DNA of 64,000 nucleotides from Brachynemurus nebulosus. Taxonomy: Eukaryota; Arthropoda; Insecta; Neuroptera; Myrmeleontidae. The stretch covers positions 27,976,108-28,040,107 of the forward strand of contig JAPWDM010000005.1 in the NCBI GenBank assembly GCA_035578155.1, written 5' to 3'. Shown here in pieces: positions 1 through 64,000 of this stretch. A program made the translations under genes and the position numbers. How positions within the stretch are numbered: position 1 is the stretch's first letter; each line of letters opens with the position of its first letter. A model generated the notes under the pieces. The model worked only from the letters and a program-made list of their open reading frames with translations. It was not told the DNA's origin and did not search any database.

Positions 1-29
1 TATAAGAATTAGTAACACTTTGTTAAATC

Positions 30-434
30 ATTTATTAGTGGTTGCAAAAAATCAAATAAAACACCTTATTATAAACAAATTGGTCAAAAATGACTGCATT
101 TAATAAATAATTTGCATAACCATAAAATAATAATTTTTAGATACATTTTTTTACTTTTTTATAAAATACGGAAATTAAGACAATTTTCTTATTCTTAAAC
201 GTGAATCGTGTAGAAAAAATATGTACCTACTATTGAATAATTTATTAGTGGTTGCAAAAAATTAGATAAAACACCGTATTATAAACAAATTAGTCAAAAA
301 TTATTGCATTTAGTAAATTAATTTGCATAACCATAAAATAATAATTTTTAGATACATTTTTTTACTTTTTATAAAATACGGAAATTAAGACAATTATTAT
401 TATTAAACGTGAATCGTGTAGAAAACGTGTGTAC
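30..434. repeat. Two-copy direct repeat, about 210-bp unit
   Basis: The block starting with TTTATTAGTGGTTGCAAAAA at 31 recurs at 241 and runs in both copies to the shared end GTGAATCGTGTAGAAAA (201-217 and 409-425). The copies differ by scattered substitutions and small indels, so the duplication is not recent. No coding potential is seen. Nothing gene-like is seen from 435 to the MITE at 875. Confidence 0.8.
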
Positions 435-874
435 ACTGATGTTTTACTTTTTTTACATTTTTTTTCTCTCCCTTTTAATTTTTGTTAAGTATGAATGGAG
501 AACGGGATTTGAAGGATGTTTTAGAAATGTTATTATGAATATTAAAATTATTTAAGTATATTGAAAGTTAATTAAAAAAGATATAAAATACAAGGCCTTT
601 AAAAATGAACACTTTTAAACGTAATTTATAAAATATATCAAACTATACTACCTATTACTTATAAAATGAAAGTTTTATCTAAATTGTAATAGCTTCTGTC
701 GCTGAAATAGACGTTCATTTATTTCTATTTAAATTAGTTTTTCCGTCAAAACGTAAACAACATTATTATGAAAATTTATCCCTTTTTACGATTCCGTACT
801 TTAAAAGTAATACGGAATCCTTATACCTAAGATCACTCTCGTATCTCGCCGTCTGTCACTGAAAAAACTATTTA

Positions 875-1335
875 AGCGGCCCCTACACGCTCAATAATAT
901 TGTGCAATCAACTTGTGCAATTTATTGAACGCTTCTCCAGACAGTTCAATAATTTTGTTAAAGAAATTTGTGCAATAAACTGAATGCAGGAATTGTACTT
1001 AATTAAACTGTTGTTTAATTTTAAATATTAAGTGATAAAGATGTTGCAAAGCAATAAATAATTATTCTTGTAAATTAATAATTCATACAGGTTCAAATAA
1101 TAGCCATCAAATATGACTACAGAATAACAAACAAATCAAACAAATAAAGTAGTATTGCGCAATAATATCTACAAAGCCTACAGACGTTACAATATTCATT
1201 CATTGCACAATATATTTCAAACTATTTTTGATCAGCACAATATATTGTACAACCCTTCAATATAACCTACAGACGATCCATAATATTGAACAACCTCGGA
1301 TTTTGTGCAATATTATTGAGCGTGTAGGGGCCGCT
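875..1335. mobile_element. MITE with AGCGGCCCCTACACGC ends and TTA target duplication
   Basis: The terminal inverted repeat AGCGGCCCCTACACGCTC at the left end is matched by its reverse complement ending at 1335. The element is flanked by TTA on both sides (872-874 and 1336-1338), a target duplication typical of PIF/Harbinger-type elements. It is 461 bp with no ORF. Related fragments occur at about 28,190-28,330 and 36,060-36,202, and their outer ends also abut TTA or TAA. Its flanks (780-870 and 1339-1370) resemble the repeat near 25,512-25,640, so it probably inserted into an older repeat. The superfamily assignment is an inference. Confidence 0.75.
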
Positions 1336-1338
1336 TTA

Positions 1339-2260
1339 CATAGAAATTTGAAATTTGGCGTATTGTTAGGTCTTGATGACGCGTACATATTATATATCGT
1401 AGGTTAACGATTAAAAGTCAATTTTGCCAAAGAAACGTTTTAATTAATATATCATGTGAGGTATCATTTGAGAGTGTTTACCTCTAAGGATTCTAAATTT
1501 TTTTTTATAGTATTTGCTCATGATTTTAAGAACAGCTCAAAATTTGCTAGAAATGACCATTCCCTCCTAATCTAATAGGTTTTTAAAGTTCAAGTTTTGA
1601 TTTTAATAGAGTTAGTAAATATTGAGTCATAATATATTACCCGAAAATTATGGATACTATGAAAAATCGATCATTACACTCTCAAAACGATTTGTTTTTT
1701 TTTTCATTGAACCGAGAAAAAAAAATAAAAAAAAAATTTTTGATTTAAAGAAATATTTTTTTGATTCAGAGAAATTTTTAATCTTTGAACAAAGAAATCG
1801 TTTTAAGAGTGTACGAAAATATTTGTTAAATGATTAAGAAAAAAATTGTTGGACCCAATGACTACGGGTAGCAATTTTCATTTGAAAAGGTCATCAAGTC
1901 ATCATAACATTCGCAGATATAAGCGGTGTATGGCATAATAAACCAAAACAAATCCTTAAATTTGCATATTGTTTTAAACTATCATTAATAGTGTTTAATT
2001 AACAAATATTTGATGCAATTATTAACAACGGAGATATTGGATATTTTCCATTTTAAAAGCAAACATTATTACATTATTTACTTTAATGTAAAAGTATGAG
2101 AACTGGTATTTCATATGCATTTAAACTAGTTCCTGAAAAGATTACCTTCTTACTGTTTTGAACGTCATACTCATAATTAACTCACAAGTTAAGGCTAAAA
2201 AATTTAATTAAAAAAACATTTTTTTTAAATTGTGTAAAAATCTCTCATTAATGTTAAGTA
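1339..2260. other. Gene-free AT-rich stretch
   Basis: The first tens of bases look like the second half of the repeat interrupted by the MITE. Beyond that I see only A/T-rich DNA and a low-complexity open frame of about 70 codons near 1622 that is not convincing as a gene. Confidence 0.6.

Positions 2261-2261
<1 letters not shown>

Positions 2262-2326
<65 letters not shown>
2262..2326. repeat. (TA)n microsatellite
   Basis: Uninterrupted alternating TA for 65 bp. The open frames crossing it on both strands (poly-Tyr-Ile) are artefacts of the repeat. Confidence 0.98.
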
Positions 2327-2328
<2 letters not shown>

Positions 2329-4670
2329 ACTCTTAAAAAATACCGTTCTTTTAAATTGTTTTTCATGCTAACATGTAATATACTTATAGATAATTTCATT
2401 TTATGTATAGCAACCTAGTAATTTTAAAAATACATCTAAAAAAGCATTATTTTACTAATTTTGATGAATATGTACCTATATAAGAGCTAAGAATTTAATG
2501 ATTTGAAAATTATCGTGGAGGTAAAATACGTTTGGAGGTGTATACGAAGGCATACCGTCACACCGACCAGAAATGCAATTTATTTGTTATTCTAAATAAA
2601 TAAATAATTATTTTTCAAACGTCAATGACTGTAATTAAATTTACATATTAATTATTTTTGTACTTGCCTGTTACTATTACACCATCACACGTTAATAATA
2701 ATTATAATTGTGTAACAATCTAAAAGTTGCAATTATTTATTTTAAATAAGTTCCTGAATTAGTTGTCAATTGTTAATTGAGAAGAAATCATATTTTTGGA
2801 ATAATATGCAGTGGGGATTCGATAATAACAACTCCGACCATAGTACGGTGATACATAGTGAAAGCATTAAATCATAATCAGTGTTTCTGTGTAGATGTAC
2901 ACAGGGCCGGTCCGGTGTCAAGTTGACTTGCGGAGCCTTAAAAAAAAATTCGTACAACAAAATAACAATTTATTGAATTTTGATATACTACAATCTACTA
3001 TTTGTAGATATTGATACTACCATAAACATTGTTGTTGGCGCCCTCCACGAGAAAAATGACAAATTCAACATTTTTGCACACCAATATTTTTTAACTTTTT
3101 CACATCAACAAAATAAAATATAAAAAATTAAAATAACTTAAAAAATTTATATAATTTAGTGGCAATTTCGAAAAATATATATCTAACATTTTCACTGTCA
3201 AGTACAAAAGTAATTAATAATTCTTATAATATTATATAATACTTTGGGGAACAGTATATTTATATATGTAAATAAAATATAAACATCTCAATTATCATAC
3301 ATACTATTTATAATAACCTAATTAAGTAATTCACAATGACGGTTAAAAAACGGTAAAACTAATTGCATGAAATAATTCTTTTATTAAAGCAACAGATTAG
3401 AGTTCCAAACAAATATATTTGATTGATTCATTATTCCTATGTGTATTTCTGTGTCCGCGACATGTAATGTGTACATATAAGACTTGTAGCACTTGTAACA
3501 AATGTATTTATAACGAATGCGAAAAAAACGGCAAATGCGAATGCGAATAATTATTTTTCAATTTTTTTTCTTTTTTAAAAACAAAATTTTTGAATGATAA
3601 TATGCGTGAAATAAAACACTTGTTACGTTATGCTCTCTTTCTACATCCAGCTTTTACTCCTTCCGCAAGTCATGTGATCAAGAATCGTCAAATTAAGGTG
3701 GTCCTATCAGTGAATTATTAACCCAAATCCAAACTCAGTTAGATCATAAAAATTAAATAAATGTTGTTTGTGTACAAAAAAAAAAAATTATGTTTTTTTT
3801 GGTTGTCATATATTCCTTTAAATATGTAAAGTACCACAAGAAAATTACTTTATATGCGACATATATTAACAAATGCGAGCACTTCTGGATGTCCATATTA
3901 GTCGAGTCAAGCGTTTTACCACACAACGACAGAATACCAGGCGACTAAAATATGTGAGAATTTTTAAGAAAAATATTTACCAAAAATAATTTGCAATAAA
4001 TATTAGGAAACTGAATACGAATGCGAATCTATCATATGTTGCGAATGCGAAAACGAAGATTTATGACAACCCTAATAGTGAAAATTCTGTATTCAATAAT
4101 TTATATGAGAATAGATATTTGTAAGAATACACTAGAGAATTGTCTGTCAAGTAATCCACAGGGAATTTGAATTTGTCTCTAATTAGCGTAATTAATTATA
4201 GAACCAATTAATTAGTCGTTACGAATTAAAAATAGAGAAAATTTTCATATTATTTGTCCTTTCTTCTGTCATTAACTTGGCCAGAAAAAGTCAGAATCAA
4301 GTTCATGAATTTTTTTTTTTTGACAAACAGTATTAGGTCGAAATTATTAAAATTTTTTGCTATTAAAATGATGATATTTCTTTTAAAAATATGACTGAAT
4401 TGATAAGTGGTTTTACTCATGATTCTACATACATACTTGATTTTGAGAAAAATGAACAAAACGACTTTAAAAATATATATTTCGGATTATATAAGGGATG
4501 CACGTATTTTCTTCTTTTTTTTTTGCAACAACGAGTTGCTATATTTGATATTGTTGATCCGTTTTTTGAAACAAACTAAAAGGTTTTTATTATATTTTAT
4601 TTAATTTTCTTTTATTTTTGAAAGGACTGTTTTTTAAGATTTTTTTTATTTTATTTATTGTATTTTTTCT
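2327..4670. other. Gene-free AT-rich stretch
   Basis: No ORF with conserved-looking composition, no intron signals linked to coding sequence, and no repeat with clear ends were found. Short G+C-richer patches (about 2880-2960 and 3650-3960) look like fragments of old dispersed repeats but I could not delimit them. Confidence 0.5.
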
Positions 4671-4673
4671 TGT

Positions 4674-4713
4674 CTTGAGAATGGTGTTTTGAGACACCGA
4701 AACCGGTCGACAT
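4674..4713 (+). ncRNA. Degenerate hammerhead-like motif (Penelope-type)
   Basis: The order of parts resembles the minimal hammerhead ribozymes known from Penelope-like elements: a CTTGAGA core-like segment (4674-4680), a 5-bp stem GGTGT/ACACC (4683-4687 with 4694-4698), then GAAAC (4699-4703) and CGGTCGAC. The first core box deviates from the CTGANGA consensus, so it is probably a decayed copy. A similar arrangement occurs at 54,707-54,740, and a Penelope-like RT remnant lies at 49,620-50,366. Self-cleavage cannot be judged from sequence alone. Confidence 0.35.
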
Positions 4714-5760
4714 GTTTAAGATTGCTTAAAATTCTGTTTTGTTTTTTTTGCTGGTCTTAATATTGAGTTTTTTATCGCCAAATAAAGTCAATAATGAAAT
4801 TACAAGCTTATATATTTCGTTTTCACGTATTAAACTTGATGACATCATCAAAATAAAAAAAAGTCTTTTGTTCCAAATTAAGCTTTATGAAAGTGGTCAT
4901 AATTAGGGTGACTGGTTAAAATAACATAGGCGCCCTCTGTTATTTATCAATAGCTAGAAAACAATAAGATAATATCAAAATTCTCAGAGGGGAAATACTT
5001 GGCACAGATTTTATACGAAAGTAGGAAAATTTAAATTGTAAATTAATTACACAAATAAAAGAATAGTTTAATTCATTTTGTAAATTTAAGAATGGACTCC
5101 CAACTTAACCTGAACTTAATCACTTTAATTTTTTTAGGCATATTTTTAAAATATAATATTACAATTTTAATAATAGCCTTGAATAATAGCGTTTAAATGT
5201 TTTTAATTAAATGAATGAAAATATGGAACAATCATGAATTTATTTAGACACAAAAAAGGCCTTGATAAATTTTATTATTACTTAAAATTAATTTTTTTTT
5301 ATTTTAATTATGAAATTGAGTTTTAAATGAGCTGTTTGTACTCATGTAACCATTTTTATGAATCAGTCAAAATTATATTTATTTAATCAATAATGGTAAA
5401 TACTTACAGTTAAATTATTCATGTAAATTTTTTTTTAATGTAAACAGCTAAATACATCAAAATAATATTGGTAATTATTCAAACATTTAATAATAAAAAA
5501 TTATATTTTCCTGTATATTTTAAATTTGCATTTTACAAGTATACTTACGTACTTATAGTATTTTTTTGCGAGTTAATAAAAAATAGTACTTAAATACAAA
5601 ACGTCACTAATGACATCATATCAATAAAAATTTACCGCTATATTATCGTGAAAACTTGAATTTAAAAATTCGATTTTACAAATGGTTACAAACGGAACTA
5701 AATACACTGTTATACGCTATTTGAGAATTGTCAAGATCGTTACAAAATTCGTAATAAATT
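4714..5760. other. Gene-free AT-rich stretch
   Basis: Nothing beyond A/T-rich low-complexity sequence was recognised here. Confidence 0.5.
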
Positions 5761-5764
5761 TTAA

Positions 5765-6219
5765 ATACCCCTTTTGCAGCATCTTGCATAATAACGAATT
5801 TTCGGTTGCAAAAATTACTTTTTTTCAAAAACCGACTTACACAGAATAATAGGTCAAAACCTATCTTATGTGATTTTCTTATTCTTTATCATAGTTATAA
5901 TGAAAATATCAAAAAAATTTTGAAATTGGCAAAAAAACTCATTTTTTGCTAAAAATGTTCTTTTTCTTCGAAAACCAGTTTGCATTGGATAATGACTCAA
6001 AAACTTATGTGACTTTTTTCATTTCCTATACCACGATGTAAAGAAAATGTCGAAAAATTTCTGAATTTTGGCAAAAAGCTTAAATAAAAACTCAGTTCCG
6101 GGCATCTGGCGTATCTGGTTAACGAACTCATCCAAGATTTTCAGACTTCGAACGTTTTCTCCAAATTTCGTAAAAGTAAAATATTTCGTTCGAGAGTTAT
6201 CGTGCAGACACATATCCAT
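5765..6219 (+). repeat. Dispersed repeat family R1, near full-length copy
   Basis: It starts with a variant of CCCCTGTCGCAGCATCCTGC and ends with GTTATCGTGCAGACAC. The same order of segments, including a TCTGGCTAACGAACT-like block and a TTTCGT.CGAGAGTTATCGTGC end, recurs at 30,366-30,490 (partial), 33,757-34,245 (inverted pair) and 34,835-35,114. No coding potential. The class (SINE-like or other) is unknown to me. Confidence 0.7.
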
Positions 6220-6780
6220 ACTTACAGTATATCAGTATATCAGTATATTCCTTATACACAGGGATGGAAAAAAAACAGTTTTTTTTTAAATTTATAAAAC
6301 AAACAGTTCAAAATGTTTTAAACAAGTGTTCCTATGTTTAAAATCATGTTTTTATTAGTTTAAATTAAACATATGTTTTAAACATTTTAAACTTGTTTTA
6401 AACAGGTTTAATTCCCTTAATTGAATCATATGGAAAAAACTTTTTGTCTCGAAATGGCTGACTTTTTGCTGTCTGTCACTGACATAAAATAATTACATAA
6501 TTATGTACTATTAATTTGTAATAGGTGGCATTAAATGGAAAAATTTGAATATTTTGTTTGTTGTACAATTTATAAAACCGTTTGTTTTTTTGTTTGAATA
6601 TTTTGTTTATTGTACAATTTATAAAACGGTTGAATACTGTGTACAACAAAGACGTTGCTGAGAAATTTTATAAGATTTGATACTTATACTAAAATAAAAG
6701 AATTTAAATTACGGTACAAATAAGTTCAAAATCTTATTGTTAGTTGAACTGGTAAATAAAATACGATAATTAAATACATG

Positions 6781-7182
6781 GTGGCCACATTACTGGGAAA
6801 TCTGGAAAACCTGGAAATGTAAAGGAATTTTTATTTTCTGGAAAAGTCAGGGAATTTTACCAGAAGACTGGAAAAAATTGATTTTTATATTTAGAGATAA
6901 AACTTCAATCAATTTTTCACTTGTTTTGAGATTAGATTTAAAAATTGGCGCAGATTTTTTTTTTTTTTGCTCGTCATTTACATTTTTAAGAAAAAGAGTT
7001 TTTTGTTTCTCTTTTTTTTTTGCTCGTCATTTCCTTTTTTATGTCAGAAATTTTTTTTAGCTTTTTTTAGATAGAGCAGGGGTGGCATTTTTCACAAAAT
7101 ATGTAGTCAGGGAATTTTTTAATAAAATTTCTGGAAAACCTAGAAAATTCAGGGAATTTGATCTTCAAAAATCTGTGGCCAC
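6781..7182. mobile_element. Short element with GTGGCCACA ends, nested in the hAT element
   Basis: GTGGCCACA begins at 6781 and its reverse complement ends at 7182. CATG flanks both sides (6777-6780 and 7183-7186) and may be a 4-bp duplication or, being palindromic, part of the inverted repeat. The interior carries repeated GGGAAT and CTGGAAAA words and no credible ORF. The superfamily is undetermined. Confidence 0.6.
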
Positions 7183-7186
7183 CATG

Positions 7187-7342
7187 ATACAAGTCAGTGC
7201 TTTAGAATGGCGGCTATCACTAAAGTCACAAATCGACCCCAAAACATTTAATTTGGTAACACAGTTGCATTCGACTGTAGCCTTAGTAGAAAAAGCTGCA
7301 ATGCTAGTCGCTGTTTTTCAGGATTTAAATAGAAATACCTAA
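7187..7342 (+). CDS. Short hypothetical ORF in the hAT element, possible transposase scrap
   Basis: An open frame reads through the end of the nested element and then encodes about 50 residues of ordinary composition (ALEWRLSLKS... to ...VFQDLNRNT) before a stop at 7340-7342. An AATAAA lies about 40 bp downstream. The upstream 35 residues come from the nested element and are probably not original. It may be the C-terminal exon of a protein carried by the hAT element, but I do not recognise the family. Low confidence that it is expressed. Confidence 0.25.
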   Translation: MQVSALEWRLSLKSQIDPKTFNLVTQLHSTVALVEKAAMLVAVFQDLNRNT

Positions 7343-7526
7343 ATTAGAATTTAACATAAATATAAATACATAACTACTTAAATAAATTTAGTTTAACCTA
7401 ATTAAAAATTTAATTATTTTTTTATTATTTTATTATTGATGCATGTTGGAATAGAACTGCCTAATTTTTAATAATTCGTATAATTAGGCTAATTTTTTTT
7501 TTTTTTATTTCAATACATTTTATTTA

Positions 7527-7532
7527 CAACTT
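7527..7532. other. Target-site duplication CAACTT, left copy
   Basis: This 6-bp sequence directly precedes the AGTAGTAAGG end of the palindrome and is repeated exactly at 18,508-18,513, directly after the ACTACTACT end. Six-base duplications are characteristic of Polinton/Maverick integration. Confidence 0.85.
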
Positions 7533-7659
7533 AGTAGTAAGGATTGGAGAGAACGGGACCCACCTTCCCACCTGCCGACTTTTTGAGTGACCTCGGCAGG
7601 AGGCAAAACTACCGAGGCGGTTCTAGAAGCCTCCGGCGGTGGGTGGAGCAAAATTTGGT

Positions 7660-7792
7660 CTCCAACCTAACGATATCTAGTGAAATTTTTTCTAACCTAA
7701 CAGAACCCAATGGAACTTGACCTAACCTAACGAAACCTAAGTGAACTTAGCTTAACCTAACAAAATTTTTTCTAACCTAAGAATTTCCCTAA
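7660..7792. repeat. Interspersed CCTAA-rich subterminal repeat, left arm
   Basis: The word AACCTAA or a one-base variant occurs about every 10-25 bp, separated by CAGAACCC, GAAACC and ATTTTTTCT words. It resembles the insect telomere unit (TTAGG/CCTAA) only loosely and is not a regular tandem array. The mirror copy is 18,245-18,377. Role unknown; it lies close to the element end. Confidence 0.6.
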
Positions 7793-7793
7793 C

Positions 7794-7880
7794 AGATGGC
7801 GCAGCCACCTTCGAGCCCTGTGAATTCGCTACTAGATGGCGCAGCCACCTTCGAGCCTGTGAATTCGCTACTAGATGGCG
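7794..7880. repeat. Two-and-a-bit tandem copies of a 39/40-bp unit, left arm
   Basis: The unit beginning AGATGGCGCAGCCACCTTCG and ending GAATTCGCTACT occurs at 7794-7833 and 7834-7872, with a third partial copy at 7873-7880. The mirror copy is 18,157-18,243. Confidence 0.9.
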
Positions 7881-7926
7881 TTGCTAGTCTGGATTCCTGT
7901 GTGTAAGTTTGAAAAATTGTCAATAG

Positions 7927-8268
7927 ATGGCATCGAAAAACTTTTTTTTGATAGTTAAACTAGCCATTAAAAGATGGCCTTGCTTTCATAATTTTATAAT
8001 ATTTTTATCTGAAAACAGGCTTAAACTGTCAGCTGACGTCACTAAAGGTAAACTGATATCAAACAGCGAAGATTTCTCTCTAATATTCAAAAATGAATTT
8101 TATCATATGATTGTATATTTTTATCTGAAAACAGGTTTAAACTTGTATAAATTGCCAGCTGACGTCACTAAAGGTAAACTGATATCAAATAGCGAAGATT
8201 TCTGTCTAATATGTGAAAATGAAGCAGCAGGTTTTAACCTGTATGGCTACATAAAGTGTGACAGCTGA
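7927..8268 (+). CDS. Uncertain 113-aa ORF over the promoter repeats, left arm
   Basis: An ATG-initiated frame runs across two copies of a repeat unit, so its translation contains the block ADVTKGKLISNSEDF twice (about residues 36-50 and 78-92). It ends about 24 bp before the TATA box of the next gene, and the same DNA carries palindromic TGACGTCA sites. It can be read as a regulatory repeat that happens to be open in one frame. No family is recognised and no initiator or TATA was identified for it. An identical mirror copy lies at 17,769-18,110 on the minus strand. Confidence 0.25.
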   Translation: MASKNFFLIVKLAIKRWPCFHNFIIFLSENRLKLSADVTKGKLISNSEDFSLIFKNEFYHMIVYFYLKTGLNLYKLPADVTKGKLISNSEDFCLICENEAAGFNLYGYIKCDS

Positions 8269-8274
8269 CGTCAC
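8000..8274 (+). promoter_or_regulatory. Upstream repeats with three AGCTGACGTCAC sites, left arm
   Basis: AGCTGACGTCAC occurs exactly at 8031-8042, 8157-8168 and 8263-8274. Its core TGACGTCA is the palindromic CRE/ATF consensus. The first two lie in a roughly 126-bp direct repeat that also shares TTATCTGAAAACAGG upstream and TAAAGGTAAACTGATATCAAA downstream in near-identical form. The last site is 18 bp upstream of the TATA box. The arrangement suggests a strong host bZIP-responsive promoter for the 132-aa gene. Mirror sites: 17,995-18,006, 17,869-17,880 and 17,763-17,774. Confidence 0.6.
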
Positions 8275-8291
8275 CATACTATTTTTTCTGC

Positions 8292-8323
8292 TATAAAAAG
8301 GGCGCGACAGAATTTCATCAGTT
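8292..8323 (+). promoter_or_regulatory. Core promoter: TATA box and TCAGTT initiator, left arm
   Basis: TATAAAA (8292-8298) is followed by TCAGTT (8318-8323), the arthropod initiator. Taking the A at 8320 as +1 puts the TATA box at -28, the canonical distance. The mirror core promoter on the minus strand has TATA at 17,739-17,745 and the initiator at 17,714-17,719. Confidence 0.75.
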
Positions 8324-8377
8324 ACAATTTTGTTCGAAACTTTAGTGAAAAAAACATTAAACCTTATTGTTGTGAAT

Positions 8378-8877
8378 TTTCAATTGTTGTGTGTTAAGAG
8401 TTAATTGTTGCCAACAATGGAATCCATTACTGCTGGTGCTTCATCTGGAAACAGAGACTTAATTCAAAAAATGGCTGGAAATTTTGTGGATGAATTGAAT
8501 CATCTTGGCGCTGTTAAACGATGGATTAAACTTTCTGATATGCAAATTGGAAAAGTATATAAAATAATGGGAGCCAGTCAACTACCATCGAAATTCGATT
8601 CATCGAAAATGAAGACAATATTGGAATTGGAAATTGGATACATTTCGTTACCAGCGAGATTTGACAATTTGAACGAGCAGATGCTGGCATGGCTGCAAAG
8701 CAATCCAAAATTGGGTATCATAAATAATGGACCAATCGGACTAACTCATAAACTGGAATTCAGAAAAACGTTGGATCTTCTTGAAATCGCAATTCAAAAC
8801 GTTGGATCTTCTTGAAATTTGTAAATTTTCAATTGTTGTGTTAACAATTAATTATTGCCAACAATGGAATCCATGTA
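8378..8877. repeat. Direct repeat of leader sequence flanking the 132-aa gene, left arm
   Basis: TTTTCAATTGTTGTGT...GCCAACAATGGAATCCAT occurs before the gene (about 8376-8427) and again after it (about 8826-8875). In the second copy the repeat forms the 3' end of the opposing gene. This looks like an ancient local rearrangement that re-used the leader and start codon. Mirrored in the right arm (17,160-17,660). Confidence 0.7.
8417..8815 (+). CDS. Polinton-like element small conserved-looking protein, 132 aa, left arm
   Basis: The start was chosen at the ATG in CAACAATGG, a good initiation context 97 nt after the predicted transcription start; the open frame further upstream has no ATG. The protein is mixed alpha/beta in look, without signal peptide or membrane segment. 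Its middle (about residues 40-85) has a charged-hydrophobic pattern with KMKTILELEIGYISLPARF. This resembles, to my eye, a small protein type common in insect mobile DNA in which a 'polar strand - LPxRF' motif recurs, but I cannot name it. It lies tail-to-tail with the broken gene at 8848-9221. The last codons overlap a short tandem duplication (AAAACGTTGGATCTTCTTGA, twice). An identical copy is at 17,222-17,620 on the minus strand. It is intact, with a full promoter, so it may be expressed. Confidence 0.6.
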   Translation: MESITAGASSGNRDLIQKMAGNFVDELNHLGAVKRWIKLSDMQIGKVYKIMGASQLPSKFDSSKMKTILELEIGYISLPARFDNLNEQMLAWLQSNPKLGIINNGPIGLTHKLEFRKTLDLLEIAIQNVGSS

Positions 8878-9221
8878 TTGTGGAAATCGTTCGTATTCAT
8901 CACACAGCATTTCAGAGTTGTTGATAATTTGTTTAATAATTTCCTCTCGACGCTTCGCTTTACTTAGTTCTCTTAATTCTGCATTGAAGAAAACTGCATT
9001 GAAGAACATTGAAGAAAATTGATGTAATGATCCGTAAATTCCATACAACAGAAATATTCCGATATCTCAATATTCCCAATATTTCGTCTATAATTGCGCT
9101 TGAAAAGTCTACAAACCACCTCTATAAATTCAATGGTGTTTGTTGGATAATTTTTCACTATTTTAATACACAAGTCGGTCAATTGGTGATCTTTGATTCC
9201 TCACAGAGCACTTTCTTGCAT
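8848..9221 (-). pseudogene. Broken small gene of the element, left arm
   Basis: Reading on the minus strand from an ATG at 9219-9221, codon 7 is a TGA stop. The frame then stays open for about 75 residues (segment ...VKNYPTNTIEFIEVVCRLFK...). A frameshift at three short copies of TTCTTCAATG (around 8989-9018) separates it from a downstream frame ending ...NNSEMLCDEYERFPQYMDS... at 8848. So at least one stop and one frameshift interrupt it. The family is not recognised. The same two lesions are present in the other arm (16,816-17,189, plus strand). Alternatively the pieces are exons, but no convincing splice sites were seen. Confidence 0.45.
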
Positions 9222-9241
9222 ATGCACAAATTTTTAATATA

Positions 9242-11340
9242 ATTATAAATTTTACAAGTTAAAAAAGTGATCATTGTGTACCTATTTTTGTTTAAAACTA
9301 TACTTAATAAAATAAATTTAAAGAAAAAAAACCGATCTTTTGATTTACACCGATCTCCTAAAAAGAAATCAAACTAATTTTTGATATTATACCTTAAACT
9401 TGATGTATATATAAAAATTCCATTTACAATTATGGTACACCATATATACTCGTAAATTTTACAAAAATGTATCACTCTGTACATTTTTTTTTAAATCTGT
9501 GTGCATATTCTTTGATGTTATTTAATCAGCTAAATCTTTAATCAACTAAATCAGCTAAAATTGTTACATACTTACGTTATAAATATCTAAGTGTGTATTT
9601 TTCTTTTAAATATATAACTTATAAATACTCATGATTACTTTACTATATAACTGTAATCACGCGATATCATGTTATAAAATACATAAGAATTTACTCATTT
9701 AATGTAAAAATATTTGGTCATCAACAATTAAATAAAAACGAATTTTTTTAAATATATATAGTAATATAATATTTTGCATATATACAGTACTCTGTTAAAA
9801 GTACGGGTTTCTACACCGTTAAAAACATATATTTTACAATATCAATATATTGTAAAAAATCATATTTCTTAATATTTTTAAAACTGAATATGTAATATCA
9901 AGAATTTAAAACAGTTTTGAAACATTAATTTCTCCTCATAATATTTTTTAGTCTTAAATTAATAGCACAATGTTCCATATATTTTAAGAAAATTTTTCTT
10001 TTAATATTTTATAACTTATCTAAAAAATTTATAGCTATTTTTTATCCAAAAATTTATTACTTGCTATTGTTAAAAAATTAGTTAAATATATCTATAGGTA
10101 TTAAGTGACCCCTAGTTTTGTGAAAGACGGTAGTAAGAGCAATTCATCTTAAATACGAAATTATTTTATCAATGCTAAATAAGCGTTTTTTTTCTCATAT
10201 TATCATACTCCAATATATTGTATATTATTATAATTTATAAAAATGTGTTTTATTTATTAAAAAATTTAGCAAAATTTTAAATAATATCACGTCAAAATAA
10301 TATTCAGAAGTCAATAAAAGACAATAGCAGTAAATTTATTAAGATAACTATAAATAAATATTAATCTAATGTTGAAATATTTATTAACAAATAGTACTGC
10401 TTAGTAGAAAATTAGGTACCTATTGTTTTGTTTTCAAATTTACCTTTTTGCAATTAAAGAAAATTTTAGTAACTATCGATACCTATATAAAACGATACCC
10501 ATAAAAGACAAGCATGCTCTGATCTCAACAATTTTTTCCCATGTTAAATTTGTATGTTCTTACTTCGCTGAAACTTATTATGTTTATATATTCCCCCAAT
10601 ATTTTCTACCATAAACAATAGTTATAGCAAGCTAGGTAGGTATTGAATAAGTATTTTTTGTTTGTTAATTTATTGATGATAGAGAAAAAAATTTATGATT
10701 TTATAGACAGTGAAATACATTTAAACTATTTTTTGCAGTTTAATTTTGTAAAAACACCTAAAAATTATCAGTCACAGACAAATATTTCTAAGCAAACGAA
10801 TTGAAAATGTAGTTTTATATCATAAGAATAAATGCGTATATATAGGGTGGACAGTAAATAACTCTCATAATTTTTAAAGAGCGGATGAAAACTTTAATTT
10901 TGGATTACGAAATTTTATTTTTTTTCCGGAGTTAAGCTGCATTCAATTAATTAACCCTTTCCTGCACAGCAGTTTTAGATCATTACTGTGCAAACGATAC
11001 TTCAAATTAGCAAATCATTAATAACATGGGTAAATACTTATTAGCAAGAATTACATAGTTTACACATATGTTCTATCGCACCAGAATGTTAATAGGACAA
11101 TGCGATTTAATTGCCTATATTCAGGAGCAAGCGAAAACATTACCTATTTTAATAACTTAGAAAATACACATTACATAGTTCGTTGTAAGAACAATCATTT
11201 CGATGAACTTTTTTTTTTTAACGAATTACTAAATTTGCTTAAGGACTATGGTATGTAAGAAATAACAACACTCACATAATTTTAAAATAATTAACATATA
11301 GCTATTGGAAAAGTTACAAAGATTTTTTTAACAACTTATT
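9242..11340. other. Gene-free spacer of the element, left arm
   Basis: About 2.1 kb of AT-rich sequence between the broken small gene and the 3' end of the zinc-finger gene. The only open frames are short (for example 63 codons at 10,423) and low in complexity. It mirrors 14,697-16,795. In a complete element this space would be expected to hold further genes, but none is recognisable. Confidence 0.55.
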
Positions 11341-11358
11341 AAATGCTGATAGCTTATT

Positions 11359-12492
11359 TTAATATCTCCTATAGGGCCTTAAGTATAACCCTTCACCCGA
11401 AATTTTTTCATCACCATCGTTGGCGACTGTATTCTCGTCATCATCAGCTTCTCCTTCGCTCGCAGTATCTTCGCTATCGCTAGTAGATGTTTTTTCATCA
11501 TCATTGAATACATATTTTAACACTGGTTCAATAATATCATGCTTTTCCAATTCCCTGGTTATTGAGATAATCCGCTTTCCAGTGTCACTTTCCTTTAAAT
11601 TATTAAAATGGCTTCGTTTTTTCTCGTTTTCGATATAATCCGCAAAGCTGGGATTTATAATATGACTCCTTTCCATTAAATTGCACACAGTATTAACCAT
11701 TTCTTCTCCAATTTGCGTCTGAGTCGCTAAACTTCTTAGTTCATCAACTAAATGGTTCGGGTCATCAAAATATTCTTCTCCATCAACAGGTTTCGAATGG
11801 CCATTATGAAGGTTAGTATTTTCATCATCATATTTGAAACGTTTAGCTTCTCCATTTATTGAATTAGATGTTGAAGGTTGGTCCTTTTCTTCCGAATTTT
11901 TATCTTCTTGTTCTTCATCCTTTGCGCATGCGTTCTGAAGCTCTTTGACCATTAATATGTCTAGAGCAGTTTGTAAGAGACCAGCTATCTTTGGAGTAAA
12001 ACTTGTTTCTTTGTAGTTATCAGGCGATGGTAAATGCTTTTGTTCATCAGATCGATTATCTTCGACATTTACCGATTGTAGAATATTATGCGAGTTTTTT
12101 AAAGCGTGGAATTTACTTCTGATTGCTTCTGCTGCAGCCATCATACTTTCATCAAAAGTATTCAAGTTTCTTTTAGATAGATCTGTATCATTTTCGTGTT
12201 GATTTTGAAATACTGGTGCTTTATCTTCCTTTTCTTCATTTCTTGCTTCAAAACTATATTCGGTTTCATTATCATCATTTTCATCATTAGATTTTGACGA
12301 TTCACTTTGTCTCCTGTTCTCCGCGCTGTTCACTTGTGTCCCATTATTTACCGTGGTATATTCAAACTGATTATTTGCGATCTGGTCATTATTGTTTGTT
12401 TCATGTTCCTGAGTATGCACTCTTCTTTTCATATGACGTAAAAGAGAACTTCTCCGCGAAAATGTCTTGTCACAACGTATACAGTTAAACAT
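11359..12492 (-). CDS. C2H2 zinc-finger acidic protein of the element, 377 aa, left arm
   Basis: A single-exon gene starting 53 nt inside a promoter next to the central array. Residues 4-26 form one C2H2 finger (C4, C7, H20, H26; C-x2-C-x12-H-x5-H) rich in Arg, fit for DNA binding. The rest is acidic and polar (about residues 30-130 and 200-250), with a probable helical segment around 250-330 (DDPNHLVDELRSL..., ITRELEKHDIIEPVLKYVF), an Asp/Glu/Ser tail, and the C-terminus GEGLYLRPYRRY. A finger plus acidic tract suggests a nuclear regulatory or late DNA-associated protein, by inference only. The GEGLYLRP-like end recalls proteins of Polinton/adintovirus type from memory, unverified. The reading frame is intact and identical in translation to the copy at 13,545-14,678. 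Confidence 0.75.
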   Translation of the reverse strand: MFNCIRCDKTFSRRSSLLRHMKRRVHTQEHETNNNDQIANNQFEYTTVNNGTQVNSAENRRQSESSKSNDENDDNETEYSFEARNEEKEDKAPVFQNQHENDTDLSKRNLNTFDESMMAAAEAIRSKFHALKNSHNILQSVNVEDNRSDEQKHLPSPDNYKETSFTPKIAGLLQTALDILMVKELQNACAKDEEQEDKNSEEKDQPSTSNSINGEAKRFKYDDENTNLHNGHSKPVDGEEYFDDPNHLVDELRSLATQTQIGEEMVNTVCNLMERSHIINPSFADYIENEKKRSHFNNLKESDTGKRIISITRELEKHDIIEPVLKYVFNDDEKTSTSDSEDTASEGEADDDENTVANDGDEKISGEGLYLRPYRRY

Positions 12493-12527
12493 TTTGATAG
12501 ATGTGAAGAGTTCGATTTATAACATAA

Positions 12528-12563
12528 CACTGATTAGTTTTTATATCGACATGATCTTATATA
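12528..12563 (-). promoter_or_regulatory. Core promoter of the left zinc-finger gene
   Basis: On the minus strand TATATAA (12,563-12,557) precedes TCAGTG (12,533-12,528). The spacing places the TATA box about 26-32 bp upstream of the initiator A, and the ATG follows 39 nt after it. Mirror of 13,474-13,509. Confidence 0.7.
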
Positions 12564-12596
12564 GTACAACCAGAGCAGAATTGACGTAAAGTAATG

Positions 12597-13443
12597 ACAC
12601 CAAAATGCACCAAAGGTGCACCAAATGACACCAAACTGCACCAAAGGTGCACCAAATGACACCAAACTGCACCAAATGACACCAAACTGCACCAAATGAC
12701 ACCAAAATGCACCAAAGGTGCACCAAATGACACCAAACTGCACCAAAGGTGCACCAAATGACACCAAACTGCACCAAATGACACCAAACTGCACCAAAGG
12801 TGCACCAAACTGCACCAAAGGTGCACCAAACTGCACCAAATGGCACCAAACTGCACCAAATGACACCAAAATGCACCAAAGGTGCACCAAATGACACCAA
12901 ACTGCACCAAAGGTGCACCAAATGACACCAAACTGCACCAAATGACACCAAAATGCACCAAAGGTGCACCAATTGACACCAAACTGCTCCAAAGGTGCAC
13001 CAAAATTCACCAAAAGTGCACCAAATGACACCAAACTGCACCAAAGGTGCATTTTGGTGTCATTTGGTGCAACTTTGGTGCAGTTTGGTGTCATTTGGTG
13101 TCATTTGGTGCACCTTTGGTGCAGTTTGGTGTCATTTGGTGCACCTTTGGTGCATTTTGGTGTCATTTGGTGCAGTTTGGTGCCATTTGGTGCACCTTTG
13201 GTGCAGTTTGGTGCACCTTTGGTGCAGTTTGGTGCACCTTTGGTGCAGTTTGGTGTCATTTGGTGCAGTTTGGTGTCATTTGGTGCACCTTTGGTGCAGT
13301 TTGGTGTCATTTGGTGCACCTTTGGTGCATTTTGGTGTCATTTGGTGCAGTTTGGTGTCATTTGGTGCAGTTTGGTGTCATTTGGTGCACCTTTGGTGCA
13401 GTTTGGTGTCATTTGGTGCACCTTTGGTGCATTTTGGTGTCAT
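12597..13443. repeat. Central head-to-head CACCAAA / TTTGGTG array
   Basis: From 12,597 to about 13,048 the top strand is built of CACCAAA words joined by TGA, CTG, ATG and GGTG. From about 13,050 to 13,443 it is the reverse complement. Outer parts of the two half-arrays are perfect mirrors (12,597-12,840 with 13,197-13,440 compared base by base), then an 11-bp register difference appears and the inner parts diverge. Frequent GGTGCACC is itself palindromic. All six frames stay open over hundreds of bases, but the translations (FGVIWCSLV-type) are repeat artefacts. The array sits between the two divergent zinc-finger promoters. Confidence 0.95.
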
Positions 13444-13473
13444 TACTTTACGTCAATTCTGCTCTGGTTGTAC

Positions 13474-13509
13474 TATATAAGATCATGTCGATATAAAAAC
13501 TAATCAGTG
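13474..13509 (+). promoter_or_regulatory. Core promoter of the right zinc-finger gene
   Basis: TATATAA (13,474-13,480) and the initiator TCAGTG (13,504-13,509) are correctly spaced, with +1 at A13,506 and TATA at -32 to -26. A second TATAAAA at 13,492 is too close to the initiator to serve it. Confidence 0.7.
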
Positions 13510-13544
13510 TTATGTTATAAATCGAACTCTTCACATCTATCAAA

Positions 13545-14678
13545 ATGTTTAACTGTATACGTTGTGACAAGACATTTTCGCGGAGAAGTTCTCTTTTACG
13601 TCATATGAAAAGAAGAGTGCATACTCAGGAACATGAAACAAACAATAATGACCAGATCGCAAATAATCAGTTTGAATATACCACGGTAAATAATGGGACA
13701 CAAGTGAACAGCGCGGAGAACAGGAGACAAAGTGAATCGTCAAAATCTAATGATGAAAATGATGATAATGAAACCGAATATAGTTTTGAAGCAAGAAATG
13801 AAGAAAAGGAAGATAAAGCACCAGTATTTCAAAATCAACACGAAAATGATACAGATCTATCTAAAAGAAACTTGAATACTTTTGATGAAAGTATGATGGC
13901 TGCAGCAGAAGCAATCAGAAGTAAATTCCACGCTTTAAAAAACTCGCATAATATTCTACAATCGGTAAATGTCGAAGATAATCGATCTGATGAACAAAAG
14001 CATTTACCATCGCCTGATAACTACAAAGAAACAAGTTTTACTCCAAAGATAGCTGGTCTCTTACAAACTGCTCTAGACATATTAATGGTCAAAGAGCTTC
14101 AGAACGCATGCGCAAAGGATGAAGAACAAGAAGATAAAAATTCGGAAGAAAAGGACCAACCTTCAACATCTAATTCAATAAATGGAGAAGCTAAACGTTT
14201 CAAATATGATGATGAAAATACTAACCTTCATAATGGCCATTCGAAACCTGTTGATGGAGAAGAATATTTTGATGACCCGAACCATTTAGTTGATGAACTA
14301 AGAAGTTTAGCGACTCAGACGCAAATTGGAGAAGAAATGGTTAATACTGTGTGCAATTTAATGGAAAGGAGTCATATTATAAATCCCAGCTTTGCGGATT
14401 ATATCGAAAACGAGAAAAAACGAAGCCATTTTAATAATTTAAAGGAAAGTGACACTGGAAAGCGGATTATCTCAATAACCAGGGAATTGGAAAAGCATGA
14501 TATTATTGAACCAGTGTTAAAATATGTATTCAATGATGATGAAAAAACATCTACTAGCGATAGCGAAGATACTGCGAGCGAAGGAGAAGCTGATGATGAC
14601 GAGAATACAGTCGCCAACGATGGTGATGAAAAAATTTCGGGTGAAGGGTTATACTTAAGGCCCTATAGGAGATATTAA
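13545..14678 (+). CDS. C2H2 zinc-finger acidic protein of the element, 377 aa, right arm
   Basis: Inverted copy of the gene at 11,359-12,492 with the same translation over all 377 codons: N-terminal C2H2 finger (C4, C7, H20, H26), long acidic low-complexity region, helical segment around 250-330, acidic tail and GEGLYLRPYRRY end. The ATG lies 39 nt after the predicted initiator. The two copies are transcribed outward from the central array. Complete identity between copies means recent duplication or gene conversion. Function beyond probable DNA binding is unknown. Confidence 0.75.
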   Translation: MFNCIRCDKTFSRRSSLLRHMKRRVHTQEHETNNNDQIANNQFEYTTVNNGTQVNSAENRRQSESSKSNDENDDNETEYSFEARNEEKEDKAPVFQNQHENDTDLSKRNLNTFDESMMAAAEAIRSKFHALKNSHNILQSVNVEDNRSDEQKHLPSPDNYKETSFTPKIAGLLQTALDILMVKELQNACAKDEEQEDKNSEEKDQPSTSNSINGEAKRFKYDDENTNLHNGHSKPVDGEEYFDDPNHLVDELRSLATQTQIGEEMVNTVCNLMERSHIINPSFADYIENEKKRSHFNNLKESDTGKRIISITRELEKHDIIEPVLKYVFNDDEKTSTSDSEDTASEGEADDDENTVANDGDEKISGEGLYLRPYRRY

Positions 14679-14696
14679 AATAAGCTATCAGCATTT

Positions 14697-16795
14697 AATA
14701 AGTTGTTAAAAAAATCTTTGTAACTTTTCCAATAGCTATATGTTAATTATTTTAAAATTATGTGAGTGTTGTTATTTCTTACATACCATAGTCCTTAAGC
14801 AAATTTAGTAATTCGTTAAAAAAAAAAAGTTCATCGAAATGATTGTTCTTACAACGAACTATGTAATGTGTATTTTCTAAGTTATTAAAATAGGTAATGT
14901 TTTCGCTTGCTCCTGAATATAGGCAATTAAATCGCATTGTCCTATTAACATTCTGGTGCGATAGAACATATGTGTAAACTATGTAATTCTTGCTAATAAG
15001 TATTTACCCATGTTATTAATGATTTGCTAATTTGAAGTATCGTTTGCACAGTAATGATCTAAAACTGCTGTGCAGGAAAGGGTTAATTAATTGAATGCAG
15101 CTTAACTCCGGAAAAAAAATAAAATTTCGTAATCCAAAATTAAAGTTTTCATCCGCTCTTTAAAAATTATGAGAGTTATTTACTGTCCACCCTATATATA
15201 CGCATTTATTCTTATGATATAAAACTACATTTTCAATTCGTTTGCTTAGAAATATTTGTCTGTGACTGATAATTTTTAGGTGTTTTTACAAAATTAAACT
15301 GCAAAAAATAGTTTAAATGTATTTCACTGTCTATAAAATCATAAATTTTTTTCTCTATCATCAATAAATTAACAAACAAAAAATACTTATTCAATACCTA
15401 CCTAGCTTGCTATAACTATTGTTTATGGTAGAAAATATTGGGGGAATATATAAACATAATAAGTTTCAGCGAAGTAAGAACATACAAATTTAACATGGGA
15501 AAAAATTGTTGAGATCAGAGCATGCTTGTCTTTTATGGGTATCGTTTTATATAGGTATCGATAGTTACTAAAATTTTCTTTAATTGCAAAAAGGTAAATT
15601 TGAAAACAAAACAATAGGTACCTAATTTTCTACTAAGCAGTACTATTTGTTAATAAATATTTCAACATTAGATTAATATTTATTTATAGTTATCTTAATA
15701 AATTTACTGCTATTGTCTTTTATTGACTTCTGAATATTATTTTGACGTGATATTATTTAAAATTTTGCTAAATTTTTTAATAAATAAAACACATTTTTAT
15801 AAATTATAATAATATACAATATATTGGAGTATGATAATATGAGAAAAAAAACGCTTATTTAGCATTGATAAAATAATTTCGTATTTAAGATGAATTGCTC
15901 TTACTACCGTCTTTCACAAAACTAGGGGTCACTTAATACCTATAGATATATTTAACTAATTTTTTAACAATAGCAAGTAATAAATTTTTGGATAAAAAAT
16001 AGCTATAAATTTTTTAGATAAGTTATAAAATATTAAAAGAAAAATTTTCTTAAAATATATGGAACATTGTGCTATTAATTTAAGACTAAAAAATATTATG
16101 AGGAGAAATTAATGTTTCAAAACTGTTTTAAATTCTTGATATTACATATTCAGTTTTAAAAATATTAAGAAATATGATTTTTTACAATATATTGATATTG
16201 TAAAATATATGTTTTTAACGGTGTAGAAACCCGTACTTTTAACAGAGTACTGTATATATGCAAAATATTATATTACTATATATATTTAAAAAAATTCGTT
16301 TTTATTTAATTGTTGATGACCAAATATTTTTACATTAAATGAGTAAATTCTTATGTATTTTATAACATGATATCGCGTGATTACAGTTATATAGTAAAGT
16401 AATCATGAGTATTTATAAGTTATATATTTAAAAGAAAAATACACACTTAGATATTTATAACGTAAGTATGTAACAATTTTAGCTGATTTAGTTGATTAAA
16501 GATTTAGCTGATTAAATAACATCAAAGAATATGCACACAGATTTAAAAAAAAATGTACAGAGTGATACATTTTTGTAAAATTTACGAGTATATATGGTGT
16601 ACCATAATTGTAAATGGAATTTTTATATATACATCAAGTTTAAGGTATAATATCAAAAATTAGTTTGATTTCTTTTTAGGAGATCGGTGTAAATCAAAAG
16701 ATCGGTTTTTTTTCTTTAAATTTATTTTATTAAGTATAGTTTTAAACAAAAATAGGTACACAATGATCACTTTTTTAACTTGTAAAATTTATAAT
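14697..16795. other. Gene-free spacer of the element, right arm
   Basis: Mirror image of 9242-11,340, with the same lack of recognisable genes. Confidence 0.55.
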
Positions 16796-16815
16796 TATAT
16801 TAAAAATTTGTGCAT

Positions 16816-17189
16816 ATGCAAGAAAGTGCTCTGTGAGGAATCAAAGATCACCAATTGACCGACTTGTGTATTAAAATAGTGAAAAATTATCCAACAAACA
16901 CCATTGAATTTATAGAGGTGGTTTGTAGACTTTTCAAGCGCAATTATAGACGAAATATTGGGAATATTGAGATATCGGAATATTTCTGTTGTATGGAATT
17001 TACGGATCATTACATCAATTTTCTTCAATGTTCTTCAATGCAGTTTTCTTCAATGCAGAATTAAGAGAACTAAGTAAAGCGAAGCGTCGAGAGGAAATTA
17101 TTAAACAAATTATCAACAACTCTGAAATGCTGTGTGATGAATACGAACGATTTCCACAATACATGGATTCCATTGTTGGCAATAATTAA
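16816..17189 (+). pseudogene. Broken small gene of the element, right arm
   Basis: Mirror of 8848-9221. ATG at 16,816, in-frame TGA at codon 7 (16,834-16,836), open frame to 17,064, and a frameshift across three TTCTTCAATG copies (17,019-17,048) leading to the frame that ends at 17,189. Both lesions are identical to those in the other arm. Family not recognised. Confidence 0.45.
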
Positions 17190-17221
17190 TTGTTAACACA
17201 ACAATTGAAAATTTACAAATT

Positions 17222-17620
17222 TCAAGAAGATCCAACGTTTTGAATTGCGATTTCAAGAAGATCCAACGTTTTTCTGAATTCCAGTTTATGAGTTAGTCCG
17301 ATTGGTCCATTATTTATGATACCCAATTTTGGATTGCTTTGCAGCCATGCCAGCATCTGCTCGTTCAAATTGTCAAATCTCGCTGGTAACGAAATGTATC
17401 CAATTTCCAATTCCAATATTGTCTTCATTTTCGATGAATCGAATTTCGATGGTAGTTGACTGGCTCCCATTATTTTATATACTTTTCCAATTTGCATATC
17501 AGAAAGTTTAATCCATCGTTTAACAGCGCCAAGATGATTCAATTCATCCACAAAATTTCCAGCCATTTTTTGAATTAAGTCTCTGTTTCCAGATGAAGCA
17601 CCAGCAGTAATGGATTCCAT
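17222..17620 (-). CDS. Polinton-like element small protein, 132 aa, right arm
   Basis: Mirror of 8417-8815 with an identical translation, same ATG context, same promoter (TATA 17,739-17,745; initiator 17,714-17,719) and the same three upstream AGCTGACGTCAC sites. It runs toward the element centre, convergent with the broken gene at 16,816-17,189. Confidence 0.6.
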   Translation of the reverse strand: MESITAGASSGNRDLIQKMAGNFVDELNHLGAVKRWIKLSDMQIGKVYKIMGASQLPSKFDSSKMKTILELEIGYISLPARFDNLNEQMLAWLQSNPKLGIINNGPIGLTHKLEFRKTLDLLEIAIQNVGSS

Positions 17621-17713
17621 TGTTGGCAACAATTAACTCTTAACACACAACAATTGAAAATTCACAACAATAAGGTTTAATGTTTTTTTCACTAAAGTTT
17701 CGAACAAAATTGT

Positions 17714-18110
17714 AACTGATGAAATTCTGTCGCGCCCTTTTTATAGCAGAAAAAATAGTATGGTGACGTCAGCTGTCACACTTTATGTAGCCATACAGGT
17801 TAAAACCTGCTGCTTCATTTTCACATATTAGACAGAAATCTTCGCTATTTGATATCAGTTTACCTTTAGTGACGTCAGCTGGCAATTTATACAAGTTTAA
17901 ACCTGTTTTCAGATAAAAATATACAATCATATGATAAAATTCATTTTTGAATATTAGAGAGAAATCTTCGCTGTTTGATATCAGTTTACCTTTAGTGACG
18001 TCAGCTGACAGTTTAAGCCTGTTTTCAGATAAAAATATTATAAAATTATGAAAGCAAGGCCATCTTTTAATGGCTAGTTTAACTATCAAAAAAAAGTTTT
18101 TCGATGCCAT
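17714..18110 (-). promoter_or_regulatory. Promoter and upstream repeats, right arm
   Basis: Mirror of 7927-8323: TATA box, TCAGTT initiator, three exact AGCTGACGTCAC sites (17,763-17,774; 17,869-17,880; 17,995-18,006) and the uncertain 113-aa open frame (17,769-18,110, minus). Confidence 0.55.
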
Positions 18111-18156
18111 CTATTGACAATTTTTCAAACTTACACACAGGAATCCAGACTAGCAA

Positions 18157-18377
18157 CGCCATCTAGTAGCGAATTCACAGGCTCGAAGGTGGCTGCGCCA
18201 TCTAGTAGCGAATTCACAGGGCTCGAAGGTGGCTGCGCCATCTGTTAGGGAAATTCTTAGGTTAGAAAAAATTTTGTTAGGTTAAGCTAAGTTCACTTAG
18301 GTTTCGTTAGGTTAGGTCAAGTTCCATTGGGTTCTGTTAGGTTAGAAAAAATTTCACTAGATATCGTTAGGTTGGAG
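18157..18377. repeat. Subterminal repeats, right arm
   Basis: Mirror of 7660-7880: two-and-a-bit 39/40-bp AGATGGCGCAGCC units (here as their reverse complement) followed by TTAGGTTAG-rich sequence. Confidence 0.85.
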
Positions 18378-18507
18378 ACCAAATTTTGCTCCACCCACCG
18401 CCGGAGGCTTCTAGAACCGCCTCGGTAGTTTTGCCTCCTGCCGAGGTCACTCAAAAAGTCGGCAGGTGGGAAGGTGGGTCCCGTTCTCTCCAATCCTTAC
18501 TACTACT

Positions 18508-18513
18508 CAACTT
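18508..18513. other. Target-site duplication CAACTT, right copy
   Basis: Exact match to 7527-7532, directly after the ACTACTACT end of the palindrome. Confidence 0.85.
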
Positions 18514-18706
18514 AACTGAAAGAATTTAAAGTTTGTTCAGAACACAGTTTAATATGTAATGTTTTTTATTTGTTTTAAACATAGTTTAAAACATCGTTTA
18601 AAACAGTGTAATTTCAAACATGTTTTATTTAGATTGTGTTTTAAACAGTGTTTAAAACATGTGATTTAAAACACTTTGTTTTAAACATGCGAACCCTGCT
18701 TATACA

Positions 18707-19645
18707 TTGTATTCCTTAGGCACTGGCGTCTACTTTCGTAATTATAACGGAAACATGATTAATTTTAGTTGTCGAGGTTATAAAAATTTAAAAATTGTAT
18801 CAAAACCAAGTTCATGGATCCAAGTTGAAATAGATACGTGAATCCTGTTCGAGGTCAACTGTGTATATTCGGTTAATTAGGAAAGTTAATTATTTTTAGT
18901 TGCATGTATCATTAAAGAAACTAAAAGTTTGGCTTTTTTTTAAATAGGAAATTACTATCGACGTTGTAAAGGCAAAACACATTTTTTTCTGATGGTTAAG
19001 GTCTTGGTCGAACATGATTTTAATTAGAACGACATAATTACTTTTAAGTAATTACCACTTATATAGGAAATGTTTTCTATATGTAAACTGATTATTGAAA
19101 TTAATCAATTACTACAAGTATAATCGAAAAAAAATCGATTAAGTGCTCCGTACAATAAATTATTTTTAAACATAGATTTGATGTCACTTACTATAGAACT
19201 ATTTAATCCTTATAATTTAGATTCACTTTAGACATTATTTTCAAAATTCGCGATTCTTTTCTGATTTTTTTTTAACGATCCTTTCGGTGGTAAAGACAGC
19301 GGACAGCAATTTTTAAGCGGCTTTCATATATCATCATGAAATATATTTCTGAATTCGTGCGTTTATCTATTTCCTAATTTACTCCAAAAATCAATCCCCA
19401 GAATCAAAATTCAACTTCTTGTATTTCATTTGTATAATTGGGTCACCACCAGACTTGCCAACTTTCCAATTTTCTTCAACCGAACATCAAAATTTGTTGT
19501 GGAAACGGAGTTACGGGGATGAAGTTTTTTCCTACGTATTTCATCGTGTGAAGTAGATATCATTAGAGAAAGCTCTTAAAATGAAACTGAGGTTCCTTTT
19601 ACCATTTTCTATTTTTAACCAGTGTTTGCGAATTATTGGTTTTCA
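18707..19645. other. Gene-free stretch
   Basis: No coding signal. I see AT-rich sequence with no repeat ends that I can define. Confidence 0.5.
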
Positions 19646-19716
19646 AAGTCGGCTAGGACTCGAACCTGAATCTCTTGGTAATTAGCCAAGGCCCTTACCC
19701 ATTAGGCAACCGAACC
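19646..19716 (-). tRNA. tRNA-like sequence, probable tRNA-derived repeat or pseudogene
   Basis: On the minus strand GGTTCGG (19,716-19,710) can pair with CCGACTT (19,652-19,646) in 4 Watson-Crick and 2 G-T pairs with one mismatch. A 5-bp anticodon stem CTTGG/CCAAG encloses the 7-nt loop CTAATTA (anticodon AAT if functional). GGTTCGAGTCC matches the B-box consensus exactly. The T stem has an A-C mismatch, base 37 is T rather than a purine, and the D region is irregular. It does not resemble an ordinary insect tRNA-Ile, so a SINE head or pseudogene is more likely. Confidence 0.35.
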
Positions 19717-20190
19717 GTTGTTCGAGAGCAACTCCAACTGGAGCAAATTACATCACAACCTAAGTGTCCGGTCGAAGACCGAATGATTAACAAATCTAAT
19801 CACCATACTATATCTGTGATAAATTTCAAATTATTACATCGAATTGTTTCAGACAGACGGACACCGAAATGATTCCATAAATATACTGTGGCAGCAATTT
19901 TGGTAGGGAACACTGAAATAACTCGATAACAAGCAATCCTATCAAAATTAAACTGATAAAGTCCTTGAAAAATTATGTAATAACTAATTTTGTTACATCA
20001 GTCTTAATTTTGTTTTTATACACCTAAGCAAATATTGCCCAAAAAAAATTTTTTTGCAGAATTTAGAAGGACAATAGAACCAGAGCATATATCAAGGTGA
20101 TCAAGCGTAACGCCAAGATTTAAATTTATGTTTTAGATAAACTTTCCCTTAAGAAAAACTTGTATCTCCAAAATGTTAAGACATAATTAA

Positions 20191-20784
20191 TCTAATATAT
20201 AAAATTCTTGTGTCACAGTTTTCGTTACCATACTCCTCCGGGGCTGTTATCAATTTTTTGTACCCCTAAGTGATAAGGGTGGTCCACCCCAAATTTTATT
20301 TTTATATTTTTTAGACAAAATTTTTTTTTATTTTTTTATGATGTGGTATAAAAAAATACATACAACCCTAAATTTTCATCCTTCTACTATCAACCCTATT
20401 TTCGTATAGCGAGCGGAGCGAAGCATTCATTACATGGAATTAATCTTTTATAGAATTTTGAATTGTTTAGCGAGCGAAGCAAAGCACTTTATTCTTAATG
20501 ATTTAAAATTGGCTAAACTATTTTCAGCTTTATTAGTAAATCGTATGGCGAGCGGAGCGAAGCATTACATGGAATTAACCTTTTATAGAATTTTGAACTG
20601 TTTAGCGAGCGAAGTGAAGCACTTTATTCTCGCGCCTATTCTCAGTCCCACATGATTTAAAATTAGCTAAACTATTTTCAGCTTTATTAGTAAATATTGA
20701 GTTCATTGTAACAAAATCATAAGAAAAAATTAATTCAATCAATTATAACTACTGAGCCACAGCAACGCGTGGCCGGGTAGCTAG
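20191..20784 (+). mobile_element. Non-autonomous Helitron, 594 bp
   Basis: The 5' end TCTAATATATAAAATTCTTG is the form typical of insect Helitrons and follows an A. The 3' end GGCCGGGTAGCTAG is followed by T, giving the CTRR-T end. A 5-bp hairpin GCCAC/GTGGC (20,756-20,760 with 20,769-20,773) precedes the end at the expected distance. There is no terminal inverted repeat or target duplication, as expected for rolling-circle transposons. The interior holds two copies (period about 140 bp, 20,409-20,690) of a unit with GCGAGCGGAGCGAAGC. No Rep/helicase. Confidence 0.8.
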
Positions 20785-21815
20785 TGATATATAATTTAGT
20801 ACAACGAGCGGAATGTCAGTTTATATTGCGAAATGTTTTGGTAAACGGATTTAAGAAATTTTTACAAGTAATAAACATAATAGACATTTTGTTAATTATT
20901 TGAAATAAATATTAACAAACATGCAAAATAATTAGATATTAATTAATTTATATGAAAATTAACACTAATTTATTAATACAATTTAGATTGTAGAAAAACT
21001 TTTTTACAAATACAAACCACTTCATGACTACAACTATTACTCCAGTTACTTTTTCCTTTTTTAATTATTAATATCAAGGGAATCAATATCAGACAAAATA
21101 GAAACTGAATTTTACGACAAAATGTCAACAATTTTTATGCCTTTTCGTAACTCTTTTAATTTTATTCTCTTTAAATAGTAGGTACAGTTGACCCTATGAA
21201 AGTGTTACAGCTCGGGACTAAATTACAGTTTCATAGTGAGACAGACGCCAAAGTAAAATTTTTATTATGCGTTAAGAGGTTTTTTATTAAGTTAAAAAGT
21301 AAAATTTATAAAACAAAACGTACATTAAATAAATAAATAGTTAAATTGAAAAATAAATAAAAATAAACAAAATTAATTCTATTTTAGATTGTTCTGGCTA
21401 CATGTAATCATGCGGTTAAGAGTGGATTTGTCATAAATTTCAACCGATCTTCAATGGTGAAAACGTTAAATGACGTTAAATTTTTATTTTATTTATTTTT
21501 ATTTATTTATTTATTTTGTTGGTTTATCTTTATTAATTTAAATAAGCAAAACTAATTTAGGCGCCAATTACCAATTTATTGTTAAACAACTGTTCGACGA
21601 TAATAACAAAACAAACATACATAATCCATGCACCTACATGCAGCATTTGATTGTGTTTATTATACAAGAATGGTGAAAGTAATGCTGGTTATAACAGTTT
21701 GATAGTGCACAATTTCATAGAGTCAACTGTAATTGTTTTTGTTTGTCTTTTATTTTTCCGATCTTATTAGGATCGCTTATTATAAAAATTTGGCTGAATA
21801 ACTTTGCTGAATAAC
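20785..21815. other. Gene-free stretch
   Basis: AT-rich, with a TTTATTTATT-type run near 21,490. No gene or delimited repeat was seen. Confidence 0.5.
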
Positions 21816-22771
21816 GCTCCTTTCACATTACACGGTTTTGCTGTATGGCAAAAAACCGTACGATCACATTTTTTTAGTGGAGTGAAGAAGAGCATTGGAC
21901 CTTTCACATTATACGGTCACGACAAAATGTCGTTGCAGCCGTTTCTTGCCACTGCACTTGACGGTTGCCGTACGGTGTTTTTAACTCAGTAGTATATGTA
22001 ATTAAATTGATGCTTTCACATTTGACGGTTTTTATGTCACCGAAGGATGACATATTAATCTCGTTGTGTGATTATAGCGAGGGAAAAATTAATAATAGTA
22101 ATAATAATATATAATATAATAATTATAGAGTTTACATGCATATATTGAATAAACGCAAGAGGGCTGTATTCACACTGTATTATAGAGTTGTACAGGCATA
22201 TATTGAATAAACGCAAGAGGGCTGTATTCTCACTGTACTTAAAAAACAAGCCAAAAAATCATAAATTAACACTTTCACTGAGGTGACATTACTTAGTGCG
22301 TGTCAAAAACACGCACTTGACGAATTTTTTTTAACGTACGGCAGTAACATTATTTTGTTAAATTTTAAGTTAATTATTAATTTTATTTGTGAAATGGATG
22401 AAACTAATGTTGAATGTGGGTAACAAGCATTTTAATATTTTGTATGTAATTTCCAAATTGTGTGTTTTTACGTTAAGTTCGCCAAGAAATTAATCAAAGG
22501 AGCTTTTAAACATCCGAAAATAGTTAAAAAATTTATTTTCGTCATTTTTCAGGTCTTCAAAGAGTGTGGTAATAAATAATCCTACTAGATATTTCCTCTG
22601 ATTTATAAAACTAACTTTAATCACACTTGTTACTTGTATGATGTTGCAAATCAAATGAAGACATTCAGTTTAACACGGCAAAAAACCGTACAATGTGAAA
22701 GCAACTACATCACGGAAAAAAGTCGTACGGTTTTTTACCGTACAGCGAAAACCGTACAATGTGAAAGGAGC
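21816..22771. mobile_element. MITE with GCTCCTTTCACATT ends, 956 bp
   Basis: GCTCCTTTCACATTACACGG at the left end is mirrored at the right end (to 22,771), and the inverted repeat continues for about 50 bp with GTACGGTTTT blocks. CCTTTCACATTATACGG recurs inside. The interior holds a two-copy tandem unit (about 22,138-22,235) beginning CATATATTGAATAAACGC. ATAA lies close to both ends and may be part of the target duplication. No ORF of interest. Superfamily undetermined. Confidence 0.7.
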
Positions 22772-23890
22772 ATAAGGGCCTAATATTTGTTCAAAACTGT
22801 CAAGATTTGCAAATATCTAAAAAAAATACTGACTTTTCAATAAAAAAATTTGTTGCTTGTTTTTACCACAAAAAAGATTTAAGTTAGGTACATTTCCTCG
22901 TAAAATGAACCGTTTCTGAGATTTTACTTTTATAATATTTACACTATTAAAAAAATTACTAACAAATATTCAGGTCATAAACATAATCTCTCTAAGTATT
23001 TTATTACATTTGTTAGTTATTACATATTAAGATTTAAGTAGTTATAAATTGACATTTTGAAACTAAAAAATAATTACCTATGTGTTAATTTTATTAATTT
23101 AATTTATAACTATTAATTTTTATAATATTTCACAATTAGAACATTTAAACATGGACCAGCACACATATGTATCTCCAATTACCCACGTTGGAGTACGTCG
23201 CAAAATGGTGTCCTTGTGTTTTTAAAATATGGTTTCGTGAATTGAATAAAAATAACATTATTTCCATAAAATTAGATGTACCTAATTGAAATAATATGAA
23301 TCAAATTTAATTCTTCAGTCCAAGAGAATTTAAAAACCTAAACAATATATTCTCGCGTACTTCTTTATTATTTTCCCAACTAATTGTATTTCGTCAATCG
23401 AATAAAATTTTAACAGGCTACAGTTTTAACAGATTTAATTTTTTCGAATACTATAATACTAAATAGAAAAATAAGTGATAGATATGTTTTTTTTTGTATA
23501 ATTTGCTGTTTTAAATTACAGTTATATTATGAATAATAGAAAAATAATGAATAATTCATGTATTTAAATTTGATTAGTTTATACCATTTGACGTAACTTT
23601 ATTAGTATAAACTGCTTTTTGTCCACTTTTTCTGTTTACTATCAAATGAAATAAAAATTTACATAAAATTTGAGCTTAACATTGTATTTCAGAACTGTTT
23701 CCATCAAAATAGCAAAGGAAGAAGGCGAGCAACTTAACCCTAATTTTTAACAAAAAGTGACCATGTGTGTTCTAGTGGCTGACATTTCAATCGATATGTA
23801 TAAATTTTGTATAGTTATATTCGGTAAACACCACAGATATAGAAAAAAATTAATTAAGTTATAAATGAAAAAAGTTAATTTATCTCACTA
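22772..23890. other. Gene-free AT-rich stretch
   Basis: No gene, RNA or delimited repeat could be supported here. Confidence 0.5.
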
Positions 23891-23929
23891 ATAAGAGCAG
23901 CCTTTCCCTCTGCTTCATCCAAGCTGTAA

Positions 23930-24758
23930 ACCGATTAATCATTCGATTATTTTTATCGATTATTTTCATTCGATTATTATTATGAATTATTTTCTTTCGA
24001 TTATTTCTTACAATTATTTATCGATTATTTTTATCGGTTATATTATTTAAATTGAGATGCGATACAAAATTAAATATCAATTTTGTAATTTTTCGGAATC
24101 CTTTTATTGTTATTTTTATTTTCAAATTCAAACCTATAATACAATATTATTTACTTGTATGAACCATACAACCATAATCCATCTTTCAGTTCTTTTGCTT
24201 TTTGGTGGTTTATCATATTATCTTCAAAAATCTATTTTTTATAATATTAATGTCCATTAGACATTAAACCATTACTAATTATAGTATTATCGGTTTTTCC
24301 ATTTTCATAGTTGGCACTTTAACACGTTGACGGTCATAATCTATGATGACGAAACACCCCACTAGCACAGTATTTTAACAACTAATACACTTTATAGTAG
24401 TACAGCTTTGTGTCATAGTTAGTTAGGTTTTACTTGACGGTGCACATACAGCACTCATGGCCATTAACGTATCAATAAGGTGTTCTCTGTTTTCAATAGA
24501 TATGATAACCCACTAAATAATTATTATTTTTTTTTATAGGCCTGATATTTTGTAGGATCACTTAAAAGAATCTCGAGATATTTTTAAAACTGTTCGATTG
24601 AAAAATAATCGAATGATTTAATACCTCGAGATATTTTTTTAAAATAAATCGAATGAAAAATAATCAAATGATTTTATTATATCTCGAGATATCTCGAGAT
24701 ATTTTAATAATCGAATGATCGATTAATTTTCATTCGATTATGCCCATCACTAATATCT
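23930..24758. repeat. Element-like region with CGATTATT-rich flanks
   Basis: Both borders are packed with ATTCGATTATT words in opposite orientation (23,930-24,045 and 24,595-24,740). The right side also has ATATCTCGAGATATCTCGAGA palindromes (written here in part) and ends TGCCCATCACTA, which reads TAGTGATGGGCA on the other strand, a common hAT-type terminus. The left terminus is not clear. Probably a decayed non-autonomous hAT-like element. Confidence 0.4.
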
Positions 24759-25510
24759 TTTAATCCCGATCGATTTCAATTCAATTCCGACAATAAAGGT
24801 CGTTAAAGAGTTAATTAGATATTATTCAAAGGAAAAAATTTTACATCAATACTGTGTCAAATTTATGTCAAAAAGTATTTTTTAACTCCTCTAATCTAGT
24901 TCCGACAGCAAAGGTCGCCACTGACTGTAAATAAGTTTTTAAAATTCTGGCTGAACAAAAATCAAGTACACACTTGACACTACATTGAGAAAAAAAATCG
25001 ATAAATATCTTCTCATACAAGCGGAACAAATATTCTTCAAACTTGTCTAGATCCACATAAATGATAAAATATCAATAAAATTTTTAATCAAATTTTTTCA
25101 ATAATTGTGTAATTAATTAATTAAACTTTCAAAGTGCACTTTAATTTTTTTCACTGATCACATAAAAGAACAAAAGTACTAACTACCTACATCTATAGTC
25201 TACAGTTTTTTTGCCTTCACGCTTTAACAAATTTGCATTGTAAGAAAGCGTGAAGGCTTCCCATTTTAATAATTACTTAAATAAAATTAATAAACCAAAA
25301 TCATTAAAATGAATTTTATTAATTGAAAAACAGAAATAAAAATTGGAAATTTAAATATTATCTTTATTCAAAACCGGAAAGATTAATATTTATAACAACA
25401 ATTTTTGCACATTATTAAGTAATGTAGTAGAATTAATAATTCATAGTATTAGTAAATTCATAAATTAACAGCTTTATATTTTTATAAACATTTATTTTTG
25501 TTATTGTTTT
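24759..25510. other. Gene-free AT-rich stretch
   Basis: The 62-codon open frame near 24,868-25,056 (minus) has no recognisable family. Nothing else is seen. Confidence 0.5.
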
Positions 25511-25511
25511 T

Positions 25512-25750
25512 AGTGTTCCGTACCAAAATTAGCACAACGGACACTTATGGAATAACTTCGGTGTGCGTCTACCTGCTACGGCAATTTTCTCAGAAACTAC
25601 TGGTCATGAAAATTTGAAATTTGACACAATCGTACAGAGATAGAGTACAATGGCCTAATTATAGATGTAAAATTGAATTTGGATTCTGAAGTTTACTTTC
25701 AAGGCGTAACTTGAAAAGTAAAGAAAACGTTTTCAAAAGCATCATGTACG
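25512..25750 (+). repeat. Dispersed repeat, GTGTTCCGTACC left part
   Basis: GTGTTCCGTACC (25,513) begins a block of a type repeated widely in insects, running through CTCAGAAACTACTGGTCATG and AAATTTGAAATTTG. A matching outer end in inverse form (TAGTACGGAACAC, 27,609-27,621) lies 2.1 kb downstream. The intervening LINE fragment and the 26,800-27,240 repeats may therefore be later insertions. Confidence 0.5.
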
Positions 25751-25756
25751 GTATCA

Positions 25757-26587
25757 AAAAGCTGCGATGCCAAGTGCAGCGTCCTCCAGATACCAGCAGG
25801 CGTACCCCAAGGTTCGATCCTTGGGCCAGTCCTGTTCAGCTTATACATCAGCGACATTCCCAAGATGCCACCCAAGGTCCAGATCGCCCTGTACGCTGAT
25901 CATACTGCCGTCTTCACCTCGTCAACGAGAACGAACCAGTCGACTGCTGAGAGGTGGATTGAAAAGGCGCTCACGACCGTCCAGGACTACTTCCAGGAAA
26001 ACCGCATCAAAGTCAACTCCAACAAGACCGAAGCGGTCATCTTCACCCACTCCAGGCTGCTTCCACGTTCCCAACTTCGATGCGGCGACTCCCGAATCAC
26101 TACGTCACCCGTCATCAAGTATCTCAGTCTGTACCTCGACCGTAAACTCACGTTCAAGACAGTTGTAACACGACGACGAATCGCCGGCGAATGTACCGCT
26201 GCCCGACTGCGGCCCCTACTCATCTCCAATGTCATTCCGACGGCGAAGAAGATACAGCTGTACAAGACGTGCATCCGGCCCATCGTCACATACGCCGCAC
26301 CTGTGTGGTGCACTGTTTCATCTGGCAACATTGTCAAATTGCAACTGTTCCAGAACAGGATACTTCGTCTTATCCTGAACCCCCCGCGACGTACCCCGGT
26401 ACGTCAGCTACATCAAGAATCAGGCGTTGAACCTGTTCTTGACTACATTATGTCACTAACTTCACGTTACCTGGCCAGATGCCATCTTCACCACAACGAT
26501 CGAATTGCTGACATGTTCCTGCCATCAAAGACACTGTCTAAGCGGAGCAAGAAGTTCATCCTGCCGATGGATATCTCCCCACCGTGA
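25757..26587 (+). pseudogene. 5'-truncated jockey-type LINE, reverse transcriptase C-terminal half
   Basis: The frame reads AGVPQGSILGPVLFSLYISD (25,796 onward), the RT B-motif, then LYADHTAVF at the catalytic C-motif, then the KTEAVIF segment and the long RT C-terminal tail (LYKTCIRPIVTYAAPVWC, LQLFQNRILRLI) typical of the jockey clade, to a stop at 26,585-26,587. The second catalytic Asp of the YADD box is His, so the enzyme would be inactive. The upstream RT domain and endonuclease are missing, as expected for 5' truncation. The copy is much more GC-rich than its surroundings, with a CGGACGGAGTAAGTAAAG 3' UTR continuing to about 26,690. Confidence 0.9.
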
Positions 26588-26689
26588 CTGCCCTCGGCCC
26601 TGGGGGGCGGTCAAATGTGTACGTGCGGACGGAGTAAGTAAAGAGAAAGTGTGTGCGTAAGTGTTTTTAGGTTTTTATTTTATTTTTAA

Positions 26690-27250
26690 CTAGCCGTATG
26701 CCCGATGGGATTTCCCATCGACAACATCTTTTTATTAAGTACTCACTTTCTGCTCACTTTTAATGTTTTTCAAAAACCTAAATCAATATCCACGTTTCTG
26801 ACTTCAAAAATGACGAACTTCCCATATGAACTTTCATTTCCTATTTTAACTCCTTAGGGAATCAATTTCCAGAAACAACTGACTTTTATTTATAAATAGA
26901 AGCCTAAACGCCAATTTTCATAACTCCTGTGCTTAATTTCGTCCTTCTAAACCCAACAGTTTAGGTTGTGCGTTGTCTGTCAGTCAAAGTTAAAGATTCA
27001 TTAAATAAGACATTTTTTATTTTAATAGTCATAGTAACATATTTTCTAACTTCAAAAATGTCGAATTTCCATAAAAATTTTCACTCCCTATTTAACTCGC
27101 TTAGGGGGCGAATTTTTAAAAATCCGTTCTTAGTGGTCACCTACGTTACATAGGGAACTCCTGTGCAAAATTTCATTCTTCTAAACCCAAGGGTTTAGGC
27201 TGTGCGTTGTCTGTCAGTCAGTCAGTGTTAGAAATTTATTAAGTAGATTA
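26690..27250 (+). repeat. Two diverged copies of a TGTGCGTTGTCTGTCAGTCA repeat
   Basis: The blocks at about 26,800-26,995 and 27,050-27,235 share the order ACTTCAAAAATG, TTTTCA..TCCTATTT, AACTCCTGTGC, CTTCTAAACCCAA and TTTAGG.TGTGCGTTGTCTGTCAGTCA. They look like copies of a short interspersed element. No coding potential. Confidence 0.65.
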
Positions 27251-29600
27251 TTCATATTTAAAGGTTTTTTGAAAATTTCCCTTTGTATCGAGTCACTATT
27301 AATTAAGTTTTTTCATGTTAGGTTAGGGTTAAGCACTAGTTGTAGGTACCTAGATTTAAGCCACGTATTATATTTACATAAAAATCTTTGTAAAATATTG
27401 TACCGTTGTTTGAAAAAATATATTTCGTATTTTGTATTTCGTAAGAAAAACAACGGGTGCGCGTTGATACATTTGAAAAATAGACCAAGATATGATCGTT
27501 TTGAAATCGAGAATTATAGTTTATTTCAGGAATAAAATTTATTCATTGGGAAAAATATTTTGTCTACCGTCATAATTATGCTTTTACATCAGATCCTATT
27601 AAAAACTAATAGTACGGAACACTATTTGCGCAGGTATAAGTTGCACCTGGCGACTTGTTTTTTTAACTGATGTGTTTATATTTTGAAATATCTATTTCCG
27701 AATAAAATTTTTTATGATTTTAATAGTTGTTGATAATAATCACTAATCAGATAACAAATTTATTTTTAAAAAAATAAATTACTCCTATTATGTTTTTAAT
27801 AAAGTTTAAACCGAATACGATCAACGTCCCTTATTTAGGGTACCTAGTAATTCAGATTTATTTATTTTTGCCTAGAACATTACTAACGCTTTCACCAAAA
27901 AATTTCGAAAAACCAATGATTATTTGTAAGAAAAATAAAATTATTTGGTGTTAGCCTTATTGTATAAATCTGACTGTGAGCTTTGTTTCCATCTCCATAA
28001 AATCAAACTTTAAAATTTTTAAATAAATTTTTTAAACTGTTTTTAAAGACTTTCAAGTATAAATCAAAGTTTATTATTTTAAGTAGCACAACTAATAGCT
28101 ATTATTTGAACCAGTTTGAACTATTAATTTGTAAAAATAATTATTTATTGCTTCGCAGCATTTTTTTCACTTAACATTTACAATTAAACAACAACTGAAT
28201 TATTGTAGAATTCCTGCATTCAATTTATTATACAAATTTCTTTTATAAATTATTGAACTCTCTGGAGAAAGCTTCAGTAAATTGCAGAAGTTGATTGCAC
28301 AATATTATTGAGCGTGTACGGGCTGCTTTAATTGCTGATGTTGACACTTTAAAATTTGTCAGCAATTTACATATATCCAAAGAAATTTTTTGAGTACAAC
28401 AAAAACATTACGTAGCTATTTCCGATTAATAATTATATTTTATTTTATAAATAAACACGGAAAAAATTCCAACAAATCGATATAAAAACCCTCTTAAACT
28501 TTTTTCCTTATTTTTATACTGTTAAAGCTAAGTATAACGAATTTACCGTTAAATATGTTGTCAAAGAATTTCAAACAAAAATTAATCTATTAAAATTAGT
28601 TTACTATGTTTAAATTAATATTTTCTTGTCATTAACGAATTTTAAACTTTCATTGTCATGTGAGAGATTAAGGTGGGTGGAGCACTAAACTAAAGATTAT
28701 TATGTATATAACTACAAAATATGTAGCATTACAAAGGATCGCGATATCTGCGACGTCGTTATATTAATAACAGCTCGTACATATTGTCAAAATTATTAAA
28801 ATTTGGCACAAAAATTACTGGTGGCTATTGAATTTTAACAATGTTTGACAAAGAGTTTATACAGGCTAATTCTGACAATATTGGTAAACATTTTTATGGT
28901 CTTAGAATATCTAACATCTTTGTGTTATTACCACATAATGGTACAAAACAGGCTCAATAACTCTTTTAATTAGACATTCTCTATAAGTTATTCAATACAA
29001 AAATGTTGTAAGCAAGCAATAATTGCATAGCAACAATAATTAAAAATAAAAAAAGACATTAATGTATGTTCAAGCAACATAAACATTATGACGTCACATA
29101 TGCGCTCTGGAATTGTTGCCCGTTATCGATACTAGGTTTAAAAATTTCTTTTTAATTTGTTAAAACTTTTTAAATAATACGTAAAAAAATTGAAAAGTTT
29201 TCTTATAAAAGTCATATATGATCTTTCTTCAAAATTTTTCTTCAAAAACCTAATTAGTACAAATTTTGATATTTTGTGTATCAAGTACTAAAAAAAATAA
29301 CATTCAAAAATCATTCATTAACCTAAGCATACTCTAATTTCGACCTCCTTAAAACAAAAAGAGAAAAGAACAAAAAAACTAATTACTACTTATAAATGAA
29401 TGCGTTACATTGTTATGTTAATTCTGAAAATAATTAAAATTCTGTTTAAATGCATTTATTTGTTCAAAGAATATAAATCAGTCTATAATATACAATAATT
29501 ATCAAAAAATTCCCAGTTTACTAAGAGCATTTTTTTACTCTTAATTTCCTTAAAAGATATGATGCACCAACTACTTTTCAAAGAACTGTTAGTATGTCAA
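27251..29600. other. Gene-free stretch with a fragment of the AGCGGCC MITE
   Basis: 27,605-27,660 is the outer end of the GTGTTCCGTACC-type repeat. About 28,190-28,331 matches, in reverse orientation, the left third of the MITE at 875-1335, ending GAGCGTGTACGGGCTGCT next to TTA. The remaining sequence is AT-rich without recognisable genes. Confidence 0.55.
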
Positions 29601-29601
29601 C

Positions 29602-30360
29602 ATGAATCTACGAAGATATTTTGTTTACCCCATAAAATATATCATGAAGCACGTGAACAACACCTTAAAATACACATTACATGACGTTACTATGAAATTT
29701 TTTCTTAAAACGGAAGAAAGAGAATGCACCTTTATGAAAACTGGGAAAACCAATTTTTCTTACACAAGTTTTTTGAAAATTATATCAAAATACTTTTACA
29801 TACCGTTACAGAGATCCCAATTTGTAACTATCACAACACTACACTATACAAACAGTGTAATTTTTCTAACACGAATGCAGTTTTAATAATAAATCATCAT
29901 ACTTTACCCCACTCTCCCCTAACTGCATACATGATTGTACCAGAAATTAATAGCTGGAATTGCATGCACCAAAAGTGAAGATAGGTGAATGACTTACGGT
30001 AAAAATTTGACTTTGGTATGCAAAAAAAAAAAAAACACAACCAGTTACCTTGAGTTTTTTCTTACGGTATTCTTATACGCGTTAAATGATTTGATATAGA
30101 ACAAGGTAAAATCTAAAAATTTCGTGTGATTAATTGACTATTTTGTTACTTTCTAAAGGTTTATTGTTTGAAGATGAATAATTAGTTGAATGCCAAACAT
30201 CCAAGTGATCCAATTCAAGTGATCCAAACAACAATGGTATATTCATAACATATTAATCTATTCAAAATATCTCTATGGGGTGCGTTGAACTCTCTTTTAC
30301 TTAGAGATGATTAGTGGGAAACCTGTGAGACGCAAGTGGTCTATCGATCAATTTATTACA
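29602..30360. other. Stretch with unconvincing short ORFs
   Basis: Two overlapping open frames of 84 and 94 codons (29,602-29,978) have no recognisable motif and no promoter or splice context. I do not call a gene. Confidence 0.4.
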
Positions 30361-30365
30361 GATCC

Positions 30366-30490
30366 CGTCAATAAAAAAATACCTCTGTCGCAATATCCTG
30401 CATAACATAGCGAATTTTCGATCACAGAAATTACTTTCTCTGAAAAACCCACTTGCCTAAGGCAATGATTCAAACACGTATCTCATATAC
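30366..30490 (+). repeat. Dispersed repeat family R1, 5' fragment
   Basis: CCTGCATAACATAGCGAATT and the following TTACTTTCTCTGAAAAACCC.ACTTG block match the start of the copies at 5765 and 33,757. The 3' part is missing. Confidence 0.7.
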
Positions 30491-31214
30491 ATTTACATAG
30501 TCTCAGAAGTAGGCGAGCTTAGTTGTTCAATGACACTACCAAACCGTAAAATGTAATATTTTTAATAAAAAAAATTATCCAGCATTAGATAATTGCAGAA
30601 AGATAAAAATCGTTTTGAAAAATGTAAAAGAAAAATAAAATCCAGTTTATTTACCTTTTCGATACATTTACATTTATCTATTAAATTGTGTTTTTTTTTT
30701 TTATTTTTTTATATAAAATTTTTCTCAGACCAGTTTTATAGAATTTATTAGATTTTTATCAGTTATATGAATCAATTAGACTATCACGTATTATTCAACC
30801 TTAATAAAAATGTATTATGGATTTTTTTTATTCCATATTTAGTTATACCAAAAAACGGCAAATATTCTTCAATCTTACGTCACTTGTTTCGAATTACATC
30901 ACCAGGTTTAACACATTTTTTGTTATTATTTTTTTTTTTTTAAATAACATAAGTAATTTATTAAATAATGAATTTTGAAAGAAGTCTTGGGATTCGAAAT
31001 TATTGCTGCATGTGCTAACTCCTAAGGCGTTACGTTGCTTCAATTTTCAATTTTTAGAAGTGCTAGTATCGAAAACTTAGTCCATCAAAATCTTATCGTC
31101 GAAATCAAAACTAAAACTTAGTATCTTAAGGTATGTAGGTACTAAAAATTAACTAAAAAAAAAAGTAGTTTAAAATAATTTAAAGGAAAATATCGATCAA
31201 TAAAGACAGATTGG

Positions 31215-31649
31215 GTAAGGGCCGTCTGGTGGTACCGCATATATATGTATTGAAAGGGTATCCCCGCATAAGAATGGCCGGTTGGCCCCCAGACGAGATT
31301 TTCAACGGCACTTTGGCTACTATAAGGGCAGCTGATAAGAAGTCTTGCGTGCAAGTTTTAGCCTCATAATACCTTGCGTAGTTTAGAAGTTGTTTGTGAT
31401 AATAAGTATTAAGGCCATGATTTTTTAAACCTTTATATCTCGTAAACTATTACAGATATTGAAATGACTTAAAAACCATTGAGTAGGTCTAAGTTAGTAA
31501 TAATATATATTTTTCTTTCAAATTTTTCCGTTTGTAAACAATCATAAAAAAATTGAGAAAAAAAATAGTGCGGGTCAGTTTTATTATGGTCAGTTCTTTT
31601 ATCGAACAATTGAACAAAACCTTTACAAATACTCTTGCATTTTCAATAC

Positions 31650-31729
<80 letters not shown>

Positions 31730-31756
31730 TACCACCAGACGGCCCATACCCGACAG
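31215..31756. repeat. Inverted pair of GGGCCGTCTGGTGGTACCGC repeats around TA tracts
   Basis: GGGCCGTCTGGTGGTACCGC (31,220-31,239) is followed by ATATATATGTATTG. The reverse complement lies at about 31,726-31,745 next to a long (TA)n and CAATACATATG. They are two inverted copies of one sequence in which the TA tract is short on the left and about 70 bp on the right. Confidence 0.8.
31655..31725. repeat. (TA)n microsatellite
   Basis: Uninterrupted TA for about 71 bp inside the right copy of the inverted pair. Confidence 0.97.
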
Positions 31757-31759
31757 AAT

Positions 31760-33750
31760 TTTATTATTTTTTTCTTACATCTGTAGAAAATTTAAATATA
31801 AACCAAAATAAATGCAATTTTAAAAAAAATTTGAATAATAATGAAATATTGTTTTCCTCTTTGTACTGTTAAAAGACACACATTATTAGCCAAAAAACGA
31901 TTTTAATTATGTATAATTAATTGTAATTAATAGATAAACAAACACGGTATTTAAAATTTTAATTGTAATCAATACACAAAAAAAGACCTTCAAAATGTAT
32001 TTGATTAAATGTCTCATAAATCTTATTGTCCTTAAAATAGACCCATCTCCTAAACATCTCCATCATCAACAAAAAGTACTAAATCAATTCAGAGTAAACG
32101 TAATTAAGATCAAACAATTGCGAATAAATTGCGTTGTAGTGATCATTAAAAAAAATTTGTTATTTACAAAAATTTAATTAAACAATTACTCTGATAATTT
32201 GATTAACTAAATAATAACCTTAGTAGAGGAAAGTGATCATTTAAAAAAAAATCAGGAAGGAACTCATTGGTTGAAGAAATTAATTAAATCAAAACCGTAT
32301 AATTAGTCTATTTAGCAAATAATTACTCTTAGTAATGAACGATTAAATAAATAATTTATTAGTTAAATAAAGAATAATAATTAGTTTACATATCTGGTAT
32401 TAAGCGCTCATTGGCAGGCCCCTAAAAAAAAGATGGCGGACCCCGGGAATAAACCAGTATTTTTTATTTTAATTTTTCCCTGAAAATATAAGTGACGACT
32501 CAAAAAAAGAAAGGAACCCGGGCTATGGCGCTGCAACCACGGTTGCCACCCCTCTCGTCGAGCGTCGTCGTTGGTTCGGAGCACTGGGGAAACCTTTTCC
32601 ACCAAAATTGTAAATGTTTTTTATTGAAATAACGACTGGTAGGGCTCTAAATATTTAAGCACATTAATCAAGTTAAATTTGTCGATTTTTTATCGGCATA
32701 ACAAAATTTTATATACAAAAATAATATTTCATTTGCCGATTTTGTTGTTGAATTGCTTTGAGATACTGGATACATCATTTTTGTCTACTTTATTTCTGTA
32801 CACCCACTGGCAATTTAAATCAATTGATGTTTAAATTAATGTCACAAGTATTTTTTGTATACTGTAAGCCGGTAATAAAGACCCAGTTTTGAGAATACCA
32901 ATATTTCAAACAAGGTTACAATACATATTCATAAATTAACAATTAGACGTACGTATAAATTTTGTAACTTTGATCTAGCAATACTTCAAATCAGTCAACC
33001 TTTTCTAACCTTCCAAAAATCGCCGTTAACTGACCTTCCGATAAAACATAGATTTGCTGTCTTCAGATATAAACAAATTATTCGCTACTCATTCAAATTT
33101 AATCCGTAACTACAGTTAAGGAGCCTATACTTCATGCGTTCTTAAGGTAGTTGGTCGATAAAACGATTTTTTCAAAGGATTTTAACGAAACTTCTCTAGA
33201 TATTTATTTAATTCAATACCAATAATACGAGTCCTTACCGAAAAAAAATTGACTACCCCAATTTTGAGAAAAATTATTTCAAAGTTTTATAATTTTAACA
33301 CGGGCTCCTATAGGAAAACTCTATTTTTTTTGAATAAAATGAAAACGTGTCAAAGAAATTTGATGAAAGTTTAATATTTTACAAAATACAAACTTACAAA
33401 CCATATTTAATAAGTAATAAAAATTATTCACCATGCTATTTTTGAAATATAATTTATAAACATCATTTTACAACGTTTTTACAACGCTTTTTCAACAATG
33501 CTTTCATATTGCTGCAACATGAGCGCGCGGAAATTTAAAAAAAAAAACAAAAAAAAAAAAAAAAAACAAAAACAAAAACAAAAAAAACAAATGGTACCTA
33601 TACAAATATAATCACTGAAGATTATTAATACATTTATTTAATTTTTGATAAAAGAAATTTTTTTTTGATATACCCTTTTTACTCGTTGTAAGCAACTTGA
33701 AATGAATCATATATCTTACTCTTTTTAGATAATAAAATTCGCATATACGT
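31760..33750. other. Gene-free stretch
   Basis: A GC-richer island at 32,400-32,600 (GGACCCCGGGAATAAACC; AACCACGGTTGCCACCCC) looks like part of an old repeat. A-rich low-complexity sequence lies at 33,535-33,590. No gene is supported. Confidence 0.5.
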
Positions 33751-33756
33751 AAAATA

Positions 33757-34245
33757 CCCCTGTCGCAGCATCCTGCATAACATAGCGAATTTCCATTTAC
33801 AAAAGTACGTTTTTCTCGGAAACTAGTTGATATAGAGTAATTGTAAATAAAAAAAAACCTTCTTTATGTGATTTTTCCGCCTCATTCCGCCAAATTTTTT
33901 TCACGAAAAATGTCCAAAACCCCGTAAACGTTTTCACGAAATTTCTTAAAAATAAGATGTTTCGTTCTTGAGTTATCGTGCGGACACATTTATATATATA
34001 TATATGTTTACTAAGTGTCCGCACGATAACTCAAGAACGAAACATCTTATTTTTAAGAAATTTCGTGAAAACGTTTACGGGGTTTTGGACATTTTTCGTG
34101 AAAAAAATTTGGCGGAATGAGGCGGAAAAATCACATAAAGAAGGTTTTTTTTATTTACAATTACTCTATATCAACTAGTTTCCGAGAAAAACGTACTTTT
34201 GTAAATGGAAAACGTACTTTTATAAATGCAGGATGCTGCGACAGG
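33757..34245. repeat. Inverted pair of R1 family copies (hairpin arms of about 230 bp)
   Basis: The left copy begins CCCCTGTCGCAGCATCCTGC and runs to GTGCGGACAC (33,987). After about 27 bp of ATATAT-rich spacer the reverse complement starts at 34,015 and returns to GCAGGATGCTGCGACAGGGG near 34,245. Arm identity is very high over most of the length, with a small difference near 34,210. Confidence 0.9.
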
Positions 34246-34451
34246 GGTATTTTTTATTTACAATTACTCTATATCAACTAGTTTCCGAGAAAAACGTACT
34301 TTTGTAAATGGAAATTCGCTATGTTATGCAGGATGCTGCGACAGGGGTATTTTTTTTTATTTACAATTCTCTATATCAACTAGTTTCCGAGAAAAAGGTA
34401 CTTTTGTAAATGGAAATTCGCTATGTTATGCAGGATGCTGCGACAGGGGTA
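34146..34451. repeat. Three tandem units of about 102 bp from the R1 family
   Basis: The unit TTTATTTACAATTACTCTAT ... GCAGGATGCTGCGACAGGGG occurs three times (ending near 34,246, 34,349 and 34,451), so the 5' end of the R1 repeat has been amplified in tandem beside the hairpin. The first unit lacks the GCTATGTTATG stretch. Confidence 0.85.
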
Positions 34452-34834
34452 TTATTATTTTAATATTTATTTTCAAGAAAATACAAAAATGCCTTTTTGA
34501 ATTTACAGCAGATGACACAAATATTTATTATGTAAAAGTGAATTGCTTGGAAATTGCGACATTCATTTCTTTATTTTACTGCACTATTGTTGTTAAAGCG
34601 ATAGTAACAGTAGTAGTTATAATATTAAATTAGTATTATTAGTTTATTCAAAGCACTGTTGTGACATAACTTTTTCCTTATAGGAATCCAATGTTAAAAA
34701 TTAACATGTAAATCGTATGTATACATCCAAATGGGCCACCTGGTATATTATGTGTACGATACATATTGTATCGAATATGTGCTTAGATTGTGAATAGCTT
34801 CACACTTTTTACGATAAAAGTATCACAGTCTAAA

Positions 34835-35268
<434 letters not shown>

Positions 35269-36059
35269 TTTGGTGAATATTATTTTCGGTTTCTAGGGAC
35301 CTCAAAACAAATTTCTGCCATGGTCCCGGGTTCAAGTCGCGTCATGACAGTGGCTGTAATAGCGAGCTTCCATTCTGGAAATTCGCTAAAAGAGTAAGGC
35401 ATATGATTCTATTTCAATTTTGATGTTGCTTACAACGAGAAACCAGTGTACTTTTGTACCTGACTATCTAGAGAAACTACCTTAAACAATTCGGCTTTGT
35501 AGTATGTGCCAGAAACGAGATCTTCGAAATGTATAAGAAAAAACGAACAAATATGGGTGGAAATTATTGTATTTGGAAAGTTGAATCTGGGAAATACTTT
35601 ATTTTTAAATCACTTTACTTTGTCAATATTCACAATTTATGTTGATACTGAATGACACTGTATATCGACATTTTTAAAAATAGGTAATAGTATTATTTAT
35701 TGGTGGAATATAACAAAAATAACTGAACTGAGTGTAAAAATTCGAAAAAAAGTCCTATAACCTTAACTTAACTAGTTTTTATATCGAAATTGAAGTCGAA
35801 GTATATTGTTTAAAAAAAAATAAAAACTAACCTAACCTTAACTAACTTCACCACCTATAGTTTTTATATCATCTACTATTTGATCGATCAAGTAATATGT
35901 TTGCCAGGCTTAACTTTTTGGATACAATAGTTTTCACCCATTTATGTTCGTTTTTAAATACAGTAGTTTAAATGCCGGCGTCTGGCACATACTGAAATTT
36001 AGCTAACAATTCTATACAGTCGGCTTAAAAATTCACACAAAATAAAAAAATTTTTGTTT

Positions 36060-36201
36060 TTGAGCAAAATTTCACGATATATTTCAAACTGTTTTTAATC
36101 AACCAGCATATTGCACAACCCTTCAGTATAACCTACAGACAATCCATAATATTGTATAACCTCAGATTTTGTGCAATATTATTGAGCGTGTAGGGGTCGC
36201 T
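36060..36201 (+). mobile_element. Right-end fragment of the AGCGGCC MITE family
   Basis: Matches the right third of the element at 875-1335, ending GAGCGTGTAGGGGTCGCT followed by TAA. Confidence 0.7.
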
Positions 36202-36202
36202 T

Positions 36203-37346
36203 AAGTAAACAAAGTCGCTGTGTAAACAAAGAGTAAATCTGATGAAATCTGAGCGAAATTTTCATTAAAAAAATTAACACAATGAAATTTAATATTCGGT
36301 CTAACAAAATATAATACGGTTAACAGTATATTAATGATTTGAGCAAAGCAGAGATGAATTATAAATTATATAAAAATTGATAAAAAATAATGAAAAGAAA
36401 ATTAGAAAAAGCGAAATTCGATATTATCAAATAAGCTGATAAAACATAAATTAGAATTTCTTATCATGTCAATTAATACCTATTGGTTGTGAAATTTTTG
36501 TAATTTGAGTGATTTATTTAATTAGCCACATGTAATTAAATTAGTATCAGTTACACATCTATTAAATAATTCCCAGGAGTTTTCTTTAATAATTTCTTTA
36601 ATAGTATAATATATTTAAATTATATATGCCTCACGTGAATACATACCTATACATTTTAATATTAATTTATTGACAATTATATAAAATATTATTATTTTTA
36701 AAGTCTTTTTATCCGTATTTTAGAATATTTAAATAAGGAGGTTATAATTTGGGTTTGAGCAGAAACGTAACTAACTACAAATTTTACGTCTTGGAGCGAA
36801 TTTTACTCAAGCGCTCCTGCCTCAAAAATTCTCTTTTTTCCGTAAAAATAGGACTGGTGAGCAAAAGAAAAAACCTAATATTTTTCTCATAAGAAATACG
36901 GGACGTCTTTGCGTGACGTTACAGCGCTCACCACAGACGTCGTTGAATTTGTATTGTTATTGTCCAGCCTTTTTAACTGTATTGAAAATAAAGCTGGCTA
37001 CGTTTTTTAAGGCAAGCAAAGGATTAAATAGGTACTACACGTGCAGACAGTTTTTATTTTAATAAAAACTGGGTATATTATAAAATTTTCAAACATCTCA
37101 AACGGTCTTAATTATAATGTACTATTCATAATGCACAACTTAATGAATACGAGACGCATTAAGCTTTTTATGGAACTGTTTTAATAAATACCTATTACAA
37201 TCCCGGAACCTACTATTAAGGAAATGCCCGAATCGATTAAAAAAAAAACCATTCCAAAAAAATATTTTAAAATACCAAATTTGAATACAAAAAATAATTT
37301 TTTTATTTAAAAAATAAATGTTAAAAAAAATAAATACCGTTAATTA
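36203..37346. other. Gene-free AT-rich stretch
   Basis: No gene is supported. A short GC-richer patch at 36,750-37,020 is unexplained. Confidence 0.5.
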
Positions 37347-38776
37347 CACTAACGGAAAAAATTAAAGGATGAAAAACAAAAAAATCCAAATTTTTAGCGA
37401 TTTTTCGAATGACTGTATCTCCGTGAAAAATGGTCGTATCGGCGTCGTAAACAAAGCAATTTAAAGCTGGAAGTTTCTAGTTTTGAGATCTTATCATAAA
37501 AAAATTTTTAAAGTAACGTATATCGTTCAATCCTAATAAATACACTGAAAAAAAAAAATTTTCGAAATTTTTTCGGTTTCTTTTTTTGGTCCACGGACTT
37601 GTAAAAAATTTTTTCGACGTAACCACCATATGGACCGGATAACTTGTACATTCAGCTTTAATTTGCTTTTTTTAGACCTTTATATGACCACCTCTCGCTG
37701 AAATATCAGACTTTGAATGGAAAAGAATCATTTCGTCTTTGACCATCGATATCTCAGTAACCAATGATCACACAGAAAGTTGAAGATGGGTTTTAAAAAC
37801 TCGAATAAATACTCTAGAAGGATTAGCCATTGTTTTTTCGGAAAAAAATTTTTCGTATACTCTATATAAATTTGAAAAATCAAGAAAAAAAGAGCTTTTG
37901 GTGGCTTTTTGGAAAATCAAGAAATTTTAAGAAATTTTTTAAGAAATTTTCTTTTCTTTTATAAGTTTAAATACTGTTATTGATAAAAATGCGAAAAAAT
38001 CTGAGAAATTTTTTTTTTCATTTTGTTAAAAATTATGCAAGTTTAAGAGCAAAAAAATGAACCTTTAATTTTTTCAAAAATTCAATCGAATGAAACAAAA
38101 AAACCGCCGGATGGATTAAATTGAAACTCGGTGAGGTTTTTGTGGGTATATTGAACTGTAAAAGTCACACTTAACATTAATGATTTACTCGATATTTTTA
38201 ATTCAGCGCTTGATTTTCCAAAAAGCCACCAAAAGCTCTTTTTTTCTTGATTTTTCAAATTCATGTAGAGTATGCAAAAAAAGTTTTTTCGGAAAAAACA
38301 ATGGCTAATCCTTGTAGAGAATTTATTCGGGTTTTTAAAACCCATCTTCAATTTTCTGCGTAATCATTGGTTACTGAGATATCGATGGTCAAAGACGAAA
38401 TGATCCTTTTCCATTCAAAGTCCGATATCTCAGCGAGAAGTGGTCGTATAAAGGTCTATAAAAGAGCAAATTAAAGCTGAATGAACAAGTTATCCGGTCC
38501 ATATGGTGGTTAAGTCGAAAAAAATTTTCCAAGTCCGTGGACCAAAAAAAGAAACCGAAAAAATTTCGAAAATTTTTTTTCAGTGTATTTATTAGGATTG
38601 AGCGATACGCGTTGCTTTGAAATTTTTTTTATTGTGAGATCTCAAAACTAGAAACTTCCAGCTTTAAATTGCTTTGCTTATGACTCCGACACGACCATTT
38701 TTCACGAAGATACAGCCATTCGAAAATCGCTAAAAATTTGGAATTTTTTTTTATCCTTTAATTTTTTCGGCTAGTG
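37347..38776. mobile_element. Fold-back Tc1/mariner-like element, 1,430 bp, arms about 570 bp
   Basis: The left end CACTAACGGAAAAAATTAAA follows TA, and the mirror end TTTAATTTTTTCGGCTAGTG (to 38,776) is followed by TA. TA duplication and CACTA-type ends fit the Tc1/mariner group. The inverted repeat runs about 570 bp inward on each side (to about 37,920 and from about 38,211) with substitutions and a few indels. The roughly 290-bp unpaired middle has no transposase motif, so it is non-autonomous. Confidence 0.8.
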
Positions 38777-41700
38777 TAAAATAATAACAAAAAAAAAACA
38801 TTAATAATTAATATCTATAAAAATAAATTTATGTATATCAGTATTGTACTTGCTGAAAAATTCAATTAATAACCTTTCAGTTACTTAATTTAATTATTTA
38901 ATATTCAATGTTATTTCCTACTTCCACAAAAAAAATCCACAAATCATGAAATTTAATTTAACCGTTAGAAGATTAAATTTAGATTAATCTCAACAATGAA
39001 AAATTGAAAAATTAACAAAAAGTTCTACTAACCTTCCAATTATCGAAATTTTCAAAAGAGTTTTCAGAAAACAACAATTAAAGATAACAAAAACACTGGA
39101 TAAAATAAATTCGTATCTAAATTTTCAAAATTTTAAACAAATTAAATGTAGTAAGCCGAAAACGTTTCAAATCGAACTAAACTTAATTTTAAAACCGTTT
39201 TCAATTTATAATATTTATAAAAGGGTATATAACTTTTTACACCGGACCGGAGCGCAATTAATAAATATTTAAGTATGTACCTATATGTATTTATTATCGT
39301 TTTCGTCGGTTCGCGAAGTATGTAGTTAAGAGTAAATCGCTTGCAAAAGGGAGAAAGTGAGTTAAATGATAATCGCGGTTATACTTTGTAAATGTGTATT
39401 CATTCATACATATTATATATACATATAAACATATACTTACGTACGTATTAATACTTGTATCTGTATGTACATACGTATATAGTGTGTACATTAAAATTCC
39501 CAACAATTAAAAGGAACATTTGTATTATTAGAATTGTATCATATGATCACCCATTTTCTGAGAAATTCAGTAGATTGAAACCGTTACTGAAACCCAGTTA
39601 TAAAAATTGGGTTAATAATAGTAATAGATATATTTAACAAAATTTTCATTTTTCATGCACTCTCGACGCGATCTCTTTGTTCAAAGATCAAAAAATTTTT
39701 TCTCTAAATCAAAAAAATTTTTTTTTATTAAAGAAACATTTGTTTGAGTACTGAAAAAAAGTCAAAGAAACATTTCTTTAATTCAAAAAATTATTATTTT
39801 GAAACAATAAAATATTTTTTACAATTCCGGAACTAAAATACTTATAATATTTTAGTCCTCATAATAGGCGGTAAAGTACCACTTTTAGTCCTAAGGGACT
39901 AAAAACGTTTTAAACTATTGGTTCATCGTCATTGACCCCTTGACCCGCCCCCCTTGTATACGCGCTTGGGTATCAAATAAGAGGGCATGATAAGTAGAAT
40001 ACAATTACTTATGTGCCGCCATTTTAAATTCATTATGGTGGATACCATAAGATGTCAGATTAACTCTATATTCAAAAACGTGATTTGAGTCTGTAAAATT
40101 CATTCCAAAGTACGGAAAAAAAATCCATTCGTAGCGAGAATATAGCAAAAAATTAGCTAAAAAATATCCCATAAATATCATTTGAATAAATGCAGCACGT
40201 CCGGAGATATATAGGTATCTGCACTGACTTCAGACTTACATGAATGTATTTTTATATGTATTTATCTACTTTTTATTAAATGTATTATTATGTATTTATA
40301 AGGTTATAATTTATTGTTACATAATATTATATATTTTCACATATACCTATGTAAAGTAATTTTTTTTAATTTTCAATGTACTTAAATTTAGCGAATTAAT
40401 GAATAACAGTCTTTAGCAAAAATCTTGGAGTTCGTTAGCCAGTCCCGTCCAACATCCAGGACCGGGTATTTTAGACCTTTCTTTACAAGCCTAATTTTTT
40501 TACACTATTGGAAAAAGCGAAAAAATGAGAAGATGAATTTTTGAACCAAGTGGTCTACTCACACTTAACCATTTTTAAATAATGTCGAAACTTACGCGAC
40601 TTAAAAGACAGTGATGTTTTTAAAAACGTTTAAACAGAATGTATTTTTTTAAGTCATATAGAAAGTAAGAGGTTCAGAGAATCATATTATTAACAAATTA
40701 AGGCTTAATTTTAACTTTAAATAAAAACAAGAAATATTTTTTCCTGAGTATTGTGAAAAATTCTAACTAGTATTATAGCTTACAAGTAGTATTACTTTGT
40801 AGGAATTTTTAATTAAAACTATTTCGAGAAACTTTGACGTAACTTTAAAAGTTGCAAGCAGTCAAAAAAAGGCGGACATACCCAAAAAATTTGGGAAAAA
40901 ACTTAAAATTTAAATGACGAAAAAATAGTGAATTGAATTTTGCACCATACTTTCTGGTGCACCCTATATAAGTACACTTTGCATTAATAATGTTTAATAA
41001 TTTTTGTTTGATTGTACAAAGTATACTATACATAATTTATTATGGTGTTCTATGTTTGATTTTGATCAAGAGAGAATGAGAGAAAATGTTTTGCTCATCT
41101 CTCGCCTCTCAGGCTGGCTCGTCTGGGCTCGTCGATTGGACCTGGTATTCTTGTAATAACTACAAACTGTACATACTGTACTTTATCCACTTTATCACTC
41201 GTTGAAGATGACGGCCATTACTTACAAGTGAATTAACAATATGGTAATGTAGATTGGTCATTTTCATTCCAGTGGTAAATCATGTCACATATTATTACGT
41301 TTTATTTATTAGAAGTTAGAAAAAATATGTACATTACCTACGTATGTATACCTACCTATACATGACAAAGATAATGGAGTTCCCCTTTACGTTTGTAAAT
41401 AATTTATAGTCAAAAAATTTTTACAATGAAAATTTTATTGATTTAAAATTTTTTAACATAAACAAAAAAAAAAAACTACAAAGATCTTTGTAATTGGAAA
41501 AATAACAATTAAAATTAAATTAAGTATATTTATGGGTAATTAGAACTTGGAAATCTATCTGGAAAAATCTCTTAATAATAAACTCGTAGTAGAAACTGAT
41601 CTGTTTTTAAATATAATTTTTTTTTATAAAAACTTGGTGTTTTCTCTTTTCCTTTTCACTTTTGATAAAAGTTATGACTCAAAAATTAGTTGAAAATATA

Positions 41701-43740
41701 GTTCTCTATATTATGAATGCTTTTAATTCGAAATTTGGCATTTTTACAACAAAACTGAAAAACTAGCTCCCAAATTTATTAATACTCCACAATAAAATTT
41801 TTAAATACGAAATCGTTTGAGCAAGAGAAGATAATTCGTCTCTTTTTTGCAGTAATTGACCTTAATCATGTCAGTAATTGGCATATGCGATAATTACAAA
41901 CATTATTTTTGTATATTTTTAAAAATAATTTATGCTAACTATAATTTCTTTTACAACATTTAATATTAAAATTGGTTTTTTAATCAACAAAATTTATTTT
42001 TAAAATCATAATTTGTGGTTCTTATTTTTTTATTTAATAAATAAAAGTTAAAACGATGTTTAGCTGCAAATACATATACTAAGAGTAACCTTTTACAAGG
42101 CTGCCAAGGCTGCGGTGTAATTTTTGCAATGATAAAAAAATTAATTATCCAGCGATTTAATTAAAAACAATAAGTCTAAAAATATTGAATAATTAAGAAA
42201 GTTTCTATTTTTTTCAAAAATTCATAATCCAGAAGCTCTGGATTATTATTTATCAATTAAATTGTTCATTCAGACGCTTCTAGGACTCGCCAATCCTTTT
42301 TAGCAAAGGAATAATGAAGCTTCTAGTGGAAAGTAATTTCATTAATTTTAAAGCCATTTCATTAATTTAAATTTTCAATTACTAAATTCAAGATTAATAA
42401 TACAATTATAAGAAGAAAGTTCTAGATTGGTCAAAGAAAATAGAAATTTGATGACTAAATGAATAACATCCTTTTTCTACATAATTATGTATGGGGGGGG
42501 GGGGGGGGGGTATTAAACATTTAAAAATAATTTAAGGAGGTTGAATACTATAAAAAAAAATTATGAAAACTAGTTGAACCCAACAAAATTAAACACATTC
42601 TATAATAATAAAAAATTCCGTTGAAGGTTCGTGTTGATAAGAAAGCCAATCGTTTTAGAAATAATTCTTGAAGGAGTCCATCATAAACCTAAAATCTGAC
42701 AATATTTGGCAACGTTCTTAGTTCCGCAAAAATTTCCAATTATCGCGAAAATATTTTCAGATTATACTCATCCAAACTACCTTGAAAATAATTAAATTCA
42801 GAATATCAGTCATATTTATTTAGTAAATTATACGAAACATAGAGTACACCTATTAGTTCCAAGAGCACAATATAAAAGAGAACGAATACGAAATTCATTT
42901 CCTCATCAACGAAACTTTTAAAAACCTAAGGTTATTCCGGTACAAACCGATTACCTATTCTTCAGATCACTGCGAAAGTAGTAGAAAGGTAAAAGAAAAA
43001 GAACAAAAGAATCTTCCACAACTAAACCCAAATAGGTTGCCATCTTTCAGATTGACCCGAACAGTCGGTAACCTCGTTGTACCGGAAGTGCGGTTCTTTC
43101 CACCATCGGATCAGGTTTTTATCATATTCATAACTAATAACACTAATACTATGTATACTTTTTGTGTATTGGGCTCTCCGGTCATACGAAATACGCATAA
43201 TTGCCAGGAAAGTTACAAATATTTTACGTTGCATACTAAAACTGATTGAGCGTTTTAAAACAAATTTAACATTGTGAATATAAATGACGTCCCCATTATT
43301 TTTAATTAAGACAATCAAATTTATTTATTAAATTATTAAATAACAATTTTAATATTATTAATTTTAACGGAAGTCTTGATTGAATTATTACAAGTGATGA
43401 CTTTGAAGTCCGCTTTGATATAAAAATCGCATTACTGTAGATTAATTTTTATTTTAACCTAAGTATGTTCACAATAGGAAATATTCATGTATTTTTTATT
43501 ACATAAAGCTGTAATGTAATGTAAATTTTGCCTGTACCCACCTTCTGAAACGTAATAACACATTGTAAACTTATTGCTGGACACTACGGTGCTGACTATT
43601 CTAGAAACGAATAGATTTAAAGTTATACAATGAAGTCTTTAATTAAAGTCGCTGAATCAGCAAAAGTCCGGAAATAAGAAATCGAACGATGAGTAAGAGA
43701 AGAAAGGAGGGTGTATTAGCGTCGCTTGGTTTGAGGCCCC
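38777..43740. other. Gene-free stretch of about 5 kb
   Basis: AT-rich sequence without supported genes. Minor items: an 18-base G run at 42,493-42,510, and many short low-complexity open frames that I reject as genes. Confidence 0.5.
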
Positions 43741-43759
43741 AAAAGCGGGTCTTTTTATA

Positions 43760-44185
43760 TCATGAATAGCGTTTTTTTACCTTTCACCGTTTACGTAGCG
43801 AAAACGGTGATAGATACATTAAAAAGTGTTAAGACCTTTCTTGTAGAGAATCGAATTCTCTACAAAAGAGTCCGCGAGAGCAGCTGTCTATCTTATACAG
43901 GTGAAAAGATACAGCGCTCCAAACGCGCACTCAAAAATTCACTTTTTCTAGCGTTCCGGTAAGGTTCCGGACGGCACATCCTGCCGGAACGCTAGAAAAA
44001 GTGGATTTTAGAGTGCGTGTTTCGAGCGCTGTATCTTTTCACCTGTACAAGATAGACAGGTGCTCTCGCTAACTTTTTTGTAGAGAATTCGATTCTCTAC
44101 AAAAAAAAGGTCTTAGCACTTTTTAATGTATCTATCACCGTTTTCGCTACGTAAGCGGTGAAAGGTCAAAAAACGCTATTTATGA
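43760..44185. mobile_element. Fold-back MITE, 426 bp, arms about 200 bp
   Basis: The region pairs with itself about a centre at 43,972. TCATGAATAGCG at the left matches CGCTATTTATGA at the right, and inward both arms carry CACCGTTT..CGTA, AGAGAATCGAATTCTCTACA (itself palindromic), TACAGGTGAAAAGATACAGCGCT and TAGCGTTCCGG. The loop is only about 24 bp. Very high arm identity. No clear target duplication was found. Confidence 0.85.
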
Positions 44186-44928
44186 ATTTTTCAATATTGT
44201 TTAAACAATATAAAAAAACATTTCCGGGAGTTCACATTTTGCACAAATGTTCTCCTCGGTAATCCCTACAAGAATCTCTTTAAAAAATTTTTATATCTAT
44301 TCTAAAATTAATGTTTAGTGAGATAGGGCTTAAAATTAGTGCTATTGGACTATTAATAAAGGTTTAACATAGTTTTTGATATTTTCACCTAATTTGCAGA
44401 ATATTCACCAACCAGCTTGCATATATGTAACATTATCGAATCTTAAGAATTTATCATAATTATTTTATTTTTCCACTTATTAGAACAATTTTAAAACGAC
44501 AAATATTTTTGTTTTTCATTAAATAAATATAATTCTAATGTAACCATATCTGCCCAAATTGTAACAAGCCTTGTAATTTTAATATTTTATTTAAAAATAT
44601 AACTAAAATATTTTAGCGTTAACTACGACATTTTGTTTCACTCAATTTCCTGCAGCTACGTCTAAAACAAGTAACACTATCCAACTGACACTCTCCGATT
44701 TGAATGAAACTTAGCATACTATATAACTTAGAAACTTAGTAAACTTATCGAAAAATATTAAATACGTGATTTTTGTTTCGGCTGAATACGCTGTTTAGGG
44801 GTAGAAAACACCCCTCAACCCCTGACAGTGAAAACAATTATGGCTAATTATTTCTGAAATGATATATTTTCTGAAAAAAGTGCTTAGGATCAAAGTTGTA
44901 GAGTTTAAAATGATGCACTTGATGGTGA

Positions 44929-44969
44929 CCTTGAAGTCGACCTTGAGGTCAATTTCAAGGTCAATTAAA
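44929..44969. promoter_or_regulatory. Cluster of four AGGTCA/TGACCT-like half-sites
   Basis: TGACCTTGAAG, GACCTTGAGGTCA and TTCAAGGTCA follow each other within 41 bp. TCAAGGTCA is the extended half-site of orphan nuclear receptors such as FTZ-F1 or ERR. The surroundings look like a dispersed repeat, so this may be part of its sequence rather than a working enhancer. Confidence 0.3.
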
Positions 44970-45249
44970 TTTGGAAGTAATTAACCGTTGTCGGACTTTA
45001 TTCATATCCGGTATCTATTATCACTAGAGTGAAGACATTAGTCCGCACAAACGGGGTGACCAATTTTTTATACCGGGTTCGGCATACACTACGTCGTCAA
45101 AATTATGGGGACATCTTAACCCAGAGGGGGGGGGGGAGCGTCCACACTTTTGACACAACAGTGTACCACAACATTAACTACAGTACCGCGTCAAAAGCAG
45201 GTAACGATGCAGGCAAAAGGCTGTACGTACTAAACATGATAACGATTTA

Positions 45250-46130
45250 ATTTATTTCTTTTTTACAAGGGCTAAAAGACGAAATTAAACAAATGATCGC
45301 ATTTTAAATTAATAAGGAACCTAATATTAGATTTGAAAGGGTTATAGATGCAGAGGTTAACTATTCAATCATTAAAAGACCAGTTAATCAAAAGGTTAAA
45401 TGTTTCAATTGTAATAGGGAAACTCACATTAGGATAAATTGCCCAAATTTTGTTAATAATCGTCGTAGAAATTTTAATCATCCTAATCGTCCAGTTGATT
45501 CTCGTCCCGAAAAATCCAATTTTAAACGTAATATGTAATTTCTCAAATAATAATGGTTACAACATTAATTACTGGAGGTCTCAAAACCAAAACAATAATT
45601 ATTCTAAATTAGGTAATAATAAGAGACAAAATAATTTTCAACAGCGACAGAAAAATTTTAATAATCAATTTAAACAAGCTAACGGACGTCAGAATACCCG
45701 TAGAATTTAGGCAAACCCGTAATACAAATTGTACCCAAACACGATATTCACAAAAACAAGGTGAATCTAGCAAACATACTAATTTTGAAACACGCAGTAC
45801 TTTTTTAGACTTAGGAACCAGTGTAAAGAAGAACATAAGCCCAACCACAGAGTAAAGCCCAACGATACATACCGATACAGAAAAATAGCCTTGAAACTAC
45901 CAGTAAATAATTCAATCAATATACGCGTGCATATAATTAATAATGTATTAACGGATAGACATAAACTTATGTATGTAATCAGAAAAAGTTTGATTGTTTG
46001 TTATTTTACTAAATTATTAAGCATTTATTTAATAAAACTAATACTTCTTATCAGTTTCAATTAACAGCAATATTTAATGCACAACAATTTAATAGAAATA
46101 TATGAAATATGAAATTTTAAAGTAAACTTA
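45250..46130 (+). pseudogene. Decayed LTR-retrotransposon gag, copy 1
   Basis: The fragment starts FLQGLKDEIKQMIAF, hits a stop, then continues to a CCHC zinc knuckle (CFNCNRETHIRINC, 45,401-45,442; C-x2-C-x4-H-x4-C complete), an Asn/Arg/Gln-rich nucleic-acid-binding tail and several frameshifts. Around 45,728-45,735 it holds the uninterrupted ATTGTACC site where copy 2 carries an insertion. A gypsy-like source is likely but unproven. Confidence 0.75.
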
Positions 46131-46216
46131 CTTATCGAACGTAATTACGTACTTACATACATATGTACTTTGAAAGACATGTTGTCTCATTTAGTCATTT
46201 TATTAATAAAAATTAA

Positions 46217-46338
46217 AGAAATTGGAATGAGATCTTACCATACGCACTATTAGCATACCGTACTTCAGTCTATACTTCAACCGGTGAAACCACCGGCAAA
46301 AACTGTGATGTTTGCACAACGTTAAGCTTAACTTTATG
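46217..46338 (+). pseudogene. Integrase C-terminal scrap of an LTR retrotransposon
   Basis: A short frame reads NWNEILPYALLAYRTSVYTS followed by TGETT. This is the W...LP.ALLAYR.S.H.STG segment near the end of the catalytic core in gypsy-type integrases. It lies between the two gag remnants, so it may belong to a collapsed tandem array of one element. Confidence 0.7.
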
Positions 46339-46596
46339 AAACTAGCGTTATTTTGTATTATTTATGATAAAAAAAATTAAGTATCCTTATTTATGTGCCC
46401 AATCTGGAATACCTCATGACAAAAATTTATATTTGGTTTAACAATTTTATCTGAATTTTAATTTGTTCTACTTACATTTTAATTTTCCTTATTCCTCCAC
46501 GTGTCATTATATATAGATAATTTCAATAAATATAATTAAAATGAGTTAGTAAAATGCTTACAAAAATTTTGTAGTATCATGTGGTTAATTATGTGG

Positions 46597-46723
<127 letters not shown>

Positions 46724-46734
46724 GGATCGCGTAA

Positions 46735-47201
46735 GGCTGGTCGTCCATTGGTTGCAGATAACTGCGATATTTGATTCAGACGATTACGCACGTTTGTCGT
46801 TCGTCCGAAATGATATGTCTACTGTCCGTCCACTAGGCCAATATTCGTCAGTATTTTTCTTTTTAATTTTCTTTTTCTCAAGCTATAGATGCTATAAAAA
46901 TACGTAAAAAACAATTTATGGCACGTAATATGCAAAGGTACACAGTTATAATTGTAATTTACCTTCAGTTTCATTTCAATTAAAATAAAAATCTCATGGA
47001 ACGTACTTCTTCGCGCGACAAAATCCAAACAGAATTGGATCTGTTCGCACGTCGTAATTATACGCACGGAAACGGACGAACGAGACGCTTTCAATGGACG
47101 AGGATGTATAGCTTCAGAGCTGTTTGGATCTTACGTCCGTTTTCATGCGCATTCGTCCGTATTAAATATCGCACGTTTCCGCATCCAAAGGACGATCAGC
47201 C
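46735..47201. mobile_element. PIF/Harbinger-like MITE, copy 1 (467 bp)
   Basis: GGCTGGTCGTCCATTGG at the left end is mirrored by CCAAAGGACGATCAGCC at the right, flanked by TAA on both sides (46,732-46,734 and 47,202-47,204). It is related to 61,617-62,030 over most of the length. G-rich ends and TWA duplications fit PIF/Harbinger. Non-coding. Confidence 0.75.
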
Positions 47202-47204
47202 TAA

Positions 47205-48180
47205 TACGTATGATATTAATTCAGTTAATCAAAGGGTTAAATATTTCAATTGTAATAGGGAAGGTCACATTAGGAGAAAATTCCATTTTGTTAACAATTA
47301 TCGTGAAAATTTTAATCGTCCTAACCATCCTATTGATTCTCGTCCCGATAAAAAAAAACAATTTTAAACGTAATAATTTCTCAAATTATAATGGTTACAA
47401 CATTAATTACTGAAGGTCTCAAAAGCAAAACAATAATTACCTCTTCTAAATTAGGTAATAACAGTAGACAAAATAATTTTCAACAAGTACAGAAAAATTT
47501 TAATAATCAATTTAAACAACGCAACGGACATCAGAATACCGAATTTAAGCAAACCCGTAATATAGATTGTACCCAGGGCCGTGGGTACAATTTGTATTAC
47601 GGGCATATATCTTGAATAAAGCATATATCTTAAGACACTTTCCCCCAAAAAATCAGTGATGGGCAAAAAAAGATTTTTACTTTTTCTCAGGCCCCTACTA
47701 ACTGCTACGGGCCCCTTCTTCCAGCTCGGGGCCCGGGACTACAACCCCGGCTATCCCATCCTCTCGTCGGGCCTAATTGTACCCAAACACGATATTCACA
47801 AAAACAAGGTGAACCTAGCAAGCATACTAATTTTGAAACACACGGTACTTTTTTAAACTTAGGAACCAATCTAAAGAAAAACATAAGCCCAACGATACAT
47901 ACATACCGATACAGAAAAATAGCCTTCAAATCACCAGTAAATGATTCAATCAATACGCGTGCATATAATATAATAAATAACGTATTAACGGATAGAAATA
48001 AGCGTAATCATAAGAAGTTTGATTATTATTTATTTAAGCATTCATTTAATAAAACTAATACTTCTTATCAGTTTCAATTACCAGCAGTATCTAATGCGCA
48101 ACAATTTAATAGAAATAATTTTAAAGTAAACGCACCTAAGTATCGATTCTGGAGCTGGAATTTCGATATTTCAGAGAAAT
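47205..48180 (+). pseudogene. Decayed LTR-retrotransposon gag, copy 2, with a GC-rich insertion
   Basis: Parallel to copy 1, but the zinc knuckle is broken: YFNCNREGHIRRKF (47,240-47,281) has Tyr and Phe in place of the first and last Cys. The same Asn/Gln-rich tail follows. It is interrupted at 47,574-47,775 by a foreign GC-rich segment and then resumes (CCCAAACACGATATTCAC) to a segment with YQFQLPAVSNAQQFNRN. Confidence 0.75.
47574..47775. mobile_element. GC-rich insertion with 8-bp duplication ATTGTACC
   Basis: ATTGTACC flanks both sides (47,566-47,573 and 47,776-47,783) and occurs once in gag copy 1. The ends CAGGGCCG and CGGGCCTA fit a hAT-type terminus. Its first part contains GGGTACAATTTGTATTACGG, the reverse complement of the gag sequence just upstream, so the left border forms a hairpin with its flank. 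Either a hAT-type MITE or an inverted duplication made at insertion. Confidence 0.6.
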
Positions 48181-49600
48181 AGCATTTAAAGCAATCAAAC
48201 CTAAAGTTAGAAAAATCAGAAGCTGTACTAGGGTTTTCGATCTCTGGCCAAAAAATCGATTTTGTGAATTGATTGGAATCGTTAAACCAAAAATCGATGC
48301 AGGAGAAAATCGGCTTACAAAAGATCGATCTGACGAAAATCGATTCAATTTTTGTACTTACAGAAAATAAAAGATAGGTATATAAAAGTTTTAATAGTTT
48401 CTCATTGGGTCATCACAAATCAGTTTCAAAAAGAATTTTAATTTCCTTTGAAGATGCACTGCTGAATTTAATATGAATAAAACGGTTTCCAGTTTGCGCT
48501 AAAAGCATCACCTGAATCCAAAATTTGACTCAATTTTCTACAAATGAATCATAAAAGTGGTAAAATTATTTGACAGCATAAATAGTTAAAATATATTTTA
48601 CAATAATTTTGAAAAAATATCATATTTTTACTAAAAATATTCTAATTTAAATTCGAAAAAATCGATCTCCGATCCCGTAAATTTTTCACGATCTCTGTAT
48701 CTATTTGATCTCCAAAGAATCGATTCGAAAAATCGAAGATCGGCTCTCCAAAAATTGATTTTCGATAAATTCGAATCGAGATCGGAAATCCTAAGCTGTA
48801 CTACGAAGTGTATCCGGAGATTTAAATAATGTTTTAGGTTCCACTAAATTGAATTTTTATATTGATAATCAAAATTGTCCTTTCGAATGAATTATAATTC
48901 GAATAGACGTCGAATAGACGTCATTATAATAACTTTACATTATCTTTAGCCTTATCCAATAATGTAGGTTACTACTAGTAAGATAATCCACTAAAATTCT
49001 CCTAATTGCATTTTATTTTGATCAGTTTTCAAGTTTAAACTCATACAATAATTATAAAGTCATATATTTGTTTAAAAAAAAGTAAATTTATTTTTAATCA
49101 AAATTATACATTAATCAAATATTTCGTAAATGAATACCACTATCACTGATTCAAATTTCTGACAAGTGTGCTCCTATTTTTCTGCAACAAATAAAATGTA
49201 TTCTAATTTTCTAATTAATTTACTGTGATAATAAAATAAGCAATTATTTTCAAATAAAAATAAACTAATAAATGTTAATTATACATACTTCCAATAATAA
49301 TTAAGTAAAATTATTAAATTTAATATTAAACTCAAAAAAATAGACGAATTTCTCATAAATAATTCGAAAAAAAATGAAATTTCCTGATAGAATTTTTTTT
49401 TTTTGTAATTGTTACTATAGAAATGTTACAAATTATAAACTTCTAAAATAGTAGAATAAGTTCTATGAACAATAAATTCGACAGATATCGGCCAGTAGCA
49501 CCGTTACAGTCGTTACAGTTATCATTTTTTTAAATATGTTGGGCTGTGCTACTGCACTGCCCTCTGAACTCAGCGCCAAAATAACCACTTGCTAACAAAA
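48181..49600. other. Gene-free stretch with ATCGATT-rich repeat
   Basis: 48,240-48,350 and 48,655-48,800 are dense in AAAATCGAT / GATCG words on both strands and may border another decayed element. The rest is AT-rich without genes. Confidence 0.45.
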
Positions 49601-49619
49601 AATCCTATAATTTAAGTTA

Positions 49620-50366
49620 GTGCTCTTTGAGCAGTACTTTCTCATTCTAAAAGATACAAAATATGTAAATAACACCAATTATTTTAAGCTTGCGGAAAAT
49701 TTTGACAATTTACAAGCGGATTTCGGCATCATAGTAGCAGATAAAACTAATTATATCAATAAAATCGAAAACATTTTAAATTCAGATAATTTTACTTTAT
49801 TAAATCACAATCCTACAGAAAGAGTGAAAACTAAAATTAAAAATTTTATTCGTTTATTTGATTTAAACCTCTGTGATTTAAACAAATCCGTGAAAATCCC
49901 GATGAATCCGCTTATACCTAAGATCGATAAGGATGGTGGAAAGTTTAGATATGTTGTTTCTCAAGTTGATTCCGTGTTCAGAGGTTTATCCCATTTATTC
50001 TTCGAAAAAATCTGTAAACTTAAACATTAACTTTGAACATTCTTTAAACAATACTCATGATTTAATCTTACAAATATCGAAATTTAAAGTTCCCAACAAT
50101 TGCCTGTTGCTGTCGTTTAACTTAGTAGATTTATTTACACAAATCCCAACCGACGAACTAAAAGTGCTCCTACAGGAATTTTTAACTGTCAATTTGTATA
50201 ATGCCTCAGATTCACCTAATCTAGAAGCGATGTGTCAATGCGCTAATTTGCTACTTGACCATAATTATTTTTCATTTAACAATAAAATCTACTCACAGTC
50301 TATTGGTTTGACCGAATCATCGATGTTCACGGTCGAATTTATCCTAGGTGTCCCCCGGGGTCCTGT
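49620..50366 (+). pseudogene. Penelope-like element reverse transcriptase remnant
   Basis: The first frame (to about 50,000) carries a DKTNYINKIENIL segment and an IPKIDKDG block, equivalent to the usual PKIHKDG region. After a frameshift near 49,990 the second frame carries LSFNLVDLFTQIP at the place of the SFDVVSLFTNIP catalytic motif, then a LLDHNYFSFNNKIYSQ..G segment, and breaks off before the YxDD box. The catalytic Asp of SFD is Asn here, there is a frameshift, and both ends are missing, so it is dead. GIY-YIG endonuclease is not present. Confidence 0.8.
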
Positions 50367-51700
50367 GAAAAATGCCGCCCTTGACAAAAATTTAAAAAAA
50401 AATTCTTATGTACTTTCCCACTTTTTTACCTTTTTCTATCAAAAATTAACTGATTTCTTATTTTCCTATTAGAAAATAAGTGATCAAAAAAAAAATTATC
50501 AGGTGTGTTCCAAATTTTTCTGCCCTTAAAAGTTTGCCGCCCGGAGCCAGTGCCATTGTAACATAAGATATTGAAATAATAATTAGCAAATTCTTTTTAC
50601 AAACTATTTTATTTTTCAAAAAAAATACGGTAAATACATGCACAAACAGTTAAACATTGATTTATTTTAGTAAATTATATAAGCAGACTGGGATCAGACT
50701 TTACTATCAAGATCATAGAATAACGAAAAAAACCTAGAAAAATTGTTATAACTTAACTAGGTAATCAAGTTTTCGAAAAAAAAAACCGTCAAAAAACGTT
50801 TTATAGTTGTATTTGACGGTCACAATTATGATTGACCCTGTGACCGTCACTTACCCAACAGACTAGTTAAAAAAAAATTTGTGATGTCAATAACCGTTAT
50901 AAAACGGTATTTGTGACAGTCACGTCACATGAAATGGAAATACCGGCAATTGCTCATCTCTAGTCCTAACAGGGCTAACTAGTCGTAACTAGGTCTTCAG
51001 GGGCCCTGGGGCAGAAAGTACTTTCGGGGACCCTACGCCACCCAAGCCAAAACAAAAAATTCCGCCCCTTGGCAAAAAAACCGGCGACCTTTTTTTTTGC
51101 TTGTCAATCGTCTAGCGCCCTAATTTAACAGTAATACCACCCTTAAAATTACGTTCTCTGGCAAAAAAAAAAAACTTTTTTTTCCTTAGCTCGTTTGCTT
51201 CCCTAATTTTACAGAAATACCTGAATTGAAATTTATAAATCTCTGCCACCTGTTATTCAATAACTGAATTATGATATTTCAGAAATCTCGTGGATATCTT
51301 TCTCTCTTTAGAGTGACCAGAGAGTCATCTATTTTTGTTTTTGAAAATTACTATAGATTTTAAAAAATTGAAAATTATTTTTTTAGAAAATTTTGGAATT
51401 AGAATAAAATTACAAATGAAATTGTTTGTTTTAATTATACAAAAAATTTATTTAATAATCCATCTTAATTTTAATGTCTTAAATATTCAGTTTTAATTTT
51501 TACAATATTTTATTCACAGTAGCACATATAAATTATATTTAAATTATCTATGCTGTAGCAAGTACTTTACCCTACTTACCCCTTCTATCTGTCAAAGTGT
51601 CAAGATTTGTCATTCAGCTTGTCATGTACCTAAATCATATCTAAATACTTATGGTTTGATCGTCAATGTCCAATTAGAATCACCAGAATTAAAAAGTTGC
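50367..51700. other. Repeat-rich stretch upstream of TTC1
   Basis: Contains GC-rich patches (GGGGCCCTGGGGC near 51,000; TTGCCGCCCGGAGCC near 50,535) that look like transposon remains, and otherwise AT-rich DNA. No gene is seen. Confidence 0.5.
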
Positions 51701-51835
51701 AAGTGATTTTGTGAAATTTCTGAATTTAAAAATAAAAACAGCTTATAATTTTCATTTAACTATAAACTAAAAAATAAAAACGTTTTCGTTAAAATATCAG
51801 TTTCGTTAATCGTATGATTTTATTACCTGTAAATA

Positions 51836-52848
51836 ATGTCGCAAAAATTAAGTGATAGCAAATCAGAAGTTCAAAGTAATGAAGAAATAATTGAAGAATT
51901 AACAAAAGATTTAGAATCGCAATGTATTAAAATCGATGAAAATGATGCGAGTAATCTAAAAGATACAAAATCAGAACATTCAGACGATAGTTTTGAAAGT
52001 ACCAATGAAAATTTTGACAATGATAACGCCAGTGAGGAAAATCTAGAGGACGATAACGCCAAAAAGAATGTAGAAATTGAAGATGATTACGTAGACGTAG
52101 AGGCATTAAAAGATTTAGAAGTTACTCTCACACCTGAAGAAAAGAATCACCGTAAAAATAAATCAGTAGAATTAAAAAATGAAGGAAACGTAGCATTTAA
52201 AGAAGGGAAATATTTAGAATCGTTATATTTATACACCGAAGGTTTAAATTTATGTCCGTTAAGTTTCCCCACAGAACGATCTATGCTATATTCGAATCGT
52301 GCTGCGTCCAAAGCGAAACTTGGTCGAAATGAATCGGCCATAGAAGACTGTACCGAAGCAATACAATTAAATCCAAATTATATCCGAGCCTTATTACGAA
52401 GAGCACAACTCTATGAACAAACCGAAAAATTGGATGAAGCACTTGAAGATTATAAAAAAATATTAGAGTTAGATCCATCAGTTCCTGAAGCTAGACGTGC
52501 AATTACAACTCTTCCCGCTCAGATAGAAGCCCGCAATGAGAAAATGAAGGAAGAAATGATTGGTAAGTTATCTGGAAATACACCCGATTTTTGTTTAACA
52601 CGGTTGATTAGTTTTATGTTATTCAAAATATGAATTCATATAACTGTGACCGTTACGTTTCGTATTGAATTACAGATTTAACCCTTCAAAGTGCGTTGGG
52701 AAATATGTCTATTTTTTTTGTTTCAGGTAAATTAAAGGATCTCGGAAACTTGTTTTTGAAACCATTTGGATTATCAACGGACAATTTTCAATTACAGAAG
52801 GATCCAAAAACTGGCGGATATTCAGTTAATTTCAAACAAAAACAATGA
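51836..52848 (+). CDS. TTC1: Tetratricopeptide repeat protein 1
   Basis: Two exons, 51,836-52,562 and 52,727-52,848, joined across a 164-bp intron with GTAAGT donor and TTTCAG acceptor. The joined frame encodes 282 aa. Residues 1-95 are acidic and disordered. Three TPR units follow at about 111-142, 149-182 and 183-216 (typical NxA..KLG and [17 protein letters not shown] patterns), then a basic linker. Exon 2 supplies [20 protein letters not shown] and the end [13 protein letters not shown], the conserved TTC1 tail. TTC1 family proteins are cytosolic adaptors reported to bind Hsp70/Hsp90 and Ras/G-alpha partners through the TPRs. Length and architecture match the family. AATAAA signals occur at 52,946 and 52,975. 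Without splicing, exon 1 would read 23 odd residues into the intron, so the spliced form is preferred. Confidence 0.95.
52563..52726 (+). other. TTC1: TTC1 intron
   Basis: G|GTAAGT donor and TTTGTTTCAG|G acceptor. The split codon (GGT, Gly) is restored exactly, giving the conserved MIGKLKDLG junction. Confidence 0.95.
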
Positions 52849-53036
52849 CTGCTTACTAGTAGTCAAATTATTACTTCTCTGCACCGTACAACGCTTATAG
52901 TTTAGATTTTATTTGGCAAATTTTTTTATGTATTAGGTTTTTATTAATAAAAAAAAATGTTCATAATTTAAACAAATAAATTTTCTAGCCCTTTTCATTT
53001 TTTTGAAATGTTTTTTCTACTTCCTTAATTATTCTA

Positions 53037-53620
53037 CACACATCGGCATAATTAGCGGAACATAAGAAAAATATGAAAACCTATTTATTAAACAAAGTTG
53101 GCGGTTTTTTTCATTTTTACTTAAAATAATATTGAAGTAACAAGTCAATTGACTGCATAGAATTGCTTTTATTTATTGTTGATCCAATTCTTTTTAAGAG
53201 GTCTGTCACTTTCGAATTCAAATACCGTTTCTTTTCAATGTGGTCGAGCTTCAAACTGCCGTAATTGAAGAATGGCAAAGACTGTCCCAAGAAACTATAG
53301 ATAACATCATTCTGAGTATAGAAAAACAAATGGAAGCTTTGATAAGAGCATAAGAGGAACCAGGCGGTATTAAAACGCTGTGTTTCATTTTCTGTTTGTT
53401 AAATAATCTTTAACTTAAATTATTCTTAGACGACATAAGATTCCAAAAATTTGCCATATTACATGGTTACTTGTTTTGCTACCGAAAATAAAGGTATATC
53501 GACTTGTGAACATGTAATTTTAAGTGAATAATTAAATAAGATTAATATTTTCTTGAAATTAAATGGTTTGTTTGATTTTTACAGATATTTTATATGTTCC
53601 GCTAATTCTGCCGGTGTGTG
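53037..53620. mobile_element. Internally deleted Tc1-like transposon, 584 bp
   Basis: CACACATCGGCATAATTAGC at the left end matches the reverse complement of GCTAATTCTGCCGGTGTGTG at the right, each next to TA (53,035-53,036 and 53,621-53,622). It sits just behind the TTC1 polyadenylation signals. Confidence 0.8.
53248..53355 (+). pseudogene. Tc1-type transposase C-terminal remnant
   Basis: Inside the deleted element the plus strand reads LQTAVIEEWQRLSQETIDNI then ...SIEKQMEALIRA and a stop. This matches the W..I.QE.I..LI.SM.RR...VI.A.GG end of Tc1 transposases. All catalytic residues are gone. Confidence 0.75.
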
Positions 53621-54286
53621 TATTTTTGATTTTTGCTCAACTTTTCATTTTTGTTAACAAAATGACGAAACTCCTTTTAAAGAGATTACTGATTCTTATT
53701 CTCTGGTCATCCTACATGATTCATGCTAAAAGAATGACATCGAAAACCTACCTTTCGCTTCCAATTTCGTTTTACCATTTTATTCGTGATTTTTAAAGCA
53801 CTGAAAAATTTTAACTTGAATTCAAACTTAACAAATCAATATCAAATAAAATTTCAGGCAACCTGCAATAATCGAACACCAAAAAATTATAGAAATCAAT
53901 GCTGGCGTTCGGGACGAAAATTTTGTTAGCCTAACGTTAACTAACGGAGCTTTTACCGTTACAAACCAGAGGGCACGCATTCAAAAATCAACATACATTA
54001 TATATATCACAGAGCACTGAATCAAACATATTAACATATGTTTCCTAGAGATAACACAGGCATTAAATTTTGAAGCATGACTCCATTTTAGTAAGCCCAA
54101 ATTGTAACCACGGAGACTTGTTTATAAATATTAGATAAACCAATTAAACCATTAAATTAATGGTTTGACCGCCATTAAATTAATCCCATCAGACAATTTT
54201 TTTGCTCACATCAGTCAATTTTTTTGCTTCAATTTCCTAATGTATTTGTAATACACAGCATTCTCTCTAGTCGATTCTCTCCTCAA

Positions 54287-54407
<121 letters not shown>

Positions 54408-54597
54408 CAACAATTTCTAACATGAGGACTGATTACTTTTATTCTATAATTTTTAAATGTGGCTGTACTTCAGAAATTAAGTATTTATACCGTGAAAAAC
54501 CATGAAAAAATATTTAACGTGCATTAATTTTTTGAATCAGAGCCCTCTGATTTGTAACGGTTTTGTTAGGCTAACAAAATTTTCGTCTCGAACGCCA

Positions 54598-54767
54598 GCA
54601 ATGTCATCGGAATATGCCCGATATGTTCCGACCAATTTATGGTCATCCTCAGGGGGCGAGAATAGCAATCAGAATTTCTTTGAATTTTCTGGTTGCTATT
54701 CCCGCCCTTGAGGATGACCATAAATTGGTCGAAACATGTCAGGCATATTCCGATGACATTGATTTTG
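54598..54767. repeat. Hairpin with two opposed hammerhead-like motifs
   Basis: ATGTCATCGGAATATGCC at the left pairs with its complement ending CCGATGACAT at the right, with arms of about 75 bp. Each arm holds CCTGAGGATGACC-like / GGTCGAAACATGTC segments. In the right arm CTTGAGGATGACC (54,707-54,719), loop ATAAATT and GGTCGAAACATGTC (54,727-54,740) follow the order of Penelope-type hammerhead motifs. Confidence 0.55.
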
Positions 54768-54849
54768 ATGTTTCTATATTGATTTCTATAATTTTTTTGG
54801 TGTTCGATTATTGCAGGTTGCCTGAAATTTTATTTGATACTATTATTTG

Positions 54850-55555
54850 CCTGCAGTTGGATTTTATAATATACTAGCAAATCAAGCCTTGGAGAAGTGT
54901 TTTGAATTAGGATGATTAGTGGAATTAGAGTAATTTGGGTGTGGAATTTCTCATATTTGCTATAAAAATAACGAAAATCTTTCTAAAAATTTCCTATCGC
55001 TCTGTGGTCCCCTGTAAATACGCCGCTACACGTCTGCAAAAATTTTAAGAAAAACTTTTAATATTGATTTATTAATTATTTTTATTAAAATTACTTTTTT
55101 AACAAGTTCGATTTCTATATAGTATATCCTTATGGCGATAACTAAATAACAATATTTAAAAAAAGGGTGAAAGCAGAGTAATTTTTCTATTAATTGACTA
55201 TTTCTAACAAAATGGCGTTTTTGACTTGTGTGAAATTATTACTCTACTTTCATGTTACCGTTTAGTGCCTAAAGAAACCGAGCCTGAACTATAAACGGCA
55301 GCACTGATAAGGCGCCACAACGATAGTGGCGCCTTGATTTGACAAAAATGAAAAATATTGCATTAAACTGACACCAGGAAGCAATAATGTTGTCAAGCTC
55401 GATCCCTAAACCTTTAAATTTATTTTCAATTTTTTGCAATTTTATTTTATTTTATTAGCAACATGCAAAATACAACAAAACAATGTATGTACCCAAAAAA
55501 AAATATGAATCAGTCAAAAATACAAATGCATTGGAACAAAAAAAAATAAATAAAT
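54850..55555. other. Intergenic stretch between TTC1 and ST13
   Basis: No gene. A perfect 10-bp hairpin AAGGCGCCAC/GTGGCGCCTT with a 7-nt loop lies at 55,309-55,335. TTTATT words near 55,440-55,455 give AATAAA on the minus strand for ST13. Confidence 0.55.
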
Positions 55556-55563
55556 ACATTTTA

Positions 55564-57262
55564 TTAATCCAACCCCACATCATCGTCTGTAGGAGCCGAA
55601 GCTGTGAAACCACCTGCTCCCGCACCTGCACCCGGGAACATACCAGCGCCAGGAAATCCACCAGCGGGCATGCCGCCAGCACCGCCGAATTTCGATGCGA
55701 TTTTTGCAATGACACTTGCAATTTTCGGATTCGATTGATATTTTAGAACATTTGCTGGATTCTGTGAAATGTCTTGGAATGCTGCAGCCACCTCGGGATC
55801 GTTGAATGATGCCATGATTTCCGGATCTTTCAAGAATTGGAAGAAATCATTCACTTTTGCGCCACCAGTGGGACCACCGGCCTCGGCATTGGCATTTTGC
55901 TGAGCGTTCGCTGCGGCGGCTCGGGCATTAGCTTCTCTGGCTTTACGGATACGTTCCTGTTTTTCTTTCAATTCCTTCTCGGCTTTCTTTCGTTCTTGTT
56001 TTAGTTTATGCTGTTCTAGTTTGCGCGCGTTTGGTGTCACCTCTCGTAACCATTCGTCAGTTTGTTCGTCGAAGTCGATGTTACACGCTTGACGTAAATC
56101 ACGGGCCGCTTTCTCCCAATCAGCAATAAGTCTGAAATGTAAATAATAAATGTAAATTTTTGTGCAAAAATTTCCACCCGTCACGCTCCAAGATGAAACA
56201 TCCACTTGGGTAAACTCGGCTCACACGCCCTGTATAAAAGCAACCAGGGCTGGGAAAAATGGTTCATAGAAACCATTTAAAATAGAAAATGGGAAAAGGT
56301 TTTCAAAAATGCATTTAAAATACAAAATGGAAAATGGTTTTGCTAAAAATATTTAAAATAGATAAAATTTGGGGGACGGGTCTACCGATACTGTCAACTT
56401 CCCATTGGGTGTCCAAAGCATTTTTTTGATGTGATATTTTTATTATTGAATTAAAAAATCAAATTTTAAAAAATATCGTGTTTTGGCGCGTACCTACTTT
56501 CATGCAAGGGTACTTTTACATGGTTTACATGTAACAGGTCTTGCAAATATACTGTTATAAAAACTTGGCCACGCCCCCTAAAAACATTACTTTTATGCAA
56601 GTGTACTTGCTCGTGGAAGTGTAGCTTTAAAATGAAATCATTTTAAATAGTTCCCAGCCCTGAAAGCAACTATATATTTACCTGTACGCACGCCCTCTAA
56701 ATTTATACGCAGCTGCGGAGTCGGGATTCAATTCCAATGCACGTGTGCAATCTTTGATGCAAGCATTCGGTTTATTTAATTTTAAATAGACTTGTCCTCG
56801 TTTAGCGAACAGAAGTGCGCAATTCGGATTTATTTTTATGGCTTCCGTGTATATTTCAAGAGCTTTTTCATAATTCCCTTCAGAAAATTCTCTAATGGCT
56901 TCTCGACGTTTCTCGTCCGCTTTCTCAATATCCTCTTCAGTGGGTTCTTTACTTGGATCGCCCATAAATTGATTTTCATCTATTGGATCAGGTTCAATGC
57001 AACCTTCCATATCCAATTCTAAATCAGATTCCGGTTCCGATTCAACTTTCTCTTCCTCGTCCATTGTTGATTCTTCGGTTTTGATGTCACTGGATTCGGT
57101 ATCTTCCGAAACTGATACTCTGGGTATTGTCCCACCCAACGATTCTATGTAATTTTTGAAAAATTCTAATTCCGGTTGATGTAGAATATCTGGTTTATTT
57201 TTGACAACTTCAATAAATTGTTTTAACTGTGCTAAGTGCTCTTTGTTCAATGGACAACTCAT
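55564..57262 (-). CDS. ST13: Hsc70-interacting protein (Hip)
   Basis: Two exons on the minus strand, 57,262-56,682 and 56,131-55,564, joined across a 550-bp intron, encoding 382 aa. Residues 1-45 match the N-terminal dimerisation region ([20 protein letters not shown]). An acidic linker (about 60-110) is followed by three TPRs (about 113-146, 147-180 and 181-214, the last one split by the intron). Then come a strongly charged helix ([20 protein letters not shown]), a GGF/GAG-rich stretch and an STI1/DP-type domain ([20 protein letters not shown]). The order N-TPR-charged-DP-Gly-rich defines Hip, a cytosolic co-chaperone that stabilises the ADP state of Hsc70. In the mammalian protein the Gly-rich repeats precede the DP domain; here they follow it at the C-terminus. 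ATG 57,260-57,262. Confidence 0.95.
56132..56681 (-). other. ST13: ST13 intron
   Basis: Minus-strand donor CAG|GTAAAT and acceptor TTTCAG|ACT. The split Arg codon (AG|A) is restored. Most of the intron is a transposon. Confidence 0.9.
56245..56662. mobile_element. hAT MITE in the ST13 intron, 418 bp
   Basis: CAGGGCTGGGAA at the left and TTCCCAGCCCTG at the right are perfect 12-bp terminal inverted repeats. A perfect 8-bp duplication, AAAGCAAC, lies at 56,237-56,244 and 56,663-56,670. The interior has AAAATGGAAAATGG-like repeats and no ORF. Removing it would leave an intron of about 124 bp. Confidence 0.9.
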
Positions 57263-57774
57263 TTTGTTTCAAATATCAGAAAACAATACAAATTTATAAA
57301 ATATCTCAGACAACTTTGGTAATAATTTAATGCGAATTTACGAAATTCAATCTTTTTGTTCAGATACGTGAATATTTCTAGAACCAACCAATAAAAAGTT
57401 ACCGTTATGTCAACGTGTTGCCAACTTAAAATAAGCGGCATTTTGTAAAATTATTTTTAATTTTTTGATCATTTTATTACTTTCAAAGATATTTTATATA
57501 ATCAGTATTGTAATTTGATATTTATATGATAAATTATTTAAAAAATAATAATAAACTGGTACATTTTTTAAAATTATTTCTTGTTTACATATTTAAAATG
57601 CGTTTAACTTCGTGTTATTCGCAAACAGTTAAACAAGTGATTTAAAAAACATGATGGCGTATAAATAAATATGTAATTAATAGTTATAAAGATTGTAGTA
57701 ATATTTATCAGTATTCTAAAGAGAAAATAAACGGTGAAAATTGTGTTTTTGAACAAAAATAAATTAATATTAAA
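57263..57774. promoter_or_regulatory. Divergent promoter region between ST13 and the acidic-protein gene
   Basis: The two genes point away from each other with about 840 bp between start codons and a likely 5' untranslated exon of the right gene ending at 57,774. No TATA/initiator pair stands out, which fits a housekeeping-type bidirectional promoter. Confidence 0.45.
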
Positions 57775-58093
57775 GTAAGTATGTTTGAATTGTCTTTTTT
57801 TCCACAGTTTATGTTTTATTTTAAAAATTACCGGTTAAAATAATTGTGTATGTATAAGTACAGAGTATTAGCTTATCAGGTAATTTAATAATTTGAAATA
57901 CTCATATTTCCTTATGAACTGAAGCGATAATACTTATTTCTGGGCATGTTGTCCTTGACGCAATTAAATTATTGTAGTTGATATGTTGATAAGATTTGTG
58001 AAAATTTAAGTAATTTATTATTTGTCTTTGTGAGAAGGTAAATGACCGGAATCTCCATGTTTTTATAAAAGTATCTCATTTTTTTCGTTTTAG
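57775..58093 (+). other. Probable 5' UTR intron of the acidic-protein gene
   Basis: AAA|GTAAGT donor at 57,775 and CGTTTTAG acceptor ending 58,093, 12 bp before the ATG. Predicted from signals only. Confidence 0.5.
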
Positions 58094-58105
58094 TTAACTT
58101 AAAAA

Positions 58106-59401
58106 ATGAGTAAACTTGGCAAAACTCGACGTGGTAGCAGAAATTCTGTGAGCGAAGTGACGTCAACTATTTCAGAAAGCGAGGGAAAAGAGAATGAAAA
58201 CAATAACAAAGATAATATGAAGCCTGTAGTAGTTTTAGAACAGTGTAACGAGCTTCCAAAAATCCCAGAAGATTCCGTAGAAAATAGCGAAGTATCAGAA
58301 ACAAATCAAAATCAGAGTACAGAAGAAACTAACGGTGAAATTGAAAAACCTGAAGAAAATTCACAAACACAAAATGAAAGTATTGAAACGGAACCACTAG
58401 TTTACGAAAGTGACACCACTGAGTCCGAACTAGAAAAATTGGAAGTTTCCACTGACCTAGAGCGGTCGGCCTCGCCAATTCTCAATCGTCAAAAAACATC
58501 TAAAAACTCGAAAGAAACCGTCGAAGCCGATATCAAATTCAGTCAGCAAACTTCAGTCGTTTTGGAAATCATGAATGACGATACCAGTAAGCAGAGTACA
58601 AACGAATCCGTGAAAGTGAAAAGTGACTTAGAAGTTCACGAAACAAACGCAGAAACCGAGGAGATTGTACACGTTCAAGAAACCATCGAAATAGTGCAAG
58701 TGACCGAACAAGAAGAAGTATTCAAAGAAACCACAGCCGAAACTTCAGGTGTCAATGGTGAAACTCCCGATGATGAGGTGCGAACAACTACTGACGAAGA
58801 AGGCAGTGAACATTTCCAAAAAATGACCAACGGCGATGACGATAATTATTCCACAACCAATGAATCCACATCACAACTAGAAAATGCCAGTACAGCCGTG
58901 AATTACTCCGAAAACACCACTCGTTTTATCGACCACAGTATTCCAGACGATAGCCTTCCAATAGACAACACATCCACGGACTCGCGAAGCTCATTCGTTG
59001 AACAAACTCGCGATTTATCATACATTAAAACCCTCAAAGTAATCTCAGGCCGAAAAAATTTACACGATTTACGCCAGCGCAGTTTCTACAATATCAAAAG
59101 AAGCCAAGACGGCAATAATGGGGAATTTTATTCAAATGACGCTGCAAGGAGTTTAAAACGTAAAAATGACTCATACAGTGACGATTATGGAAAACGATCG
59201 AAATGCGATCCGGATGATTCAGGTCTATTTTCATACGTATCCAGTCCAATTAATAAATTAAAGACACGATTTTCAAAATCGCGACAATCAACACCAATCA
59301 AAACAGTCGATTATCAAAATAAATATGACAATGAGCCGTTAAATCATCGCGAATCAGTGAACACGGATGATAAATCGAATAAATGGTGTACGATTCAGTA
59401 A
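58106..59401 (+). CDS. Unrecognised acidic Ser/Thr/Glu-rich protein, 431 aa
   Basis: A single long open exon with ATG at 58,106 behind a likely 5' UTR intron. The N-terminus is basic (MSKLGKTRRGSRNS). Residues about 15-280 are low-complexity, rich in Glu, Ser, Thr and Asn (SESEGKENENNN..., TTAETSGVNGETPDDEV). The C-terminal third is basic with likely nuclear-localisation patches: SGRKNLHDLRQRSFYNIKR around residues 315-333 and RSLKRKND / GKRSKCDPDD around 345-370. An SPINKLKTRFSKSRQSTPIK segment follows (about 382-401), with SP/TP phospho-type sites. No catalytic domain, signal peptide or membrane segment. The codon use and length without stops make it a genuine gene, probably nuclear, fast-evolving and disordered. 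I do not recognise the family. AATAAA at about 59,583. Confidence 0.7.
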   Translation: MSKLGKTRRGSRNSVSEVTSTISESEGKENENNNKDNMKPVVVLEQCNELPKIPEDSVENSEVSETNQNQSTEETNGEIEKPEENSQTQNESIETEPLVYESDTTESELEKLEVSTDLERSASPILNRQKTSKNSKETVEADIKFSQQTSVVLEIMNDDTSKQSTNESVKVKSDLEVHETNAETEEIVHVQETIEIVQVTEQEEVFKETTAETSGVNGETPDDEVRTTTDEEGSEHFQKMTNGDDDNYSTTNESTSQLENASTAVNYSENTTRFIDHSIPDDSLPIDNTSTDSRSSFVEQTRDLSYIKTLKVISGRKNLHDLRQRSFYNIKRSQDGNNGEFYSNDAARSLKRKNDSYSDDYGKRSKCDPDDSGLFSYVSSPINKLKTRFSKSRQSTPIKTVDYQNKYDNEPLNHRESVNTDDKSNKWCTIQ

Positions 59402-59539
59402 ATCACTTGGCGGAACTAATCGTCATTGAAAAATCGATTGTTTTAAGAAGTATGTATTAAATCTGTTAGAGTAAATGAACACTCCGTTTTTTTAAAAAAA
59501 TTTATTTAAAAAAAAAAAATTATCTACTACATATTCGAA

Positions 59540-60030
59540 ACTCATTTTATTTTGTAAAACCATTGATTTAAAAATCAATCACAATAAATATTAAAAAAAA
59601 AAAATTATATGGCAATAAAATTTGTACTTGGCTCAGGTCTAAAGGCCCGGTTAAATCAGTGCGGACACTCGGGTCATTGCCCGCAATAGTAATTGACAAA
59701 ACTTCAAAACAAACCTAAATTCACCCGTTTTAATCATTAGTAAATTAGTAGTTGGGCTTTTATGAAAATAATAAATGTAGTTCAGTTGGCTTGACATTGA
59801 CTTCAAAAACTGTTTATATGGTATATTTCTGCTTTATGTAGTAACTATTTTAACTTTTTCGAAATCGTATTACGTTTCTTAAAAAAAATTTTATTTTGTA
59901 AAACTATTTATTTGGTATCCAATCACAATAAATATCTGAAAAAAATTATATCACAAATTTGTACACAGTTTAGACGCTAAAGGCGCAGGTTGAACAATAC
60001 GGACGTCCGGGCTAGTACCTGCAGTAGTTG
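59540..60030. repeat. Diverged direct repeat pair downstream of the acidic-protein gene
   Basis: The order TTTTATTTTGTAAAAC, AATCACAATAAATAT, AATTTGTAC, CTAAAGGC, GTTGAA or GTTAAAT, GCGGACACTCGGG or ACGGACGTCCGGG, and GCAGTAGT or GCAATAGT occurs at about 59,545-59,695 and again at 59,885-60,025. It includes the likely polyadenylation region of the gene, so the 3' end was duplicated or the gene ends in an old repeat. Confidence 0.6.
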
Positions 60031-61616
60031 CCAGTTACAAGTGCTCTTTGTGTCTAAGTTTCTCCATTAACTAAAGCACGTATTAAGTTTCTTTTTATAC
60101 AAAACCAATACTTTCTTGATTTTTATTATTTGGAAATTATGATCCACTTGAATTGGCGTTTCAAATAAGTACTACAATATTTTACAACCATTTTGGGGAA
60201 TGGTTCGAGTGTCTATACTAGTCGAACTGGGTCTTTAAACTTCAGCTATCAGTCATCCTTCATGTAGGTTCTCGCATTTGTCACCAGCTGACGAAGTATT
60301 AAGTCATGCCCTCATTTGATTTTTTAACAGTGTTTTTTTTTTTTTTTTTCTATTTTCACAGAAAATTATAGATTGGCAGTAATTATTTACCTGGCGATCT
60401 GCCGGTCAAAACGGAAACTAACAAACTGTCAAATATTATAAATTTTTCGAGAATTACTAGATGTGTTCTTTGTCAATATTAGAATGTGAATCTGCCGCGA
60501 AAGTTAATTTTGACTAATTTTCAAATATGATATTCAAAAATTTTATATTTTTAGTTACTTATTTCAAATTGCAAAAATATTTTATGTATAATAATTAAGT
60601 TTTTTTTTATTGATTATTTTTATGTAATTACATTTAAATTTCTAAAAAAAGAGCAAAGATATACTCCATGACTGAATTATAAAAGACGTAATAAAATTTA
60701 ATATACGTATTTTTTTAATTTTTTTTTTTACTTAAATGCTTAAAATTTAAAAGCAATTCGAACAAGACTTACCGATATAATATTTAACCCTCTGCTGGGA
60801 ATACTGCTTGGGAATACACAAACCACATTCATACTTGCCGAAGATATCTCGCATGTATTATATTAGCAATAATCTAAAACAGAAATTCTCAAACTTTCCG
60901 TCGTCTTGTCTTTTTTGTTTACTGTTATGCTTAATTTAGATTTTAACAAAACAATCCATAAAAGTCTTGTATTAATTATCTTAAATATTTGTAGTCTAGA
61001 AAATCATTGTAAATATCTCCATTGATCTAAATATCATTTTTAAAATTTTGCTGTTTGAGTTACTATTGACAAAATTTAATGTTGGAAATTGTTAGAATAA
61101 ATTTTTGGCTTGTAAAATATGTAAATTTAGTAAAATTAATCATGATTGATAAATCAAAATTATTTTTAAAATTTAAAACTGCCATCTATCCGTAAAAGTT
61201 TGTGTTAACATGTATGTGACCACGATGTGACTTGTAAAAGAACGTTTTTGACTGTACCTAATTTCCTGAAAAAAACTGTATTTTTTTTAATTTTATCAAG
61301 TACTAATATACATAATATAAATAGTTTATAGTTGTCTTTCAGTAGTTCTATTTCTTTATTCGTATATTTTTATTAAAATATTGAACAATTTTCAATAAAA
61401 TGCTGTTTTATCTATAAAAGTTTTATTTTATTAAATTATAAGTCCATATTCTATCCAATCAGTTTTCAGCTTCAACGAGTTTTCAGTCTGTTAATCCGGT
61501 ATTTGATTGATGTAATAATTTATAATGAAGTGTAGTAATAGAAATAGAAAAAATAACGATGTTTAACAAGTAAAAGCTAAAAAAGTACAAAAATCACTAA
61601 AATTTAGTTTAAATTA
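60031..61616. other. Gene-free AT-rich stretch
   Basis: Nothing beyond AT-rich sequence and short T runs (60,335-60,349). Confidence 0.55.
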
Positions 61617-62030
61617 GGCTGGTCGTCCATTGGATGCGGAAACGTGCGAAACTTAATTCGGACGAATACGCATGAAAACGGACGAACGATCCAAACAACT
61701 GTGAAGCTATACATCCTCGTCCATTGAAAGTGTCTCGTTCGTCCGTTTTCGTGCATATAATTTCAACGTGCGAACAAATCCAATTTTGTTTCGATTTTTT
61801 CGCGCGAAGAAGTCCGTTTCATGAGATTTTTATTTTTATTGAGATGAAACTGAAGGTAAATTACAATTATAACTGTGTACCTTTGTAGAATATATAGAGT
61901 GAGAAAAAAAAACGGAAAAATACTGACGAATATTGGGCTAGTGGACGGACAGTAGACATATCATTTCGTACGAACAACAAACACGCGTAATCGTTTTTCG
62001 CAGTTGTCCGCAACCAATGGACAACCAGCC
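61617..62030. mobile_element. PIF/Harbinger-like MITE, copy 2 (414 bp)
   Basis: GGCTGGTCGTCCATTGGATG at the left end and CCAATGGACAACCAGCC at the right, flanked by TTA on both sides (61,614-61,616 and 62,031-62,033). Inverse orientation relative to copy 1 at 46,735-47,201. Non-coding; the 102-codon frame crossing its right part is not a gene. Confidence 0.8.
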
Positions 62031-62653
62031 TTACTTTTTCTGTATGCACTGGTGTCACACAGTCTCGTCTGTGTTTTCTAAATGGAAAACACCCTATTTT
62101 AAAAAAAAAAATAGTTTTTAGTTGTCTTTCAGTGGTTCTGTCTTCAGTTTTCTTATTAGGATTTCGTAGTTCCAACCAATAACGAAATCCTTATTAATTC
62201 ATCATTTATTTGGTCTACGCGCACTTCACTACACTATAATGGTTAGTATCGAATCTTACGCAGTTTAAAAAAGTGACTTTTTTAGAAACTAGTTTTGAAA
62301 TTCAAAGAAAGTAAGAGGTTAAGCTTAATTTTAGTAGTAAATAAAAGTAAGAAATATTTTATCCCGAAAATTATGAAAAACTCTAGCTACTGTACTACGA
62401 AATCCTGACCTAACGCGTGTCTGTCTAAAGCACAATTGCCGCATTTTTATTTTTAATAAAATATTGAGCAGCTCAATAAAGTTTTGTTTTATCTATAAAA
62501 TTTTTATTTATTCAACTTTATATCTTATCAACCAGTTTTTAGACTGGTAATAGGGTATTTGATATTAACGTAATATTTAATTCATAAAGAAGTTCAGGAA
62601 TATAAAATATGATTATTGAATTAGCCGCTAAAATAATCAGAATAACATATTAT
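62031..62653. other. Gene-free stretch
   Basis: TTATAGTTGTCTTTCAGT-type words near 61,325 and 62,118 suggest a diverged duplication of roughly 0.8 kb around the MITE (61,320-61,560 against 62,115-62,600). No gene. Confidence 0.45.
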
Positions 62654-62849
62654 ATTCTGTTTATTGTGTTTGGAATATGAATCTGTTCTGCAAAACGGAG
62701 AAGGAAATATGGTGTTCATAGGTATATATGTATATACACCTATATATAGCTTTTTATTTTGTTTGGAATATGAACACCTGGAATGAACACCATATTTCCT
62801 TCTCTGTTTTGCAGAACAGATTCATATTCCAAACACAATAAACAAAATA
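62654..62849. repeat. Hairpin with arms of about 67 bp
   Basis: TGTTTATTGTGTTTGGAATA...GGTGTTCAT at the left pairs with its reverse complement at 62,783-62,849. The loop holds TATATATGTATATACACC and a second copy of TTTGGAATATGAACACC. Near-perfect arms; likely a recent fold-back insertion. Confidence 0.85.
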
Positions 62850-64000
62850 TACTCTTATTGACGTCACAACACTGATATTTAAATAGCATGTATATACGTA
62901 TATACAGGATGTAATCGAAATAAGTCTCGAGATTATTACAAAACAAAAATTAAATATTGTGACATACGCAAATTGTTGTATTTTAGAAAAACTTTTTAAA
63001 AAAATTACGAAATAGTCGTAAGAATAGAAGATCTAGTTAGAATTCGATTTCAATTGAATTTTTTAATAAAATCAGTTTTCACGTCATAAGTTTTTTTTTT
63101 ATTGCATATAAATAAATACATAGTATATTTTAAACATTTTTAACAATAAATTTGACATCTATAATCGACATTGTCACTAAATAGTTTCTAACATAAAAAC
63201 AATATTATAACACGTGAATTTTTAAAAAGCAGCATAAATTTATCACTCAATGTGAAATGTGTACAATTTACTTGTAATTCAATTATGAAAACAACATAAA
63301 ACTTGTATTTTTACATGTATCAAAAGCTTACATTTAAGAAATTAGTTATCTGAGATTAAACAAGAACAAAAATTAATTTAAAGTCGGTTCTAAAAACTGA
63401 ATTAAAGTGCATTAATCCCTTTAATGTACGTCCAGTCTAAATTTCTATGTTATCGAATAACTAAGTTGAAGTAAATGAAATAAAAGAAATATTTCTTTTA
63501 TAAGTCTATTTTATGTTATAGTTTTGGCGTTTACAGTTTTTCAAACATATAATTCATTATATAATATATGTACATTTTAAAAAATATAGAATATTATCTT
63601 AAGTTCAAAATTGTTTTTTCTACTCCTCAAATTTCCCATTTTTTATTTTATTCTTTTTATTTTCGGAGGTGAAGAAAATACAATTTACAATATTTTTTTA
63701 AATTTTTATTTTAAGATACATATGTGCATTTTGTAAACTACATGTGTGTAAGAGTATTGTAGATGAAGTTTGTAATTAAAAAAATTATGTGAAATTTTTA
63801 AGTAATGAAATGGATTTTTTGAATATTAGTTGTATTTACTAATTGAGATCTGCCGAATGACGGTAGGACATTTGGTACTGAAAAGTAAGACTATTCTTAA
63901 AATACGTTTGCTAAAACGTTGTTTATAAGCTAAACTAATTTTTCACTCGTTGACAGTTCTTCAGTTATTTTATGACATTTACCGTTCAAATTTGACGTTT
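62850..64000. other. Gene-free AT-rich stretch to the end of the window
   Basis: No coding signal, RNA gene or delimited repeat was seen. Confidence 0.55.

What the first reader, a model, noticed from the sequence alone, without database searches (positions are those of the whole stretch)
7533..18507. An 11-kb near-perfect palindrome with Polinton/Maverick ends
Seen: AGTAGTAAGG...CCTTACTACTACT ends, a 6-bp duplication CAACTT on both sides, and complete mirror symmetry (x pairs with 26037-x) with identical translations of every ORF pair. Known: Polintons/Mavericks have AG...CT ends, 6-bp duplications and terminal inverted repeats usually of hundreds of bases. Inference: here the inverted repeats cover the entire element, so it is a snap-back or head-to-head dimer form in which one arm replaced the other, losing polymerase, integrase and packaging genes. 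It could be a defective-interfering-like passenger of an active Polinton or endogenous adintovirus-like element, or a new non-autonomous lineage.
Basis: partly seen in the sequence, partly recalled or inferred. Interest (0 to 1): 0.92.

Follow-up and report, generated by a model that had tools for sequence, protein, structure and literature searches.

The report
Mirror-image satellite transposons of Polintons
A single, likely insect, genome carries dozens of copies of a mobile DNA that is almost entirely its own mirror image; it likely rides on the enzymes of virus-like Polinton transposons and would keep its two halves identical by folding into a giant hairpin.

Summary
The element at 7533-18507 lies between CAACTT duplications, and its two 5,308-bp arms are inverted and identical. 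It is neither an artefact nor a one-off. In the same 960-Mb genome an exact 28-base tip occurs in 29 inverted pairs. All 18 pairs of 8-12 kb are palindromes. All 10 pairs of 17.5-18.8 kb are not; the one examined gene by gene carries Polinton genes (capsid, integrase, ATPase, protease-like, polB) between 0.6-kb terminal repeats. One pair of 22 kb fits neither class. With searches by the internal module, about 40 palindromic loci were seen.

Palindromes carry either end of the long element (A or B), the same on both arms. Eight share a zinc-finger-like module. Within it the two arms of a copy differ by 0-3 bases; copies differ by 2-69. Two copies share an asymmetric centre that holds a relic of the terminal repeat.

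I infer a palindromic satellite lineage of Polintons, replicated and integrated in trans, with its arms kept equal through a full-length hairpin. "One arm replaced the other, losing the core genes" is too simple, because most of the arm is not helper sequence.

The parts
7527..7532 (.). left target-site duplication CAACTT
18508..18513 (.). right target-site duplication CAACTT
7533..18507 (.). whole palindromic element
7533..12840 (+). left arm, 5,308 bp, identical to the inverted right arm
13197..18504 (-). right arm
18505..18507 (-). one extra ACT at the right tip, (ACT)3 against (AGT)2 on the left
7533..8139 (+). part matching the terminal inverted repeat of the long (helper) elements, 96.8-98.7%; mirrored at 17898-18504
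7533..8874 (+). A end: blocks shared with one end of the long elements (1-691 at 98%, 643-1257 at 95%, 1287-1342 at 98%); mirrored at 17163-18504
8417..8815 (+). 132-aa ORF of unknown function, also in the A end of the long elements
17222..17620 (-). second copy of the 132-aa ORF
9740..12594 (.). internal module shared by 8 palindromes, not found in the long elements' pieces; mirrored at 13443-16297
11359..12492 (-). 377-aa ORF with an N-terminal C2H2-finger-like match (below Pfam cut-off)
13545..14678 (+). second copy of the 377-aa ORF
12593..13051 (+). CACCAAATG-type minisatellite, left
13046..13444 (-). the same minisatellite inverted, right; arrays meet at GGTGCA (13046-13051)

Best explanation
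The window holds one copy of a multi-copy, almost fully palindromic transposable element with Polinton ends, which is likely a satellite replicated and integrated in trans by long Polintons of the same genome and whose two arms are predicted to be kept equal by folding into a full-length hairpin. Shown: the palindrome, Polinton-type ends, 6-bp duplications, multiplicity, long elements with the same tips and Polinton genes, arms that evolve together, the same end type on both arms although copies differ in end type, and a centre that is at least partly inherited. Inferred: (1) the Polinton protein-primed polymerase starts at the shared AGT ends and displaces a single strand; (2) being self-complementary, the strand folds into a hairpin of about 5 kb with the central array as loop; (3) a strand with a lost or foreign end is extended by copying its own other arm, or heteroduplex repair does the same, so the arms become identical from the repair point outward while the mispaired centre is passed on; (4) the Polinton integrase inserts the duplex and makes the 6-bp duplication; (5) recombination with helpers changes the end of one arm and the hairpin step copies the change to the other; (6) the founder was probably a tail-to-tail inverted dimer of a smaller element; (7) later snap-backs within the array re-centred shorter forms.
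For: 18 of 18 exact-tip pairs of 8-12 kb are palindromes: 7 by whole arms, 11 by probes 2.5 kb in (one of these aligned over only 150 of 400 bases because its arms are offset). 10 of 10 pairs of 17.5-18.8 kb are not: 7 by 6-kb ends, 3 by probes. 6-bp TSDs in 12 of 12 palindromes and 7 of 7 long copies whose two ends were read, by eye. Long copy C11 has capsid 1.6e-120, rve, Pox_A32 and PLA2 matches over cut-off and an open polB frame. Module: within-copy 0-3, between-copy 2-69 differences; both arms sisters in 8 of 8 copies. A and B ends both occur, symmetric in each copy. win and C104 differ 0.3% in the module, 7% in the 132-aa block and in their tips, each nearly identical on its own two arms. 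C69 (A end) groups with C106 and C1c (B end) in the module tree, local support 0.995. C69 and C1a share an asymmetric spacer with a terminal-repeat relic, score 75/73 against shuffled maxima 27/24. Array units near the window's centre that are absent from its own other arm recur in C1b and others. Tip repeat number varies, as expected of protein priming (inference).
Against: No replication intermediate was seen, and dependence on a helper is inferred from shared ends only. Closest copies C106 and C1c differ by as little as 2 bases, so the within- and between-copy ranges touch. PF03175 did not match the 1,054-aa polB piece as a whole though it did on its first half; protease and chromo matches are below cut-off. 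Genes were examined in one long copy by Pfam. In-place gene conversion could also equalise arms. The origin of the module is unknown; a genome-wide protein search for it did not complete. The first loose test of the centre against the terminal repeat was unconvincing, 7 of 61 shuffles also hit (on a partly off-centre stretch).
Confidence: 0.6

Rival explanations
1. The palindrome formed once and spread as an ordinary element with long inverted repeats; its arms are equalised after insertion by host gene conversion, as in chromosomal palindromes.
For: Arms are near-identical and gene conversion between close inverted repeats is established (recalled).
Against: Arm differences outside the array are few and scattered singly along C1b, C34, C106 and C1c; one-arm changes persist in C1c (1-kb duplication) and C1:61.1 Mb (module lost from one arm). 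None of this is decisive.
Confidence: 0.2
2. Each palindrome arises afresh by snap-back of a one-armed (monomer) element at the array, and palindromes do not themselves propagate.
For: Switch points lie at self-complementary GGTGCA/GGTGCACC in 5 of 5 inverted-array centres read; more than one switch sequence exists.
Against: C69 and C1a share an asymmetric spacer and array variants near the window's centre are shared with other copies but missing from its own other arm; none of the eight unpaired module hits probed was shown to be a monomer (five inverted partner, one inverted array, one palindrome with an arm deletion, one unresolved).
Confidence: 0.13
3. Assembly artefact: one arm was mirrored by the assembler or by read-through of hairpin reads.
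For: Arms of 5 kb at 100% identity can be produced this way; no reads were available.
Against: About 40 loci, own TSD at the exact ends in 12 of 12 read, arm-specific changes, and long elements with the same tips that are not mirrored.
Confidence: 0.02

Closest known systems
Polinton/Maverick elements (vertebrate set of PMC8097293; passages and section 7 read)
   Same: (AGT)2//(ACT)2 ends and 6-bp target duplications; the long elements here also share capsid, integrase, ATPase and polymerase genes.
   Different: Intact vertebrate Mavericks have terminal repeats of 46-1,447 bp and eight core genes; the window element is inverted repeat almost throughout and carries none of those genes in its ORFs.
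Symmetric recombinants of adenovirus (SYREC) and snap-back defective genomes (recalled, no paper seen)
   Same: Linear protein-primed genomes in which one end is duplicated in inverted form around non-viral DNA.
   Different: Those are by-products in culture; here a multi-copy, integrated, inherited family.
Hairpin-forming deletion derivative of the kalilo plasmid (only the title seen, in the reference list of PMC11071308)
   Same: A shortened derivative of a linear plasmid said to form hairpin and duplex DNA.
   Different: Mitochondrial fungal plasmid; not a chromosomal family.
Foldback (FB-type) transposons (recalled)
   Same: Very long inverted repeats with tandem repeats.
   Different: 9-bp duplications and other transposases (recalled); here 6 bp and Polinton-type ends.

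Membership tests
Polinton/Maverick (autonomous) | (AGT)n ... (ACT)n ends | tested here: met
Polinton/Maverick (autonomous) | 6-bp target-site duplication | tested here: met
Polinton/Maverick (autonomous) | terminal inverted repeats within 46-1,447 bp (vertebrate range) | tested here: not met
   5,308 bp in the window
Polinton/Maverick (autonomous) | protein-primed polymerase, integrase and capsid genes | tested here: not met
   no such match in the 4 window ORFs scanned; outside the A-end blocks no DNA match to the long elements' pieces
Polinton-dependent non-autonomous element | shares ends with an element in the same genome that has the enzymes | tested here: met
Polinton-dependent non-autonomous element | is moved in trans by that element | not testable with these tools
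   needs a mobilisation assay or extrachromosomal DNA
Foldback transposons | 9-bp target duplication (recalled) | tested here: not met
   6 bp in 12 of 12 palindromes read

The most novel reading that the evidence does not exclude
A long-lived lineage of mirror-image satellite genomes lives on Polintons. It passes through a full-length hairpin, so that one arm is always the spare copy that restores the other; it can capture a new end from a helper and duplicate it at once; it keeps a zinc-finger-like gene of its own under constraint; and it outnumbers the long elements with the same tip 18 to 10.
Probability: 0.45. Interest if true: 0.9.

Novelty: new variant of a known kind. Interest (0 to 1): 0.82.

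Why it matters
Long perfect palindromes are expected to be unstable, and the way Polintons copy themselves has been inferred rather than watched (both recalled). Dozens of natural palindromes with Polinton ends would be a record of that copying: their paired arms suggest that a folded intermediate equalises the two halves and spreads a new end to both. They give a natural test set for end repair in protein-primed replication, and a satellite relationship inside a host genome that resembles defective viral genomes.

Tried and rejected
Assembly artefact: set aside because of TSDs, many loci and arm-specific changes. Simple half-Polinton snap-back: rejected for the window because 8875-13045 has no match in the pieces of the long elements. 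Broken polB in the helpers: I first thought the frame was fragmented because the ORF listing leaves out frames that run off a piece; with open ends it is long and open in the pieces of C11 (309 aa in L025, 1,054 aa in L039), C87 (1,033 aa) and C124 (992 aa). My hand-picked short frames had given no polymerase match. PF03175 matched the first half of the C11 frame at 9.8e-07, not the second half and not the 1,054-aa piece as a whole; the polB call also rests on tblastn at 47-60%. Homologues of the 132-aa and 377-aa proteins: none at E <= 0.01 in the protein collection. No relatives of the 132-aa or capsid protein confirmed in viral contigs (single-protein queries, close relatives only). Structure of the 132-aa protein: mean pLDDT 40.5, not usable. 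PHROGs matches were weak (best 5.3e-05 for the finger region). First test of centre against terminal repeat: unconvincing, and the C69 stretch was off-centre; repeated properly. The protein search of the genome with the 377-aa protein did not complete, so the module's origin is open. Papers: no paper in the library holds any of six phrases for non-autonomous, defective or palindromic Polintons; the rows listed (20 of 120; 20 of 22; 15 of 17; 8 of 11,807) show none on palindromic Polintons by title. Adintovirus paper not held.

Full report
Observation. The element lies at 7533-18507 between CAACTT duplications. From 7533 to 12840 every base pairs with 26037-x (5,308 bp, 0 mismatches), against 28-33% in 15 shifted registers. 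The 356 bp in the middle are minisatellite, mirrored but with unit indels and changed units. The right tip has one extra ACT. The stated coordinates are exact.

Not alone. The window is G000:C95:27976108-28040107 of a 960-Mb genome in 138 contigs whose name is not given; an insect host is my impression and was not tested. A search with the first 601 bases of the arm scored 40 of 2,684 first-look candidates, and most of the full-length matches fall into inverted pairs 10-12 kb or about 18 kb apart. An exact 28-base tip occurs 61 times (30 forward, 31 reverse, 0 for the reversed control). I paired these by position into 29 pairs: 18 of 8.06-12.12 kb, 10 of 17.5-18.8 kb, one of 22.0 kb; three tips are unpaired.

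The short class is palindromic throughout. Of the 18 pairs, seven were read as arms (window, C1a, C1b, C67, C69, C106, C1c, with C69's right tip). Ten were probed with 400 bases 2.5 kb in from both tips: all inverted at 99.7-100%, nine over 391-400 bases and one over 150 because its arms are offset. The last was probed on one side against its fetched left piece. Two further copies with other tips, C104 and C34, are also palindromes. A search with the internal module scored 40 of 2,732 candidates and gave 15 inverted pairs, the window among them, and one partial pair; two of these were followed out to their tips. Eight unpaired module hits were probed: five have the inverted partner, one shows the inverted array centre, one (C1:61.1 Mb) has lost the module from its right arm but keeps the inverted end, and one shows no match. 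Counted by distinct place this makes about 40 palindromic loci, a lower bound because both searches are capped.

The long class is not palindromic and is Polinton. Seven long copies have terminal repeats of about 617 bp (97.9-99.8% between their two ends) and then two different ends, A with the 132-aa ORF and B on the capsid side. Three more, by probes, each have one A and one B end. Pfam on pieces of copy C11 gives the double jelly-roll capsid (1.6e-120), a phospholipase A2-like domain (8.5e-15), Pox_A32 ATPase (2.8e-07) and rve integrase (1.5e-12), with chromo and C48 protease matches below their cut-offs. The polymerase frame is open on both sides of the cut between two pieces, 309 and 1,054 aa. 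It matches polB-like pieces of another element at 47-60% and PF03175 on its first half (9.8e-07), though not when the long piece is scanned whole. The genome holds many further PF03175 matches (193 listed from 75 scored of 1,288 candidates; 0 of 14 control genomes), some in open frames of about 1,400 aa. The 22-kb pair matches neither helper end nor the window arm at its probes.

Insertion. Both ends were read by eye in 12 palindromes: CAACTT, AAGGAG, CTCGAC, CCGGTA, TGAATT, CTTATA, AGAGTT, TGCAAT, TAGAAT, CCCATG, TAAGGC, CTCATC; and in 7 long copies: GTTATT, ACCGTT, GTTATA, TATGTC, GTGGTG, TATATT, GACGGA. All are 6 bp and present on both sides. Vertebrate Mavericks have (AGT)2//(ACT)2 ends, 6-bp duplications and terminal repeats of 46-1,447 bp (PMC8097293; passages and section 7 read). 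The number of AGT repeats differs between the two tips of the window copy, C1a and C75, which fits slippage in protein priming (inference).

Anatomy. The window arm is an A end (blocks within 7533-8874, 95-98% to the long elements), AT-rich DNA, a 2.9-kb module with a 377-aa finger-like ORF, and the minisatellite. The module is not in the pieces of the seven long copies. Palindromes with the A end: window, C104, C34, C69. With the B end: C67, C106, C1b, C1c, and C1a, which lacks the module and carries 4,151 bp of the capsid end at 99.06% in both arms, with the 401-aa capsid ORF open in both. The 8-kb copy at C1:66.59 Mb matches the capsid end by a 400-base probe (98.25%). The 377-aa ORF (382 aa in C69) is open in all 15 arms where it was fetched whole; the sixteenth, C1c right, is cut by the fetch edge. 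Pairwise-summed pN/pS is 0.35 for it, 0.28 for the 132-aa ORF and 0.075 for the capsid; the pairs are not independent and no correction was made.

The two arms of a copy evolve as one. In the module, the arms of a copy differ by 0-3 bases in 2.6-2.9 kb and copies by 2-69; in the tree the two arms are sisters in 8 of 8 copies. C106 and C1c are the closest copies, and there the ranges touch. The window and C104 differ by 0.3% in the module but by 7% in the 132-aa block and in their tips, while each is nearly identical on its own two arms. C69, with an A end, groups with C106 and C1c, with B ends (local support 0.995). So ends have been exchanged, and each exchange is present on both arms. Among the nine palindromes read as arms none is mixed.

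The centre. C1a and C69 share an asymmetric spacer of 154 and 145 bp. It aligns to terminal-repeat positions 171-300 (C1a) and 171-231 (C69) with scores 73 and 75, against maxima of 24 and 27 in 300 mononucleotide shuffles each; the other strand gives no excess. I read it as the remains of the far end of a monomer, that is, a tail-to-tail dimer. Other copies lack this part and have a single array as loop (C67, C104, C106, C1c) or two inverted arrays (window, C1b, C34, C1:61.1 Mb, C122:20.3 Mb), with the switch at GGTGCA or GGTGCACC. An 87-base run of array units left of the window's centre recurs whole in C1b, while the longest match in the window's own right arm is 25 bases. So the centre is at least partly inherited, and the arms were equalised without remaking it.

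Mechanism. A displaced single strand of such an element can fold into a hairpin with arms of about 5 kb. If its 3' part is missing or foreign, extension on its own 5' arm rebuilds it. This gives identical outer arms, symmetric end swaps and an untouched centre. Mismatch repair of the hairpin would do much the same. In-place gene conversion is the main rival; single scattered arm differences, a one-arm duplication (C1c) and a one-arm deletion (C1:61.1 Mb) speak mildly against it. Nothing here shows replication itself.

Verdict. By its ends and duplications this is a Polinton-ended non-autonomous transposon family, and not an autonomous Polinton. Its palindromic form, copy number and end exchange were not found described in the library searches (listings only), and most subscription papers are outside that library.

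Noticed in passing
L056/L057 (G000:C1:61.111-61.120 Mb): A palindromic copy with the module lost from one arm sits inside a polB-like stretch of another Polinton whose frame is broken into pieces (PF03175 1.3e-05 and 3.1e-04).
   Followed up: partly
G000:C106:4652141-4674151: A 22.0-kb pair with the same tip whose interior, at probes 2.5 kb in, matches neither the 18.4-kb elements' ends nor the window arm.
   Followed up: partly
L023/L024 (C1c): The right arm appears to carry a tandem duplication of about 1 kb that the left arm lacks.
   Followed up: no
L026:1106-1939: The long element encodes a phospholipase A2-like domain (PF08398, 8.5e-15) next to its capsid-side genes.
   Followed up: no
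window 25715-26587: A 290-aa frame that looks like a retrotransposon reverse transcriptase (impression from reading, not searched).
   Followed up: no
window 18571-18689: A degenerate 12-bp TGTTTTAAACAG-type repeat directly beside the insertion.
   Followed up: no
window 19645-19716: A tRNA-like match on the minus strand, 32.8 bits, just over the gathering score of 29.
   Followed up: no
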